Of a DNA stretch of 64,000 bases, positions 1 through 64,000 are shown one piece after another (positions within the stretch are counted from its first letter, which is position 1; every line of letters starts with the position of its first letter). Source of the DNA: Thermodesulfovibrionales bacterium (lineage in GTDB: Bacteria; Nitrospirota; Thermodesulfovibrionia; Thermodesulfovibrionales; SM23-35). Under the pieces are notes generated by a model. That model did not search any database and was not told the DNA's origin. It saw only the letters and a program-made list of their open reading frames with translations. Made by a program: the position numbers and the translations under genes. The stretch covers positions 1 to 64,000 of the forward strand of contig JAVHLL010000009.1 of assembly GCA_031082155.1 (NCBI GenBank), given 5' to 3'.

Positions 1-2
1 AG

Positions 3-182
3 ATGGAGGGGTTTGTCGGCGATAAAAAGGGTATTACGTGGGGCAATCAGATACGATCCTATATTTTACAACCCTATCGCATAGTAAAAGATCATAGGTC
101 AGATATAGAGACAGGGAATGTTGATGCTGTTCTGGAGGGGGAAATAGATAACTTCATCAAATCCTATCTTAAGAAAAAATAG
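3..182 (+). CDS. prfB: Peptide chain release factor 2, C-terminal end (partial)
   Basis: An open frame enters from the left edge and ends at TAG 180-182. The visible 59 residues contain [20 protein letters not shown] and ETGNVDAVL, which match the conserved C-terminal end of class I release factor RF2 (recognition of UAA/UGA stop codons and peptide release on the ribosome). The GGQ loop and the programmed frameshift site typical of many prfB genes lie outside the window. It is transcribed toward dnaA, with about 300 non-coding bases between them. Recognition rests on the conserved terminal motifs only. Confidence 0.85.
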
Positions 183-227
183 GGTATAGGCAAGTGTTTC
201 CTCTACTATAAATTTTTGCAAAGAAAA

Positions 228-246
228 TAGTAGTAGAAGTTAGTAG
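228..246 (-). repeat. DnaA-trio-like repeat
   Basis: On the plus strand the bases read TAG TAG TAG AAG T TAG TAG. On the minus strand this is CTACTA-ACTTCTACTACTA followed by a T-rich stretch, close to the DnaA-trio array (3'-[G/A]A[T/A]-5' steps) used to load DnaA on single-stranded origin DNA. A near-consensus DnaA box lies 12 bases away at 259-267. Confidence 0.6.
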
Positions 247-258
247 GTGTTGTTTAGA

Positions 259-267
259 AGTGAATAA
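259..267 (-). promoter_or_regulatory. DnaA box, near consensus
   Basis: The minus strand reads TTATTCACT, one mismatch from TTATNCACA, in the same orientation as the adjoining DnaA-trio-like run. Confidence 0.5.
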
Positions 268-397
268 GTGTGTTTTTCCCGTAAACGGACATGGGTTTGC
301 ACTGTTGAAGGGAAAGTGGAGAAAAGGGTATTTTTTTTCACTTTTTTACAGTAGCGCAAGGAGTACGGAATATTTCACAAACTTATAACATATTTTC

Positions 398-427
398 TTG
401 TCTTACCACTTATCATTGGGATATAAT
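398..427 (+). promoter_or_regulatory. dnaA promoter candidate
   Basis: TTGTCT (398-403) is followed after 18 bases by TATAAT (422-427), a good sigma-70 type match about 60 bases before the dnaA start. The predicted leader would contain the palindrome at 448-467. Confidence 0.5.
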
Positions 428-447
428 TGAGAACCTCCCCGTATAAG

Positions 448-467
448 TTATTAACATATGTTAATAA
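448..467. promoter_or_regulatory. 20-base perfect palindrome in the dnaA leader
   Basis: The bases TTATTAACAT are followed directly by their reverse complement. The site lies between the predicted dnaA promoter and start codon, where a repressor or DnaA itself could bind. It is AT-only except for one C/G pair, so part of the symmetry could be compositional. Confidence 0.4.
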
Positions 468-490
468 GTTGTTAATGGACTTATCACACA

Positions 491-1822
491 ATGACATTAG
501 ACGAAATATGGAATAGCGGCATCTCTCAGATAGAAGGGAGAGTAGGGAGTAATATCACCGATCTCTGGTTCCGGCCAATAAAACTCACTATGGTAAAAGA
601 ACACACTATTACGCTGGAGATACCGAACAGGTTCTTTAAGGACTGGATAGAAGATAATTATCCTGACTTAGTGAACGAAACGGTTGGGCGCATTATGGGA
701 TATCCTGTCACCGTGCGGTATAAAGTTGCGGAGAAAATAGACCCTGACGTTAAGAAGATGGATATGCGTCTTGAAAACAGGAGGCAGAAACTCGCGAGCA
801 GGGGTATTCATCTGAACCCTAAATATACCTTCGAAAATTTCGTGATAGGGCCAAGCAATCAATTTGCTCAGGCAGCGGCAAAAGCTGTTGCCGAAGCTCC
901 TGGCAGGGCATATAATCCGTTGTTTGTCTATGGAGGAGTCGGACTGGGAAAAACACATCTGATCACCGCGATAGGCAATGCGGTTATTGACAAGAGACCG
1001 GAAGTATCGGTGATTTACGTTTCAGCAGAACAGTTCACGAACGAGGTTGTATCAGCGATTCGGCATGAGAAAATGGGGGAGCTGAAAGAGAAGTACAGGA
1101 ATGTGGACCTCCTGCTCCTTGACGACATTCATTTTATTGCAAATAAGACGCAGACACAGGAAGAATTCTTCCATACGTTCAATGCGATTTATGAAAGACA
1201 GAGGCAGATCGTTATTTCGAGCGACAGACCGCCGAAAGAAATCGGCGCGGTAACTGACAGACTCCGGTCACGGTTCAGCATGGGCCTTATTGCAGACATT
1301 CAGCCGCCGGAGCTGGAGACAAAAGTTGCGATATTGCTGAAAAAGGCTGATCATGAAAAGATTGCTATTCCGGAAGAAGTTGCCTATTATCTTGCATCCA
1401 GGGTGAGAACGAATATTCGCGAGCTGGAAGGGTGCCTCATCAGGCTTGGAGCGCAGGCATCACTGACAGGGACAAATATCTCAGTCACGATGGCGAAAGA
1501 CATCCTGCACGATCTCATCGAAGAAGATGAAAAACCGATTACTACCGACCAGGTTCAGAAAGTAGTCTCTGATCACTTTGCCCTAAAGTTGTCGGATATG
1601 AAGGCAAGAAAGAGGACGAAAGAAATTGCGTTACCAAGGCAGATTGCAATGTATTTAAGCAAGCAGCTGACAAGCTTGTCCCTCAGCGATATAGGGAAAA
1701 ATTTCGGCGGCAAAGACCATGCAACAGTTATCTATGCCTGCAAACAGATTGAAGACAAGAGGACGAAGGACGAGGTCTTCAACAGGCTGATCGAGAATCT
1801 GATACGGAAGTTGAAGGGGTAA
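491..1822 (+). CDS. dnaA: Chromosomal replication initiator DnaA
   Basis: DnaA is the AAA+ initiator that binds DnaA boxes and opens the origin. The 443-residue protein has the normal layout: N-terminal DnaB-interaction region (about 1-80), short linker, AAA+ core with Walker A GGVGLGKT at 148-155 and Walker B LLLLDD near 207-212, and a C-terminal helix-turn-helix DNA-binding domain with the family signature (LSLSDIGKNFGGKDHATVIYA-type; GKDHATV instead of the commoner GRDHTTV). The ATG at 491 has no clear Shine-Dalgarno sequence; the previous bases are AT-rich. The gene follows the origin candidate and starts the dnaA-dnaN-gyrB series, the usual order at bacterial origins. Confidence 0.98.
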   Translation: MTLDEIWNSGISQIEGRVGSNITDLWFRPIKLTMVKEHTITLEIPNRFFKDWIEDNYPDLVNETVGRIMGYPVTVRYKVAEKIDPDVKKMDMRLENRRQKLASRGIHLNPKYTFENFVIGPSNQFAQAAAKAVAEAPGRAYNPLFVYGGVGLGKTHLITAIGNAVIDKRPEVSVIYVSAEQFTNEVVSAIRHEKMGELKEKYRNVDLLLLDDIHFIANKTQTQEEFFHTFNAIYERQRQIVISSDRPPKEIGAVTDRLRSRFSMGLIADIQPPELETKVAILLKKADHEKIAIPEEVAYYLASRVRTNIRELEGCLIRLGAQASLTGTNISVTMAKDILHDLIEEDEKPITTDQVQKVVSDHFALKLSDMKARKRTKEIALPRQIAMYLSKQLTSLSLSDIGKNFGGKDHATVIYACKQIEDKRTKDEVFNRLIENLIRKLKG

Positions 1823-1853
1823 CGGGTAAATAAAGGATAGTAGAGGAGGGAGT

Positions 1854-2987
1854 ATGAAACTACAGGTATCAAAAGACGAAATGCAGGAGAAACTGGCAAA
1901 TATCCAGAATATCATAGAGAAGAAAAATACCATGCCGATCTTAAGCCACTTCCTTCTCAGCGCCGGCAAGAAAGGTTCATATATTATTGCGACAGATATA
2001 GAAACGGCGATAAAAGAGCCACTCAATGTTGCCGTTGAGAAAGAGGGTAAACTCTGCATACCGGCCCGAAAACTGTTCGAGATCGTGAGAGAAACGGACG
2101 GCGACCTGTCTTTTGAAACAATAGATGAGTCTTCATCAGGAGGATGGCTCAGGGTAAAATCAGGCGCAAGCGAATTCAAGCTCGCTTGTCTTTCTCCTGA
2201 TGATTTCCCTGCATGGCCTGCATTGGGAGATGTTGAAGAGTTGACGGTTGATGCTTCGTCCCTCCTCGAAATGATAGAAAAAACGATCTACGCCGCCGGA
2301 GAAAGTGATACAAGGTATACCCTGAACGGACTCCTGTTCCACACAAAGTCCGGCGATAAGGCCCTCACCGTAGTGGGTACAGACGGACACAGACTGGCTT
2401 TTATCACAAAGGATATGGAAGGAGAGGGGAAAGAGGAAAAAAGGATCATCATACCCAGAAAGGGCGTTTCTGAACTGAGACGCTTCCTGCCTGCGGACAA
2501 GGATACCGGAGGAGAAAGAAAAACGGTCAAAATTTCTGTAGGGGAAAAGCACCTCCTGTTCAGCATTGATACCATAGAATTTTTAACAAGACTTATTGAA
2601 GGCTCATATCCGAATTATGAGAACGTTATCCCCCAGGCAAACGAGAAACAGATATTGATAGATAAGGACCCGTTTGTAAGGGTTCTCCGCAGGGTTTCGG
2701 TCATGTCGAGGGAACGGGCAAGTGCGATCAGGTTCGATCTTGACAACGACCTGCTTACCGTGTTTTCATCGAGTCCCGACCTTGGTGAGGCAAAGGAAGA
2801 AGTTGTGATAGACTATAAGGGTGAGAAGATTTCCCTCGGTTTCAATGCCCGGTATCTGCTCGATATTCTCGGAGCCATGACATCAGAAAAGGTTGTCCTT
2901 GAACTGCAGGACCCGCTCAGCCCGGTTCTTGTGAGAGAGGACGGGAACGAAAAGTATAAGAGTGTCATTATGCCAATGCGGATATAA
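1854..2987 (+). CDS. dnaN: DNA polymerase III beta subunit (sliding clamp)
   Basis: This is the ring-shaped processivity clamp of the replicative polymerase. Its 377 residues fit the three-domain clamp fold. Recognisable parts are the N-terminal MPILSHFLLSA segment, the central TVVGTDGHRLAF segment and the C-terminal VIMPMRI, close to the canonical PM(R/Q)L ending that lines the client-binding pocket. The ATG at 1854 is preceded by GAGGAGGG, a strong ribosome site. It lies 31 bases after dnaA, probably co-transcribed with it. Confidence 0.97.
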   Translation: MKLQVSKDEMQEKLANIQNIIEKKNTMPILSHFLLSAGKKGSYIIATDIETAIKEPLNVAVEKEGKLCIPARKLFEIVRETDGDLSFETIDESSSGGWLRVKSGASEFKLACLSPDDFPAWPALGDVEELTVDASSLLEMIEKTIYAAGESDTRYTLNGLLFHTKSGDKALTVVGTDGHRLAFITKDMEGEGKEEKRIIIPRKGVSELRRFLPADKDTGGERKTVKISVGEKHLLFSIDTIEFLTRLIEGSYPNYENVIPQANEKQILIDKDPFVRVLRRVSVMSRERASAIRFDLDNDLLTVFSSSPDLGEAKEEVVIDYKGEKISLGFNARYLLDILGAMTSEKVVLELQDPLSPVLVREDGNEKYKSVIMPMRI

Positions 2988-3079
2988 CTTTGTTGTCGTT
3001 AACGCAAAAAAAAGATATCTGAGTATATGCGATATGACCTGTGACTACAGGGAATCACGCGAAGACCGGAGGGCATTGA

Positions 3080-5918
<2,839 letters not shown>

Positions 5919-5927
5919 GAAAAAGAT

Positions 5928-5957
5928 TTGACAAATTCTCGGTGAATACTTTATCGT
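5928..5957 (+). promoter_or_regulatory. Promoter candidate for the methyltransferase leader
   Basis: A perfect -35 hexamer TTGACA (5928-5933) is followed after 18 bases by TATCGT (5952-5957; four of six matches). It lies about 60 bases before the first of two tandem hairpins, which would give a long structured leader of roughly 200 bases. Confidence 0.4.
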
Positions 5958-6013
5958 AAATATATTCAAGCACGAAGTTTGAGTATTTACACACGGATTT
6001 TAGACAGTATTGA

Positions 6014-6059
6014 GCCATGAAGGTTGTCACCAGAAGGTGACGGGACGCATGGCTTTTTT
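6014..6059 (+). terminator. Tandem terminator-like hairpin 1
   Basis: Outer stem GCCATG (6014-6019) pairs with CATGGC (6048-6053); inner stem GTCACC (6026-6031) pairs with GGTGAC (6036-6041) around an AGAA loop; six T follow. It could terminate gyrB-operon transcription or regulate the downstream gene. It shares the string GCCAYGAAGG with hairpin 2. Confidence 0.6.
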
Positions 6060-6115
6060 GTTTTGATTCCATACATGCACTAAGAACAATTTAATTTCTC
6101 ATTAAAAGACAATAA

Positions 6116-6160
6116 GCCACGAAGGCACACACCGTGAAGGTGTCCTTTTGTGGCTTTTTT
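6116..6160 (+). promoter_or_regulatory. Tandem terminator-like hairpin 2, adjacent to the methyltransferase ribosome site
   Basis: GCCAC (6116-6120) pairs with GTGGC (6050... 6054), AAGG (6122-6125) with CCTT (6044-6047 offset by 100, that is 6144-6147), and ACACC (6129-6133) with GGTGT (6139-6143) around GTGAA. The outer right arm is at 6150-6154 and is followed by T6 (6155-6160), then GGAGG at 6165-6169 and ATG at 6174. An intrinsic terminator shape placed immediately before a ribosome site is the usual layout of a transcription attenuator. No antiterminator could be assigned, and it matches no riboswitch class I recognise. Confidence 0.5.
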
Positions 6161-6173
6161 ATTTGGAGGAATC

Positions 6174-6887
6174 ATGGGAGATGCTTTCTGTACACTTGCG
6201 GGTGATGTTGCATACTGGGACGGCTATTCCCAATGGTACAAGTTGTGGTTCGAACATAACAATTATCACGATGAGGTGTTGGAAACCCTCATGGAAATGG
6301 TAAAGCCGGGATGGAAGGTTCTTGACGTCGGAGCAGGGAATGGCGTTCTCTCTTTGCCGTTATGCGCGATTGGATGCGAGGTCAGCGCTCTCGAACCGTC
6401 CGCCGGTATGAGAAAACTCCTCTATAAGGAAGCATACAGACGGGGCATTGATTGGATAAGGGTCGATAATCGCAGATGGGGAGAATTTCATGATTTCTCT
6501 GCCGAATTTAATCTTATCATAGCGTGCAACAGCCTTCATCTGATGCCTCTGGGGATAGAACATTCATTGAAAAAAATATTTTCTCTTAAGCCCATGAATG
6601 TCTTTGTCGTAAGCGAGATACCATTGGAGAATTCGAAAAAACAAATCCTTTTCGATGATTACGCCAGAGCATTTACAAAAAAGAAAGTGACAGAAAGCTC
6701 TTTTGCGTATCATTCCATTGCAGAAGCAATTGAACACTGGTCTTACAAGAACAGGAGGGCGCCTGATCCCCGCGAGGAGAGGGAAATCAGATCAAAACTC
6801 ATCCGGAAACATAACCATTTCTGGATGCAGGACATGGCTTCCGTGCACATGTACTGGTGGACTCGGCATGTTGAACATGCTGCATAA
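6174..6887 (+). CDS. Class I SAM-dependent methyltransferase
   Basis: The 237-residue product has the Rossmann-like methyltransferase fold. Motif I is VLDVGAGNGVLSLPL (about residues 47-61), followed by the acidic end of strand 2 (CEVSALEPS) and a motif resembling the post-II region (FNLIIACNSLHLM). The substrate is not evident; a small molecule is possible. The start at 6174 is chosen because GGAGG lies five bases upstream; an in-frame start at 6150 would lie inside the hairpin. Its stop overlaps a small ORF (6877) split by the following ISL3-type element. Its position ahead of tonB-exbBD suggests it once belonged to the same operon. Confidence 0.8.
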   Translation: MGDAFCTLAGDVAYWDGYSQWYKLWFEHNNYHDEVLETLMEMVKPGWKVLDVGAGNGVLSLPLCAIGCEVSALEPSAGMRKLLYKEAYRRGIDWIRVDNRRWGEFHDFSAEFNLIIACNSLHLMPLGIEHSLKKIFSLKPMNVFVVSEIPLENSKKQILFDDYARAFTKKKVTESSFAYHSIAEAIEHWSYKNRRAPDPREEREIRSKLIRKHNHFWMQDMASVHMYWWTRHVEHAA

Positions 6888-6931
6888 AGGAGATTTTATT
6901 ATTGAACCCCTGGCAATTAAAGAAAAAAAAG
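6877..6931 (+). pseudogene. 5' part of a small ORF interrupted by the ISL3-type element
   Basis: From ATG 6877 (or 6868), overlapping the methyltransferase stop, a frame reads MLHKGDFIIEPLAIKEKK and then hits the predicted element boundary. Removing the element and one copy of the 8-base repeat AAAAAAAG joins it in frame to VVIVSPLEHANPPEDMGCG at 8325-8426, giving 52 residues and a stop three bases before tonB. GGAG at 6889-6892 is inside this frame, so the true start is uncertain. I do not recognise the family. The in-frame junction is seen; that it was a functional gene is inference. Confidence 0.4.
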
Positions 6932-8317
6932 GGTTCATTCGTAGAAAAGTTGAAAATAGAGTTGAAGGGTAGAAAAGGTAGAACCGAAGCATAGAAAAAG
7001 GAAAGCATCGAATTTCAGCCGCAACTGGTATAGTTTTGTTGTCGAAGACAAAATAATACCGGAGGAGAAATTCGATGCAATTAGATAGTGTCACGGAACT
7101 GCTGGGAATTGCAAACTTTAAAGTAGCGTATATGGTACGTCACAGCGAAAATAGGATAGATTTGGTATTAAGACGGGTAGAGGAAAAGCCCTGTGTCTGC
7201 TCAGGATGTGGAAAAGTTCACCATACACCTATTCACAGTATAGATACGGTTATCATTGAGGATCTGCCCATTAGTGGAAAGCGTGTGTTCCTGCATGTTC
7301 CGAAACGGCGGTCGCTCTGTCATGAAGATGAGAAAATCAGAACCGAAGAACTTGAGTGGTTGCGAGGGAGAGTTACCCGGAGATTTGCAGAGCAGATCTA
7401 CCGGCTGACTTCTATCACGACAAATAAGGAAGCCGGCTGGTTTCTGGGGTTGGATGACGAGAAGGTGTATCGAATAGACAAAGGCATGCTTGAAGAATTA
7501 TCGTTACAGCGGATTCAGAAGGTTACACCTCCCCGGCATATGAGTGTTGATGAAGTAGCGTGGCAGAAGTGGCATAAGTACGTCACGAATGTTATTGATG
7601 TCGATAAACGGAAAGTCATTTGGAACCACGAAGGGCGCGGCAAAGCAGTCCTGGATAAGTTTTATCGGAAGATAGGCAAGAAGGGATGCGGCAAGATACA
7701 GGCTGTAGCCAGTGACGGTGCCCGAGGGTTTCTGTCATCCTCAAAAGAGCATCTGAAAAAGGCCCTGATCGTACTGGACCATTTTCACGTAAAGAAGTAT
7801 CTTAACGACGCGGTTGATACTGTCAGGAAAGAAGAACTGAGGAAGGCCAGACAACAGGAGAATCAAGAGGTGTCTGCCATCCTGCATTGCAATAAGCGAT
7901 TTATCCTGATGCAAAACACGGTGACGGATAAGAAAACAGATATACTGAAGAAGCTCGAATCATTGAACGAAAGAGTCTATCAGGCAATGCTCCTCAAAGA
8001 ACAGTTTCTCTCGGTTTATTCCGCAGGTAACCGGAAGGATGCCTATACGAATCTGAGGGCTTGGATCGTGGCGGCAATAAACTCCCGGATACCATCGTTT
8101 GTTGAGCTTGGATACAAGTTCTTCAGGAAACGGCATTATGTCCTGAATTACTTCACCTGTAAAATAACGTCCGCCATATCGGAAGGAATCAATAATAAGA
8201 TAAAGAGGTTAAAGCGCATGGCTTACGGCTACAGAGACGTCAAATACTTCTTGCTCAAGATACATCAGCATTGCGGACTGTTAAGCCCTAAGCTTTCAAC
8301 TTAAACACGAAAGAGAG
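6932..8317 (+). mobile_element. ISL3-family insertion sequence
   Basis: The element carries one transposase gene (7075-8304). The ends show an imperfect inverted repeat: left TTCGTagaaAAGTTGAAA (6938-6955) against the reverse complement of 8293-8310, TTCGTgtttAAGTTGAAA. The boundaries are set by an 8-base direct repeat AAAAAAAG at 6924-6931 and 8318-8325, the length usual for ISL3. Because this repeat is a homopolymer the exact ends are uncertain by a few bases. The transposase looks intact, so the copy may be active. It sits between the methyltransferase and tonB. Confidence 0.7.
7075..8304 (+). CDS. tnp: ISL3-family transposase
   Basis: The 409-residue protein has the features of ISL3 transposases: an N-terminal zinc-binding region (CVCSGCGKVHHTPIHSID, about 41-58) for binding the ends, a helix-turn-helix region, and a DDE nuclease core with aspartates in VDEVAWQKW and VASDGARGF and a downstream glutamate in the AISEGINNKIKRLKR segment. 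It cuts and pastes or copies its own element. The ATG is preceded by CCGGAGGAGA. No frameshift or stop is seen. It is the only gene of its element. Confidence 0.9.
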   Translation: MQLDSVTELLGIANFKVAYMVRHSENRIDLVLRRVEEKPCVCSGCGKVHHTPIHSIDTVIIEDLPISGKRVFLHVPKRRSLCHEDEKIRTEELEWLRGRVTRRFAEQIYRLTSITTNKEAGWFLGLDDEKVYRIDKGMLEELSLQRIQKVTPPRHMSVDEVAWQKWHKYVTNVIDVDKRKVIWNHEGRGKAVLDKFYRKIGKKGCGKIQAVASDGARGFLSSSKEHLKKALIVLDHFHVKKYLNDAVDTVRKEELRKARQQENQEVSAILHCNKRFILMQNTVTDKKTDILKKLESLNERVYQAMLLKEQFLSVYSAGNRKDAYTNLRAWIVAAINSRIPSFVELGYKFFRKRHYVLNYFTCKITSAISEGINNKIKRLKRMAYGYRDVKYFLLKIHQHCGLLSPKLST

Positions 8318-8324
8318 AAAAAAA

Positions 8325-8426
8325 GTAGTTATTGTTTCCCCTCTGGAACATGCTAACCCTCCGGAGGACATGGGGTGCGGGCACCGGACCCGCACCCGGA
8401 TTTTTCATTCATCGCAGGTATTTTAA
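8325..8426 (+). pseudogene. 3' part of the small ORF interrupted by the ISL3-type element
   Basis: This frame continues the one at 6877-6931 once the element is removed. It reads VVIVSPLEHANPPEDMGCG, then runs through a perfect GC-rich hairpin (8373-8397) as HRTRTR and stops at TAA 8424-8426, three bases before the tonB ATG. The first half looks protein-like; the part inside the hairpin may not have been coding originally. Confidence 0.3.
8373..8405 (+). terminator. Strong hairpin with T-run before tonB
   Basis: GGGTGCGGG (8373-8381) pairs perfectly with CCCGCACCC (8389-8397) around a seven-base loop, followed after GGA by five T. It could be an intrinsic terminator of the upstream transcript or an attenuator of the tonB operon, whose start codon is only about 25 bases further on. 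Confidence 0.6.
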
Positions 8427-8429
8427 TAA

Positions 8430-9191
8430 ATGATAATGAAAAGGAATACAAACATAGAAATAAACACATACGGATTGGGATACGCGCATGAGCAGCATTA
8501 CGGAATAATAACGTCGCTTTCCGTCCATTCGATTATCTTCATGCTTTTCTTTATGCTCTCTCTTGTGAAAAGCGGTAATGACGTAAAAACGTATTATATC
8601 CAGTTTACCCAAATGGGGGAAGAAACAGTCCAGGCGCCTCAGTCCGCCAGTAAGATGAAGAGACCTATAGCTACTGAACCGGAAAGGAAAGTGGTGAGAG
8701 AGGAAATCCCGGTGATAAAGGATACTCCTGTTGAAGCGCATGAAGCGGTCATCAGGGACAATGCAATTGAAACTCCTGACGTGGTCAAAGTGGCAAGCGC
8801 TCCCGAACTTGCGCCACAGCCAGAGGCAATTCACCGGCAGAGCGGGGAGGGCACAGTCAGTAATGTCGCATTTGCCTCATCCGGCACTTCTGCAATTATC
8901 GAAACAGAATTCGGTTCTACCGGAGCTCCTGCTTTTGTAAACAGGCAGATTCCGGTATATCCCATGATGGCAAAGAAGCTCGGCAAGCAGGGCAGGGTTG
9001 TTTTAAGGCTTCATATAAACGAGAAAGGAAGGCTTCTGAATATTGAAGTTGTTGAACCGGCAGGCTACGGGTTTACGGAGTCTGCCATGGAGGCGGTGAA
9101 AATGTCGACCTTTTCCCCCGCGCATGAAAAGGGCGTGAGTGTTGCATCAAAGGCTTTACTCACCGTCCGTTTCGTGTTGAAAAAGAGCTGA
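8430..9191 (+). CDS. tonB: Energy transducer TonB
   Basis: TonB spans the periplasm and passes proton-motive energy from ExbB/ExbD to outer-membrane receptors. The 253-residue protein has one N-terminal membrane segment (about 27-45, IITSLSVHSIIFMLFFML), a long variable periplasmic stretch rich in P, E and A, and the C-terminal TonB domain (about 170-252) with PVYPMMAKKLGKQGRVVLRL and SAMEAVKMSTFSPA, matching the YP...G.V.....DG.G...A.....W.F.P family pattern. An alternative ATG lies two codons in. It begins the tonB-exbB-exbD-receptor set and is probably dedicated to it. Confidence 0.9.
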   Translation: MIMKRNTNIEINTYGLGYAHEQHYGIITSLSVHSIIFMLFFMLSLVKSGNDVKTYYIQFTQMGEETVQAPQSASKMKRPIATEPERKVVREEIPVIKDTPVEAHEAVIRDNAIETPDVVKVASAPELAPQPEAIHRQSGEGTVSNVAFASSGTSAIIETEFGSTGAPAFVNRQIPVYPMMAKKLGKQGRVVLRLHINEKGRLLNIEVVEPAGYGFTESAMEAVKMSTFSPAHEKGVSVASKALLTVRFVLKKS

Positions 9192-9213
9192 CGCTAATAA
9201 AGGAGAAATATAA

Positions 9214-9648
9214 ATGGAATGGCTTAAGGCAGCTGTCGATTATGGGATTATCGGACTCCTGGTTGTTATGAGTGTTATTGCAGTTTCAATCGCGGTCGAG
9301 AGGCTACTTGTTTACCGGAACATCAGGCTGGGAGACTTCGGAGACAAGAAGTCCCTTGAAATAGAGCTCACAAATAAACTGCATATCATCGCAACAATAG
9401 GAAGCAACGCGCCGTACATAGGCCTGCTCGGCACGGTGCTCGGCATAATGCTTACCTTTTACACAATAGGCAAGGAAGGTCTAATCGATACGAGCAAGAT
9501 CATGACAGGTCTTGCCCTTGCGCTGAAGGCGACGGCTATCGGACTTGTTGTTGCCATCCCGTCGATTACTTTTTACAACTTTCTTTTGAGACAGGTGAAA
9601 GTGTTGATAGCCAAATGGGAGACGGACAATGGAAGAAAAAGAATTTAA
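9214..9648 (+). CDS. exbB: ExbB/TolQ/MotA-type proton channel protein
   Basis: This inner-membrane protein forms the proton-conducting complex with ExbD that energises TonB. At 144 residues it is a short ExbB form. Three membrane segments are seen: about 8-28, 62-83 (APYIGLLGTVLGIMLTFYTIG, the family signature) and 98-121. The long cytoplasmic loop of classical ExbB is reduced, as in many TonB-system paralogues. AAAGGAGAAA precedes the ATG. Its end overlaps exbD by 20 bases, which indicates translational coupling. Confidence 0.9.
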   Translation: MEWLKAAVDYGIIGLLVVMSVIAVSIAVERLLVYRNIRLGDFGDKKSLEIELTNKLHIIATIGSNAPYIGLLGTVLGIMLTFYTIGKEGLIDTSKIMTGLALALKATAIGLVVAIPSITFYNFLLRQVKVLIAKWETDNGRKRI

Positions 9649-10018
9649 CTATATGAATGTTATTCCACTGGTGGATGTGATGCTCGTACTGCTTACGATC
9701 GTCCTAACCACATCGACATTTATCGCTTCAGGAATGATAAACGTATCATTGCCGAAGGCGTCTGCCGAGCATAAGGAGATACTGAAAAATCAGACCATAT
9801 CCATACATAAAGACGGAACACTCTATTTGAATGCTTATTCAATGACGCTTGATGAATTGAGAGGAAAAGTGACCATGCTGGACAGGGAGACGCCGATGGT
9901 TATCCGTGCGGACAGGGACATCAGGCTTCAGGTATTTGTGGATGTCCTTGATATTATCAATAACCTCGGATTCAAAAAAGTTGCGATACAGACCGAAAAG
10001 GGAGGTGAGAAAAACTAA
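9629..10018 (+). CDS. exbD: ExbD/TolR-type biopolymer transport protein
   Basis: ExbD is the partner of ExbB in the TonB energy complex. The 129-residue protein has the family's N-terminal membrane helix with the proton-coupling aspartate in NVIPLVDVMLVLLTIVL (about 9-25) and a periplasmic domain ending in a region with RADRDIRLQVFVDVLDIINNLGFKKVAIQTE, of which the typical element is the conserved (D..V.Y..V...M...G)-type helix. It overlaps exbB and is followed by a structured, 150-base gap before the receptor gene. Confidence 0.92.
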   Translation: MEEKEFNYMNVIPLVDVMLVLLTIVLTTSTFIASGMINVSLPKASAEHKEILKNQTISIHKDGTLYLNAYSMTLDELRGKVTMLDRETPMVIRADRDIRLQVFVDVLDIINNLGFKKVAIQTEKGGEKN

Positions 10019-10168
10019 AAATTTCAAATTTCAAATTAAAAATTTAAAAAATCAGGGGCAGGCGTAACCTTGGAGTGGACACTCTGCCCCCGAGGGAAGC
10101 GATGCAGTTACAACGCCCCCTTGCTTTATTTTAGCAAAGAAGGGGTAAGACAAAAAGGAGGAGTAAAT
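10019..10168 (+). promoter_or_regulatory. Structured leader before the TonB-dependent receptor
   Basis: After an A/T repeat stretch (10019-10050) several mutually exclusive stems can form. GGGGCAG near 10053 pairs with CTGCCCC near 10083; GGCGTAAC overlaps the first arm and can pair with GTTA/CGCC around 10108-10120; a third hairpin has CCCCTT near 10121 against AAGGGG near 10140. GGAGG and the receptor ATG (10169) follow. Such alternatives suggest an RNA switch, but it matches no class I recognise. Confidence 0.4.
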
Positions 10169-11989
10169 ATGTTTTCCAGAATTTTGTTAGCACTGTTTTT
10201 ATTAGCTTCTGTTTCAACAGCATTTGCTGAAGAAGCGAAGGAAGCAAAACTGGAAGAGATAGTGGTTACTGCAACAAAAACGCCGCACACATTGGAAGAT
10301 GTACCTGTTGAGACTGTCCTGATAAATAGGGAAGATATTGAAGCCTCCAATGCAAAAAATGTGTCAGAAGTTTTAAAAGATGTCCCCGGATTTTATATAC
10401 GGGGAGAGAACGTGCCCGGGTCGTCGTCTTATCTTTCAAGATTAAGGGGATTCGATTTTGATAAGGGTTATGGACTTGTCCTTATTAATGGTGAAAGGGT
10501 GCTGGGCGGTGGCATGGGCGAGTATGGAATAAGCATTAACCAGATACCGCTTGAGATGATAGAAAGGATAGAAATCATCAAAGGACCAAGCTCTGTCCTG
10601 TATGGGAGCGATGCAGTAGCAGGTGTTGTAAATATAATTACAAAACCGATACCTGAAAAACCGTTGTTCACACTAAGCGGAGGATATGGTTCGGAGGAAA
10701 CATCTTTAGCAAGTATCAGTTACGGTCAAAAAATTAAGGACTTCGGGGTGTTAATCAGCGCCCAGCATGAGAAATCTGAAAGGGGCCGTTACAGTGCATC
10801 GGAAGACGAGTTTGAAGCACGGCATATATTAACAAAACTGTCATATGATATCTCAGAAAAAGTTAATGCTTCAGTTGGGATAAATTATGACAAATCAGAG
10901 TGGCAGTATCAGATCGATGAAAAACTCAGATTCAGCCCGTCTCTGGAATTGACATTGCCCGACACATCTTTCCTGAAGGTTAAAGGATACTGGCACAGGC
11001 TCGATATGGACAGTTTCTCACCCGGATATACTCGGCGCTTTGGGGATATCACGTATACACAGGCGGAACTGCAATATACCAGACCTTTCGGTCATACACA
11101 CCTTGCAACTGCAGGGGCTGAATATCTGCTGCGGGATATTGATGCAAGCTTTGCGGATAAGGAAGATACGGTCTGGAGTTTTTATCTTCAGGATGAGATG
11201 ACCCTGAAACCTTTTGGTATTGTCATGGGCGGCAGAATAGATAATCATTCACTGTATGGGACCGAATTCAATCCAAAAGCAAGTATTATGTGGGAGATTT
11301 CCGAGAAAACACGTCTGAGGGCATCAGCAGGAAGGGCGTTCAAGTCGCCGACGATTAGGCAGCTCTATGTATTTTTCAAGCACGGGAATTGGTGGAACAG
11401 ACCTAATCCGGATATGAATCCCGAAGTTTCGTGGGGCTATTCTGCAGGGATTGAGCAGGTTATTTCAGACAAGATATCCGCCGGTTTAAGTCTTTTCAGA
11501 AATGATGTAAAAGATATTATTGTCGCAGTCAGTACGTCAGAGAAAATAGATAATGTGCCCGTCCGTACATGGAAGAACGTAAGAGAGGCATATACACAGG
11601 GTATTGAGTTCAGCATAAAGGCCACGGTTATTGAGAACCTTGCCATGAATTTGGGGTATGCATATCTTGATACCGAGAACAAAGAACTCAATAAGGACCT
11701 GCCCTACAGCCCGCACCATACAGTCAATACCGGATTGGATTATGAGATTAAGCGCTGGCCGGCCTCACTGCACTGGAGGACAACCTATTATTCAGAGGCT
11801 TTCAGCAATGAGACAAATACATCCGAAATAAAGGGGTATTCCGTCTCAAATCTGAAGATAATCAAAGAAATTACAAAAAACATATCTGCTTCACTGGACA
11901 TAGACAATATATTCGGCTCTGATTACGGAGAGCCGGATAAAGAATGGCTCGGACGGGTATATTTCGGCAAATTAACAATTAAAATCTAA
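10169..11989 (+). CDS. TonB-dependent outer-membrane receptor
   Basis: This outer-membrane beta-barrel imports a scarce ligand using TonB energy. The 606-residue product has a clear signal peptide (cleavage after VSTAFA), a TonB box-like EEIVVTAT, the plug domain (about 40-155, with SVLYGSDAVAGVVNIITK) and a 22-strand-type barrel. It resembles the vitamin B12/siderophore/heme class of receptors, and the context of three metal-type periplasmic proteins suggests a metal or metal chelate. Start 10169 is chosen for AAGGAGGAG upstream and a sensible signal peptide; the frame itself is open from 10070. Confidence 0.92.
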   Translation: MFSRILLALFLLASVSTAFAEEAKEAKLEEIVVTATKTPHTLEDVPVETVLINREDIEASNAKNVSEVLKDVPGFYIRGENVPGSSSYLSRLRGFDFDKGYGLVLINGERVLGGGMGEYGISINQIPLEMIERIEIIKGPSSVLYGSDAVAGVVNIITKPIPEKPLFTLSGGYGSEETSLASISYGQKIKDFGVLISAQHEKSERGRYSASEDEFEARHILTKLSYDISEKVNASVGINYDKSEWQYQIDEKLRFSPSLELTLPDTSFLKVKGYWHRLDMDSFSPGYTRRFGDITYTQAELQYTRPFGHTHLATAGAEYLLRDIDASFADKEDTVWSFYLQDEMTLKPFGIVMGGRIDNHSLYGTEFNPKASIMWEISEKTRLRASAGRAFKSPTIRQLYVFFKHGNWWNRPNPDMNPEVSWGYSAGIEQVISDKISAGLSLFRNDVKDIIVAVSTSEKIDNVPVRTWKNVREAYTQGIEFSIKATVIENLAMNLGYAYLDTENKELNKDLPYSPHHTVNTGLDYEIKRWPASLHWRTTYYSEAFSNETNTSEIKGYSVSNLKIIKEITKNISASLDIDNIFGSDYGEPDKEWLGRVYFGKLTIKI

Positions 11990-12004
11990 AAAGGAGCAGT
12001 CATT

Positions 12005-12757
12005 ATGAGAAAAAACAGACGTAAATTCTTTTTGAGCATCTTTTTGGTATTTGTTTGTTTCTTTGTAAATTCCAATCTGGCAATGGCTCATGATTTATGG
12101 CTAAATGTTGATAATCATTATCCGGAAGCAGGAGAAAAGACTACAGTTAAGGTAGTGTTTGGTCACAATTTTCCATACTACGATATTTTAATCACCAGAG
12201 ACAAGCTGACCGGCTTCTCTTATCTTTGTCCCGACGGACAAATAAGGGAAGTTGAAAAGACCTGGGAAGATAAAAAGGAGGAATCCAAAGAAGGTTACGG
12301 TTACAGGGCAGGCGCATTGGCAGGTGTTATTACCCTCGATCAGAAAGGGACTTATGTGGTTGCCGCTTCCAGAAAAGTAAAAGGGGACCGTGAACATGTG
12401 ACATCAGAAAAATACGGCAAATCCATAATTATTGCAGGCAAAGGGAATGAAATGGTCAGTAAACCATTCGGCCACAGAATCGAGATTGTACCTCTAAAAA
12501 ATCCTTCGGAGATTAAGCCCGGAGATGAGTTCCCTGTAAGGGTTCTTTTTGAAGGAAAGCCTCTTTCTACATATGTGTATGCCACCTATGCAGGCTACTT
12601 CTCTGAAGATGAACCATTTCCGTTTTTCACAAAAAGCAATGAAGATGGAGTTGCCTATATGAAGATTCCTCAAGCCGGCACCTGGATGCTTGTATGCAAT
12701 CATAAAGTCGATTTCTCCGCATCACTGACTTTTAAAATAGCTGAAGGGTATAAATAA
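12005..12757 (+). CDS. Exported DUF4198-family protein, predicted N-terminal His (1)
   Basis: The 250-residue protein has a signal peptide ending NLAMA and would mature to an N-terminal H29-DLW. The rest is a beta-rich DUF4198 domain with EIVPLKNPSEIKPGDEFPVRVLFEGKPL (given here as a family-like pattern EIVPL.NP..I.PG), which is linked in databases to nickel and cobalt uptake regions. A histidine at the mature N-terminus with other histidines (for example FGHNFPYY) could bind metal. It follows the receptor by 15 bases and precedes a paralogue by 21 bases. Metal identity is unknown; periplasmic location is inferred from the signal peptide. Confidence 0.8.
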   Translation: MRKNRRKFFLSIFLVFVCFFVNSNLAMAHDLWLNVDNHYPEAGEKTTVKVVFGHNFPYYDILITRDKLTGFSYLCPDGQIREVEKTWEDKKEESKEGYGYRAGALAGVITLDQKGTYVVAASRKVKGDREHVTSEKYGKSIIIAGKGNEMVSKPFGHRIEIVPLKNPSEIKPGDEFPVRVLFEGKPLSTYVYATYAGYFSEDEPFPFFTKSNEDGVAYMKIPQAGTWMLVCNHKVDFSASLTFKIAEGYK

Positions 12758-12778
12758 AGAATATGGAGGAATTACACA

Positions 12779-13486
12779 ATGAAGAAAAAACTGTTTGCAA
12801 TTATCGTTCTCGTTCTACTTTTGACACAGCCAGCATTTGCCCATCACCTCTGGATAGAAAAAGAAGGTGATATTTTTAAAGTATTGTGGGGTCATCCACC
12901 GGAGACAAACCCCTATGAGCCAGAAAAGTTGAAGGAGGCAAAGGCATTTGACAGCAAGGGGAAAAAAGTCCCATTGGCAAGAAAAAATGAAAAGGATGCA
13001 ATGTATTTGTCTTCAAAATCGGATGTTTCGATGATAGTCGTTTCATTTGAAGGCGGTTATCTTGTGACCACACCTGATGGAAAAAAGAGACTTGCAAAAA
13101 GAGAGGCTGAAAAGTCAGGTTTGCAGATAATAGATTCTGTTTACTCCACACAATATGCAAAGGGTTTATTTGTCTGCAGTGAAAGTACAGCAAAGCCTTC
13201 AGGCTTACAATTCGAGATTGTGCCGCTCAAAAATCCTTGCAAGGCAAAACCGAATGAGATGCTTCCTCTCAGAATTTACTTTGATGGAAAACCCCTTGAA
13301 GGAGCGATCGTAGAAACAGGAAATCACGCTGAGGCCGGCAGAACTGACAAGGACGGTAATTTCAGTATAAAAGTGTCTGAAAAGAGCATGCAGATTATCC
13401 TAGCAAAATATAGGATTCCAACAAAAGATAACCCTGATGCTGATTTTCTGTCTTATACCACAGTCCTCTCATGGGTGATGAAGTGA
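12779..13486 (+). CDS. Exported DUF4198-family protein, predicted N-terminal His (2)
   Basis: The 235-residue paralogue of the previous protein has a signal peptide ending QPAFA and would mature to H22-HLW. It keeps the pattern EIVPLKNPC-KAKPNEMLPL-RIYFDGKPLEGA in its C-terminal half, which resembles a small immunoglobulin-like or carboxypeptidase-regulatory fold. Two N-terminal histidines and a nearby WGHPP offer likely metal ligands. GGAGG precedes the ATG. The 3' end overlaps the next gene by 16 bases. It is probably a periplasmic metal-binding partner of the receptor; no enzyme motif is visible. Confidence 0.8.
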   Translation: MKKKLFAIIVLVLLLTQPAFAHHLWIEKEGDIFKVLWGHPPETNPYEPEKLKEAKAFDSKGKKVPLARKNEKDAMYLSSKSDVSMIVVSFEGGYLVTTPDGKKRLAKREAEKSGLQIIDSVYSTQYAKGLFVCSESTAKPSGLQFEIVPLKNPCKAKPNEMLPLRIYFDGKPLEGAIVETGNHAEAGRTDKDGNFSIKVSEKSMQIILAKYRIPTKDNPDADFLSYTTVLSWVMK

Positions 13487-13938
13487 AGATAATAGTTATC
13501 ATCCTTGGGGTTATTATATTTACGGCCGGACTTAATTGTCCGGCCTTTTCCCATTCTGTCCATTATCAGGTCGCAAACAAAGGCATCAGCGTTCGTGTAT
13601 TCTATGCGGAGGATGATCCCGCAAGTTACTCCTCATACGAGATATTCGGACACGGGGATACGATTCCGCATCAGAAAGGAAGAACAGATAAGAACGGTTT
13701 TGTATCCTTCCTTCCCGACAGGCAGGGGAAATGGGTCATCAAGGTATTCGGCGAATCCGAGCATGGGATGCACGGCGCCCAGATCGAAGTCAACGTCAAC
13801 GAGAATCTTTTTATGGATTCCTTCAAAAAGCCTTTGGTTGCCAAGTATACAAAGGCATTTGTGGGGATCAGCTGCCTGCTGGCATTCTTCGGGTTTTTGT
13901 CTCTGCTGAAGTCATGGAAGAGAGGCAATACGGAATAG
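13471..13938 (+). CDS. Small exported protein with a C-terminal membrane anchor, predicted N-terminal His (3)
   Basis: The 155-residue protein has a signal peptide ending CPAFS and would mature to H28-SVHYQV. A short beta-sandwich domain follows (about 30-118, with GRTDKNGFVSFLPDRQGKWVIKV-type regulatory-domain features, written here in shortened form GRTDKNGFVSFLPD), then one membrane helix near 127-146 and a basic tail. This layout resembles NikL-like accessory proteins of nickel uptake systems. The ATG at 13471 overlaps the previous gene; a GTG at 13483 is an alternative. It is the last gene before the IS4-like element. Confidence 0.75.
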   Translation: MGDEVKIIVIILGVIIFTAGLNCPAFSHSVHYQVANKGISVRVFYAEDDPASYSSYEIFGHGDTIPHQKGRTDKNGFVSFLPDRQGKWVIKVFGESEHGMHGAQIEVNVNENLFMDSFKKPLVAKYTKAFVGISCLLAFFGFLSLLKSWKRGNTE

Positions 13939-14023
13939 CAGGTTAAGAAGAACTCATAGCATATCCACTGGAAGTGCCATTAATGTTATATTAATTATCT
14001 ACTTAAGAGTACCGAGTTCTCGA

Positions 14024-14347
14024 TCATTTTAACAGATTGCGGTTAGCCAGGTGCATTTTGATTTTTGAGTGTTCGATAGAGAGATCGATCCACTTTTCAA
14101 CGAGAGCTTTGAATTTTTTGTAAGTATCGACCTGCTTTTTCAGATCATCAACATGGGGAACCCTGACATACTCGGTTTTACTTTTCATCTTATGGGTATA
14201 GCTGATCTGATAGAACTCCCATTTTTTATCTTTCGCATTGCGGTATTGTTTGGTCAGTGACCCTGGCCGCATCTCTCCGATATTCAGCAGGTCCTGCTTA
14301 ATCTTTTCAATCTGCTTTTCGATTTTCAAAAGACTTTTGTCTGTCAT
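14024..14347 (-). CDS. DUF6788-like passenger protein of the IS4-like element
   Basis: The 107-residue protein is charged and largely helical: an N-terminal coiled coil (SLLKIEKQIEKIKQDLL), a central stretch with GSLTKQYRNAKDKKWEFYQISYTHK, here shortened as GSLTKQYRNA and YQISYTHKMK, and a second coiled coil. It resembles small DUF6788-type proteins often encoded beside transposases. The YTHK-type central basic segment may bind nucleic acid. It lies within the element's inverted ends and is divergent from the transposase across a shared palindromic promoter, so it may regulate or assist transposition. The family assignment is from memory of its sequence pattern. Confidence 0.65.
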   Translation of the reverse strand: MTDKSLLKIEKQIEKIKQDLLNIGEMRPGSLTKQYRNAKDKKWEFYQISYTHKMKSKTEYVRVPHVDDLKKQVDTYKKFKALVEKWIDLSIEHSKIKMHLANRNLLK

Positions 14348-14395
14348 ATTCCTCTGCGTTAATTTTACCAGAACTGTCTTTTTGAGGGTGTATTT

Positions 14396-14433
14396 TATTG
14401 CTATTATAGCATATATATGCTATAATAGCAATA
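14396..14433. promoter_or_regulatory. 38-base perfect palindrome with symmetric extended -10 elements
   Basis: The two 19-base halves are exact reverse complements with no loop. Each half contains TGCTATAAT (plus strand 14418-14426), an extended -10 promoter element, so promoters can fire in both directions toward the transposase and the passenger gene. The palindrome could also be an operator or a cruciform. Confidence 0.65.
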
Positions 14434-14456
14434 TCTTGTTCCCTTGGAGGTTTGTC

Positions 14457-15857
14457 ATGGTTCTTTGGCGTCACTGGCTGTCTGTTGTCGAACAATTACG
14501 TCCTGCCTGTTCCCGGATGAGAACGTTTCTGTGGTTGTCTGTTTGTCTTGCCGGTATGTGCATACGACCGGATATCTTCGGCGTCACCAGTATCGTCAGA
14601 GCCTTTGGCCTTAAAGAAGCTTTTTATGACAGACTCCTTGATTTCTTCCACTCCCCCGCATTAAACCTCGGGGAGCTTACACGTCGCTGGGTCAATTCAG
14701 TTGTGACGATCTTCCCTGGCGTTCTTACTAAAAACGGGCGGCTGCTGATTGTCGGCGACGGCCTGAAAATCCCAAAATCAGGCAAGAAGATGCCCGGCGT
14801 AAAACTTCTCCATCAGGAATCCGATTCCAATACGAAGCCGGAGTACATTATGGGGCACTCCTGTCAGGCGGTTGCTATTCTGGTCGGAGCTCTGCAGAGT
14901 GTCTTTGCCGTCCCTGTTGCAAGCTGTATCCATGAGGGGCTTGTCTTTTCCAACAGGGATACGTCAACCCTTCTGGATAAGATGCTTTCTCTGGTTGACT
15001 CTCTCGGTCTTCCCTCGTTTTATTTTATCGCTGACGCGTATTATTGCGCTCGGAAGGTTATGGCTCCTCTGATTAACAAGGGTAATCACCTTGTCTCTCT
15101 GGTAAAAATGAATGCCGTTGCCTATATGCCCGCTGATGTTCCCTCAGGCAAAAGAAAGAAGGGCCGCCCCCCACTATATGGCGAAAAGGTTAAGCTCAGA
15201 ACTCTGTTTGACAACCCCGACGCTATGCAGGAGGCTCAAAGCCCTGTATATGGCGAAACAAATGTGCTCCTGAGGTATCGCTACGCCGCCCTCTTGATCA
15301 AAAGAATCGGCATCATGGTGCGCTTCGTGGCCGTTATCCATCCGACCAGGGGGCGGCGTATCCTGATGTCGACGGACTTGTCTTTATCCCCCCTCGATAT
15401 TATTGCTCTGTACGGTCTTCGCTTTAAGATCGAGGTCTCTTTTAAACAGGCTGTCCGTACTATCGGCTCTTATGCATATCATTTCTGGATGAAGGCTATG
15501 ACTCCTATTCGTAAGGCTTCAGGCGATCAGTACCTGCACAGGAAGTCTGAGCAATACCGCACGGCTGTCAGAAGAAAGCTTGCTGCGTATCACCGGTTTA
15601 TTCAGGTCGGGCTTATCGCTCAGGGGCTCCTTCAGTATCTTTCCATTAGCTTTCCCGATCTCGTTTGGGCTAAGTTCGGCTCTTGGCTCCGTACTATCCG
15701 CCCCGGTATTCCCCCCTCGGAGTATGTTACTTCCCTTGCCCTCAGAAATTCCTTCCCCGATTTTCTGTCAGGTTCCCCTTCTGAGGCTACTTTCGCGAAA
15801 TTCCTCATCGATAGGATCGATTTCCGTAAAAATAACCCCTTTAGGTTAGCCGCTTAG
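14457..15857 (+). CDS. tnp: IS4-like transposase
   Basis: The 466-residue product is a DDE transposase. Probable catalytic residues are the aspartates in LIVGDGLKIPKSGKK (about residues 97-111) and FYFIADAYYC (about 184-193), and the glutamate in YGLRFKIEVSFKQ (about 322-334). The start at 14457 is chosen for TTGGAGG upstream; the open frame extends back to 14238 through the palindrome and the passenger gene, which is unlikely to be coding. Codon choice (many T- and C-ending codons) differs from neighbouring chromosomal genes, consistent with recent transfer. Confidence 0.85.
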   Translation: MVLWRHWLSVVEQLRPACSRMRTFLWLSVCLAGMCIRPDIFGVTSIVRAFGLKEAFYDRLLDFFHSPALNLGELTRRWVNSVVTIFPGVLTKNGRLLIVGDGLKIPKSGKKMPGVKLLHQESDSNTKPEYIMGHSCQAVAILVGALQSVFAVPVASCIHEGLVFSNRDTSTLLDKMLSLVDSLGLPSFYFIADAYYCARKVMAPLINKGNHLVSLVKMNAVAYMPADVPSGKRKKGRPPLYGEKVKLRTLFDNPDAMQEAQSPVYGETNVLLRYRYAALLIKRIGIMVRFVAVIHPTRGRRILMSTDLSLSPLDIIALYGLRFKIEVSFKQAVRTIGSYAYHFWMKAMTPIRKASGDQYLHRKSEQYRTAVRRKLAAYHRFIQVGLIAQGLLQYLSISFPDLVWAKFGSWLRTIRPGIPPSEYVTSLALRNSFPDFLSGSPSEATFAKFLIDRIDFRKNNPFRLAA

Positions 15858-15934
15858 TTGATTTTGAAGGATTGAATACGGTACTCTCAAGTTATCTATA
15901 ACCGCGATTGAAATCACGAGGAGGAAATCTTATA

Positions 15935-16927
15935 TTGATCAAAGAAATCATCAAGAAATCATTCGATGGAACACTCCTTACCCAATCAGAGATTGCTTCA
16001 TTATTTGAAGTTCCTCTCTTTTCCAAGGAATCAGCGATGATTATCGCAGCTTCCCGGAAAAAAAGTGAAGCAGCGAGCAATGGCCTGGCAGAGGTTCATG
16101 CGCAGGTTGGGTTGAATATTGCGCCGTGTCCCAGGAACTGCGCCTTCTGTGCGTTTGCAGCCAGGAATAAGGTTTTTCAGGAAAAAAAGGAAATTCCGGT
16201 CGATGAAGCTATTGAGAAAGCAAGGCAGTTCGAAGCTGACGGGGCAAATGCCGTGTTTGTGATGAGCACCGCAGATTACCCCTTTGAAAAATTTACAGAT
16301 ATTGCCCTGGAGATCAGAAAGTCCCTTCGACCGGAAACGGTACTGGTTGTAAATGTCGGTGATTTTACAAAAAAACAGGCCCGAAAATTAAAAGAAACGG
16401 GTTTTTCAGGCATCTATCATGCAGTTCGGTTAGGAGAAGGAAAAGACACCTCTATTCAGGTGGAAACAAGGCTGAAAACATTCAGGAACGCAAGAGAAGC
16501 AGGCTTATCTCTGGGCACTTGTGTAGAGCCTGTCGGGAATGAACATAGTGTTGAGGAATTGGTGGAAAAAACCCTTATTACCCGCGATGCGAAACCTGTT
16601 TACAGCGGATCAGCACGACGGATACCCATCCCGAATACCAAAATGGCGAAATACGGAATTGTGAGCGAAGCCAGAATGGCGCATATACTGGCTGTGGTGA
16701 GGTTAGCGCTTGGACATGATATTCCGGGAAATTGTACACATGAGCCGAATGTTATAGGAGCAGCAGCGGGAGCAAATCTATTATGGGCAGAGGCTGGATC
16801 CAATCCCCGCGATACAGAGAAAGAAACAGAAGGCAAACGGGGCATGACAGTAAAAGAATGTATGAAAGTGCTGGAAGAGGCCGAATGGAAGGTACTGCAA
16901 GGCCCGTCAAAATTCTATGGAGCATAA
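15935..16927 (+). CDS. BioB-like radical SAM enzyme
   Basis: The 330-residue protein has the radical SAM cluster motif CPRNCAFCAF (CX3CX2C, about residues 45-54) and a TIM-barrel layout similar to biotin synthase, HydE and PylB, including a C-terminal part resembling a BATS domain. The extra cluster ligands of BioB are not obvious, so the substrate is unknown. The start is taken as TTG 15935 because GAGGAGG lies about ten bases upstream; the frame is open from TTG 15908. It begins 44 bases after the IS4-like element and may once have been the last gene of the metal-type operon. It could also be an independent cofactor enzyme. Confidence 0.75.
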   Translation: MIKEIIKKSFDGTLLTQSEIASLFEVPLFSKESAMIIAASRKKSEAASNGLAEVHAQVGLNIAPCPRNCAFCAFAARNKVFQEKKEIPVDEAIEKARQFEADGANAVFVMSTADYPFEKFTDIALEIRKSLRPETVLVVNVGDFTKKQARKLKETGFSGIYHAVRLGEGKDTSIQVETRLKTFRNAREAGLSLGTCVEPVGNEHSVEELVEKTLITRDAKPVYSGSARRIPIPNTKMAKYGIVSEARMAHILAVVRLALGHDIPGNCTHEPNVIGAAAGANLLWAEAGSNPRDTEKETEGKRGMTVKECMKVLEEAEWKVLQGPSKFYGA

Positions 16928-17055
16928 ATTTTCTCTTTCAATCACGAATCAATCGTATAACTATTCTCTAACCCCTTATTGCAGCAGGAATGATTCCACA
17001 GTTCTTGCTCTTAGATAATTACCTGTCTTAGAATAATACAATTGAGGACCATACT

Positions 17056-17652
17056 ATGAAGAGACGAAACTCTAAAAACTCATTGAAAAAATCTGAAAAC
17101 AACCGGAATAAGAATTCAGGCAGTAATACAGAACCAAAGCAGGAAAGGATCCTCGTTGTTGACGATGACGAAGCGTTGTTGGAGATTTTACAGAAAGGAC
17201 TTTCATTGCACGGCTACTATTGTGAAGCAACGAGAAGCGCTGCATCAGCCCTTGAACTTATAGAAAAAGACTCTTTTGATATCATGATAACAGATATTAT
17301 TATGCCTGATATGAACGGCCTTGAACTGACTGAAAGGGTAAAGAGAATCAGACCTGAAATGACCATTGTGGTAATAACAGGACATATCGAAGATTTTCCC
17401 TACGATAGGGCAATTGAAGTGGGAGCTTCTGATTTTATAAAGAAGCCTTTTACCATAAAAGAGCTTCTTGCAAGGATAAGATACGTGAAGATGCAGGATG
17501 AACTGCTTATGCGAGAGCGGGAACTCAAACGAAGAGTACAGGAACTTGAAGAGTTTTATGATATTGCAGTAGGCAGGGAAATGAGGATGATAGAGTTGAA
17601 AAAAGAGATAGAGAGTCTGAAGAAAGAATTGAGCGGAAATAAGACAGCGTAG
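17056..17652 (+). CDS. Response regulator receiver protein with C-terminal coiled coil
   Basis: The 198-residue protein begins with a 30-residue basic, asparagine-rich tail, followed by a CheY-like receiver (about 32-148): acidic pocket VVDDDEALLEI, phospho-acceptor Asp in MITDIIMPDMNG, conserved T in VVITGH and K in IKKPF. The C-terminal 50 residues form a coiled coil (RERELKRRVQELEEF) instead of a DNA-binding domain, so output is probably through protein contacts. GAGGA precedes the ATG. No kinase gene is adjacent, so it is an orphan by position. Confidence 0.9.
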   Translation: MKRRNSKNSLKKSENNRNKNSGSNTEPKQERILVVDDDEALLEILQKGLSLHGYYCEATRSAASALELIEKDSFDIMITDIIMPDMNGLELTERVKRIRPEMTIVVITGHIEDFPYDRAIEVGASDFIKKPFTIKELLARIRYVKMQDELLMRERELKRRVQELEEFYDIAVGREMRMIELKKEIESLKKELSGNKTA

Positions 17653-17742
17653 GTTAACCTGAAAAGCGGAGAGCGAGCTCAGAGCTCAGATAATTCATAC
17701 ACTGAACATACAATACTGCATCCGCCCTATTCATCCGAATGG

Positions 17743-17961
17743 TTACCTGCAGGTACTGCAGGAGGTTTTACTGCAGGAGGTACAGGAGGCTGATGCAGCG
17801 GTTCCGGCCAGAGGTCTTTCAGTCCCGGCAGAACAAAACACCGAAAACTTCTTTTTCACATCCTTTGAGCTGCATTTCGGACAGATGATTTCCTGGTTGC
17901 CGAATACAAGTTTTTCAAAATTTTCTCTGCAAGAACAGCATTGATATTCAAAAATCGGCAT
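17743..17961 (-). CDS. FmdB-family zinc-ribbon protein
   Basis: The 72-residue protein has the FmdB putative regulatory zinc ribbon: MPIFEYQC, CSCRENF, then CPKCSS, with the usual aromatic and lysine spacing. The tail is rich in Ser/Thr/Cys (CTSCSKTSCSTC), giving four further cysteines. AGGAG lies before the ATG. Its molecular role is not known; members are small cytosolic zinc proteins. It is on the minus strand 130 bases downstream of the transaldolase gene. Confidence 0.9.
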   Translation of the reverse strand: MPIFEYQCCSCRENFEKLVFGNQEIICPKCSSKDVKKKFSVFCSAGTERPLAGTAASASCTSCSKTSCSTCR

Positions 17962-18091
17962 TGAGAACTCCTGTAATCATTAGATTGGAGGGGATAGGGA
18001 GACAATATTTTCACCTTCTCCTCAAATTCCCTCTCCCCAAAAGATAACAATTCATAATTGAAACTGACAACTAACCACTCATCACTGCTCA

Positions 18092-18739
18092 CTATTTTTT
18101 CGGTACCTTCTCCCAGTCTTTCAGGAATTTCTTGATTCCGATATCAGTGAGGGGATGCCGTGAGAGTTGTAGTATAACAGAATAGGGGATTGTAGCGATA
18201 TGCGCCCCCATCTTTGCCGCTTCGACGACGTGGAGGGGATTCCGGATACTTGCTACAATTACCTCTGTTTCATACAGGTAATTTTCGAATATCATGAGAA
18301 TATCTTCGACGAGGTCCATCCCTGTATGACTGATATCGTCAAGCCTCCCCACGAAAGGGCTCACATATGTGGCACCCGCCTTTGCGGCAAGCAGAGCCTG
18401 GCTTGGAGAGAAGACAAGGGTCACATTTGTTTTGATTCCCATACCCGACAATTTTTTGACTGCTTTGAGTCCTTCCGCGGTCATGGGAATCTTCACCACA
18501 ATATTTTCATGTATCTTCGAGAGGGAAACAGCCTCCTGAATCATCTCTTCCGCTGTCATGCTTACGGCTTCGGCACTCACGGGGCCGTCAACGATGCTGC
18601 AGATTTCCTTGAGCAACGGCACAGGATCCTTTCCCTCTTTTGCGATGAGCGAGGGATTTGTTGTTACCCCGTCTATCACACCAAGATCATGTGCTTTCCG
18701 GATTTCTTCGCTATTGGCAGTGTCGATAAAGAATTTCAT
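18092..18739 (-). CDS. tal: Transaldolase of the small (FSA/TalC) type
   Basis: This enzyme transfers a dihydroxyacetone unit between sugar phosphates in the pentose phosphate pathway, or cleaves fructose 6-phosphate in the FSA branch. The 215-residue protein shows FFIDTAN at the start, GVTTNPSL, and the Schiff-base lysine in VVKIPMT (K83). Its length is normal for this class. AGGAGGT stands directly before two consecutive ATGs; the second (18739) has better spacing and is chosen over 18742. Substrate choice between TAL and FSA activity cannot be settled here. Confidence 0.93.
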
Positions 18740-18903
18740 CATACCTCCTCTTCCTCGATGATAAAGATATTCAGAAATTTATTATACTAGATAGTAAAAT
18801 TTCCTGAGAAGAAAAAAGAAAAGGAAGAAACGAAACTATCAGCTTTCAATAATTTCAGGTACAATTGGTATAACTATAAAACAAGTTCAGGGAAAAAAGG
18901 TTT

Positions 18904-19419
18904 ATGAATAAAATCTGGGAAAACATCTTTAAACTCCGCCAGAAGGCAGTTGATGAAATAGACGCGATTCTTCTCAAGATACCGGTGTTCCAGGATCTCA
19001 ATAAGCGGGAACTGAAAAAAATCAAACGGATATTGCATCAGAGGGAGTACAGTAGCAACGAGATAATCTTCAAAGAGGGTGATATCGGGCTCGGCATGTA
19101 TATCATTCTTGCGGGAGAGGTACAGATTGTCTGCGGACCGGACAACCATGTCCTGGCCGAACTCTGCAGAGGAGATTTTTTCGGAGAGTTGTCGCTCCTC
19201 GATGACGCGCCGAGAAGTGCGGCAGCTCTTGCGAAATTACCCTCTGTTACACTCTGTTTTTTTAAACCAGAACTGATTGATCTCATCAGCCGCGACCCGC
19301 AGCTCGGCTGTAAAATATTATTCAGGCTTGCATGGGTTATAGGGGAGAGGTTAAAGAGTACCAATGAGCAACTGAAGAAAATAAGTTGCCTGAGGGAACA
19401 GGACCCGTTATCTGCATGA
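18904..19419 (+). CDS. Cyclic nucleotide-binding domain protein
   Basis: The 171-residue protein consists mainly of a cAMP/cGMP-type binding fold (about 28-145): LLKIPVFQDLNKRELKKI, then FKEGDIGLGMYIILAGEVQI, and the phosphate-binding cassette GDFFGELSLLDDAPRSAA with the GE and R typical of real ligand binders. There is no DNA-binding domain, so it is unlike Crp. The C-terminal helix may relay ligand binding. AAAAGG precedes the ATG. It overlaps the following permease gene by four bases (ATGA), so the two are probably translated together and may act together. Confidence 0.9.
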   Translation: MNKIWENIFKLRQKAVDEIDAILLKIPVFQDLNKRELKKIKRILHQREYSSNEIIFKEGDIGLGMYIILAGEVQIVCGPDNHVLAELCRGDFFGELSLLDDAPRSAAALAKLPSVTLCFFKPELIDLISRDPQLGCKILFRLAWVIGERLKSTNEQLKKISCLREQDPLSA

Positions 19420-20459
19420 GAATATCCGGGAACAGCACCAGCCATCTCCGGGTCGTTCTTATCCTGATCAGCATAGCGGGATTTATAGCGTTTCTCACTT
19501 ATATACCTGATATCGTGAAACTGGTAATCATCTCGATCCTGCTCGCGTATATATTGGACCCCTTTGCCAATTTCCTCGAATCCCGGGGCATGAGCCGCCC
19601 AACCGCAACCGTTCTGATATTTATTGCTATTGTTTTTGCAGTGATTCTTGCATACATGAGCGTATTGCCTCTTTTTGCAGCACAGATAAGCGGTCTCCAG
19701 GCAGGCTTTAGTCCTGATCGCGCAGGTTTTGTGATTTCCCGGTTTGAAGACTTTCTGATGCCGTATCTCTCGTTCCTCGGAATTAAAGAGCTGAATCTTA
19801 TGGGGAGAACGCAGGGAGCCATGGCAGGCGCCGGAGACTGGGTATTGAACCATGTCCTTGACGCAGCTTCCCTTGTCACCAGCATGATTCTTATACCCTT
19901 TATCGTTTTTTTTCTTCTCAAGGACGGGAGGGAATTTAAAAGGGCTTTTGTCAGTCTGGTTCCAAACCGCTATTTCGAGTTCACCCTCTATCTGTTCCAT
20001 AAATTGAATGCCCAGGTTGGCAATTATCTTCGCGGCCAGTTGATTGACGCCACGATAGTAGGCACTATGGCAGTATTTGGCTTGTGGGTCATTGGAGTGA
20101 AATACTTTTTCCTTATAGGAATCTTTGCCGGGCTGGCGAACCTGATCCCCTATTTCGGTCCGATCGCCGGTGCGGTACTGGCTCTTCTTGTATCGATCCT
20201 GCAGACAGGCGGCCTCGATAAGGTATTGTATGTTATCCTCGCGTTTACCATAATCAAGCTGCTTGACGATGCCATTATCCAACCGGTTGTTGTAGCCAGG
20301 AGTGTCCATATGCATCCGCTTACCGTTTTGCTCGCGGTGCTGATCGGCGGCAAATTGTTCGGAATCCTCGGAATGCTGTTGACCGTTCCCCTTGTCGGTT
20401 TTCTCAAGGTTGTGGTGCACGAAAGCATTCTCAACTACCGCAGGTACCGCACCGCATAG
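19416..20459 (+). CDS. AI-2E family transporter (PerM-like membrane protein)
   Basis: The 347-residue protein has about eight membrane helices arranged as in the AI-2E/UPF0118 family, with the central cytoplasmic region and a conserved GLANLIPYFGPIAGAVLALLVSI-type segment (short core LIPYFGPIAG). Members export small molecules or exchange sodium for protons; the substrate here is unknown. The start ATG at 19416 overlaps the upstream stop in an ATGA junction and is chosen over a TTG at 19386. A short GAGCC/GGCTC hairpin lies between its stop and the convergent gene. Confidence 0.9.
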   Translation: MRISGNSTSHLRVVLILISIAGFIAFLTYIPDIVKLVIISILLAYILDPFANFLESRGMSRPTATVLIFIAIVFAVILAYMSVLPLFAAQISGLQAGFSPDRAGFVISRFEDFLMPYLSFLGIKELNLMGRTQGAMAGAGDWVLNHVLDAASLVTSMILIPFIVFFLLKDGREFKRAFVSLVPNRYFEFTLYLFHKLNAQVGNYLRGQLIDATIVGTMAVFGLWVIGVKYFFLIGIFAGLANLIPYFGPIAGAVLALLVSILQTGGLDKVLYVILAFTIIKLLDDAIIQPVVVARSVHMHPLTVLLAVLIGGKLFGILGMLLTVPLVGFLKVVVHESILNYRRYRTA

Positions 20460-20475
20460 ACAGGAGCCTCCCGGC

Positions 20476-21642
20476 TCACTGGATCAAGGCTTCCTCAATG
20501 ACCTCGATGAGATGGAGCACCGGCTTGTTCCTGATATCCTTTGAAAGCTGCAGGATGCAACCGGGACAGGAAGTCACCAGCACTTCAGCGTGCGCATACT
20601 CGTGGGCACACTTAGTGAGAAGGTTCCGGGAAAGCTCCCTGTTCGAGAAACAGAACATGCCCGCAAAACCGCAACAGAGTTCTTCTCTGGAATCCAGGAG
20701 ATCGATGCCAAGGATACGGAGGATTTCTCTCGGTTCCCTTGTTATTCCCAGGCCATATTTCAGGTGACAGGGATCATGATATCCTGCCGGATTAGGGAAT
20801 GAAGTGAGTTTGGAAAACTGTGAAGAGGCCAGCTTATCGACAAAAAAAGATGAAATATCAGAAGCTTTTTCTATCCCTTCCCCGATCATTTTTGGATACT
20901 CCGATTTTAATGCATGGGTGCAGGTCGGACAGAGGCATACCACGGATTCGACGTGCAGTCTGCTGAACGCATCAAGATTCTTTTTTGCAAGTCGTTTCGC
21001 CTCTTCTTCCAGGCCGAGCGTTCGGAGGGGGACTCCGCAGCATATCTCGCCTGCAGGAAGGATCACCTCATATCCGAGACCGTGCAATACATTGATGAGG
21101 GCTTCTCCCAAATGGGGATAGAGAAAATTCACGGTGCATCCGGTAAAGACCGCAACTCGCCCCCTTTTTTTTGCAACCGGGACTACCTGAACATTTTCCT
21201 TCAAATGGTGTTCAGGCAAATTGAACTGAAGCGGGAGGAGATTTTTTTTCCGCAGATAAGGGAGCATGAAGTTCTGGCCCATTTTCATTAGTTGAAAAGT
21301 TAATTTCGGATTCCGGATAAATGCAGAGAGAAAAAGCCGCAGATACTGCCGCTTTCTGTCTGTCTTCCTGAGAATATTTCTCCCCCGGTACATAACTTCA
21401 TTGATGTCTACTCCGAGAGGGCAAAGGCCTGAGCAAGCACCACAGAGCGTACAGCTGAAAATACGGTCATTCAGCAGAGAAGATGGCTGTAATATTCCTG
21501 TGGCAAGGCCCCGGAGGAGTGCAAGTCTTCCCCTCGCGCCCATTGATTCGGTAGCGTCTTCATCATAGGTAAAGCACGAGGCCTTACAGGTTCCGCAACG
21601 GACACATTTTGAGAGTTCCTGGATATAGCGCTCAGGTTCCAT
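20476..21642 (-). CDS. GlcF-like iron-sulfur subunit (glycolate/lactate oxidase or heterodisulfide-reductase type)
   Basis: The 388-residue protein has two N-terminal [4Fe-4S] motifs (CVRCGTCKASC about 12-22 and CTLCGACSGLCP about 63-74) and two C-terminal cysteine-rich CCG domains (CCGVPLRTLG near 200 and the ELCCGFAGMF segment near 320). This matches electron-transfer subunits such as GlcF, LutA or HdrD. A flavin subunit partner (GlcD-type) is not in the neighbourhood. It overlaps the larE stop by one base, so it belongs to the minus-strand set TIGR03960-rng-larE. Redox partner and substrate are not determined. Confidence 0.85.
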   Translation of the reverse strand: MEPERYIQELSKCVRCGTCKASCFTYDEDATESMGARGRLALLRGLATGILQPSSLLNDRIFSCTLCGACSGLCPLGVDINEVMYRGRNILRKTDRKRQYLRLFLSAFIRNPKLTFQLMKMGQNFMLPYLRKKNLLPLQFNLPEHHLKENVQVVPVAKKRGRVAVFTGCTVNFLYPHLGEALINVLHGLGYEVILPAGEICCGVPLRTLGLEEEAKRLAKKNLDAFSRLHVESVVCLCPTCTHALKSEYPKMIGEGIEKASDISSFFVDKLASSQFSKLTSFPNPAGYHDPCHLKYGLGITREPREILRILGIDLLDSREELCCGFAGMFCFSNRELSRNLLTKCAHEYAHAEVLVTSCPGCILQLSKDIRNKPVLHLIEVIEEALIQ

Positions 21643-22454
21643 TAATCTTTTTTCCTGTCTAATGCTCTATTCAAACTCCCGGTCCGGTAGCCGTCGAGGT
21701 CGAGGGAGACAAAGATATACCCAAGAGATTTCAGTGTTTCAGAAATGATCTTTCTCTTTTCTGTATTCAGCAGAAGATCCATTTCCTCCTCCCCGACCTC
21801 TATCCGGGCAGTCCCGTCGTGGTCTCTTACCCGTAACTGACGGAATCCTAAAGATCCAAGGAAGTCCTCTGCCTTTGCGACTCTCCGGAGGGCTTTTCTG
21901 GTAATTTTCTGACCGTAGGGAAACCGTGTGGCAAGGCATGAAGATGAAGGTTTGTCCCATGTGCTGAGGCCGAGCTGACGGGAACATTCCCTTATGTCGC
22001 GCTTCGAAAATTCAGCTTCCGCAAGGGGGCTTCTGACCCTGTGCTTGTGCGCGGCTTGTTTCCCAGGCCTGTAGTCCGAAGCATCATCACTGTTACTTCC
22101 ATCAATGACGAACTTGTATCCCTCTGCATTCGCTACGTCCTTCAGTGTCCTGAATAAGGCGTCTTTACAAAGGAAGCACCTTGCAGGGGTGTTCTCGGCA
22201 AATTGATTTAGTGCCAGTTCGTCCGTCTCGATGAATCTGTGTTCCAGGCCGAGTTGCTTTGCCATTTCCTGTGCGGCAAGGATGTCTTTCCGGGGGAAAA
22301 TATCCGATACCGCGGTTACCGCCAGGGATTTGATGCCGCACAGCTGAGCAGTTTTGAGGAGGAAGGTGCTGTCGGCCCCTCCGGAATACGCAAGCACGGC
22401 ACTTTCCATATCCTTGAGAATTCGTGAGAGGCGGTCAAACTTTTTCATAGACAT
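21642..22454 (-). CDS. larE: ATP-dependent sacrificial sulfur transferase LarE
   Basis: LarE adds sulfur to pyridinium dicarboxylate during synthesis of the nickel-pincer cofactor of lactate racemase and related enzymes. The 270-residue protein has the PP-loop SGGADST (24-30) for adenylation and PSSSCLATRFPYG with Cys173, in the place of the sacrificial cysteine of Lactobacillus LarE. CFLC (93-96) may hold a metal or cluster. No larA, larB or larC is in the window, so the cofactor pathway cannot be confirmed. It is followed with a one-base overlap by the GlcF-like gene. Confidence 0.92.
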   Translation of the reverse strand: MSMKKFDRLSRILKDMESAVLAYSGGADSTFLLKTAQLCGIKSLAVTAVSDIFPRKDILAAQEMAKQLGLEHRFIETDELALNQFAENTPARCFLCKDALFRTLKDVANAEGYKFVIDGSNSDDASDYRPGKQAAHKHRVRSPLAEAEFSKRDIRECSRQLGLSTWDKPSSSCLATRFPYGQKITRKALRRVAKAEDFLGSLGFRQLRVRDHDGTARIEVGEEEMDLLLNTEKRKIISETLKSLGYIFVSLDLDGYRTGSLNRALDRKKD

Positions 22455-22498
22455 TGCGTGTAGTGCTTTCGAGGCAGACTCGCTACGGGGAAGACAGT

Positions 22499-24004
22499 TT
22501 ATAATACAGTAACCTCATAATTTTCCTGGTGAAGGTTCCGGCTCTCTCTTATGGTTACCTTGACATTATATTTATTTTCGATATCTTCGATCCCCGCACG
22601 TTCTTCATCCGAGAGAAGTTCTGCCACTGAAGGGTGGGCGGTTACAATGATCCTGTCGCTCCCGTGTTTTGCAAGTCTCGTGACTTTCCGGAATATTTCA
22701 TAACAGAGAGTCCGGGGTGATTTCACAAATCCTTTCCCTTCACAATACGGGCAGGTCTCGCAGAGGGTTCTCCCAAGGCTTTCCCTGACCCGTTTCCGGG
22801 TCATCTGGATGAGTCCGAGTTCGGAGATATGGGATATGGTATTCTTTGCACGGTCCTTCTTCATCGCTTCAACAAACGCATTGAATACCCTGTCCCGGTT
22901 TTCGTACTTTTCCATATCAATAAAGTCGACGATAATGATGCCCCCAAGGTTCCTGAGACGAATCTGATACGCTATCTCCTTCACGGCTTCAAGGTTCGTC
23001 TTGAGTATGGTGTCCTCCAGCTCTTCTTTTCCTACGAATTTGCCGGTATTCACATCAATAACGGTCATTGCTTCTGTCTGGTCAATCACGATATACCCTC
23101 CTGACTTTAACCAGACTTTTCTCCCGAGGGCCCTTGATATATCAAATTCGATTCCATAGGCATCGAATACAGGCTCTGTCCCTTCGTACAGGTCAATATC
23201 TCCAAGGAGTTTCTCAAAATAGGTTCTGACAAAATCCTTAATCCTCTCATATTCATCAGGTGAATCCACAACAAGACTCTTGACGTCCTGCACCATAAGG
23301 TCTCTCACGCTTCTGAAGACGAGATCAAGGTCGCTATATAAGAGTGAAGGGGCTGAAACCCTCTCCTTTTTCTTCTGGATGTTTTGCCAGAGGAGATAGA
23401 GGAATTCCAGATCTTTTTTCAGGTCCTCTTCGGCAGAGCCTTCACATGCTGTTCTGATGATTAATCCGTATCCTTTTGGTTTTATCTCCTCTACGATAGT
23501 CCTTAGTCTCGTTCTCTCAGTCTCGTCGGGTATTCTTCTTGAAATCCCTATGTGCTCAACATTCGGCATCAGTACGAGATATCTTCCGGGAAGCGTCACA
23601 TAGGAAGTGACCCTCGCGCCTTTGCTCCCGATCGGATCTTTGGAGACCTGCACAAGGATCTCCTGTCCCTCCTGTATCAAGTCTTCGATGGTGAGGTCGG
23701 GCCTTCCCCTTTTCGAAACCAGCTCAATTGAGTTTACTTTCTCTTCTTCTTCAAGGAACGGTGCAAATTCTTCGAGGCCTGCATGAATATCGGTTACATA
23801 AAGAAACGCGGCCTTATCAAGTCCGATATCCACAAAGGCTGACTGCATTCCCGGAAGTATTTTTACCACTTTTCCCTTATAAATGTTCCCGACGAGGCTT
23901 GCGTCCCGTTTTCTCTCGACATAGAACTCAACCACCTGGCCGCCTTCAAGAAGACCGACCCTGATCTCGTCACGGGTTACATTAATGAGTATCTCGCTGT
24001 CCAT
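22499..24004 (-). CDS. rng: Ribonuclease G/E family endoribonuclease
   Basis: This endoribonuclease processes rRNA 5' ends and takes part in RNA decay. The 501-residue protein is RNase G-sized, without the long RNase E scaffold. It has the S1-like N-terminal domain (ASLVGNIYKGKVVKILPGMQ, AFVDIG), the DNase I-like catalytic part with IIIVDFIDM, and the zinc-link CETCPYCEGKG near 420. The ATG is two bases after the stop of the upstream TIGR03960-type gene, so they are co-transcribed, an arrangement also known from Firmicutes. Confidence 0.95.
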   Translation of the reverse strand: MDSEILINVTRDEIRVGLLEGGQVVEFYVERKRDASLVGNIYKGKVVKILPGMQSAFVDIGLDKAAFLYVTDIHAGLEEFAPFLEEEEKVNSIELVSKRGRPDLTIEDLIQEGQEILVQVSKDPIGSKGARVTSYVTLPGRYLVLMPNVEHIGISRRIPDETERTRLRTIVEEIKPKGYGLIIRTACEGSAEEDLKKDLEFLYLLWQNIQKKKERVSAPSLLYSDLDLVFRSVRDLMVQDVKSLVVDSPDEYERIKDFVRTYFEKLLGDIDLYEGTEPVFDAYGIEFDISRALGRKVWLKSGGYIVIDQTEAMTVIDVNTGKFVGKEELEDTILKTNLEAVKEIAYQIRLRNLGGIIIVDFIDMEKYENRDRVFNAFVEAMKKDRAKNTISHISELGLIQMTRKRVRESLGRTLCETCPYCEGKGFVKSPRTLCYEIFRKVTRLAKHGSDRIIVTAHPSVAELLSDEERAGIEDIENKYNVKVTIRESRNLHQENYEVTVL

Positions 24005-24006
24005 GG

Positions 24007-26517
24007 TTACATTTTACATTGTACGAGCGGTATTTTGTATGTATTAAAAGGTTTTACCCAACTTCCCTTCCAGCCGAAGACGGCGGTCCTTGTAATATCA
24101 AGCCTTTCCATCGGTTCAGAGAAGATCAGAGGGAGAATCTCCCCGAGCCTTACCTTGATGTCCCCCTGGTCAACAAGCATTAATTGTGCTGTATCACTAT
24201 CGATGATCAAAGCGTCTTCGACCATACTCCTCACATTTATATCATATTTTACTCTATTTATCAGTAGCTCTTTTTTGGAGAGGAAGGCATGAATCTGAGA
24301 GATATCTCCCCCTGTTACACGGTATTCGTACCGGGAGATGAAACTGTTCAGGGATTCCGTATTCCCCGATATGGCAGACATTGCGGTAATGGAAATTCCG
24401 TCAGGAAGCTTACTGTTCAAAGTTTCCCGGTTTTTCTCAAGATCGAAGGGCGGCAGAACTTCCATATCGAAATATTCTTGTAAACCCGCAACACCGACGC
24501 CAAGCGGAGGGCCGAACGCCATTTTCGGAGTCGGATGAAATCCCTGTGTATATTCCAGGGCAACCCCGGCCCTTCGCATTGCCCGATGAAGGGCCGTCAT
24601 GAGTTCAAGATGGGAGAGGTGGCGCAATACACCGGTCTTGGAGAATTCAACCCGTATCTTCACCGATTTGAACCGGGGAAGCAGGGAAGGAGAGAAGCTG
24701 AGAGAATGAGCGACGCCTGATTCATTGTCTCTGTTTGCCCTTTCATGACTTCTGAACTTTTCATCGCATTGTAACCCGCAGTTATGGCAGTGTTTTCTGC
24801 AGTCGCTCGTAAAGTCAGCGGACAAAGCCTTCTCAAATTCTTTCCAGAGAAATTCTTTCGCAACCCCTGTGTCTATGTGATCCCAGGGCAATGTGTCATG
24901 CTGCCGGTAAGCCCTTTGAGCATATGACGCTGCGTCAATGCCGGTAGTTTCCATCGCTTTTTTCCATATGCCGGAATCGAACATCTCGGTCCACCCGTCG
25001 AGACGGCATCCGAGAGACCAGGCCTTCTCGACAAGCAGCGACAGGTTCTTGTCTCCCCGTGCAAAAGCTGCCTCCAGGAGGCTCATATCAACGTCATGCC
25101 CTTTGATATTTATTCCCCTGCGTTTCAGCCGTTCTCTCACAAAATCTTTTTTTCTCTGAAGTTCATCCGGCGGGTTTTGACCATACCATTGGAACGGGGT
25201 ATGAGCCTTGGGGACAAAGGGGGAGACGCCGACTGTGATATGAACAAATTTTTTTACGTACTGTTTGGCAATTTTCAGCGCTTTTAACGCCATACCGGGT
25301 ATTGCATTGATATCTTCATCTGTCTCGGTCGGAAGCCCGACCATAAAATAGAGCTTGAGGTTCTGCCAGCCTTCTTCGAAGAGTGTTCTCAGGGCTTGCT
25401 CATATTCCTCGTCTGAGAAATCTTTATTGATAACCCTTCTCAACCTGTCTGTCCCAGCCTCCGGCGCTATGGTGAAGCCGGTTTTCCTGACAGTTTTAAT
25501 CTCCTTCAGGACCTCATGGTTGACAGCCGCTATGCGGAGAGAAGGCAGCGAAATGGCAATTTTCTGATTTCCGAACCTCCTGTTGCATTCTTTCAGTACC
25601 GCAAGGAGACAGCTATAGTCTCCTGCGCTGAGAGAAGTAAACGCGACTTCTTCATAGCCGGTATTTTTCAGGGCGCTTTCTGTGAGAGACATAACCTTTT
25701 CAGGGCTTCTTTCCCTTACAGGCCGGTAAATCATACCTGCCTGGCAGAACCTGCACCCCATGGAGCAGCCCCTGGAAACCTCAATATTTATCCTGTCATG
25801 GATTATTGGAGCATAGGGAACGATTGGCTGGTCGGGATAAGGCGCGTCGTCAAGTGATGCAAGCATGCGCCTTCTGATTTTCTTTATTCCTTTTTCCTCC
25901 TCAGCATCGTGAATGATGGGCACATAGATCCCCTCGATCAGAGACAATGCCTTGAGGAGCGATTCTTTCTTCATGTCACCATCTTTTTTCCATTCATGAT
26001 AAGTATGCAAAATGTCCGCGATTGCTTCTTCACCGTCGCCTATCAGAAACGCGTCGATAAAAGGCAGCATGGGCAACGGGTTCACCGTGCATGGCCCGCC
26101 CGCAATAATCAGGGGAGAGGAACTGCCTGACGAATCGAGACGGTCGGCGGTCCTGAGGGGAATTTTCCCGAGAGAGAGCATATTGAGAACTGTCGTGTAG
26201 GAGAGCTCATACTGCAGACTGAACCCGATAATATCGAAATCCCTCAGGGGGCGGTTTGTCTCGAGTGAAGACAGGACCACGCCTTTTGATTTCATATATT
26301 CCTCAAGGTCAGTCCATGGAGAAAATACCCGCTCTGCCGAGGCGAAGGGTATGTCATTGATTATCTTATAGAGAATACGGAGGCCGAGATGAGACATGCC
26401 GATCTCATAGACGTCAGGGAACGCGAGAGCGACCTTTACCGGTGTCGCTCCTTTATGAACAGCGTTTATCTCCCTGTTAATATATCTGCTTGGTTTTTGA
26501 AAAAAAGACAGGTTCAC
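24007..26517 (-). CDS. TIGR03960-type radical SAM protein fused to a DUF2344 domain
   Basis: The 836-residue protein has an N-terminal B12-binding-like domain, a radical SAM domain with the cluster motif RGCSMGCRFCQAGM (CX3CX2C, near residue 250), and a C-terminal DUF2344/TIGR03936 domain (about 620-830) containing RHLSHLELMTALHRAMRR and YTQGFHPTPKMAFG. In other bacteria these domains are encoded by neighbouring genes; here they are fused. CHNCGLQC near 590 may hold another metal. Its function is unproven, but its conserved link to RNase G suggests an RNA-modification role. The start is GTG 26515-26517 without an obvious ribosome site. Confidence 0.9.
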   Translation of the reverse strand: MNLSFFQKPSRYINREINAVHKGATPVKVALAFPDVYEIGMSHLGLRILYKIINDIPFASAERVFSPWTDLEEYMKSKGVVLSSLETNRPLRDFDIIGFSLQYELSYTTVLNMLSLGKIPLRTADRLDSSGSSSPLIIAGGPCTVNPLPMLPFIDAFLIGDGEEAIADILHTYHEWKKDGDMKKESLLKALSLIEGIYVPIIHDAEEEKGIKKIRRRMLASLDDAPYPDQPIVPYAPIIHDRINIEVSRGCSMGCRFCQAGMIYRPVRERSPEKVMSLTESALKNTGYEEVAFTSLSAGDYSCLLAVLKECNRRFGNQKIAISLPSLRIAAVNHEVLKEIKTVRKTGFTIAPEAGTDRLRRVINKDFSDEEYEQALRTLFEEGWQNLKLYFMVGLPTETDEDINAIPGMALKALKIAKQYVKKFVHITVGVSPFVPKAHTPFQWYGQNPPDELQRKKDFVRERLKRRGINIKGHDVDMSLLEAAFARGDKNLSLLVEKAWSLGCRLDGWTEMFDSGIWKKAMETTGIDAASYAQRAYRQHDTLPWDHIDTGVAKEFLWKEFEKALSADFTSDCRKHCHNCGLQCDEKFRSHERANRDNESGVAHSLSFSPSLLPRFKSVKIRVEFSKTGVLRHLSHLELMTALHRAMRRAGVALEYTQGFHPTPKMAFGPPLGVGVAGLQEYFDMEVLPPFDLEKNRETLNSKLPDGISITAMSAISGNTESLNSFISRYEYRVTGGDISQIHAFLSKKELLINRVKYDINVRSMVEDALIIDSDTAQLMLVDQGDIKVRLGEILPLIFSEPMERLDITRTAVFGWKGSWVKPFNTYKIPLVQCKM

Positions 26518-26845
26518 TGAATAAGCATACCATCAGGAAAGCCCAATTATCAAGGCTTTATCAACTGGCGGGTGCCTTAGCCGCCGTTCATCTGTCCGCG
26601 TCTGGAGCGTACGTTATTCTACAGCAGCGGGCTCGCCATCGTTCAAACAGTCTTTACATGACATAGCTTCTGGAGGGCGACTGCCAGGGATGTCCATCTG
26701 ATAAATGTATCACTCCCTACCCGGGTAGGGAGTGATTCTCCGTTTAACAAGCTATAATGGATTATAAAAGATGCAGTGTGCCCGTGAATAAAAAAGGATT
26801 CACGCTTAAGAAAAAACCGGCTATGCAATAGACCTTAAGGCTACT
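26518..26845. other. Divergent intergenic region with a 28-base palindrome
   Basis: The 328-base gap separates the minus-strand TIGR03960 operon from the plus-strand CHASE4-GGDEF gene. Short GC-rich inverted repeats occur at 26560-26600 (GGCGGGTGCC... GGCGG-type symmetry) and a perfect palindrome at 26709-26736. TATAAT-like ATAATGG follows at about 26753. No ORF looks real. Confidence 0.5.
26709..26736. promoter_or_regulatory. 28-base perfect palindrome
   Basis: ATCACTCCCTACCC (26709-26722) is followed directly by its reverse complement. The centre CCCGGG leaves no loop, so an operator bound by a dimeric regulator is more likely than an RNA terminator; no T-run follows on either strand. It lies about 110 bases before the GGDEF gene. 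Confidence 0.55.
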
Positions 26846-28399
26846 ATGTCACTTCATAAAAAAACACTGGCTATTACCGTATTGACCATCGGGAGCTTAA
26901 TGCTTGTTTTGTTTTTGATCGCGCGATTTATTCTGCTGAACAGCGCTGCAGTGCTTGAAGAACAGGAAGTACGGAAAAATGTTGAGAGAGTCTTGTATGC
27001 ATTCCGTGAGGATCTCGCAACTCTGAATAATACCGCTGATGACTGGGCAGCCTGGGATGATACCTATTCGTTTGTAAACGGTGAATATGATGATTATGTA
27101 AAAGTCAATCTTGTGGATTCAACATTCGTCAGTCAAAGGCTGAACCTTGTTCTGTTTCTCAACGTCAGGGGAAGGATGGTTTTTGGAAAAGCATTTAATT
27201 TACCGCAGGAAGAAGCGATGCCGGTGCCGGAGGATATACAACAACATCTCGTGCCCGATAGCCCGGTTCTCCGGCATACGGATCTCAACAGCAACGTTTC
27301 CGGAATCATTCTGCTGAAAGATGCTCCCATGCTTGTTTCTTCATGGCCGATCAGGACAAGTGGAAAAAAGGGGCCGATTCGCGGGACGTTGATCTTCGGA
27401 CGGTATTTTGATTCTCCTGAAGTTAAACGGCTTGCAGCAATAACCAATCTGTCGTTTACCCTGTCACGTTTGGATGATCAGCGCTTGCTATCAGCTTTTA
27501 TGAGAGAACAGGCTTCGTTTTCCGGCAATCCTCCTGTGCTGATCAGACCGGTAAGCGCAGAAAAGATTACAGGGCATACATTTCTGAACAATATTTATGG
27601 AAAACCTGTTGTTTTATTAAACATAAAAATGCCGAGAACAATCTATCAGCAGGGCCGGAAGAGCCTCTTTTACTTTCTCCTTTCCCTTGCAGTGACCGGG
27701 CTGGTATTCATTGTGCTGACCGTATTCCTTTTCGAAAAACAGGTTTTGTCCCGTTTGCTGAGCGTTCACAAAAGCATACGCGCCATTCGGAAGAGCGGCG
27801 ATCTTTCCCTGCGTGTGCCGGTGCAAGGCAGCGATGAGCTCTCAAGCCTTAAGAAGGAAATCAACAAGATGCTCGAAACACAGGAACAGACGCAGAAAGT
27901 GCTGAAAGCCTCTTCCCTGAGTGATGAATTAACCGGGTTGTATAACCGGAGAGGTTTCTTTTCTTTTGCCGAACAACAGTTGAAAGTGGCTGAACGGATG
28001 AAAAGAGGAATGCTCCTGTTGTACGGAGATGTGGACAACCTGAAAATCATTAACGATACACTGGGTCATCTGGAAGGAGACCGTACGTTAAGAGACACGG
28101 CAAAAATATTTAAAGAGACTTTTCGCGAGTCAGATATTGTTGCGCGAATTGGCGGGGATGAATTTGCAGTGCTTACCGAGATGAAGGAAGAGGTCAACGC
28201 GGAAGTGCTGACTTCCCGATTGGGAAAAAGTCTGAATTCTCGTAATACACAGGAAGGGCGGCTCTATAAAATAGCTTTAAGCATAGGTATTTCATACTAT
28301 GATCCACAAAATCCCTGTGTCATCGAACAACTGCTTGCTGAAGCGGACAGAAATATGTACGAGCAGAAACGCGAAAAACAGGAAAACGGAATTACGTAA
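26846..28399 (+). CDS. CHASE4-HAMP-GGDEF diguanylate cyclase
   Basis: This membrane sensor is predicted to make c-di-GMP. The 517-residue protein has a membrane helix at about 8-32, a periplasmic CHASE4 domain (about 38-265) with NTADDWAAWDDTY, a second helix at about 275-298, a HAMP linker and a GGDEF domain (about 355-510). The catalytic GGDEF motif is intact (ARIGGDEFAVL) and the inhibitory I-site RESD lies five residues before it, so activity with product feedback is expected. No EAL domain is present. It lies across a divergent promoter region with a 28-base palindrome. Confidence 0.93.
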   Translation: MSLHKKTLAITVLTIGSLMLVLFLIARFILLNSAAVLEEQEVRKNVERVLYAFREDLATLNNTADDWAAWDDTYSFVNGEYDDYVKVNLVDSTFVSQRLNLVLFLNVRGRMVFGKAFNLPQEEAMPVPEDIQQHLVPDSPVLRHTDLNSNVSGIILLKDAPMLVSSWPIRTSGKKGPIRGTLIFGRYFDSPEVKRLAAITNLSFTLSRLDDQRLLSAFMREQASFSGNPPVLIRPVSAEKITGHTFLNNIYGKPVVLLNIKMPRTIYQQGRKSLFYFLLSLAVTGLVFIVLTVFLFEKQVLSRLLSVHKSIRAIRKSGDLSLRVPVQGSDELSSLKKEINKMLETQEQTQKVLKASSLSDELTGLYNRRGFFSFAEQQLKVAERMKRGMLLLYGDVDNLKIINDTLGHLEGDRTLRDTAKIFKETFRESDIVARIGGDEFAVLTEMKEEVNAEVLTSRLGKSLNSRNTQEGRLYKIALSIGISYYDPQNPCVIEQLLAEADRNMYEQKREKQENGIT

Positions 28400-28529
28400 A
28401 ACAGCTTCAGAGAGTCGGACAAGTCCTTATTGCGGGTCTTTCCCTTAAGGCGTGCTTTCATAACGGGAGTGTATAATCTATTGGTAGGCTGCGTTTCGGT
28501 ACACATTTCTTCACACTGCAGAGAAATTA

Positions 28530-28994
28530 TTACTGTGTCGGGATTCTCCTGAATCCGCAGATTTTACGACGCCAGTATGGGTCAAACGATGAGAGGTTCG
28601 TGCCTTTGCTGACCTGAGCATGATAAAAAGATTTCTGGTCTTTCACCATACCGACATGTTTCAGGTTATCAAAAAATACAAGTGACCCGAAGTCATAAGA
28701 ACTGTCCTGTGGAACACGGGGAAGGCTCATATAGAGTTTTCGTGCTGTTGTCCTCTTCATGATAATCCCATTGTCAGCCATAATGCGCCAGATAAAACCC
28801 GAACAGTCAAAACTCTTCAGACCAACAGCACCCCATACATACGGTTTCCCCAGATATTTTTCGAACGTTCTTTGAATTGTATCCCACATAGAATTCGATT
28901 GGTAAGCATTTTGCAAGGGTTCGGCAATTCCTGAAGTGAAGAGGAACCCCCAAATCAGGAGAGCTGAAAAGATGATGGAAACACGACGCATCAT
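28530..28994 (-). CDS. Exported NlpC/P60-family peptidase
   Basis: The 154-residue protein has a signal peptide (cleavage near SGIAEP) and an NlpC/P60 cysteine peptidase domain: GKPYVWGA, the catalytic Cys in SFDCSGFIW, and the catalytic His in LKHVGMV. Members cut peptidoglycan stem peptides, acting in the periplasm. It is small, with no cell-wall-binding domain. It overlaps the upstream DUF350 gene by four bases, so the two are likely one transcript. Confidence 0.9.
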   Translation of the reverse strand: MMRRVSIIFSALLIWGFLFTSGIAEPLQNAYQSNSMWDTIQRTFEKYLGKPYVWGAVGLKSFDCSGFIWRIMADNGIIMKRTTARKLYMSLPRVPQDSSYDFGSLVFFDNLKHVGMVKDQKSFYHAQVSKGTNLSSFDPYWRRKICGFRRIPTQ

Positions 28995-29197
28995 TTGATC
29001 GCGTTGCCAAGGAGAAGGCCTAATCCGATGAATAAACCGGCAAGAAAGATAGCCACTGATTTATTGTCTGCTTTCAACTGGTCGGAGAAATGAACACCGG
29101 GGGTCATCCAGTCAAATATCTTGTAGGCAATAAGAAAACCGGCAAGCCCTATGACTAATGAGATCAAAATAGTGAGTGAATAATTGAGAAGATCCAT
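28991..29197 (-). CDS. DUF350-family small membrane protein
   Basis: The 68-residue protein has two predicted membrane helices (about 6-27 and 46-66) separated by a short loop with WMTPGVHFSDQL, which resembles the DUF350 family (half of the usual repeat). Its role is not known. GGAGGTTG lies before the ATG. It is the first gene of a two-gene unit with the NlpC/P60 protein. Confidence 0.75.
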   Translation of the reverse strand: MDLLNYSLTILISLVIGLAGFLIAYKIFDWMTPGVHFSDQLKADNKSVAIFLAGLFIGLGLLLGNAIK

Positions 29198-29380
29198 GAT
29201 ACAACCTCCTGTTGTAAAAATTGGAGACCGGAAGCTGCTTTCATTATATCAGATTTATTAACCTCAACTTAACCTGAAAAACGCAATTGAATAATGTCAT
29301 ACAAAGCTGCGTGTCAAGAAGTGGAAAACATTGAGGAAGGAACACTCTGACAGATTTTTACCATCGGTTTCTTTCTTTTT

Positions 29381-29409
29381 TTGACAAAATATTTATTGTT
29401 TGATATAAG
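29381..29409 (+). promoter_or_regulatory. Strong sigma-70-type promoter for the giant secreted protein
   Basis: TTGACA (29381-29386), a 17-base spacer and TATAAG (29404-29409) precede the gene at 29489 by about 80 bases. T-rich DNA (29368-29382) immediately upstream may act as an UP-like element. Confidence 0.7.
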
Positions 29410-29488
29410 TATGGCAAGTCATTGCAGTATGGTATTTGGGGTTTTGGGGGGAAGTTTGTAATTGGGGAAGGTCTTATAGGGGGATGAG

Positions 29489-32400
29489 ATGAAAAAAAGA
29501 TTATGCTTACTCTCTTGTTTTGTCATTATGTTTCTCTTCGCTGGTCTGAACTTTTCTTATGCCCTGGATTCTGATGGCGATGATGATGATATTGACGATT
29601 TATATGACAACTGTCCTTCTATGCCGAATCCAGATCAATTTGATTCTGATAAGATACCTTGTACGGACCCCGTCTGTGACATAGCCTGGATATCAGATGG
29701 TTTCGGAGATGCGTGTGACAACTGTCCTTATATTTATAATCCTGACCAGCTTGATACAGACGGCGACGGTATAGGTGATGTCTGTGAGATTGCAATAACC
29801 CCGATTACTCTTATGCTTACACCGGAAAACCCTGGACCCGGTGACAGTATCCGTCTTGATGTTTGGTATTTCGGTATTGACGTGCCTGAACCTGATATTA
29901 AGATCTTTATTAACCGCAGGCTGGAGAATGAATGCAGTGCGGTAACGTGTTCTTATGAGGGAGGTCCATTCCCGGACGGCCTTGCCTATTATGTTGAATA
30001 TAAGGGAACAGACGGACTCGATTATAAGACACCCGAAGAGTTTAAAGTTCTTGAAAATGACGACTGGGACAATGACGGAGTGGTAAATAAGGACGATAAC
30101 TGTCTCTTTGAGCCGAACAGCGACCAGAAAGATGAGGATATACTTGATTGTTCGACATTCCCGTGCTCATATAAAGGCGATGGTGTTGGAGATGTGTGTG
30201 ACAATTGTCCAGGAATAATCAACAGCGATCAGACAGATGCCGACAAGGATAGCGTTGGTGATATCTGTGACAACTGCAAGCCGATATATACAAATTCAGA
30301 ACAGTGCATTGCTGCCAGACAAACGCGTGACTGTCTGACAACCTGCTGGCAGGAGATAGTGCCTCCCGGCTCTCCTGCCTGTTACACAGAAGACTGGTTC
30401 TGCAAGTACTGCTGTGATTCTTCAGCAACAAACTGTACTGCAAACGGAATCGCTCAATTTGACAATGATCATGATGGGGTCGGCAATGCCTGTGATGCCT
30501 GTCCTGAAACGCCGGCGTATTTAGGGCCGAATATATTCGGCTGTCCCTCATGCTATGACACCTCTACCGGGATTTTTTTAGATAAGACCGGAAGCGTTTA
30601 TCCTGATGGAGTACCATTGAATGCCTTGCATGACCACTGTATTGATAAAACACATCTGGAACTATACTATTGTGACATCGACTTGCAGGTGCAGTCGATA
30701 AATCTTGATTGCACTCAACAGTTCGGCTCGAAAAGCATTTGTTACAATAACGCCTGCAGAATGGACAAGGACGGTGACGGCATTCCTGATGAAACAGACA
30801 ACTGTCCTGAATTATCCAATGTTTCCCAAGCAGACACTGACAAAGATTGGATCGGTGATGCCTGCGATAATTGTCTCTCGGTTTATAACCAAGACCAGGA
30901 GGATTCAGATAATGACGGATCCGGTAATGCATGTGACAACTGTCCGTATAACGCTAACGGAGATCAGGATGACAATGACGGTGATGGTATCGGCAATGCT
31001 TGCGATAACTGTCCGGAAAAAGCAAGTAAAGATCAGGAAGACAGCGACGGCGACAGTATTGGCAATCCCTGCGATAACTGTATCTACTATTCCAACGCCG
31101 GCCAGAAGGACTGGGACGTCGACGGTATCGGCGATGACTGCGACTGCAATGACGATTTTATGGGAGCAAATGAAACCGGCGCCGACTGCGGAGGCATATG
31201 CAGTGTACAATGCCCGGACTGCATCCCTGTCATATTAAATGGAAACCCCAATGACAAGATAGACGTGGTTTTTGTGCCTGATAAGGATTATAGTGGAAAC
31301 ATAACACAATTCAAAAAAGATGTGATGTTCCTCATTGAGAACGGTTATTTGAACCAGAGCGCCTTTCTCGATTCACGGTGCAAATTCAATTTTTACTATT
31401 ATCCACAAGAAGGCGACTATGTATCGGCTTGTCAGAAATGGGAATTGCCGATTGATCCGAGCGATCCTATATTCATTATTCCATTCCACGTGAAATTCTG
31501 GAAATCCTGCGGGTTTAGAGATTCAACGGCAATAGTATTTACCTCAGGCGGCAGGGCATGCGCTGAGGGTGGTTCATCGACGTTTTCTACCTCACTGGAG
31601 CCCAGAGTACCTGTCCACGAATCAGGTCACGCCATATTCGGCCTGCCTGATGAATATTGTTGTGACGGCGGGTACTTCAAGCCAGCGGGCCATGCGAATA
31701 TCTTTCCGTCCCTTGAAGACTGTCAGAGTTCATCTGTTAATCCTGGCTACTGTTTTGAGTTCTGTCCGACATTCAAATGCTGGCCGGGCAATGCGACAGA
31801 AATCCAGAACTGTAAAAATTGGTACAAGCAGTCAGCATGGCCGAGCTTTGAGTATGAATGCGATTGCAAGGAATATGCAACGAAGATGAACCTTGACCCG
31901 AACCAGTGCAAACCGGTGGATGGATCGGTAAACTGTTCGACAGCATGGTGGCCTTACTGGCAAGAAAGGGGGGTGTCCAACATTTATTCGCTCTCAGTAC
32001 AGACACCGAACTGGTGCAACTGGAGAGGCAATGGAATGCAGGAATGCTGCGATAACGGCTGGTGGAAATCCGATGCAAACAGTTGCTATATGGTGAACGG
32101 AAATATATTCCAGCCGGATTGCGACATAAAGATTACCGATAAACTTAACAGCCTGCCTGCCTGTACGAACCCGGGAACTTCATCTCTGAAGACCCTTTCG
32201 CTTGCCGGTCAGTCTGCGGCTGCAGATAAGTTCATCGCCCTTGGATACAATATAAAAGAAGGTGTTATAACATTACTCGGTGTTGCGCTTGATTATGGTT
32301 CAACCCCGAATTATTTCAATGAATACGGACGTTTTACCGTCAGAGAACTTTCATCTTCCGGTGAAGAACTGTTCAGTATCCTGCTCTCGGATCCCCGGGA

Positions 32401-33019
32401 ATTCAGATTCGGCAGTCAAGAAAATTTTGAACAGGGCATGATGATGGGCGACGACGTAAACTTCTTTGTACTGGTGCCTTTTCTTGGAGGCCTGAGGACA
32501 ATAGAGATAATTGATACAGAGACGGGGGAAAAAGTCCATGAGGAGGATGTAACTGAACTGATTGAAGATTTCTGCCAGAAAACAAATTATCAGGAATCCG
32601 AGTGTCAGACATACACGATGGGGGTTCCTGTGGATATCAAGCCGCAAGGGTGCCCCAATCCTTTAAACATGAAAGCGAAAGGAGTCTTGCCTGTAGCAGT
32701 TCTTGGAACAGCTTCTATCGATATATCCATGATTGATCCTGTATCGATCAAGCTGGAAGGAGTTGCTCCTGTAAAATATGCAAGGGAGGATGTGGCAACG
32801 CCATATTTGCCGTTTACCGGAAAGACCCAGTCTGCCGACTGTACATCTGCCGGCCCCGACGGAATTACTGATTTGATTCTTAAATTCGATATAAAGTCTC
32901 TTGTCTCTGCATTAGGACCAACGAATGACAAAGAGGTCAAGGTACTGCACCTCACAGGAAAACTGAACGACGGGACATCCATTCTGGGTGAAGATGTGGT
33001 AATCATTTTGAAAAAGTAA
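29489..33019 (+). CDS. Secreted thrombospondin type 3 repeat and M64-like metalloprotease
   Basis: The 1176-residue protein has a signal peptide (about 1-26), then many calcium-binding thrombospondin type 3-like repeats (DxDGDGxGDxCDNCP; about 27-115, 190-285 and 420-560). Residues about 580-830 form a zincin domain with [16 protein letters not shown]710, E711, H714 and D721 fit the M64 (IgA-peptidase-like) pattern HExxH...D. The cysteine-rich part around 720-900 may be disulfide-bonded. The C-terminal 140 residues begin [13 protein letters not shown] and resemble a domain found in other large exported bacterial proteins. The start has AGGGGGATG-type spacing. Likely acts at or outside the cell surface; substrate is unknown. 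Confidence 0.85.
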
Positions 33020-33046
33020 TTCACCTTGAAGAAGTGAATAAATGTC

Positions 33047-33862
33047 TCATCTCAAAATTCTGTTTTCTGAAATTATCCGGTACATTTCCGGCCTTCTGTC
33101 TTCGAAGAGATTATTCAGGGAAGTAACGGCTTTGTTGCGAGCCACCGCAGGGTCGATGTCCAAGGTCAGGAGAGCCTCGTTATCCGCTAGAGCCCGGACA
33201 AGGATAGTGCCGTCAGGTGCGGTGATCTGGCTCTGCCCTATGAACCTGAGCGGTGGTCCCTCCTTGCGCGTTTCCTGGCCGATGCGGTTTGCGGTGACCG
33301 CATACACCCTGTTTTCACGGCACAGTACCGGCATGGAGTTGGGACAGTGGGGGAGCACGAGGTTCGAAGGGTGCGCCACGACGTCTGCTCCCATAAGGGC
33401 AAGGGTTCTCATGGATTCAGGGAAATACCAGTCGAAACAGATCATGATTCCGATACGGCCAATAACGGTATCCCACACCTGAAAACCGGTATCGCCCGGA
33501 CTGAAAAAGAGCTTCTCTTCAAAGAACAGATGGGTTTTTCTGTAGACACCGATGAAACCGTCGGGCCCGGTCAGGACCGCACTGTTATAAAATTGTTCGC
33601 CGGCCTTTTCCGGGAGTCCGGCAACGATATGGAGGTTCTTCTTTTGGGATAACGCAGACAATGCCTGGGTTGTCTGTCCATCGGGTATTTTTTCTGAAAG
33701 CCCAGCGACTTCTTCCCGGGAGACGAACTGGTATCCTGTCGCAAAAAACTCAGGAAGGACAAGGAGGTCTGCATCGGTGTCCCTGACTGCCGAGAGAACC
33801 CTTCTGAGATTCTCTTCTGTTTTTCCGAAAACCGGACAGTATTGATAAAAACCTGCTTTCAT
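33047..33862 (-). CDS. Carbon-nitrogen hydrolase (nitrilase superfamily)
   Basis: The 271-residue protein has the catalytic triad of the family: Glu in LVLPEFFATGY, Lys in YRKTHLFF and Cys in MICFDWYFPE. Substrates of the family are amides, carbamoyl compounds or nitriles; the closest layout is of amidase-like/omega-amidase members. The frame ends 28 bases from the convergent protease gene. It lies downstream of cutA in the same direction (10-base gap), which suggests co-transcription without a clear functional link. Confidence 0.9.
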   Translation of the reverse strand: MKAGFYQYCPVFGKTEENLRRVLSAVRDTDADLLVLPEFFATGYQFVSREEVAGLSEKIPDGQTTQALSALSQKKNLHIVAGLPEKAGEQFYNSAVLTGPDGFIGVYRKTHLFFEEKLFFSPGDTGFQVWDTVIGRIGIMICFDWYFPESMRTLALMGADVVAHPSNLVLPHCPNSMPVLCRENRVYAVTANRIGQETRKEGPPLRFIGQSQITAPDGTILVRALADNEALLTLDIDPAVARNKAVTSLNNLFEDRRPEMYRIISENRILR

Positions 33863-33872
33863 AATATAGGTT

Positions 33873-34190
33873 TCAACCAGTGACGTCTTTCAGCCATCTA
33901 AGATAATCTTCATATCCTTCAACAACCGGCATCGCAATTATCTCCGGTACCTTATAGCTATGGAGTTCTCTGACCCTTTGAGAGAGTTTCGGAAACAGTG
34001 ATTTTTGGGTCTTTGCAATCATGAGGACCTCGTTCTCATCCTCAGTTTTTCCTTCCCACCTATAGATGGAACGGATATCTTTCACAATATTCACACACCC
34101 TGCAAGACGCTCCTCGACCAGAGCTTTTGCTATGTTCGCCCCTTCGTCTTCATTTGATGCGGTGATAAAAACGATAAGAGCATCCATCAT
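33873..34190 (-). CDS. cutA: Divalent cation tolerance protein CutA
   Basis: The 105-residue protein is of normal length for the trimeric, ferredoxin-like CutA1 family. Recognisable parts are the N-terminal ITASNEDEGANIAKALVEERLAGCVNI segment (core EERLAGCVNI), the central YRWEGK and the C-terminal EIIAMPVVEGYEDYLRWL. CutA was linked to copper tolerance in E. coli, but its precise role remains unclear. Located between ogt and a nitrilase-family gene, all minus strand. Confidence 0.95.
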   Translation of the reverse strand: MMDALIVFITASNEDEGANIAKALVEERLAGCVNIVKDIRSIYRWEGKTEDENEVLMIAKTQKSLFPKLSQRVRELHSYKVPEIIAMPVVEGYEDYLRWLKDVTG

Positions 34191-34223
34191 ATTTCTCTCC
34201 TTCAGACTGAATGATACATATAG

Positions 34224-34724
34224 TTACTGCCTTTTCCCCAGGGTCTTATAGTATTCGATATCGAGGAGCCGTCTCTTGATATTTTTGCCTGCGGAATATC
34301 CCCCAAGGGAACCGTCGGATTCTATGACCCGATGGCAGGGCAGGATGATAGGAAGGGGGTTTTTGCTGAGGGCCTGTCCAACTGCCCTGGAAGCCGCGGG
34401 ATTGCCGATCTTTTCGGACAGCCATTTATATGTCTTTGTCTCACCGTAGGGGATTTTTTTCAGGGCAAGCCATACGGTTTTTTCAAATTCAGTGCCCTTT
34501 ATGAGGAGAATCGGCTGAGTGAATTCCTCTATTCCATTGTCAAAATATTCCCGGAGTTCTTTTTTTATCAGAGAGGAAGCACAGCCCCTGCGGATTATTT
34601 CAGAAGGCTTTCTGAAACAGATTCCCCGAAGTTTATTCTCCTGGAAGAAAAGATGGAGGAAACCTATAGGGCTTTCGAAGATATCATAGAAAGAATCAGT
34701 ACTGCTCGACCTCTTCTCTCTCAT
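34224..34724 (-). CDS. ogt: Methylated-DNA--protein-cysteine methyltransferase
   Basis: This suicide enzyme repairs O6-alkylguanine. The 166-residue product has the typical active site ILPCHRVIESDGSLGGYSAG, the helix-turn-helix AASRAVGQALSKNP with the arginine finger, and the conserved IPYGETKTY segment. The frame is open back to 35000, but that part is antisense-like low-complexity sequence inside the kinase gene; ATG 34724 with AAAGGAG upstream gives the normal length. It overlaps the hybrid kinase 3' end by 29 bases, so it is probably read through from it. Confidence 0.93.
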   Translation of the reverse strand: MREKRSSSTDSFYDIFESPIGFLHLFFQENKLRGICFRKPSEIIRRGCASSLIKKELREYFDNGIEEFTQPILLIKGTEFEKTVWLALKKIPYGETKTYKWLSEKIGNPAASRAVGQALSKNPLPIILPCHRVIESDGSLGGYSAGKNIKRRLLDIEYYKTLGKRQ

Positions 34725-37700
34725 ACTGCTCCTTTGAGTAGACTTCAACCCTGTCCCCCCCTTTACTGAACGCGCGTGCAAGGGCCTTTTCAGCGCATAA
34801 GATAAATTCTTCGGTCGGCTGGCCGTCGAGGAAGGTGAGGCCGATGCTCGCAGTGACATGGCCTTTTGGCTGAGAGTCCTCATAAATGAAGGGATAGTTT
34901 TTGATGATCGCATTGAACCGGTTCCCCATGGAAAGGGCAGCTGCAATGACGGTATTCGGTAGCAATATGGCGAAGGAGTCCCCTCCGTAGCGTACAACAA
35001 CGTCTGACCCTCTGATATTTTTCGTAAGGAGTTCAGCGACTTTCTTCAGCGTCATGTTCCCGTAGAATTCTCCATGGCTTTTTGCATATTGATCGAAATA
35101 ATCGAGATCGAGAAGGAGAAGGTTCAGCGGTATTTTGTACCGTGTCGCCCTTTCTACCTCCTGGGCAAGCCGGATCTGGAAGTAACGGTGGCTGAAGACA
35201 CCGGTTAGGTCGTCTATAAGACCGGCCCTCCGGGGATAAAGGATCTCCAGTTCCTTGATATGATTGATGAGTTCTTTGGTATCGAAGGCATATTTTTGCA
35301 CGATCCTCTCGATCTTTCCGACGAGGGCGAGCCTGTCTTCCACAGAGAGATCTCTTTCGGTGATGATGAAGATCGGGATGTCTTTTGTCGACGGATTTTC
35401 TTTGATTTTGTTGATTACATCAAAACCGAGCATGTCAGGCATTGAGAAGTCGAGCAGGATAACAGCGGGCCGCAGTGCCATTGAGAGTTCAATCCCTCTC
35501 TGCCCTGTCGCTGCGGTATATGTGAGAAAACCCTGTGGCTCGAAGATGTTCTTGAAATAGTTGGTGATCTCATCCTCTGCTTCTATGATCAAGAGAGAGG
35601 ACGGCAATACTTTTTTCCCTTGTGTAACGGTAAGTTCCTCGAGTTTTGCAAAAAGGGCTTCTTTATCGAGCGGCTTCAGGAGATAATCGGTTGCACCGAG
35701 TGCAAAAGCCAGGTCTTTGTTGTCAACAATTGAATGGATAATAACCGGAATCGCAGAGGTTAAAGGATCACTTTTCAGTTCCTGGAGAACCTCCCAGCCG
35801 TCTTTTTTCGGGATGAGAATATCGAGAGTTATGGCAAAGGGCAGGAGTTTTTTTGCTTTCTCGATCGCCTCTTCGCCATTGAATGCATGAGCCACTTTAT
35901 ATCCTGCCTGAGTGAGATGGAGCGTCAGGAGTTCTGCAGTGGAGAGATCGTCCTCAACGACAAGAAGAAGAGGGGCCTCTGCTTTCATCCAGGGGAAATT
36001 CAGGCTTACCGCTTCTATGTGCTCTGCAGGGACTGCCTCGGCAACCGGCGTCGAAACCGGTATCCAGAACGTGAACGTGCTCCCTTCACCGAGATTGCTC
36101 TCGACAAGGATAGAGCCTCCATGCAGTTCGACGAGTTTTTTGGTGAGGGCGAGGCCGAGGCCTGCTCCACCGTATTTCTTTGAGAAGACTGCACTGGCCT
36201 GCTCGAATTCGTCAAAAATCCTCTCCTTATCTTCGGGGCCTATCCCTATCCCGGTGTCCTGAACAGAAACCTGAACACATGCGATGTCGGGAGTTCCGCC
36301 GGGAAAACATCTGCCCGGAGTCTTGTCCTCGGATACAGTTAACCTTACCACCCCGCCATCGGGGGTGAATTTTATCGCATTCGAGAGGAGATTATACAGG
36401 ATCTGTTTCATTTTGACTTTATCAGCGGTGACGGTTATTACCCCTTCTCCCATCGAGACAAAAATCTCGATAAACTTATTTTCGGCGAGCGGTTTCATGA
36501 CGCCCATAACTTCACTGATTATATCGTCGACAAAAAAGGTCTCATAGACCATTTCATATTTGCCTGCCTCAATCTTGGCTATGTCCAGAACATTGTTGAT
36601 GAGTTCAAGAAGATGTTTCCCAGAGGAATAGATGTTCCTGATATACCGGTCCTGGTTTTCGGAAAGATCACCAAAAGTTCTGTCGAGAAGAATATCGGAA
36701 AAGCCGAGGATGGAGTTCAGAGGCGTTCTCAATTCATGGCTCATATTCGAAATAAATCTGCCTTTCAGCTGGTTTGCGTATTCAAGTTCCCGATTGATTT
36801 TTTCGAGTTCTCCAGTCCGAGCGATGACCTTTTTCTCAAGATTTTTTCTCAGATCTTCGATTACCCGGTTTTTCTCATCGATAACCTTTTCAAGGCTCTT
36901 CTCTCCTTCCAGGTTTCGGAACATGAAGACCAGACCGAGCGGAGCGCCTTCAGAGTCATTCATAACGAGTGCGTTGAGTATTGCAGCGATCGTTTGCCCG
37001 CTTTTGCCCTGCAGGGTAGCCTGAGCCTCCTTGAGGAGAGCGTTGTTATCGAGTTCTTTCTGAATCGATGTCCAGAGATTGTCGGTCATGAGAGATTGTA
37101 TTGACCTTGCAGTCAACTCATCCGCTGGGTATCCGAGCAATTCAACTGCCTGGTTATTGCAGAGACTGATCTGGCCGAAAGTATCGGTTATGAAGACCAG
37201 ATCTGTCGTGGTTTCTATTAACTTGAGTGTTTCGAGATTCAGGTCCCCGATTTTTTTGATCAGGCTAAATCTGTCAATGCAAATACCTGCCAAAGTGGTA
37301 AGGAGACTGAGAGAGGCCTGTTGTCTCGCGGAGAACTGGCGCGGTTTAAAGTCATCTATATAGAGGATACCGACAACTTTTTCCCTGAGCACAACAGGAC
37401 AGGCAAGCAGCGACCGTATTTTTTCACTGATTAAGGCCGGATTGTTTCTCGTAATATCAACTTTCAGGGTGTCCGGGATTGCTAGGATATCTGTACTTCG
37501 GAGAATTGTATCAGTAAGTCCGCCGGATATAATGTTCCATGTTTTATTCTCGGTGAAGCGCCGGCTCAGGCCCTTGGAGGCAATGAGTTTCATTTCGTCA
37601 TTTTCGCGGATGACCAGACTGCCTGCAGGGGCGTCGGCTATTTCAAGGGCTTTTTCAAGAACGAGCTGCATGAGGTCATTGAGAATTTCGTGTTTGCCCA

Positions 37701-38085
37701 GTTCTGACATGACCCCCAGAACCGTTTTCTGGTTCTCTATCGTCTTGGCAGCTTCAATCCTCGCCCGTTTCTGTTTTTCGATAATCTCCCAGAGGAACCG
37801 GGCGCCCACGCCTTCAATGACTTCTATTTTATATGCCGAGGCAGAACGTATCTCCTCGCTTAGTTTGGGATTGCCTGCGACATTGATAACCATTTCCGGA
37901 CCGGAACCGATGAGCGACTGAATATCCTCAAAAACAGGGATGTTCCACTTTCGTGCAAGAATGACTCCGGGAGAGTCCAGCTTCTTTTCGTAGAGTCCGG
38001 TCAGTTCTGTATTCGCATCCCCCCTAAGGAGGGAGATGAGGGCACTGGCGCCTATGTTGCCCCCTGCGATTGCTAATCTAAGCAT
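34696..38085 (-). CDS. Hybrid histidine kinase with N-terminal Rossmann-like domain, two receivers and a degenerate GGDEF
   Basis: The 1129-residue protein has an unusual order: Rossmann-like NAD-binding-type domain (about 1-95, LAIAGGNIGASAL, GLYEKK), GAF (115-275), PAS (285-395), coiled coil, HisKA with phospho-acceptor H450 in NMSHELRTP, HATPase (about 555-675, DTGIGIG, GGAGLGLAL), receiver 1 (D755), receiver 2 (D879) and a GGDEF-family domain with GGDSF at 1034-1038. There are no membrane segments, so it is cytosolic. Receiver 2 lacks the usual KP pair (IVQKYAFD). It overlaps the HD-GYP regulator by eight bases, so the two likely form one pathway. The degenerate GGDEF may bind rather than make c-di-GMP. 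Confidence 0.88.
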   Translation of the reverse strand: MLRLAIAGGNIGASALISLLRGDANTELTGLYEKKLDSPGVILARKWNIPVFEDIQSLIGSGPEMVINVAGNPKLSEEIRSASAYKIEVIEGVGARFLWEIIEKQKRARIEAAKTIENQKTVLGVMSELGKHEILNDLMQLVLEKALEIADAPAGSLVIRENDEMKLIASKGLSRRFTENKTWNIISGGLTDTILRSTDILAIPDTLKVDITRNNPALISEKIRSLLACPVVLREKVVGILYIDDFKPRQFSARQQASLSLLTTLAGICIDRFSLIKKIGDLNLETLKLIETTTDLVFITDTFGQISLCNNQAVELLGYPADELTARSIQSLMTDNLWTSIQKELDNNALLKEAQATLQGKSGQTIAAILNALVMNDSEGAPLGLVFMFRNLEGEKSLEKVIDEKNRVIEDLRKNLEKKVIARTGELEKINRELEYANQLKGRFISNMSHELRTPLNSILGFSDILLDRTFGDLSENQDRYIRNIYSSGKHLLELINNVLDIAKIEAGKYEMVYETFFVDDIISEVMGVMKPLAENKFIEIFVSMGEGVITVTADKVKMKQILYNLLSNAIKFTPDGGVVRLTVSEDKTPGRCFPGGTPDIACVQVSVQDTGIGIGPEDKERIFDEFEQASAVFSKKYGGAGLGLALTKKLVELHGGSILVESNLGEGSTFTFWIPVSTPVAEAVPAEHIEAVSLNFPWMKAEAPLLLVVEDDLSTAELLTLHLTQAGYKVAHAFNGEEAIEKAKKLLPFAITLDILIPKKDGWEVLQELKSDPLTSAIPVIIHSIVDNKDLAFALGATDYLLKPLDKEALFAKLEELTVTQGKKVLPSSLLIIEAEDEITNYFKNIFEPQGFLTYTAATGQRGIELSMALRPAVILLDFSMPDMLGFDVINKIKENPSTKDIPIFIITERDLSVEDRLALVGKIERIVQKYAFDTKELINHIKELEILYPRRAGLIDDLTGVFSHRYFQIRLAQEVERATRYKIPLNLLLLDLDYFDQYAKSHGEFYGNMTLKKVAELLTKNIRGSDVVVRYGGDSFAILLPNTVIAAALSMGNRFNAIIKNYPFIYEDSQPKGHVTASIGLTFLDGQPTEEFILCAEKALARAFSKGGDRVEVYSKEQYEREEVEQY

Positions 38086-39082
38086 CTACCCTATAACCCT
38101 TTGCGGTAAGCGGGGTCATCATGTCGAAGAAATATCCAATCAATTCAGAATCCCACTGGCCGTAATACCTTTCCTCCTTCATCGTTTCTATGGTAGTTTG
38201 TACGGACCTGCGGTCGCGGTAAGGACGCACCGACACCATAGCATCAAAAGAGTCGACGATCGCGAGAATCCGTGCCATTATAGGAATGTCGTCTCCGAAG
38301 AGCCCGTCAGGGAACCCGCTCCCGTCCCACCGTTCGTGATGATGCCGTATCGCAGGCAGGATTTTCTTCATAGAAACGAGAGGCCTGCACAATTCCTCCC
38401 CGAGTATTGCATGGGTTTTGATCATTTCAATTTCTTCTGTTGTGAGAGGGCCCGGCTTCCTGAGCAGGGTTTCGCTCAGACAGATTTTGCCTATATCATG
38501 GAGAATACCGGCTTTTTTCATCTCTTCCTTGTCCTTTTCATGAAGGCCGAGGAAGTTGACAAAATCCAGCGCCAGTTTACTGACGCGGGTTGAATGTCCT
38601 TTCGTGTAAGGGTCACGCGCTTCCATGGCTACTGCAAGGGTAAGAATGATATTTTCCGAGTGGTCGAGTTCTTCCTGAAGAGATTTCAATTTCAGGAGAG
38701 ATTTAGCCTTCAATATCAATTCCGAAGTGTCGAAGGGCTTGCTGATAAAATCATCAGCGCCCGATTCGATCCCTTTGAGCTTGCTTGAACGGTCATTCAG
38801 TGCAGTGAGAAGGATTACCGGGAAGAAAAATTTTTCGGATTGTTTTTTAAGCCTTCTGCACAATTCAAAGCCGTCCATCCCGGGCATCATAACATCGAGG
38901 ACAGCCAGATCAACTCGGTTTTCTGCAATAAATTCAAGTGCAGCATGTGCGCCGAGGGCTGTAGACACCTGCAACCCTTCTCTCATAAACACAGCTTCCA
39001 GGAGTTCGAGGTTGGCCCGTACATCATCAACGACAAGAATCATCGGCGTCTCTTTTTCGACAAGACTTGTAAAGAGAGTCAT
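38078..39082 (-). CDS. Response regulator with HD-GYP phosphodiesterase domain
   Basis: The 334-residue protein has a receiver (about 13-130; ILVVDDVRANLELLE, acceptor Asp in LAVLDVMMPGMDG, KPFD) and an HD-GYP domain (about 140-330): HDIGK near residue 195 and HHERWDGSGFPDGL near 250. The family hydrolyses c-di-GMP using two or three metals. It starts the operon and overlaps the hybrid kinase, its likely partner. The predicted promoter lies only seven bases before the ATG. Confidence 0.95.
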   Translation of the reverse strand: MTLFTSLVEKETPMILVVDDVRANLELLEAVFMREGLQVSTALGAHAALEFIAENRVDLAVLDVMMPGMDGFELCRRLKKQSEKFFFPVILLTALNDRSSKLKGIESGADDFISKPFDTSELILKAKSLLKLKSLQEELDHSENIILTLAVAMEARDPYTKGHSTRVSKLALDFVNFLGLHEKDKEEMKKAGILHDIGKICLSETLLRKPGPLTTEEIEMIKTHAILGEELCRPLVSMKKILPAIRHHHERWDGSGFPDGLFGDDIPIMARILAIVDSFDAMVSVRPYRDRRSVQTTIETMKEERYYGQWDSELIGYFFDMMTPLTAKGYRVDA

Positions 39083-39089
39083 ATGGAAA

Positions 39090-39118
39090 ATTTAACCATC
39101 ATAAGGATAATTTGTCAA
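39090..39118 (-). promoter_or_regulatory. Promoter candidate for the HD-GYP/kinase operon
   Basis: On the minus strand TTGACA (39118-39113), a 17-base spacer and TTAAAT (39095-39090) precede the ATG at 39082. The start of transcription would fall at or next to the start codon, suggesting a leaderless message. TATAAT further upstream (about 39130) is an alternative with a weak -35. Confidence 0.4.
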
Positions 39119-39255
39119 TAAAATTATTATAAAATGGACTGTTACAAAATAAACTTAACCTTGTTCTTAAATGATTGTCTTTCTGCCGGCATAATAGCAG
39201 CAGCATTCACTGAGCAGTATTCCTATCCCTGAATATTTTGGACAGCAATAAGGCT

Positions 39256-40056
39256 TTATCGGACATAGACTCCATAAAGGGTATACACGAAGTGTCCCTG
39301 TATGGTATATGCTTCCATTCCCCAGTTGTCGGGAATGGGCCAATATGGTTCTCCCTCTTTCAGTGCTTTCATCGCTGCATCGTCAAGGCTTTTATGTCCT
39401 GAAGTTCTGACCAGTTCGACCGCACCAAGCCGCCCGCTTTTCTTTATGGTGAACCGTATTACCAGGTCCCCGTATATTCCTTGAGCCGCTGCATCAGGAG
39501 GGTAAACCCAGATGCTCTCGATCTTTTCCTTCAATCTTTTGTTATAGATAAGGAATTTATACTCACTGGTATTGAGTGTAAAGGTTTTATCTGTTTTTTC
39601 AGTTTCCTCTTGGTCTTTCTTTGCGAAGTCGTTAATGACTCCCCTGTCAAATAATTTTTCTCTGAGAGAATAACCAGGCAAGGTTTCCGGTCTCTGTACA
39701 CCTCTCCTGCCTGGCTGGGCAGCTCCTTGCTCTCCAGAAGGAGGAATCAGCGGTTGCGGAGGCGGTAATAGTGACTGCTTCTCTGCTTTGTCAGGGCTCT
39801 CTCCGGTGCTTTTTTCAGGTAGTGCGGGGGGAGCGACGGACGAAGGTCTTTGCAGTAAGGGTTTGGCGCTGGGAGCAGAAGGAGCAGCAGGAACCGAAGG
39901 AGTTGACCGGGGCAGGAATTCATCAGGTGAGACGAGACGCGCAAAGAATTCATCCCCCGGCGTTGTTTCTTTTAAGGTGTGCAGAAAGAAAACGGCAAGG
40001 AGAAAAACAAGGATATGAATTGTAAACGAATAGACGAGAAATCTTCTCAGATTCAA
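39256..40056 (-). CDS. TonB-like protein (second copy in the window)
   Basis: The 266-residue protein has an N-terminal membrane helix (about 8-27), a proline- and serine-rich periplasmic linker (about 45-125) and a C-terminal TonB-type domain (about 180-264) with VYPPDAAAQGIYGDLVIRFTIKKSGRLG (shortened VYPPDAAAQGIYGDL) and the family spacing to the C-terminus. Unlike the first TonB it has no ExbB/ExbD neighbours, so it may borrow others or play a structural TonB-like role. Its start overlaps the upstream flavoprotein gene by four bases. Confidence 0.85.
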   Translation of the reverse strand: MNLRRFLVYSFTIHILVFLLAVFFLHTLKETTPGDEFFARLVSPDEFLPRSTPSVPAAPSAPSAKPLLQRPSSVAPPALPEKSTGESPDKAEKQSLLPPPQPLIPPSGEQGAAQPGRRGVQRPETLPGYSLREKLFDRGVINDFAKKDQEETEKTDKTFTLNTSEYKFLIYNKRLKEKIESIWVYPPDAAAQGIYGDLVIRFTIKKSGRLGAVELVRTSGHKSLDDAAMKALKEGEPYWPIPDNWGMEAYTIQGHFVYTLYGVYVR

Positions 40057-41144
40057 TGCAAAAACTTCCTGATTAACCCTGAATAGCTGAGGAAGGACTT
40101 TTTATGGCTGTCTTTCATGAGCCAGAGGCTCCGGGAGGCCAGCTGAATTTCTGGCCTTTTATGCAGGGCAACAAGCCTCTCGGCAGTGGTGTCATCTTTC
40201 AGGAAATAAGATCGCAGCTTTTCCATCAGGACGAACCGCTTCTGAAACCTGTATTTCCACATTTTCTTATAATTGTTCATCTCTCCCAGAAGAATTGCCT
40301 GTGCTGCAAGTGCTCCTGACGTCATTGCGTAATATATCCCTTCGTACGTGAGAGGCAGGACTTGTCCCGCAGAGTCCCCTGCAAAAAGAACTCTGCCACT
40401 CTGATAAAGCCCGCCATCCCAAAGTGGAATCCTGTATATTTTCCTTAAACCTTCTGCTTTGATCCCTTTTCTTATCTTAAACTTTTCGAAGAGGTTTTGT
40501 AATTCTCCGGGGGAGAAATGTCCTGTGCCCAGAGAAATTCCTTCATGCGCCGGAAATACCCAGGAATAAGAACCGGGAGCGTGGGAAGAGCCGAACCAGA
40601 ATTCACAGGTCTCATTCTGCACACCCCGGATATATTCGGACAACGCAAAAAGTGACGCCGGCGGACTAATTCCGAGCGCTTTCCTCACCTTCGAGTTCAC
40701 TCCGTCTGCAGCAATGACATACTCTGCCGTTATCTCGATTTTTTTATCACCGGTCCATGCTTCTATCCGATAAAGTGTATTGCCGGTAATCGCGCTAAAC
40801 TCACCCTCAAGAACGCAGCTTCCTGCAGCCCAGGCTTGTTCCCGCAATACGGAATCAAACTCTTTTCTCTGCACAATTGCAATGCCGCTCTCTCCAAGTT
40901 CGACCGTGACATGCTCTCCTGCCGGTGAGATGAGCTTGATGTTCCGGATTTCTTTTTTGATTGTTGTTCTGGGGATAGAGAATTCATGGAAGGCGCTCAG
41001 AATCAGACCGCCGCCGCATGGCTTGGCGAAGGACAAATTCCGTTCGAGCAGAATAACCTCTGTTCCCTGTGCAGCAAGCACCTTCGCAGCGGTTGCACCG
41101 GCAGGTCCCCCGCCGACAACAAGGACTTTAGCCTGCAGTCGCAT
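40053..41144 (-). CDS. Geranylgeranyl-reductase-like FAD-dependent oxidoreductase
   Basis: The 363-residue protein has an FAD-binding Rossmann motif VLVVGGGPAGATAAKVLA near the N-terminus, a GR2-type CGGGL motif and a second nucleotide motif VLFAGDSAGQVLPLTYEGIYYA. The family reduces prenyl double bonds of lipids or quinones (geranylgeranyl groups, menaquinone), acting at the inner face of the membrane. It ends in a four-base overlap with the TonB-like gene. The substrate is not determined. Confidence 0.88.
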   Translation of the reverse strand: MRLQAKVLVVGGGPAGATAAKVLAAQGTEVILLERNLSFAKPCGGGLILSAFHEFSIPRTTIKKEIRNIKLISPAGEHVTVELGESGIAIVQRKEFDSVLREQAWAAGSCVLEGEFSAITGNTLYRIEAWTGDKKIEITAEYVIAADGVNSKVRKALGISPPASLFALSEYIRGVQNETCEFWFGSSHAPGSYSWVFPAHEGISLGTGHFSPGELQNLFEKFKIRKGIKAEGLRKIYRIPLWDGGLYQSGRVLFAGDSAGQVLPLTYEGIYYAMTSGALAAQAILLGEMNNYKKMWKYRFQKRFVLMEKLRSYFLKDDTTAERLVALHKRPEIQLASRSLWLMKDSHKKSFLSYSGLIRKFLH

Positions 41145-41295
41145 GGACGAAAGGCGCGTGAAAATAGCCAGCTATTATACAAGAGGGGTCTTTCAGAATG
41201 GCTCCCTCCACTTTATGCATAGATATCCCAACGGAAAAGGGAACGGATTGGCCTGTTGTGCACGGCCGGTTAACCGTTCTCTTACATGTTCGTTC

Positions 41296-41802
41296 TCAAA
41301 AACCCGGTGGAAACGGGCAGTGTATTTTTGCCTTTCTCACCGACGTACTGCTCTTCAGATAATGGGCGGATATTTTAAAGAAAAAATCACTTACCGAGCC
41401 CGAGATTGTGCCGTCCCTGTTTTCTCCCCAAGACATGGTTTTTTCGTTGTTATTGATAGCGATGATAACATAAATATTATTCGCAACCATGCTTTGAATA
41501 TCTTCCTCACTCGGGATTGAAAGCCCCTTTGCTGAACCAAACTGTGTGTGAGAATGAAAGTCGCCTATTTTCTGAAGCTTGTCAAATTTGGCAAGAATCG
41601 GCTCAATCTTCCTGTGGTTTTTCCGGTTGTACGTTACCGTCCGGTGTTTCCTGTTCGCAGTTTGAATGCTGAATGCGTGCTCGACAATGAAACGGTCTTC
41701 GAGCCTGTACCCGAGAAGAAAGCCGAAACATTCTTTCTTGTATACCTCTGCTGAGCTGAGGAGAAGATCGATAAAAGCATTCTCAGCGAGGTATAAGCGC
41801 AT
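41296..41802 (-). CDS. JAMM/MPN+ family metalloprotease-like protein
   Basis: The product of about 168 residues has the MPN core: the N-terminal Glu in YKKECFGFLLG, the metal ligands in GDFHSHTQFG (HxH) and a downstream SEED that fits the S-x2-D motif, although the loop between them is longer than the canonical seven residues (twelve). The family removes ubiquitin-like modifiers or cleaves isopeptide-type bonds. No ubiquitin-like partner was found nearby. Start 41802 (AGGA upstream) is preferred; the frame is open to 41850. Confidence 0.75.
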   Translation of the reverse strand: MRLYLAENAFIDLLLSSAEVYKKECFGFLLGYRLEDRFIVEHAFSIQTANRKHRTVTYNRKNHRKIEPILAKFDKLQKIGDFHSHTQFGSAKGLSIPSEEDIQSMVANNIYVIIAINNNEKTMSWGENRDGTISGSVSDFFFKISAHYLKSSTSVRKAKIHCPFPPGF

Positions 41803-41813
41803 GCTGCAAGGTC

Positions 41814-42263
41814 CTAATACTGAGGGAGCCTTACCGTCAATACCGGACATGGGGCATAACGGACAACCTGCGCCGCCGTGCTCCCAAAAAGGATCCTGTC
41901 CAGACCTTTTTTCCCGTGAGTGCCCATGATAATCATGTCAACTTTTTTCTCTGCCGCCAGTTTCATGATTTCCTCATGCGGTACACCGGTGATCACAGAG
42001 CGTTCGATGTCCTTGAACCCGCTCAGTTCCTGAACCCCAAACCGCTCCAGTTCCTTTTTTGCCCCCTCCTGGATATCTTTATACATCTGGTCGACTGAAA
42101 CGTGGGGAACGTACCAGCCTGAAGCCTTTGCAACGTCGTAAATAATATGGACAACATACAGCTTTGATCCAAACCGCTTTGCCATTTCAACAGCGTACTT
42201 CAGCGCCTGAGCTGACCCATCAGAAAAGTCTGTCGGGAAAAGAATACTTTTGATTTCCATCAT
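41814..42263 (-). CDS. uspA: Universal stress protein
   Basis: The 149-residue protein has the UspA fold: N-terminal SILFPTDFSDGSAQALKYA and C-terminal IMGTHGKKGLDRILFGSTAAQVVRYAPCPVLTVR, shortened to the ATP-binding GTHGKKG and GSTAAQVVRYAPCPVL. The G-2x-G-9x-G(S/T) pattern suggests it binds ATP. Start at 42263 is supported by GGGAGG upstream; the track could extend to 42332 but would enter galT. The stop overlaps no gene; the start overlaps galT's end by four bases, so it is probably co-transcribed. Confidence 0.93.
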   Translation of the reverse strand: MMEIKSILFPTDFSDGSAQALKYAVEMAKRFGSKLYVVHIIYDVAKASGWYVPHVSVDQMYKDIQEGAKKELERFGVQELSGFKDIERSVITGVPHEEIMKLAAEKKVDMIIMGTHGKKGLDRILFGSTAAQVVRYAPCPVLTVRLPQY

Positions 42264-43261
42264 CCAACCTCCCTTAGATATTTTGCTGCGTTTTCCGGTG
42301 ATGTGGGCAGGATAAAGAATCCTGAACCCCATTCAAACCCGCTTGTTCTTGTGAGCCGCGGCATTATTTCTATATGCCAGTGAAAATCCTCACCGAGTGT
42401 ATGCCAGTGGTTTCTCCTGGGCACCATGTTCGGAGCAGTATGAATAAAATAATTAAACGGAGGATTATCCAGTGTTTTCCGTAATTTTTTCAGTATCATC
42501 ATAAATATAAACCCAAGGTCCTCAATCTCTTCTCCGAGTATTTCCTGGAAGGCGCATGAATGCCTTTTGGGGATTATCCAGCATTCGAACGGGAATTGCG
42601 CTGCATAGGGACAAAACGCTGCAAAATATTTCGATTCAAAAATTACCCGTTCACCAAGCCTGAGCTCTTCACTGATAATATCACAAAAGACGCACCGTTC
42701 CTTATATGCGAAATACTGCTTCGCATTATCAAGTTCATCCTTTACAAGTTTCGGGATGACCGGAGTAGCCATCAGCAGTGAGTGAGGATGCGAAAAAGTT
42801 TCCCCGGCTTCCTTGCCTGAATTTTTGTATATTAGAATATAGCGCAGTCGCGAATCCTTTTCAAGATCAGAAATTCGGTTCCTGTACAGGGTAATGATAC
42901 GAATCATCTGTTCAAGACCCATGTCCTCGGGTCTCACCGAATGATCAGGCGATTCTACAAGGATTTCATTTGCGCCAACGCTGTTCATTTTATCATAGAT
43001 CCCCAGTCCCCGCCTTCCTAAATCTCCCTCTACCCGAAAAACCGGATTAAAACTCGGAAGGGCGCGTACCCACCACTTCTTTGATCCCGGTTTTTTGATT
43101 GAGGTAATTTCATGAGGAGTTTCATCTTCCCTTCCGGGGCAGAGAATGCAGGCTGTCTCGTCAGTCTGGGCATATGAGCGGGGATATTCAGACGGACCTA
43201 TTGAATCCGAGAGGACGGCAATCCATCCCCCAAGAAGAATATCCTTTCGCAGTTCATGCAT
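42260..43261 (-). CDS. galT: Galactose-1-phosphate uridylyltransferase-like HIT-family protein with altered active site
   Basis: The 333-residue protein is of the GalT branch of the HIT superfamily: zinc-type pairs CILC (near 38) and CVFC (near 195), and DFHWHIEIMPRL near 285. The catalytic segment reads FSHPHSLLMATP: the nucleophile pattern HPH is kept, but the next conserved Gln (HPHGQ/HPHSQ) is Leu (codon CTG). In E. coli GalT this is Q168, equal to human Q188. So catalysis may be impaired or the substrate changed. It is the second gene of a coaX-galT-uspA minus run. The family name is sure; activity is not. Confidence 0.8.
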   Translation of the reverse strand: MHELRKDILLGGWIAVLSDSIGPSEYPRSYAQTDETACILCPGREDETPHEITSIKKPGSKKWWVRALPSFNPVFRVEGDLGRRGLGIYDKMNSVGANEILVESPDHSVRPEDMGLEQMIRIITLYRNRISDLEKDSRLRYILIYKNSGKEAGETFSHPHSLLMATPVIPKLVKDELDNAKQYFAYKERCVFCDIISEELRLGERVIFESKYFAAFCPYAAQFPFECWIIPKRHSCAFQEILGEEIEDLGFIFMMILKKLRKTLDNPPFNYFIHTAPNMVPRRNHWHTLGEDFHWHIEIMPRLTRTSGFEWGSGFFILPTSPENAAKYLREVG

Positions 43262-44015
43262 GAGTGTTCCTCATATAGAGTATCTTTAACCCGTTGAGGG
43301 TAAGATAAGGATGCAGAGTGTGTTTTTTCTTTAAAAACGATGAAATAAGGCTCCCGTATCCACCTGTTACAATAACCCTGAAAGGTAAACCGGTCTCCTG
43401 TTCGATTTCACTGACAATTCTTTCTACCCCGCCGGCTGTTCCGAACAGGAGTCCGGATTGAATGCAGTGCGTGGTATTCGTTCCCAGTGCAGACCGCAGA
43501 GGGGTAAGCGGAACCTTTGGCAGTTGAGCGGTTTGCCGGGCCAGCGACTCGTTCATCAACCTGATACCGGGGATGATTGCACCTCCAATAAAATGGGAAT
43601 CATTCATTATACTGATTGTAGTGGCTGTGCCAAAATCTGCAATAACAACAGGCCCGCTTTGCAGCTCATGGGCTGCAACGGCATTGGCAATTCTGTCGGA
43701 ACCGAGCTTTTCCGGTTCCGGTATATCGAAGATAAGGCCTGTATCTATTGTGCAGTTTACGACTAAAGGGTCAGCGGCTATGAGCTGTTTCAGGGTTTCC
43801 CTGAAGACTCTGGTATGGCCCGGTACGACTGAAGATAGTATAACCCCTGCAGAGGTTTTTTCTACATCATTTTCTGACAGAAATGTATCGAAAAGAGACG
43901 TGTATTCGGCGACCGTGAGTAAGGGCAAGGTGTCGAGCCTCTGGACGGAGAGTCCTGAATCGGTAAAAAAACCTATGTTTATTGATGAGTTGCCAATATC
44001 TATCGCGATGAGCAT
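43254..44015 (-). CDS. coaX: Type III pantothenate kinase
   Basis: CoaX phosphorylates pantothenate in coenzyme A synthesis and is insensitive to CoA feedback. The 253-residue protein has the ASKHA-fold elements: N-terminal IDIGNSSINIGFF (P-loop phosphate 1), GSDRIAN, DFGTATTISI, and GGAIIPGI. The start ATG lies directly after birA (stop at 44016). It overlaps galT by eight bases. Together with birA, it forms a cofactor pair often found adjacent in bacteria. Confidence 0.95.
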   Translation of the reverse strand: MLIAIDIGNSSINIGFFTDSGLSVQRLDTLPLLTVAEYTSLFDTFLSENDVEKTSAGVILSSVVPGHTRVFRETLKQLIAADPLVVNCTIDTGLIFDIPEPEKLGSDRIANAVAAHELQSGPVVIADFGTATTISIMNDSHFIGGAIIPGIRLMNESLARQTAQLPKVPLTPLRSALGTNTTHCIQSGLLFGTAGGVERIVSEIEQETGLPFRVIVTGGYGSLISSFLKKKHTLHPYLTLNGLKILYMRNTHA

Positions 44016-44792
44016 CTATCGTAAAACCGTTAAATCACCTGAATGAATCTTTTCCACTTTTCCTGATGCAAGCCTGAGAATCAGCCTGCCCTCCCCGTCG
44101 ACGGACTCCGCGGCGCCGAAAAGTGTTCTGTTTCCGATGACGACAGTGACCTTTTTCCCAAGAGTGGAAGAAAGACCTTGCCATTCTTCAAGAAGTATGT
44201 GTTTTCCCCCGTTCTTGAGGATCGCATACCACCGGTCAATTTCATTTAGTGTTGCCGAGATTAACCTTTCCCTCGAAACGGCTGAACCTTTCTCAATTTT
44301 GATTGATGTTGCTGTTTCTCTGATATCCTCGGGCAACTGAGTACGTCCGCTGTTTACATTGATTCCTATTCCAACGACCGCATGGGTTATTCTCTTATCC
44401 TTCAATTTCAATTCTGTAAGAATTCCGCCGATTTTTTTGTCAGAAACAATAAGGTCATTTGGCCATTTAATAGTCGCATTGAGGCCTGTTGTCTTTCTGA
44501 TCGCAGTGGTGCAGGCGACCGCACTCATTAAAGTTATCAGCGTCACCTCTGAATGCTCTATATGGGGTTTGAGGAGAATGCTCATGTAAATGTTTTTTTC
44601 AGGAGGTGACCACCAAGTTCTGCCGAGCCTCCCTTTTCCCTTGTTCTGGCTGTCGGCAATAATTACCAAACCTTCGGCAGATGAGTCAGCAAGGCCTAAA
44701 ACAAGGGTGTTGGTTGAGCCGGTATTCTGGTAAAATAATATTTTTTTTCCGATCTCCCCACGGACCTTCTTTTTAATCGTTTCACAGTTCAC
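44016..44792 (-). CDS. birA: Biotin--[acetyl-CoA carboxylase] ligase
   Basis: BirA attaches biotin to carboxylase carrier domains. The 258-residue protein shows the biotinyl-AMP site GKGRLGRTWWSPPEKNIYMS (shortened GKGRLGRTWWSP), KWPNDLIV and VGIGINVN. There is no N-terminal helix-turn-helix, so it is a group I ligase without repressor function. The gene begins just two bases after the preceding MBL-fold gene stop and continues into coaX without gap. Confidence 0.95.
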   Translation of the reverse strand: MNCETIKKKVRGEIGKKILFYQNTGSTNTLVLGLADSSAEGLVIIADSQNKGKGRLGRTWWSPPEKNIYMSILLKPHIEHSEVTLITLMSAVACTTAIRKTTGLNATIKWPNDLIVSDKKIGGILTELKLKDKRITHAVVGIGINVNSGRTQLPEDIRETATSIKIEKGSAVSRERLISATLNEIDRWYAILKNGGKHILLEEWQGLSSTLGKKVTVVIGNRTLFGAAESVDGEGRLILRLASGKVEKIHSGDLTVLR

Positions 44793-44794
44793 CC

Positions 44795-45493
44795 CTATTC
44801 TTCTTTCAATATTACAACCTCGATCTTGTTTTTCAACCCCTTGGCGAATTTCTTCGCATCATCGAGAGAGCCCACAATGGAGGCATAATGCATGGGAATT
44901 GCGATCTTTGGTTTTATGTCGAGGGCGGCCTGGATCGCTTCCTCAGCCGTCATTACATAAGTGCCGGATACAGGAAGAAGCGCGATGTCTGCGTGAAAGG
45001 TCTTCATTTCCGGGATATAATCGGTGTCCCCTGCGAGGTAAACCCGCTGACCTTTCACTGTGAAGATATAGCCAACCCACCCTCTGTCTTTCGTATGGAA
45101 CTGTTTGTTGGTGTTATAAGAAGGCACAACCTCGATTGCTATGCCTTCAACCGTAATCTTATCCCCTGGTTTTACGATTTTTATTTTGCCGGTCAGTTTC
45201 TTTGCGCAATCGGCGGTTGCCACAATTACTGTTTCCGGACCCTGTATCATCTTTACATCATCCGGTGAGCAGTGATCAGAATGCTCATGGGTGATCAAAA
45301 TAATATCAGCGGTATCCCTCTTTTTAATCTTGAAAGGATCAGTATAAATTACCTTTTCCCCGACTATTTTGAAGGTATCATGTCCAAGCCAGTGAATGTC
45401 TTTTACCATAGTTTTAGCCCCCTTTCCCTCTGCCATGACTGATCCGGGCAGGAGTATAATAAGAAATGAAAACAGCACGAGAAAACTCCGCAT
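44795..45493 (-). CDS. Exported metallo-beta-lactamase-fold hydrolase (UlaG-like)
   Basis: The 232-residue protein has a signal peptide (cleavage near VMAEG) and an MBL fold of the UlaG/UPF0173 type: HWLGHDTF, the metal-binding THEHSDHCSPDD near residue 68-79 and AGDTDYIPEM near 155. Such proteins hydrolyse phosphodiesters or lactones; the signal peptide puts this one in the periplasm, unusual for UlaG types. It is the first gene of the mbl-birA-coaX-galT-uspA-JAMM minus run. Substrate unknown. Confidence 0.88.
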   Translation of the reverse strand: MRSFLVLFSFLIILLPGSVMAEGKGAKTMVKDIHWLGHDTFKIVGEKVIYTDPFKIKKRDTADIILITHEHSDHCSPDDVKMIQGPETVIVATADCAKKLTGKIKIVKPGDKITVEGIAIEVVPSYNTNKQFHTKDRGWVGYIFTVKGQRVYLAGDTDYIPEMKTFHADIALLPVSGTYVMTAEEAIQAALDIKPKIAIPMHYASIVGSLDDAKKFAKGLKNKIEVVILKEE

Positions 45494-45529
45494 TTTTACC
45501 CCTTTACAAGGAATTATATCACAAATAAC

Positions 45530-45538
45530 TGGTATAAT
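45530..45538 (+). promoter_or_regulatory. Extended -10 promoter candidate for parA
   Basis: TGGTATAAT is a full extended -10 element without a good -35. It would give a leader of about 125 bases before the parA start chosen at 45666. Confidence 0.45.
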
Positions 45539-45665
45539 AATGAGGATTTGCTCCGTAGGAATACCCGATGGCTCGCCATGAGACGAAGCAGTGAAAGACG
45601 CTTCGGCGTTTACACAGGATTCAATTTCTCATGTGCAATTCCCGCGGGGTTATCACTGTGACGCG

Positions 45666-46436
45666 ATGGGAAAAATCATAACCATAGTTAATCAAAAAGG
45701 GGGGGTCGGGAAGACAACGACCACGATCAACCTTGCTGCATCGCTTGCCCTTGCTGAAAAAGACATTCTCGTTATCGATACCGACCCGCAGGGAAATTCT
45801 ACATCGGGACTTGGAATACCGAGGGAGACTCTCGAAAAAAGCCTCTACGATGTCTATTCAGGCAACTGTGATATCAATGAAGCCATAATGATGACTGCAG
45901 TAGACCATCTCACAGTGATACCATCCACAATAGACCTGCTCGGCGTTGAGGTCGAGCTTGTAAGTAAAGAGGGGCGGGAATATCTCCTCTCAAGGGCTTT
46001 AGGTGCCGTCAAAGACCGGTATCGGTACATCTTCATTGATTGTCCGCCCTCTCTGGGGTTGCTTACGTTAAACGCACTTGTCGCTGCTGACTCGGTCATC
46101 GTACCCGTGCAGTGTGAATATTATTCCCTTGAGGGGCTCGGTCTTCTGACGAAGACCTTGCGTCTGGTAAGAGGCTCTTTTAATCCTGGGCTCGAAATTG
46201 AAGGAATTCTCCTCACCATGTATGATGCAAGAAACAACCTCGCACATGAAGTGGCAGGCGAGGTGAGGAAACATTTCGGTGACAAGGTTTATAATACAGT
46301 CATCCCGAGAAATGTGTCCCTTGGAGAGGCTCCCAGCTATGGGAAACCGGTGATTTTTTATGATATCCGCTCGAAAGGCGCGCAGAGCTACCTTGCCCTT
46401 GCAAAGGAGATACTGAATGAAAACGGCGCTCGGTAA
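45666..46436 (+). CDS. parA: Chromosome-partitioning ATPase ParA (Soj)
   Basis: ParA is the Walker-type ATPase that moves ParB-bound origins. The 256-residue product starts MGKIITIVNQKGGVGKTTTT with the deviant Walker A KGGVGKTT and has the Walker B-like FIDCPPSLG and the VPVQCEYYSLEGLG signature. The start at 45666 is chosen because homologues begin exactly there; the frame is open from a TTG/GTG-type start near 45591, which would add an unsupported 25-residue tail. It overlaps parB by 20 bases. Confidence 0.95.
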   Translation: MGKIITIVNQKGGVGKTTTTINLAASLALAEKDILVIDTDPQGNSTSGLGIPRETLEKSLYDVYSGNCDINEAIMMTAVDHLTVIPSTIDLLGVEVELVSKEGREYLLSRALGAVKDRYRYIFIDCPPSLGLLTLNALVAADSVIVPVQCEYYSLEGLGLLTKTLRLVRGSFNPGLEIEGILLTMYDARNNLAHEVAGEVRKHFGDKVYNTVIPRNVSLGEAPSYGKPVIFYDIRSKGAQSYLALAKEILNENGAR

Positions 46437-47235
46437 AGGGCTCGATGCCCTTATTCCTGCAAAAGGGGAAGAGGTCATTCATCTCGATCTGACCAGGATA
46501 TTTCCAGGAGAACAACAGCCGAGAAAAACCTTCAGGGACGATTCCCTGAATGACCTGGCTGTCTCTATCAGAGAAAAAGGAGTACTTCAGCCGATTATTG
46601 TCTCCAGGATTGGTGACGGGACTTTCAGACTTATCACCGGCGAGCGCAGATGGAGGGCCGCAGGGATTGCCGGACTGAAAAAGATACCGGCATTAGTAAA
46701 AAATGTGGCGTCAAAAGAGTCTCTTGAGATAGCACTCATAGAAAACATTCAAAGGGAAGATCTCAATCCAATTGAGGCTGCCGATGCATTCAACAGGCTT
46801 ATCACCGAATTTAATCTGAAGCAGGAAGAAGTCTCTGACAGGGTAGGAAAAGACAGAACCACGATCGCCAATTATCTGAGGCTTCTGAAACTGCCTGAAG
46901 AGGTAAAATCTCTTCTCTATAACGGTTCTCTCACTATGGGTCATGCAAAGGCCATTCTTGCCATAGAAGGCAAGGCTAAACAGATAGATGCTGCAAGAAA
47001 CATAGTCAAGCGGGGGCTCAGTGTGAGAGAAGCCGAATCGCTCTCGAAAACAGTTCCCAGGCCCCCAAAATCCCGCATTGCTCAAGACCCCCAGATTTCG
47101 TCTCTTGAGGAGAAATTGAAAAGGGGCCTCGGCACAAAGGTGAGGATACTCAATCATGGCAAGAAAGGAAAGATAGAAATAGAGTACTATTCCCTTGAGG
47201 AACTCGACAGGTTGCTGGAGATTCTGCTCGGATAA
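46417..47235 (+). CDS. parB: Chromosome-partitioning protein ParB (Spo0J)
   Basis: ParB is the CTP-dependent clamp that loads at parS sites near the origin. The 272-residue protein has the N-terminal KGLDALIPAKG, the CTP-binding part with QPRKTF and GERRWRAAGIAG, ENIQREDLNPIEAA, a helix-turn-helix (DRVGKDRTTIANYLRLLKLP) and a C-terminal dimerisation domain. GGAG lies before the ATG, inside parA. No perfect parS site was seen in the window. Confidence 0.96.
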   Translation: MKTALGKGLDALIPAKGEEVIHLDLTRIFPGEQQPRKTFRDDSLNDLAVSIREKGVLQPIIVSRIGDGTFRLITGERRWRAAGIAGLKKIPALVKNVASKESLEIALIENIQREDLNPIEAADAFNRLITEFNLKQEEVSDRVGKDRTTIANYLRLLKLPEEVKSLLYNGSLTMGHAKAILAIEGKAKQIDAARNIVKRGLSVREAESLSKTVPRPPKSRIAQDPQISSLEEKLKRGLGTKVRILNHGKKGKIEIEYYSLEELDRLLEILLG

Positions 47236-47287
47236 ATGAGTTCAATCACGCTTCTGTTGTGCACACAAGAAAACGAAGGAGGAGTAC

Positions 47288-48232
47288 ATGCAGGAAACCC
47301 CTGAACTATATGATGTTCTTATCATAGGCGGAGGCCCTGCGGGCCTTACTGCCGGTCAGTATGCATCGAGGGCCAAATTGAAGACAATTATCCTCGATAA
47401 ATCACCAACAGCAGGCGCGCTTGCCTATTCCAGCAAGATAGAAAACTATCCGGGGCTTACCCATCCCCTACCCGGGAAAGAATTACTTGATATCATGAGA
47501 AATCAGGCCACAGGATTCGGAGCTGAGTATGTAGAAACTCAGGTAGTGGGAGTGAATGTCGCCGAGGATAGAAAGGAAGTTATTACCATGGACAGAGCAT
47601 ACAGCGGAAAAACATTGATAATAGCTACCGGTTCCATGGGCAGAAAACCGACGATTCAAGGTGAAGGAGAGTTCCTCGGAAAGGGAGTAAGCTATTGTGC
47701 TATTTGCGATGCAGCTTTTTATCGGGGATTGAAAGTATGTGTAATTGGAAATTCTGAAGAAGCGGTAAAAGAAGCAAAGGTACTTACACGCTTTGCCGAG
47801 ACAGTGTATCTTATTTCCCCTACCCCCAAAATTCATGGTGACGAGGCTTCACTGGACGAGCCGGGATTGAAAGTATTGTTGGGATATACCGTGACTTCCA
47901 TTGAAGGGAGCGGGCTTGTTGAAAGGATAAGAATGCGCGATCCTGAAAATAAAGAGACCGAGCTTGAGCTTGCCGGGGTCTTCGTATATCTGCACGGGAA
48001 TAAACCTGTAGTGGATTTCCTTTTTGGAGCAGTTGAGACGCAAGAGGATGGATGCATTCCCGTACATTCTATGATGGAGACGTCAATGCCCGGAGTTTTC
48101 GCAGCAGGCGACGTCACTTGTACAGAAGTGAGACAGGTGGTGGTGGCTGCGTCGCAGGGTTGTCTCGCTGCACTCTCGGCAGAGAAGTATATTTTCAAGA
48201 GAAAGAAATTGAAGAGCGACTGGGCAAAATAA
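47288..48232 (+). CDS. Thioredoxin-reductase-like flavoprotein without a clear NADPH site
   Basis: The 314-residue protein has the FAD motif IIGGGPAGLTAGQYASRA, the redox pair in YCAICDAAFYRG and the C-terminal GVFAAGDVT. In the second nucleotide domain the normal GxGxxA is replaced by VIGNSEEAVKEA and the HRRxxxR arginines by ISPTPKIHG. So it may not use NADPH; ferredoxin-dependent thioredoxin-reductase-like proteins show similar changes. GGAGGAG precedes the ATG. It lies directly after parB. Confidence 0.85.
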   Translation: MQETPELYDVLIIGGGPAGLTAGQYASRAKLKTIILDKSPTAGALAYSSKIENYPGLTHPLPGKELLDIMRNQATGFGAEYVETQVVGVNVAEDRKEVITMDRAYSGKTLIIATGSMGRKPTIQGEGEFLGKGVSYCAICDAAFYRGLKVCVIGNSEEAVKEAKVLTRFAETVYLISPTPKIHGDEASLDEPGLKVLLGYTVTSIEGSGLVERIRMRDPENKETELELAGVFVYLHGNKPVVDFLFGAVETQEDGCIPVHSMMETSMPGVFAAGDVTCTEVRQVVVAASQGCLAALSAEKYIFKRKKLKSDWAK

Positions 48233-48235
48233 TTG

Positions 48236-48970
48236 CTACTTTGCTTTGCTCAGAAGGGCAATTAATTCCGCTGCGTTTTTCGGGGCGTACCCGAGGACAT
48301 CGTTATTGAAATACACAAAGACATCCCGCTTTTTTTTCAGATGGGTCCTTATGAATTTCACATCTTCCCTGAGGGATTCGGGAGGATAGTCTGTTGCATA
48401 ACTCCCTTCCTGGCCGTGTTTCCTCATATAAATGAAATCAGACGTTACGGGAAGTTTCTTGAGAAACTCCGGATGGTCTGCAATGCAGAGCCCTGCGTTT
48501 TCCTTTTCGAGCACAGTATAAACTTTTTTATTCATCCATGTCTTGCTCCTGAATTCAAAGGCGTTCCTCGTGTTGTACGGTTTCAGTATCTCGAGAAATT
48601 CTTGCATACGATTCAGGTCGGCATTGAAGGTCGGCGGGAGTTGCCAGAGGATAATTCCCAGCTTTTCTTTCAGAACAGCAGCCCTTGAAAAAAATGCCTC
48701 AATAGGCTCTGCACAATCTTTTAGTTTCTTTACATGGGTGATGAACCTGCTTGCCTTCAGGGAGAAGACGAAATCATCAGGTGTTGCGGCATACCACTTG
48801 GCGAAAGTTTCCCTTTCCGGAAGACGATAAAAGGTAACGTTCAGCTCAACTGTGGAAAAGCGTCTGCAGTAATATTCAATCCAATGGTTTTTTGGGAGGT
48901 CGTCGGGATAGAAACTCCCCCTCCAATGATCATAGAGAAAACCGCTGCACCCAATCCTTAAGTAGGCCAC
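48236..48970 (-). CDS. DUF72-family TIM-barrel protein
   Basis: The 244-residue protein begins RIGCSGFLYDHWRGSFYPDDLP and contains FSLKASRFITH, LWQLPPTF, AFEFRSKTW and VYFNNDVLGYAPKNA, all DUF72 (YecE-like) signatures. The family is a TIM-barrel with a conserved pocket of unproven activity; an old link to nucleotide or sulfur chemistry is unconfirmed. It is convergent with the thioredoxin-reductase-like gene (three-base gap) and downstream of rel. Confidence 0.93.
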   Translation of the reverse strand: MAYLRIGCSGFLYDHWRGSFYPDDLPKNHWIEYYCRRFSTVELNVTFYRLPERETFAKWYAATPDDFVFSLKASRFITHVKKLKDCAEPIEAFFSRAAVLKEKLGIILWQLPPTFNADLNRMQEFLEILKPYNTRNAFEFRSKTWMNKKVYTVLEKENAGLCIADHPEFLKKLPVTSDFIYMRKHGQEGSYATDYPPESLREDVKFIRTHLKKKRDVFVYFNNDVLGYAPKNAAELIALLSKAK

Positions 48971-49010
48971 TGTATACTATTATATCATAAGGAAGAGGCA
49001 AGCGGGTGTG

Positions 49011-51137
49011 TTACCTCATAATCCTGAGAACCCCTTCAAGTTGGGCAATTTTTTGTGTGAGCGCAGCAAGCTGCTTCTTATCCCTGACATCGAGGATGAA
49101 GGTGATATGAGCTTTTTTATCTTCTGTAGTGCTTGCTTTCAGCTGGCTGATATTCACTTCTACCGACGATATGAGAGCGCTGAGGCTCGCAATCATGCCG
49201 GGCTTGTCAATAGTTTCAAGGAATAACTTTACCGGTGTGGTAATATCGCCCTCTACTTTCCATTCAACATCAACAATCCGGGCGTCATCGACTGCTGTTT
49301 TATCCAGATTCGGACAGTCCTTTCGATGGATCGTCACGCCCCTCCCCCGTGTTACAAATCCGATCAGCGGATCTCCCGGTATCGGAAAGCAGCATTTGGC
49401 GGTATGGTACAACACGTTGTCCACTCCTTTTATGGTGATTCCCTTATGCTCTTTCGGCGGTTTTACCGTCTTCGGGACAGGGACCTCATCAACCGGTTTT
49501 TCCGGCAATAATTTATTGACAAATTGATGTGCAGACAATTTGCCATGACCAATAAATGCATGGAGATCTTCCAGTGTCTGGATATTGAAAAATTTCAGGA
49601 CCTTTTCCATCTCCTCCGATTTCAGCACTGACTGACTGAGATCATGTCTTCTCAGTTCACTCTCGAGCAGTTTCTGCCCGAGTTCGATGCTCTGTTTCCG
49701 TTCCTCTGCTTTAATCCATTGTTTTATCCTGTTTTTTGCCCGCTGGGTTACGACGAATTTCAGCCAGTCCCTGCTTGGGCTCTGCGCAGGTGATGTCATA
49801 ATCTCTACGGTATCGCCATTCCTCAAAGTGTACCTCAGGGGCATGATTTTCCCATTGACCTTCGCACCGACACAACGATTGCCTACCTGGGTATGCACGC
49901 TGTACGCAAAATCTACAGGGGTTGATCCCACGGGCATTTCCTTTATCTCACCCATTGGGGTAAAAATATAGATAACATCGGGGACAACCTCGCCTTTGAC
50001 CGCATCGAGAAAATCTTTTGCATCCTTCAGTTCTTTCTGGGCCTGCATCAACTCCCTGAACCATGAAATATAGCGGTCGCTTTTTTCATCTATCCTGCTT
50101 TTTTCCTTGTATTTCCAGTGAGAGGCAATACCATGCTCTGCAATCATATGCATTTCCAGGGTCCTTATCTGAAATTCTACCCGTTCGCCCTTTGGCCCTA
50201 TGACAGTGGTATGGAGGGACTGGTACATATTCGATTTTGGAACGCCGATATAGTCTTTAAACCTGCCGGGCACAGGGGACCAGAGGGAATGGATAAGACC
50301 GAGGATTGCGTAACAGTTTGCTTTTGTATCCGTGATTATCCTCAAGCCGAGAACGTCGTGGACCTGTTCGAAGGTAATTCTCTGCGCCAGCATTTTCTGA
50401 TAGATTCCATAGTAATGTTTTATCCTCCATGAAACATCCCCGGGAATATGCTCTTCTTCCAGTTTGCGTTTGAATATTCCTGTCACATCCCGCAGGTATG
50501 CTTCCTGTTCTTCTTTTCTTGTGGCGACCTTTCTTTCGAGGTCATTATAAAGATCGGGCATGAGGGCCTTGAAACTGAGATCCTCAAATTCGGTCCGCAA
50601 CCAGCCGATACCGAGCCTGTTGGCTATCGGCGCATAAATCTCGAGGGTTTCTGTCGCGATCCGCAGTCTCTTGTTTTCCGAAAGATGATGCAGCGTGCGC
50701 ATATTATGAAGCCTGTCAGCGAATTTTATCAAAACGACCCGGATATCCTCTGCCATGGCGAGGATCATCTTTCGGAAGTTCTCGGCCTGAGCCTCCTCCC
50801 GTGTAGTGAATTCCATACGGGAGATCTTGGTCAGAGATTCGACGAGAAATGCGATTTCCTGTCCGAACATATTCCGAATATTTTCAACGGAAGCTTCTGT
50901 ATCTTCTATTGTGTCATGGAGAAGACCGGCGGCAATAGTTGTTATGTCCATTTTCATATCGGCAAGGATAGATGCAACAGCCAGGGGATGTTCTATATAC
51001 GGCGAGCCTTCTGCCCTTTGCTGGGTACCATGTGCTTCTCTTGAAAAGGCATATGCGCGTTTTAATACAGAAACCTCAGCGTCAGGGGTATAGGCCAGGA
51101 TTTTCTCGATTAGGGATTCAATGGTGTAGTCGGTCAT
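49011..51137 (-). CDS. rel: Bifunctional (p)ppGpp synthetase/hydrolase Rel/SpoT
   Basis: This stringent-response enzyme makes and degrades (p)ppGpp. The 708-residue protein has the HD hydrolase domain (HDTIEDT near 72, RLHNMRTL near 142), the synthetase domain with PKSNMYQSLHTTVIGPKG, shortened here to YQSLHTTVIGP near 300, TGS (about 390-450), a helical and zinc-finger region, and the C-terminal ACT domain (about 635-708). It is probably the only long Rel enzyme here and both catalytic sites look intact. Confidence 0.96.
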   Translation of the reverse strand: MTDYTIESLIEKILAYTPDAEVSVLKRAYAFSREAHGTQQRAEGSPYIEHPLAVASILADMKMDITTIAAGLLHDTIEDTEASVENIRNMFGQEIAFLVESLTKISRMEFTTREEAQAENFRKMILAMAEDIRVVLIKFADRLHNMRTLHHLSENKRLRIATETLEIYAPIANRLGIGWLRTEFEDLSFKALMPDLYNDLERKVATRKEEQEAYLRDVTGIFKRKLEEEHIPGDVSWRIKHYYGIYQKMLAQRITFEQVHDVLGLRIITDTKANCYAILGLIHSLWSPVPGRFKDYIGVPKSNMYQSLHTTVIGPKGERVEFQIRTLEMHMIAEHGIASHWKYKEKSRIDEKSDRYISWFRELMQAQKELKDAKDFLDAVKGEVVPDVIYIFTPMGEIKEMPVGSTPVDFAYSVHTQVGNRCVGAKVNGKIMPLRYTLRNGDTVEIMTSPAQSPSRDWLKFVVTQRAKNRIKQWIKAEERKQSIELGQKLLESELRRHDLSQSVLKSEEMEKVLKFFNIQTLEDLHAFIGHGKLSAHQFVNKLLPEKPVDEVPVPKTVKPPKEHKGITIKGVDNVLYHTAKCCFPIPGDPLIGFVTRGRGVTIHRKDCPNLDKTAVDDARIVDVEWKVEGDITTPVKLFLETIDKPGMIASLSALISSVEVNISQLKASTTEDKKAHITFILDVRDKKQLAALTQKIAQLEGVLRIMR

Positions 51138-51200
51138 ATTTGTTTATTATACAACGGCAAGGTTTGATAGATGATATGAATTGGGAAGAGGTGCGGTGAA

Positions 51201-52973
51201 TCAGGTGCTCGGTCGCACTGCCTTGAGATGAAGCTGGAGGTTTGTATTTCCTTCCCATACATTGACACACGGGGTAAAAACGATATCAACCGCGGGTGAG
51301 GTTCCAATCTTCTGATAAATCGGGGCCATATGAAACCCTATCGCGTCAAGAGAGCGGTTTTTCTGTCTGAGCTTCATCTTGAGATGCAGATCCTTCACAA
51401 CCTTTGGATATAGAACTTCGAGTTTTTTTGAGCCCAGAAGAGGTTCGGGGTTCCCGCATCCAAAGGGTTCAATCATATCAAATTCTCTGGCGAGGTCGAA
51501 CGTTATATCAGCAAGATCTACCGTGGCGTCTATCTCGAGTACAGGAACTAAATCTTCAGGAGAGAGCCTTTCTTCTGCTATACTGTTCATACACTCCTCA
51601 AAAGAGTGAATGTCACTGACATTCACTTCCAGCCCCGCAGCCTGCCGATGACCGCCAAAATCCCTTAAGTATTTCGTACATTGCGTGAGAGCCCGATAAA
51701 TATTAAAAGGAGGAATGCTCCGCGCTGAACCCCGCGCAACAGTTCCCTCTCTCGAAAGAATAAACGTCGGACGATACAATGCTTCTGCAATCCTCGATGC
51801 GACTATGCCGATGACACCCTTATGCCATCCTTCAGAAGAAAGGACGATTACAGAACGTACCCCTTTGTCTGCGAGCTGACGCATTGCTTCCTGGTAGACC
51901 ACCTCCTCGATCTGCTGCCTCTCGGTATTGCATCTGTCCAGCCAGGAAGAGAGATCAACGGCTTCATCTTCTGAATCGGTGAGCAATAACCTGACGACAT
52001 TCTCTGCGTTCGAAATCCTTCCGGCTGCGTTTATCCGCGGGATCAGAGTGAAAAGGAGATGACCTGTCTTCAATGTTTTCCCCTCAATCCCTGCAACTTG
52101 TTTCAATGCCCGTATCCCGGGACGGCAATTATTTTGCAGTAACTTTAGACCTTCTTTCACAAGAAGTCTGTTTTCACCCCATAGCGGTACAATGTCTCCC
52201 ATTGTGCCGAGGGTCGCGAGATCCAGCAAGTCGTGAACCCGGTTCTTGTCTGCTGCTGATAGAGCCTGAGCAAGTTTAAACGCAATCCCGGCGCCTGACA
52301 GCGTAGAAAGTTCAGAGTTAGGGTCTGAGATTTTCGGATTGATTATAACGTCTGCATCAGGAAGCAGCAGAGAGCTTTGAGCAGAGAGAAAAGAGACAGA
52401 GTGCTGTTCTTTGATCTGTGATATTGGTTGCTCTATGCTCTTTGCTCCGGACTTCCCTCTTTTCATGGGTTCATGGTGGTCAGTGATGATAAGGTCTATC
52501 CCTTTTTCTCTGCAAAGGGCCGCTGCATCGAACGAAGTGATGCCGCAATCAACGGTCACGATAAGGGATGCACCGACTTTCCTTGCAAACTCAACCGCAT
52601 GGGGTTTGAATCCATAGCCGTGTTCCATCCTGTCAGGTATGAAATAGCGGCAATCTACGCCGGACTGTTGAAGTACCTTGAGGGTTATTGCCGTTGCAGA
52701 TATCCCGTCAACATCGTAATCACCATGAATAAGGACCCGTTCACCCCTGTGCGCAGCCGTCCGGATCCTCTCCACAGCACCTTCCATTCCTTTGATGAGA
52801 AAAGGGTCGGACAGGCACGAAACTTGGGGATTGAGGAACGAGTGTATCGCTTCAGGCGTCTTAATGCCACGGTTTACCAGTATCTGAGCAAGAACCGGAG
52901 ATATGGAGGAGACGCTTGACAGGTAGGCTATGTATTCCTGGTTCGTTTTATTTACAACCCAGCGACGGTGCAT
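51201..52973 (-). CDS. recJ: Single-strand-specific 5'-3' exonuclease RecJ
   Basis: RecJ digests single-stranded DNA in recombination and mismatch repair. The 590-residue protein has the DHH-family motifs: GDYDVDGISATA (near 82), VDCGIT, DHHEP (near 160), the DHHA1 domain with GIVASRIAEALYRPT and GSARSIPPFN, and the C-terminal OB fold. The stretch between residues about 165 and 200 is a serine-rich insertion. The start at 52973 lacks a strong ribosome site. It lies between rel and secF. Confidence 0.94.
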   Translation of the reverse strand: MHRRWVVNKTNQEYIAYLSSVSSISPVLAQILVNRGIKTPEAIHSFLNPQVSCLSDPFLIKGMEGAVERIRTAAHRGERVLIHGDYDVDGISATAITLKVLQQSGVDCRYFIPDRMEHGYGFKPHAVEFARKVGASLIVTVDCGITSFDAAALCREKGIDLIITDHHEPMKRGKSGAKSIEQPISQIKEQHSVSFLSAQSSLLLPDADVIINPKISDPNSELSTLSGAGIAFKLAQALSAADKNRVHDLLDLATLGTMGDIVPLWGENRLLVKEGLKLLQNNCRPGIRALKQVAGIEGKTLKTGHLLFTLIPRINAAGRISNAENVVRLLLTDSEDEAVDLSSWLDRCNTERQQIEEVVYQEAMRQLADKGVRSVIVLSSEGWHKGVIGIVASRIAEALYRPTFILSREGTVARGSARSIPPFNIYRALTQCTKYLRDFGGHRQAAGLEVNVSDIHSFEECMNSIAEERLSPEDLVPVLEIDATVDLADITFDLAREFDMIEPFGCGNPEPLLGSKKLEVLYPKVVKDLHLKMKLRQKNRSLDAIGFHMAPIYQKIGTSPAVDIVFTPCVNVWEGNTNLQLHLKAVRPST

Positions 52974-53095
52974 CTAAAGACCGTAAAGGGGAAAGCGTAA
53001 GTCATGGAAAAAGAATGGGTGACGGCGCATGGGCAGGAAGATGAATGTCTTTCCCGGGTACGTTATGCCGGACACGTTACGCCTTGCGCATTTTG

Positions 53096-54007
53096 TTATT
53101 TTTTCGCAAAAGGTCTTGCCCCTCCCCACAGGAGAACGACCGGGCTTGCAACGAATATGGAAGAATATGTTCCGATAATAACCCCAATGATCATGGCAAG
53201 GGAAAAATCGTGGAGGACTTCTCCGCCGAAGAAGAAAAGCGCAAGTGAAGAAAGAAGGACCGTCAGCGAGGTAACGATCGTCCGGGACAGCACCTCGTTT
53301 ATGCTGCTGTTCATGACTGTTTCGACACGGTCCTTTTGTCTCATTTTCAGATTCTCCCGTATTCTGTCAAACACAACAACAGTGTCGGTCAGAGAATATC
53401 CGGCGATGGTGAGAAGGGCTGTGATGAGGATAAGATTGATTTCCTTCCCCATAAGGAAAAACAGGCCGAGAACTGCAAGGACGTCATGAAATGTCGCAAC
53501 AGTGGCCCCAACGCCGAATTTAAACTGAAATCTGAAGGCCACATAGATAAGAATCCCGATAACTGCCATTGCAACAGCCTGTGCTGCATCCATCCTTAAT
53601 CTGCTGCCGACTTTCGGCCCGATAACCGTCGTTGAATCTACCACATAGCGGTTGTCCGGAAATTTCTGGCTGAGAATGGTAGTAATGGTGTCTGACACCT
53701 GGCCGAGTTCCTGTTCAGTCTGTTTCACCCGGATCAGGATTTTGTTGACAGTCGGAAGATCCTGGAGGTCAAAGTCCCTGAGGCCGCTACTTTCAAGTGC
53801 TCCCCTCACATCATGGAGCGCAACAGGTTTTTCAAATTTGAATTGGATCGCTGTCCCTCCGGCGAAATCTATCCCAAGATTTGCACGTCCGGCTGCTATC
53901 TGGACAATTGCAATAATACCAATAACCGAGAAAATGCCGGAAACGACAAACGCTATATATTTCTTGCCCAGGAAATTTATATTCGGGTTTTTAATCAGCT
54001 CAATCAT
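53096..54007 (-). CDS. secF: Protein translocase subunit SecF
   Basis: SecF works with SecD to pull secreted proteins across the membrane using proton flow. The 303-residue protein has six membrane helices, a first periplasmic domain and the RND-type signature in NLGIDFAGGTAIQF and TDTVVVFDRIREN. It follows secD with a 22-base gap and precedes recJ. Confidence 0.96.
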   Translation of the reverse strand: MIELIKNPNINFLGKKYIAFVVSGIFSVIGIIAIVQIAAGRANLGIDFAGGTAIQFKFEKPVALHDVRGALESSGLRDFDLQDLPTVNKILIRVKQTEQELGQVSDTITTILSQKFPDNRYVVDSTTVIGPKVGSRLRMDAAQAVAMAVIGILIYVAFRFQFKFGVGATVATFHDVLAVLGLFFLMGKEINLILITALLTIAGYSLTDTVVVFDRIRENLKMRQKDRVETVMNSSINEVLSRTIVTSLTVLLSSLALFFFGGEVLHDFSLAMIIGVIIGTYSSIFVASPVVLLWGGARPFAKK

Positions 54008-54029
54008 GCGTTCTCCTTACAGGTATTGA

Positions 54030-55652
54030 TCAAATACTCAGCTTTTTGATTTCACGCCTGCTGTTTATTATGTCAAAAATTGATTTTGTCCCCACAAGTG
54101 CGGTGAAAAGATTAATCGCAACGCCGAGACTGAGTGTTACGGCAAACCCTTTTATTGGACCCGTTCCGAACTGGAAGAGTACGGCAGCCGTTATCAGTGT
54201 GGTGACATGAGAGTCAAAGATGGTCCAGAAGGCCTTGTCATATCCGGAATCAATTGCTGCCCTGGGTGTTTTGCCAGCCCGTAACTCATCCCTCATCCTC
54301 TCGAACATCAGCACATTGGAATCAACCGCCATGCCGATTGCGAGAATGATGCCGGCAATACCGGGGAGGGTGAGGGTTGCATTTAAGGATGCCATGGCGC
54401 CGAGCAGGAGGACGATGTTCAGGAACAGGGCAAAATCGGCAATGACACCGGAAAGCCTGTAATAAAGGACCATAAAAATAACAACCGCGATGGTGCCTAT
54501 AATGCCTGCCAGCTTGCCCGCCTCTATAGAGTCCCTTCCGAGAGAAGGGCCGACGGTAACATTCTGAAGCATCTTCATGGGTGCGGGCAGGGCGCCTGCC
54601 CTGAGCACGATGCTCAGGTCTTTTGCCTCATCCATTGTGAAATTCCCGGTTATCTGTGCGTTCCCTCCGGCGATTTTTTCCTGGATAACAGGTGCAGAGT
54701 ATACTGTGTTATCGAGAATGATCGCAAGCCTCTTTTTCACGTTTGCACCGGTGACTTCCTCAAAAAGTTTTGCCCCTGCGGTGTTAAATGCGATAGAGAC
54801 ATAGGGTTCGCTGAACTGTGTGTCGATATTCACCTTGGCATCGCTCAGAAGGTCGCCGGTAATGACTGCCTGTTTCTTGAGCAGGATCGGCAGCTTGTGC
54901 ACCGCGCCAGTTTCCTTGTTGACCTTCTTCTCAAAGAGAATCTCGCCTCCTTCAGGGATCCTGTCGGCAACCTGTCTTATAAGCGCCTCTTCTTCTCCGG
55001 GTAATACTGAGGCAGGCAGTTCCGCAGCAATATTCGCCTCGTCATCCACGAGTTTAAACTCAAGCTGTGCAGTTCTCCCTATCAGGTCTATGGCGCGTTT
55101 AGGGTCCTTTACTCCGGGCAGCTGAACAACAATCTCATTTTCACCCTGTCTGTGAATGGTGGGTTCCGAGACCCCGAACTGGTCGATCCTGTTGCGGATC
55201 GTTTCCAGGGCCTGGTCAGCAGAACTGTCTTTAATGAGGGTTGCTTCTTTCTCAGAGATCCGGTATGCCAGTTTACTGCCGGTTTCGGCTATTACGAGGT
55301 TCGGATAATTGTCCTCCACCACCTTGCGAACCTCATTGGTTGCAGGGCTTACCGTAATATCCAGACCGTTTACTGCAACTTGACCTGCCACTTTTTTCTT
55401 TTCGAGGAGTTCTCTCAGTCTCGATGCGTATCTCTCGGTGGTTATAGTGACAGCTTTATCCCCTTCGACCTCAAAAACAAGATGGAGGCCTCCTTGGAGG
55501 TCAAGTCCCAATACGATGCCCTTGTTCGGCATGCTTTTCTGCCACCATTCTGGCATATACTCGAAAACAGGGGTATTGGGAAGAAAGAAGACGACTGCAA
55601 GAACTACGGTTATGCTGATGAGGATTAATTTCCAGAGAACCTTTTTCTTCAT
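54030..55652 (-). CDS. secD: Protein translocase subunit SecD
   Basis: The 540-residue protein has the SecD layout: N-terminal membrane helix, [14 protein letters not shown], the large periplasmic P1 domain with [18 protein letters not shown] (shortened [10 protein letters not shown]), and five C-terminal helices with [19 protein letters not shown] (core [13 protein letters not shown]). It is part of the yajC-secD-secF operon (13-base gap to yajC). Confidence 0.97.
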
Positions 55653-55664
55653 TCGTCCCCCGTC

Positions 55665-56018
55665 TTATTCCTCGTCAGAGGTGGCTCTCAATGCTGCAAT
55701 GTATGCTTTGCCAAATTTCACCTTTACGTTTTCGGCAATCTTCACGGTGATGGTATTGGTACCGACCGCCTCGATCATTCCGTACACGCCGCCTGAGGTG
55801 ATAATCTTGTCGCCTTTTTTGAGGTTGTCTATCATCAGTTTGTGTTCTTTTGCTTTCTTCTGCTGGGGCCTTATAAGAAGGAAATAGAAGACTACGAAAA
55901 TGAGGATAAGAGGGAGAAGGCTCGTTAACAGTCCTGCAGGACCTCCCTGCTGCGTGCCTCCGCCTTGCGGGGGGGCCATGGCATATGCTACATCTATAAT
56001 ATTCAAGAGAAACATCAT
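55665..56018 (-). CDS. yajC: Preprotein translocase accessory subunit YajC
   Basis: The 117-residue protein has one membrane helix (about 28-48), the family motif FYFLLIRPQQKKAKEH and the small cytosolic domain GDKIITSGGVYGMIEAV. GGAGGTG stands before two ATG codons (56018 and 56015). It is a member of the SecDF-YajC complex and begins the operon. Confidence 0.95.
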   Translation of the reverse strand: MMFLLNIIDVAYAMAPPQGGGTQQGGPAGLLTSLLPLILIFVVFYFLLIRPQQKKAKEHKLMIDNLKKGDKIITSGGVYGMIEAVGTNTITVKIAENVKVKFGKAYIAALRATSDEE

Positions 56019-56138
56019 ACACCTCCCGGAAAAGTTTTAAATGATACTATACCTTCTTGAACGGTTTTTTATCAAGCCAAATAGATTCCAGACCGGGCGC
56101 GCCCTCCTTATCAAGGAAAGGTGTGGGGAGGTTCTGGC

Positions 56139-56194
56139 AAAGAATTTCCCCAACACCCTCTCTCGCTTCCCCTTGTAAGGGAGGGGAATTCTTT
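56139..56194. repeat. Inverted repeat between yajC and the Mur ligase
   Basis: AAAGAATTTCCCC (56139-56151) can pair with GGGGAATTCTTT (56183-56194) across a 31-base loop. GGTGTGGGG at about 56120-56128 can instead pair with CCCCAACACC (56148-56157), so two alternative folds share the CCCC arm. The pyrimidine-rich loop resembles dispersed intergenic repeats of some genomes. No T-run marks a terminator. Confidence 0.4.
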
Positions 56195-56245
56195 CATCAA
56201 TGACCGCAAATCATCCTACTGTTTGAGTTAGAATAAAGATTACGT

Positions 56246-57589
56246 ATGGCAAAGATATTCTTTTCGGGCATCGGCGGGAGCGGCATGTCGGCCATAGCAT
56301 GTTTTATGGCAGACAAGGGGAATGTTATTGTGGGCTCTGACCGCTCCTTTGACCGTGACCCTGACAATTATCTCTGCAAGGTTTTAAAAGAAAAAGGCGT
56401 AACGATTGTCCCCCAGGACGGCTCTGGTATCGACACGTCTTTTGATTTTGCCGTATTCAGCACCGCGGTCGAGGACGATCAGCCTGAGGCGAGGAAAGCC
56501 GGAAAGGCGGGCATTCCGGTGAAGACGCGTCCTGAATATCTCCGGGAGATCATCGGAACCTATGAGACCATCGCAGTGGGGGGCACCAGCGGAAAATCCA
56601 CTACCGCAGGGATGCTGGCTTTTCTTATGAAACAACTGAATATGGAGCCGAATTTCATCGGGGGTGGAAGGGTGAAGCAATTCAGGGAAGCAGGTGCCCC
56701 TGGAAACTCTCTGGTCGGGAAGTCAGACCTTCTCATTGTAGAAGCCTGTGAATCGGACGGTTCGCTCATTCATTATCAGCCTTCTTTTTCCCTTATCGGC
56801 AATCTCAGCCTTGATCATAATCCGGTTGACGAGACTGCAGCAATGTTCGAGGCCCTTGGCAGGAATACGAATAAACAGGTCATCATAAATGCAGATGACC
56901 GGCACTTAAGCCGGTGTAATTTTGCCAAACCGGTCCGGTTCTCGGTCGATTCCGAATCGGAATACCGTGCGACAGGCATAGACTATAAGTCATTCGACAC
57001 GACCTTTACCCTGCGGGGTGCAGAGTTTCAACTCTCCCTTCCCGGTAAATACAATCTCTATAATGCCGTTGCATGTATTGCCCTGCTCTCTGAACAGGGA
57101 GTTGATCTGAAAAGGATTGCGGACATCATTCCTGATTTTTCGGGAATCGAACGGCGATTCGATGTTCACCTGAACGATGGCACGCATCTTGTCATTGATG
57201 ATTATGCCCATAATCCGCACAAAATAGAATCGTTGATGGGTTGTACCGGGAGAATCCGCACTAAGATCTGTTATATCTTCCAGCCCCATGGCTATGGGCC
57301 GACTCGGCTCATGAAAGCAGGATATGTTGAAACATTCATACGAAATCTCCGCGAAGGAGACCATCTCTTTCTCCTGCCGATTTTTTATGCCGGCGGCACA
57401 TCGGTAAAAGACATTGCAAGTGAAGATCTGGTGCAAGAGATACGCTCAGCAGGGAAATCTGCCGAGGTTCTCCCTGAACGTTCCGCGCTGTTTTCTCGTC
57501 TCGGAGAGTGGAATACCTGCATCGTTTTTGGTGCCCGTGATGAATCTCTTTCGGATTTTGCACGGGAGATTGCCGGAAGACTCATATGA
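56246..57589 (+). CDS. Mur-family ligase (MurC/Mpl-like)
   Basis: The 447-residue protein has the MurC/Mpl-type N-terminal IFFSGIGGSGMSAIACFMAD, the ATP motif VGGTSGKSTTAG, the SLDHNPVDE segment and the C-terminal DDYAHNP. These enzymes join an amino acid or peptide to UDP-MurNAc. It stands alone, outside a dcw cluster, so it may be a peptidoglycan-recycling (Mpl-type) or specialised ligase; GKS replaces the usual GKT. The ATG overlaps none; its stop overlaps the helicase start by four bases. Confidence 0.87.
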   Translation: MAKIFFSGIGGSGMSAIACFMADKGNVIVGSDRSFDRDPDNYLCKVLKEKGVTIVPQDGSGIDTSFDFAVFSTAVEDDQPEARKAGKAGIPVKTRPEYLREIIGTYETIAVGGTSGKSTTAGMLAFLMKQLNMEPNFIGGGRVKQFREAGAPGNSLVGKSDLLIVEACESDGSLIHYQPSFSLIGNLSLDHNPVDETAAMFEALGRNTNKQVIINADDRHLSRCNFAKPVRFSVDSESEYRATGIDYKSFDTTFTLRGAEFQLSLPGKYNLYNAVACIALLSEQGVDLKRIADIIPDFSGIERRFDVHLNDGTHLVIDDYAHNPHKIESLMGCTGRIRTKICYIFQPHGYGPTRLMKAGYVETFIRNLREGDHLFLLPIFYAGGTSVKDIASEDLVQEIRSAGKSAEVLPERSALFSRLGEWNTCIVFGARDESLSDFAREIAGRLI

Positions 57590-59565
57590 AAAAATATCGT
57601 CTCCATCGGGAGTCCGCGGATCTCAGGATAGACTACAAACAGGAACTGAATCCTGAACAGTATGCGGTTGTGTTCCATCAGAACGGCCCGGTTCTTGTTC
57701 TCGCAGGCGCCGGGACAGGAAAAACACGTACAGTCACCTACCGGGTTGCCCGGCTTATAGAGACGGACGTCAGACCGGAGAGCATCCTCCTTTTAACATT
57801 CACAAACAAGGCCGCGAAGGAAATGATGCGGCGAGCGGAGTTTCTGATCGGCAGGAATATTCAGGGTCTCCGGGGAGGCACATTTCATCATGTCGGGAAT
57901 ATGATTCTGCGGCGCCATTGTCTCCTTCTCGGGTATAAAGAGGGTTTTTCCATCCTGGACAGGGAAGACGCAAAGGAACTTTTTGATATCTGTGCTCCGG
58001 AACGAAAGCAGAAAGAGACCATTATCCCAAAAGGCTCTGTGCTTTGTGAGATGCATAGTCTCATGGTAAATTCTGAACGCAGTATCGAAGAGATCGTACA
58101 CCAGCGCTTTCCGCATTTCACCGATGTGACGGACGAGCTTCAGCGGATTATGGCGCTTTATGAAAGCAAGAAAATTGCGCTTAACCTTATGGATTTCGAT
58201 GACCTGCTCAGCAACTGGAAAAAATTACTCATCGAACACGAGAAGATACGGGAGCTTTATGCTTCGAAGTTCCTCCATATTCTTGTCGATGAATATCAGG
58301 ACACCAACAGGCTTCAGGCTGACATCGTCGATCTGCTCGCATCCCGAAACAGGAACCTGATGGTAGTCGGGGACGACGCCCAGTCAATCTATTCTTTCAG
58401 AGGAGCTGATTTCGAGAATATCCTGAAATTCCCTGAACGATATCCGGATGCGACAACCTACACGCTCACCGTGAATTACCGGTCAACTCCTGAAATACTG
58501 ACCCTTGCCAATAAAAGTATCATCAATAACATAAGACAGTTTCAGAAGGAACTTCATTCAATAAAGAGTCCCGGGAGCATCCCGTATATCGTACCGCTCA
58601 GGGATGCCTTTCAGCAGGCTGATTTTGTGGCACAAAGGATCATTGAAATGAATGCAGAGGGGCTGTCCCTGAGCGAGATCGCAGTCCTCTACCGCTCTCA
58701 CTACCAGTCGATGGAACTGCAGATGGAACTCCAGCGGAGGGGAATTCCCTTTGAAGTACGGTCAGGTCTCAAATTTTTTGAACTCGCACATATTAAGGAT
58801 ATCCTCTCTTTTCTCCGGGTTCTTGTGAATGCCTATGACGAACTGAGCTGGAAACGTATTCTGAAATTAATCCCTGGTATCGGAAATATCACCGCGGCAA
58901 AACTCTGGGATATGATGAACCGTTCGGAGTTTCCTTTTGATACGGTTTTCGATCTGGGCAAGTTTGTGCCCCGCAAAGCTCTGGATGCGTTTCATCTCTT
59001 TCTGCACCTCTTGAAAACCCTCAGGGAAGGAGAGTACGGGCATGCTATTTTACCCCCTGCAACCGCCATTGAACATATTCTGAGAACCGGCTATGAAGAT
59101 TATCTCTACCGCTATTATCCGAATGCGCAGGAGCGGATAGAAGATATCGAGCAGATGACACGCTTCGCCCTGCAATATACTTCTCTGGAACTCTTTGTCA
59201 GTGAATTAAGCCTCCAGAGCGTGTCCGGGGGGGAGGAAGACGAAGAGGAGGCGGAGGGGGAATGTGTTATACTCTCTACAGTACACCAGGCTAAAGGCCT
59301 TGAATGGAAGGCGGTTTTTGTGGTTGGTCTGATCGACGGAAGGTTCCCCTCGGCCAAGTCCCTGAGAACTGATGATGAAGAAGAGGAGAGAAGGCTTTTT
59401 TATGTTGCGGTTACAAGGGCGAAGGAAGAACTCTTTCTCTGTTATCCCCTTGCCTCGGAAGACTGGTACGGCCTTGGATTTCTGAGGCCGTCACGATTTA
59501 TTAAAGAATTACCCGAGGATGTATATGAAGAGGTTGTTGTAGAGGACAGCAATGAAATATATTGA
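57586..59565 (+). CDS. UvrD/Rep-type ATP-dependent DNA helicase
   Basis: The 659-residue protein has the SF1A helicase motifs in order: Q-like LNPEQYAVV, Walker A AGAGTGKTRT (near 42-51), Ia TFTNKAAKEM, II VDEYQDTN, III DDAQSIYSFRGAD, IV VNYRSTPEIL, V HQAKGLEWKAV and VI FYVAVTRAKEEL. It unwinds DNA in repair or replication restart. The acidic insert GGEEDEEEAEGEC just before motif V is unusual. It overlaps the Mur ligase (ATGA) and the next membrane protein by 14 bases. Confidence 0.93.
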   Translation: MKKYRLHRESADLRIDYKQELNPEQYAVVFHQNGPVLVLAGAGTGKTRTVTYRVARLIETDVRPESILLLTFTNKAAKEMMRRAEFLIGRNIQGLRGGTFHHVGNMILRRHCLLLGYKEGFSILDREDAKELFDICAPERKQKETIIPKGSVLCEMHSLMVNSERSIEEIVHQRFPHFTDVTDELQRIMALYESKKIALNLMDFDDLLSNWKKLLIEHEKIRELYASKFLHILVDEYQDTNRLQADIVDLLASRNRNLMVVGDDAQSIYSFRGADFENILKFPERYPDATTYTLTVNYRSTPEILTLANKSIINNIRQFQKELHSIKSPGSIPYIVPLRDAFQQADFVAQRIIEMNAEGLSLSEIAVLYRSHYQSMELQMELQRRGIPFEVRSGLKFFELAHIKDILSFLRVLVNAYDELSWKRILKLIPGIGNITAAKLWDMMNRSEFPFDTVFDLGKFVPRKALDAFHLFLHLLKTLREGEYGHAILPPATAIEHILRTGYEDYLYRYYPNAQERIEDIEQMTRFALQYTSLELFVSELSLQSVSGGEEDEEEAEGECVILSTVHQAKGLEWKAVFVVGLIDGRFPSAKSLRTDDEEEERRLFYVAVTRAKEELFLCYPLASEDWYGLGFLRPSRFIKELPEDVYEEVVVEDSNEIY

Positions 59566-60556
59566 AGCCATTAAGGATGGATTCAGTCTCATCAACAGGA
59601 ACTGGCAGCTCGTTCTGATCCAGGTCGGCATGATATTCACGATTGTCCTTGCGTTTTTCATTATAGTCGGAATACCCCTTGCCATAGCATTCATAATGTT
59701 CGGCATAGATCTTACCACTATGACATCTGTCGAGAATATCCTTCAAATGTTCCGGGGTACCTCAGACCTCCTGTCCAGATACCTGGGACTTATTTTCATG
59801 GTCCTTGCAAGTTTTGTTGTGTATTTTCTTGCTGTTGCCATGCTCGAAATTTATGTTTTTGGCGGTTCTGTCGGCGTTATTGGGAGGTCAGTACTCGAGG
59901 AGAACCTGAAATTTTCCGTCCGTATTTTCATGGAGGAAGCGAAACGCCTTTTCCTTCGGCTCATCGGGTTCACCTCTGTCATGGGCATCATTTTTATCAT
60001 CGCTTCCTTTTTTCTTGGCCTTCTGGTCGGCGGAATAGCAGCGATAATCTCTTTTGCGCAGAGCCAGGATTCAACCCTCGCGCTCTTCTTCGGCATTTTC
60101 TTTTCCCTCATCCTGATAATCCTTCTCTTCGCAATGATCCTCGGAATCCTTTCGATAACCCTTTATGGGATAGCAGCCTTATTCTTTCAAGGGACAGGTG
60201 TTTTTAAGTCTGTCAGGGGGGCAATAAAGTTCCTTAAAACATACCCGAACGGCTTCTGGCTTTACAGCGTGCTTTTTGTCGGCCATCTTCTCGCGAGTTT
60301 TCTCCTCAGTCTTCTTGTGTATCCCTTTACCTTCATCCCTCTGGTGGGACCGATTTTTTCTTTTCCGTATCAGCTTGTCTCCATAGGTTTCCAGACCTAC
60401 CTTGGCCTTGTCATCATCGCCATAGTTCTGAGCTACTACTATAGGAAGGAATTCCCAACCGAGCCTGCCGTAGGGATGAACGAAAAACCTGACCGGGAAT
60501 TATCTTCTGAAAAGGGGAATGCAACGTCAGAAACTGAAGCACAGGAGAATGCATAG
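59552..60556 (+). CDS. Polytopic membrane protein of unknown function
   Basis: The 334-residue protein has about six strongly hydrophobic segments (about 19-48, 66-90, 133-160, 178-200, 226-248 and 270-292) and a charged, Glu/Lys-rich C-terminal tail. It resembles the broad group of membrane proteins called DUF975/glycerophosphodiesterase-like membrane domain, but I cannot assign a function. It overlaps the helicase by 14 bases. Its stop is followed by a long inverted repeat that may act as a terminator with the convergent gene. Confidence 0.7.
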   Translation: MKYIEAIKDGFSLINRNWQLVLIQVGMIFTIVLAFFIIVGIPLAIAFIMFGIDLTTMTSVENILQMFRGTSDLLSRYLGLIFMVLASFVVYFLAVAMLEIYVFGGSVGVIGRSVLEENLKFSVRIFMEEAKRLFLRLIGFTSVMGIIFIIASFFLGLLVGGIAAIISFAQSQDSTLALFFGIFFSLILIILLFAMILGILSITLYGIAALFFQGTGVFKSVRGAIKFLKTYPNGFWLYSVLFVGHLLASFLLSLLVYPFTFIPLVGPIFSFPYQLVSIGFQTYLGLVIIAIVLSYYYRKEFPTEPAVGMNEKPDRELSSEKGNATSETEAQENA

Positions 60557-60613
60557 CGAACCCTTTTTCAGATATTTGAGGATTAACCTACATTATTCAT
60601 AATCTGCTTATGC

Positions 60614-60717
60614 AATACGGCGGATACGGTATTTGAGCGGCTTTATCCCGATTCTTATCGGGATACCTCGGAGGGCGATAGCACGAGAATGAGCGAAAAT
60701 ACTGTATCTGCCGTATT
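60614..60717. repeat. 104-base inverted-repeat element with an inner hairpin
   Basis: AATACGGCGGATACGGTATTT (60614-60634) can pair with AAATACTGTATCTGCCGTATT (60697-60717), 21 pairs including two G-U. Inside, ATCCCGAT (60645-60652) and ATCGGGAT (60657-60664) form an 8-base stem around TCTT. It lies between convergent genes and its right end reaches the stop codon of the inositol-monophosphatase gene. It could be a bidirectional terminator or a MITE-like element. Confidence 0.55.
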
Positions 60718-61511
60718 CATCCGATGGAAAGTTTTTGGAGCAGCTTCAATGCCTTCTCATGCAGTTTTTCGTTTCCGGAGACGAGGAGAGGCGTAGATTT
60801 TTTCAGGCCTAACCCGACCTGTTCAATTGAGTTCCCCTTCATATCGGTAAATACCCCGCCCGCCTCCCTGACGAGGAGCCAGCCTGCACCGAAGTCTATA
60901 GTTCTCGATGAAGACGGATTTGCAAATATGCTGATTGCGCCAGACGCCAGATAGGAAAGGTCAAGGGCGGTAGAGCCCAGGCAACGCGTTTTTCTCGCCT
61001 CTGTAAGAAGGGGCAGGATACAGGCGATATCTTTTCCTGGTGATTGCGCTTCATAGGCGACCAGATACAGTATGTCTTCTCTTTGTCCTTTTACCGCCGT
61101 ATTATTGAAAAAAGCCCCTTTCCCTTTCTCTGACCAGAATTCATCGCCATTAATCAGGTTCAGCACGTATGCGGATTCGATGTCTCCAACCGTATCTCCA
61201 TCGGCAACTGCTATCGATGTGCAATAGAAAGGAATCCCGGAGACCGCGTTCCTGCTGCCGTCCACTGGATCTATGATAACGTGTCTCCCGCCTCCCCGCA
61301 ACATATTGATCCCGGATTCCTCAGCAATAAGAGTCAACGAATCGCCTGATTTTTCGAGTCCGGAGATGATAATATCCTCAGCGCGCTTATCAATATCGTA
61401 TGTCTTGTCGCCTGAGGCGCCGGTCCCCAGTGCTGTTTTCAGCACCTTGCTTCCTCTGGGGAGTTCCGCCAGGAGTCTCTTGCCGATTTCTCTGAGTATC
61501 TTGATATTCAT
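60717..61511 (-). CDS. Inositol monophosphatase-family protein
   Basis: The 264-residue protein has the metal-binding motifs of the IMPase/FBPase/CysQ superfamily: GDKTYDIDKRAEDI, AEESG (near 63-67), DPVDGSRNAVSGIPFYCTSIAVADG (shortened DPVDGSRN) and the C-terminal DFGAGWLLVREAGG. It hydrolyses phosphate esters such as inositol phosphate or 3'-phosphoadenosine phosphate in a Mg-dependent way. The substrate cannot be told from sequence alone. Confidence 0.9.
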   Translation of the reverse strand: MNIKILREIGKRLLAELPRGSKVLKTALGTGASGDKTYDIDKRAEDIIISGLEKSGDSLTLIAEESGINMLRGGGRHVIIDPVDGSRNAVSGIPFYCTSIAVADGDTVGDIESAYVLNLINGDEFWSEKGKGAFFNNTAVKGQREDILYLVAYEAQSPGKDIACILPLLTEARKTRCLGSTALDLSYLASGAISIFANPSSSRTIDFGAGWLLVREAGGVFTDMKGNSIEQVGLGLKKSTPLLVSGNEKLHEKALKLLQKLSIG

Positions 61512-61575
61512 ATGGCATTATTGAGGAATTCAGGACTGCCTTTATATCTGTTCATGGTTCCTCCCTTCCTGCTCT

Positions 61576-62280
61576 TCACTGTATTTTACCTAAATATGAA
61601 GTCCTTTTCTCTTGCTCAAACCGTTCGATGGCGTATCTGAGCATGGTCCTCGGCATTGTTTGAGAATGTTCCCGCAGAAACCGTTCTTCGCTCTCCTGAT
61701 CTCTTTTGCCGATTTCCCGGAGCATCCAGCCGACTGCCTTGTGAATGAGATCATGGGGGTCCCTGAGGAGCATTTCCGCAAGGCGAAAGGTGTCTTCAAA
61801 TTGATTTTGTCTTATGAATGCAAAGGTGGATATGACCGCTATCCTTCTTTCCCATAGATTGGGAGATTCGGCAAGTCGCCAGAGAATTGCCCGTTCATTT
61901 GCCAATAAAAAGGTGCCTAATATTTTTTCTGCGGACAGGTCGACGAGGTCCCAATTGTTGATATATCGTGTGTTTTCAAGATAAAATTTCACAATATCCC
62001 CTCTGTCCTGTTCATGCGCATGCGCATACTGAAGAATGAGGATAAGAAGGGCAACCAGTCTGTACTCGTGGATTTTACTCGAAATCAACTCCTGCAGATC
62101 TTGCAAAGGCAGCGCTTTGTATTTTTTTGCAATTCGCCGTTGTTCTGGAACTGGTATCCCGAGGAACCAGTCCCCCTCTCCATATTCACCTTTCCCTGTT
62201 TTGAAAAAACGTAAAAGAATATTTGCCCTATCCGGATCGGCTTGTTTCTGTAAATCTTTTTTTATATGATTCAGTAACAA
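61576..62280 (-). CDS. AlkD-like DNA alkylation repair protein
   Basis: The 234-residue protein is made of HEAT-like helical repeats, as in AlkD glycosylases, with [27 protein letters not shown], the [13 protein letters not shown] and [18 protein letters not shown] segments characteristic of the family. AlkD removes N3- and N7-alkylated bases without base flipping. The start is TTG 62278-62280 with GAAGAGAG upstream. Confidence 0.9.
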
Positions 62281-62390
62281 TGAAATCTCTCTTCCGTGTC
62301 ACTATTAAAGATACTCTACAAGCCGGAATACTCCCTGTCAATAACCGTGCATACCATAACCTCATCAAGGGGCTCAACTTATACAACTTA

Positions 62391-62419
62391 TTGACCCGCA
62401 CAAGATATCATGCTATGCT
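62391..62419 (+). promoter_or_regulatory. mscL promoter candidate
   Basis: TTGACC (62391-62396), a 17-base spacer ending TGC and TATGCT (62414-62419) form an extended -10 type promoter about 40 bases before mscL. Confidence 0.6.
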
Positions 62420-62459
62420 TTTTGTAAAAAAGAGTTCACTGCAGGGAAGGAGGAGAACT

Positions 62460-62915
62460 ATGCTGAAAGAATTCAGAGAATTTGCCATGAAGGGAAATGT
62501 CGTTGATATGGCGGTAGGAATCATAATCGGTGCAGCCTTTGGGGGAATCGTAAGTTCTTTTGTTGCTGATGTAATCATGCCCCCTATCGGGCTTCTTTTT
62601 GGGAATGTTGATTTTGCGAATCTTTTCCTTGTTCTGAAAGAAGGCGCTGTATCACAGCCCTATGCCTTGCTGGCCGACGCAAAAAAAGCCGGTGCAGTAA
62701 CAATAAACTACGGATTGTTTCTGAACACCGTTGTCAGTTTTCTCATTGTTGCGCTGTCGGTATTTTTCGTTGTCCGGTCCGTCAATGCTATGAAAAGAGA
62801 AAAGGAAGTTCCCCCTCCGGCTCCAACGACAAAGGAATGTCCCTATTGCCTCTCGGTCATTCCCCTGAAAGCGGTGCGGTGCGCCCATTGTACCTCAGAG
62901 CTGAAAAACGTGTAA
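62460..62915 (+). CDS. mscL: Large-conductance mechanosensitive channel MscL with C-terminal zinc ribbon
   Basis: MscL opens under membrane tension to release solutes during osmotic downshock. The 151-residue protein has [27 protein letters not shown] and [14 protein letters not shown] (first helix and loop) and a second helix around 84-106, followed by a short linker and a zinc-ribbon end with C127, C130, C141 and C144. The zinc ribbon is an extra over E. coli MscL but occurs in several bacterial groups. ATG 62460 is chosen for GGAGGAG upstream; the frame from 62223 is spurious. Confidence 0.95.
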
Positions 62916-62992
62916 GGGCCTCTTGCAATTTGTATTAGGCAATATTAAAATGCAGGGCAATGCATGCCACGAACGAAGAGAAGATCCCACAC

Positions 62993-63334
62993 ATGAACTG
63001 CCCTTTCTGCGGGCAGGAAGCGTCCGCCGGAGAAATATGTAACCACTGCGGCAGAAAGATCAATAAACCTGCAGATGATCTCGAGATTGAGTACAAAGAG
63101 TTCACTCTGTCGGAATTCCTCGAAATCCGAAAAAAAAAGGAACAACCGGGAGAACAGGGCTTTAGGGGAAAAGGGGTTTCTTTGTCCGATCAGAGGGGCG
63201 CGAGTCTTCGCCGGAAGCAAAGTACGTATGAAAAGACAGGAAAGACCAGGAAATGTCTCATTCTCATAGCAGTCATTGGATTTGTAGCTGTCATACTCGG
63301 CGGCTTTTTCCTCCTGAAGCTGCTCATGCCATAA
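62993..63334 (+). CDS. Zinc-ribbon membrane protein of unknown function
   Basis: From the ATG at 62993 the product has 113 residues: an N-terminal zinc ribbon MNCPFCGQEASAGEICNHCG, a charged middle with EFTLSEFLEIRKKKEQ, and one C-terminal membrane helix (about 92-110). A start at 62960 adds 11 residues but lacks a better ribosome site. It may be a small membrane-anchored zinc protein. It follows mscL, which also ends in a zinc ribbon. Confidence 0.65.
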   Translation: MNCPFCGQEASAGEICNHCGRKINKPADDLEIEYKEFTLSEFLEIRKKKEQPGEQGFRGKGVSLSDQRGASLRRKQSTYEKTGKTRKCLILIAVIGFVAVILGGFFLLKLLMP

Positions 63335-63396
63335 CATGGCATCTTCGACGTTAACCACTATGAAGACAGACTATCTCGATCTGTGGCAGGATGTAT

Positions 63397-63807
63397 TCAG
63401 AGTTCTTTGAAGACTTTTGCGAGGCTCTCACCCCCGACATGAATAAGAAATTCATTGAAATAACCGAACGGAGTAGAGAGCACAGTGTATCCTGAATGCT
63501 GCAATTTCTCTGCAGCCTTGTTAATAAAGCTCTCCGCATATTCCGCAGATGCCTTGCTTGAAGAAAGGTGATTGAAGGTGTGAATGACGACGTTCCTGGT
63601 GTCGAATTTCCCGGCAAGCCATTTGATATTTTTCAGAAATTTATCGAGAAGGCTTTTCCCTTTCTCTTCATCCTCTTGTTCCACATGATAGAATACCACG
63701 ACCGCATTTTCCATGCAGTCCTCCCTGTCGATCTCAGGCACATGGGGCAGACTTTTCGATGCAGTTTTAAACCACCACTTATGGGCATAGAAGAGGAGCA
63801 GCTTCAT
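63397..63807 (-). CDS. Free-standing archaeal-type threonyl-tRNA synthetase editing domain
   Basis: The 136-residue protein resembles the N-terminal editing domain of archaeal ThrRS (a D-aminoacyl-tRNA-deacylase-like fold): MKLLLFYAHKWWF, AVVVFYHVEQEDEE, the HTFNHLSSSKAS segment and GYTVLSTPFGYFNEF. It has no synthetase body, so it may act in trans to hydrolyse Ser-tRNA(Thr). Its ATG overlaps the folP stop as ATGA, so translation is coupled. Motif comparison is by recall. Confidence 0.8.
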   Translation of the reverse strand: MKLLLFYAHKWWFKTASKSLPHVPEIDREDCMENAVVVFYHVEQEDEEKGKSLLDKFLKNIKWLAGKFDTRNVVIHTFNHLSSSKASAEYAESFINKAAEKLQHSGYTVLSTPFGYFNEFLIHVGGESLAKVFKEL

Positions 63808-64000
63808 GTACTTCGTATCTGCATATTTTTGACGGCATCTGCTACCTTGGCGACTTTAACCATCTCCTTCACATCATGCACACGAATGATGTTCGCGCCG
63901 TTGAAAATTGCTATCGCAACTGCTGCAGCAGTTCCCTCGAGTCTTTCTTCCGGCGGTGCGTCACCAAGGATTTTGCCGATAAATGCTTTTCGGGACGGCC
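63804..64000 (-). CDS. folP: Dihydropteroate synthase, C-terminal end (partial)
   Basis: This frame enters from the right edge and stops at 63804-63806. The visible 65 residues hold SRKAFIGKILG, LEGTAAAVAIAIFNGANIIRVHDV (shortened GTAAAVAIAIFNGA and RVHDV) and a short end, the C-terminal signature of dihydropteroate synthase in folate synthesis. The N-terminal half is outside the window. Confidence 0.9.
   Translation of the reverse strand, partial: PSRKAFIGKILGDAPPEERLEGTAAAVAIAIFNGANIIRVHDVKEMVKVAKVADAVKNMQIRST

Follow-up and report, generated by a model that had tools for sequence, protein, structure and literature searches.

Tandem attenuators of a nickel-uptake operon, probably read by a trans-acting factor for which DUF3842 is the leading candidate

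The leader of a methyltransferase gene in the window, by which we mean the whole 64,000-nucleotide stretch of DNA analyzed here, carries two related terminator hairpins of a family that recurs before metal-uptake genes. Our preferred explanation, to which we give a probability of roughly 0.6, is that these are tandem attenuators of a nickel-uptake operon and that they are read by a trans-acting factor, most likely DUF3842.

The leader and the operon behind it

The original prediction of two terminator-like hairpins before the methyltransferase gene, each ending in six T, was confirmed on the forward strand. Attenuator 1 (6014-6059, with ends reading GCCATGAAGG...GCATGGCTTTTTT) is an intrinsic terminator with arms GCCATG and CATGGC and a T-run at 6054-6059. 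Attenuator 2 (6116-6160, GCCACGAAGG...TTGTGGCTTTTTT, T-run at 6155-6160) is also an intrinsic terminator and abuts the ribosome-binding site, its 3' end lying ∼5 nt from GGAGG and 14 nt from the methyltransferase ATG at 6174. Their folding energies are -23.8 and -22.4 kcal/mol, respectively, with z scores of -5.2 and -4.7, and none of 200 shuffles equaled them. Both have the properties of intrinsic terminators acting as attenuators, namely a stable hairpin followed by a T-run, a position between promoter and start codon, and a competing fold.

The competing fold is a small hairpin, Pa, present as AGCC[ATGAA]GGTT at 6013-6025 (Pa1; loops are given in square brackets) and as GCC[ACGAA]GGC at 6116-6126 (Pa2), both on the forward strand and both assigned as antiterminators from the nascent fold and from covariation in the family; Pa1 excludes terminator 1. 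Inner hairpins on the same strand occupy the terminator loops, GTCACC[AGAA]GGTGAC at 6026-6041 (Pb1) and ACACC[GTGAA]GGTGT at 6129-6143 (Pb2). P0, which the original prediction did not include, is a third hairpin sharing the loop of Pa and lies upstream at 5963-5985 on the forward strand (TATTCAAGC[ACGAA]GTTTGAGTA, loop at 5972-5976). It is just 3' of a forward-strand promoter-like site, TTGACA-18-TATCGT (5928-5957), which is identified by its 10/12 consensus match only, with 27 such sites seen where 24 would be expected in the region scanned.

The SAM-dependent methyltransferase gene (6174-6887) is the first of the regulated operon and is followed, all on the forward strand, by genes for TonB (8430-9191, PF03544), ExbB (9214-9648, PF01618), ExbD (9629-10018, PF02472), a TonB-dependent outer-membrane receptor (10070-11989, PF00593 and PF07715), and two DUF4198 proteins (12005-12757 and 12779-13486, PF10670). 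An ISL3-family transposase gene at 7075-8304 separates the methyltransferase from TonB. It looks like a recent insertion because the operon of a same-genus genome (G001, L009) is continuous without it, and it may have uncoupled the distal genes from the attenuators. Another transposase-like open reading frame, recognized by eye, lies directly 3' of the metal operon at 14238-15857. Upstream, at 491-5485, are dnaA, dnaN, and gyrB-like genes (also named by eye), and the nickel operon thus adjoins a replication-initiation block.

Conservation and distribution of the hairpin

Among 21 related genomes, the five methyltransferase orthologues are 92, 50, 48, 47, and 44% identical to the protein of the window, and all five have the same hairpin directly upstream despite protein identity down to 44 to 50%. 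The hairpins stand in tandem, as in the window, in three of these genomes (G001, G006, and G008), which bears out the idea of tandem, sequence-related attenuators.

The family follows the pattern RRGCC[AYGAA]GGYYY-stem-loop-complement-TTTTTT. A scan of 84,980 genomes, a sample including many MAGs, returned at least 115 stretches, chiefly from Desulfobacterota, Nitrospirota, and Firmicutes; the matches listed include one Anaerolineae (Chloroflexota) and one Spirochaetia (Spirochaetota) contig. Variants such as GCC[GTGAT]GGC (L161) are under-counted, since GCCAYGAAGG is fixed in the search pattern. In 101 related genomes there are 61 matches to the strict pattern versus 1 to the reversed pattern, and in 67 genomes of one Firmicutes order ∼28 versus none. 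A covariance model (R1) finds matches across much of the order, with up to 11 per genome; weak matches in NikR genomes (E values of 1e-6 to 0.01) were set aside because bidirectional terminators score there too. One contig titled Diapherotrites archaeon (L093) has the motif before an FmdE-type gene that is almost identical to those of two Desulfobacterota contigs (L110 and L075), and it is probably mis-binned.

Comparison with Rfam gave no gathering-level match in the window and none to the motif at an E value of ≤0.05 in two relaxed searches, so that no known family was matched; the best sub-threshold match, TEG147 (E value of 0.07), was dismissed as plain terminator resemblance. Searches of the open-licence PMC literature on nickel attenuators, nickel riboswitches, and cbiM motifs found no description of the element (other literature may differ). 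The family is apparently an undescribed class of RNA motif, absent from Rfam.

Two competing folds and the NGAA-loop hairpins

The 5' arm, RRGCC-AYGAA-GGYYY, can pair either with the 3' arm to form the terminator (P1) or with itself to form Pa. For P1, the Y of AYGAA and its partner form C-G in 73 cases, T-A in 58, T-G in 13, and C-A in none, a count for which the search pattern required a Y and an R but left open whether the two match. For Pa, the position just 5' of GCC and the second position 3' of GG (x2-y2) pair in 108 of 144 unique arms compared to 89.7 ± 3.2 after shuffling (0 of 5,000), with an odds ratio of 13 for A-T/G-C (P = 3e-8; P values throughout are inflated by kinship among the sequences). 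This relation is not predicted by P1, and partners slid by one or two positions give no signal. It holds within the stratum of Desulfobacterota plus other lineages (P = 1.5e-4) and is weak within Nitrospirota (P = 0.037). The original prediction had read covariation from the two hairpins of the window, and while two copies alone cannot show it, covariation is real across the family for both P1 and Pa.

Nascent RNA lacking the 3' arm folds into Pa at 147 of 150 sites, a result partly implied by the definition of the motif. The median energies are -11.8 kcal/mol for Pa and -28.7 kcal/mol for the terminator, and because the finished terminator is ∼17 kcal/mol more stable, a factor would be needed to hold Pa. 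We conclude with good confidence that the arm forms a switch between Pa and the terminator.

The loop recurs outside Pa. When all five-base loops within 150 nt upstream were tallied without bias, ATGAA (22), ACGAA (12), AAGAA (10), AGGAA (5), and TCGAA (4) led, with all others at 2 or fewer. Upstream hairpins with a loop of 4 to 5 nt ending in GAA were found at 66 of 172 sites, with no other triplet exceeding 9, whereas shuffles gave 4.9 ± 1.9 and downstream sequence 8 of 165. The stems of P0 are almost all different while the loop is conserved. P0 starts 4 to 20 nt past the -10 element in 21 of the 31 sites with a recognizable promoter and would therefore be the first structure transcribed. 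Pb, the hairpin within the terminator loop, ends its loop in GAA in 53 of 155 sites compared to 24 of 637 control terminators (P = 1e-23). Under strict stem rules, 97 of 170 sites have at least one NGAA-loop P0 or Pb and 73 have neither; among 9 relaxed sites kept as a hold-out, P0 was seen at only 2. The make-up varies between sites, from P0 with Pa to Pa with Pb and Pa alone.

Genes controlled by the motif

The 115 stretches were picked without regard to genes. Among the matches listed, 85 of the 115 are followed on the same strand, at no more than 4 kb, by a recurrent metal-uptake family. Another 16 lack a complete open reading frame downstream, and of the 14 left over, several contain lar, NiCoT-like, or CbiM genes that clustering missed. 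The commonest first genes (n = 109, among the matches listed) encode DUF4198 (13), the methyltransferase (13), the TonB plug (12), and CbiM (10), with PDGLE, FmdE, TonB, and SBP_bac_5 also frequent, and the hairpin recurs before methyltransferase, TonB, and metal genes as originally anticipated. The operons that follow include CbiM-CbiQ-CbiO, TonB-ExbB-ExbD, TonB receptors, NikABC-like ABC transporters, and a UreH/NiCoT-like permease, some of the gene names being given by eye from sequence. The window's own genome has a further copy (L179) before a porin-CbiM-CbiQ-CbiO operon. The nickel-pincer genes larE, larB, and larC follow the motif in four contigs (L060, L091, L132, and L137).

The motif is very probably an attenuator of a nickel/cobalt regulon. 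Nickel is indicated as the metal by the lar genes and by the relation to NikR described below, and cobalt is perhaps regulated as well. A cobalamin riboswitch (L104, 7295-7434, Alkalibaculum) is present on the same contig as a nickel-context copy of the motif. In several phyla, metal-uptake operons repeatedly begin with the methyltransferase (6174-6887 and its relatives), whose substrate may be a metallophore; its relatives were sought in viral contigs and none were found.

DUF3842 and NikR

Clustering of the open reading frames near the motif, beyond transport and methyltransferase genes, gave DUF3842 (12 loci) and FmdE (9). Among the 101 relatives, DUF3842 scores over the cut-off in 64 and NikR in 29, and the two occur together in 1 of 92 carriers (P = 5e-16), the sole double carrier (G082) being an assembly with 6% contamination. 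DUF3842 is present in 37 of the 39 strict-motif genomes of this set (P = 5e-8), the two motif genomes without it being G004 and G024, and NikR is present in 1 of the 39. The genome of the window (G000) lacks nikR. NikR itself, absent from or mutually exclusive with the motif genomes, was rejected as the factor that reads the motif.

Across phyla, and among the matches listed, DUF3842 is found in 39 of 50 pattern-match genomes and NikR in 3 of 50. Six matches were set aside as chance terminators, two of them bidirectional (L150 and L072) and four without metal genes (L066, L086, L106, and L146); DUF3842 is present in 39 of 44 nickel-context genomes among the matches listed versus 0 of 6 for these chance matches, a split that was not blind, being recorded only after the DUF3842 search, and on which the figure of 39 of 50 does not depend. 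In one Firmicutes order, DUF3842 occurs in 20 of 20 motif genomes compared to 29 of 47 others (P = 6e-4). DUF3842 genomes without the strict motif number 27 of 64 among the relatives and 29 of 49 in the Firmicutes order, and some of them carry relaxed forms. NikR and DUF3842 occur together in Thermovorax (G102). The partition also holds across what look like switches within families: one genome of a mostly-NikR family (G087) carries DUF3842, with the motif preceding CbiM, and two genomes of DUF3842 families (G071 and G051) have nikR near a CbiM operon and no hairpin there.

Five contigs (L183, L113, L128, L121, and L056) have the motif immediately 5' of the DUF3842 gene itself, and in L132 it separates divergent DUF3842 and larBCE-cbiMQO genes, an arrangement like that of an autoregulated regulator. 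One Firmicutes genome (the 7,434-bp contig L132; G144 C126 and C141) has two DUF3842 paralogues with a motif copy within ∼100 nt of each. In Nitrospirota, DUF3842 is mostly encoded apart from the regulon and stands alone in most cases examined.

The model of DUF3842 (PF12953), with a pLDDT of 90.6, shows a small alpha/beta domain of Rossmann-like fold. Searching the PDB by sequence and by fold gave no confident relative, and a weak likeness to the nucleotide-binding folds of UbiX and FtsZ is a lead only. The alignment has no invariant Cys/His metal site, no known RNA-binding domain was found in the protein, and a search of open-licence PMC literature returned nothing on DUF3842. We lean, by a small margin over even odds, toward DUF3842 being the RNA-binding factor.

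Proposed mechanism and alternatives

By default, the nascent leader would fold into the terminators and transcription would stop before the methyltransferase-TonB-ExbBD-receptor operon. Alternatively, the RRGCC[AYGAA]GGYYY arm would fold into Pa and deprive the terminator of its 5' arm. Under nickel shortage, the AYGAA/NGAA loops would be bound by a trans-acting factor, both in Pa and in a second hairpin (P0 and/or Pb), and the stabilized Pa would let RNA polymerase read through. The factor would most likely be the small DUF3842 protein, or else something under its control, substituting for NikR. The two folds, the covariation, the conserved loops, the regulon, the distribution, and the co-occurrence with DUF3842 are computational results, from which we infer the RNA binding of DUF3842, its ligand, and the polarity (low nickel, operon on).

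This layout has a precedent. ANTAR-target RNAs have two hexaloop hairpins with conserved loop positions 1 and 4, and in eutP the first hairpin stays folded and free while the second is buried in the intrinsic terminator (PMC8934654). As in the targets of EutV, AmiR, and NasR, the motif has two small conserved-loop hairpins, the first free and the second within an intrinsic terminator, and a bound factor would expose the antiterminator, but its loops (NGAA/AYGAA, 4 to 5 nt, ending in GAA) are not hexaloops and it serves nickel uptake, unlike ANTAR targets. No ANTAR protein was found in 25 of the 47 motif genomes tested (that of the window and 24 of 46 others), among them all 8 Nitrospirota tested. 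An ANTAR protein was rejected as the factor because the loop is wrong and the protein is missing from many motif genomes; with loop and protein both different, the motif works like the ANTAR system without being a member of it.

The LicT/SacY RAT shares an antiterminator hairpin that competes with a terminator. It is one asymmetric hairpin with a sequence unlike that of the motif, and no RAT match to the motif was found in Rfam. The NikR regulon contains target operons of the same kinds (CbiM-type and other nickel/cobalt importers), but NikR acts by protein-DNA control and is missing from nearly all motif genomes.

The small NGAA-loop hairpins, the two-hairpin layout, and the coupling to DUF3842 together favor protein-dependent antitermination. 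One rival, which we consider improbable, is a metal-sensing riboswitch in which tandem NGAA hairpins bind Ni2+ or Co2+ directly, the copies sharpening the response, and DUF3842 is a mere part of nickel metabolism. A conserved loop, a competing terminator, a nickel/cobalt regulon, and tandem copies upstream of the methyltransferase would all suit it. The NiCo (czcD) riboswitch (RF02683) is likewise an RNA that controls nickel/cobalt-related genes. That riboswitch is a multi-helix aptamer of efflux genes, whereas the motif has no Rfam match and precedes uptake genes. What the motif conserves at its core is a single tiny loop, repeated in separate short hairpins of variable number and order, which makes repeated protein sites likelier than an aptamer, and a riboswitch alone leaves the DUF3842 link and the autoregulation unexplained.

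It is similarly unlikely that another RNA-binding protein reads the same attenuator, with DUF3842 making or consuming the signal or being a co-evolving nickel-handling protein. The nucleotide-binding-like fold of DUF3842, its lack of an RNA-binding domain, and its occasional place inside the regulated operon are in line with such a role. The stand-alone gene in most Nitrospirota examined, the replacement of NikR lineage by lineage, and the motif borne by DUF3842 itself speak against it, and besides FmdE no further recurrent non-transport family was prominent near the motif.

A repressor site in DNA, the palindrome AAGCC-N5-GGCTT lying within a terminator by chance, is very improbable. AAGCC...GGCTT is indeed an inverted repeat, but the fixed spacer AYGAA is asymmetric, G-T pairs are common (42 at x1-y1; at x2-y2, 15 G-T versus 8 A-C), the T-run and orientation are constant, and P0 and Pb keep the loop and not the stem. 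Ordinary terminators or REP-like repeats without a regulatory role would account for the six matches set aside as chance terminators, but this reading, the least probable of all, is contradicted by the regulon and orientation, given the steady position before metal-uptake start codons in several phyla and the reversed-pattern controls (1 versus 61 and 0 versus 28).

Significance

The original interpretation as a whole is partly supported: tandem related attenuators, recurrent placement, and covariation hold good, and ligand sensing by the RNA itself is the less likely reading. Nickel is required by hydrogenases, CO dehydrogenase, urease, and lactate racemase, notably in anaerobes, and we found no answer in open-licence PMC literature as to how its uptake is controlled in sulfate reducers, acetogens, and Nitrospirota that lack NikR. 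We put at about even the chance that DUF3842 represents a new class of RNA-level regulator of nickel status, which would bind NGAA hairpins, antiterminate nickel-uptake and lar operons, and replace NikR in Nitrospirota, Desulfobacterota, and many Firmicutes. The attenuator and DUF3842 together offer a concrete and testable account of the control of nickel uptake without NikR, and a domain of unknown function gains a likely function.
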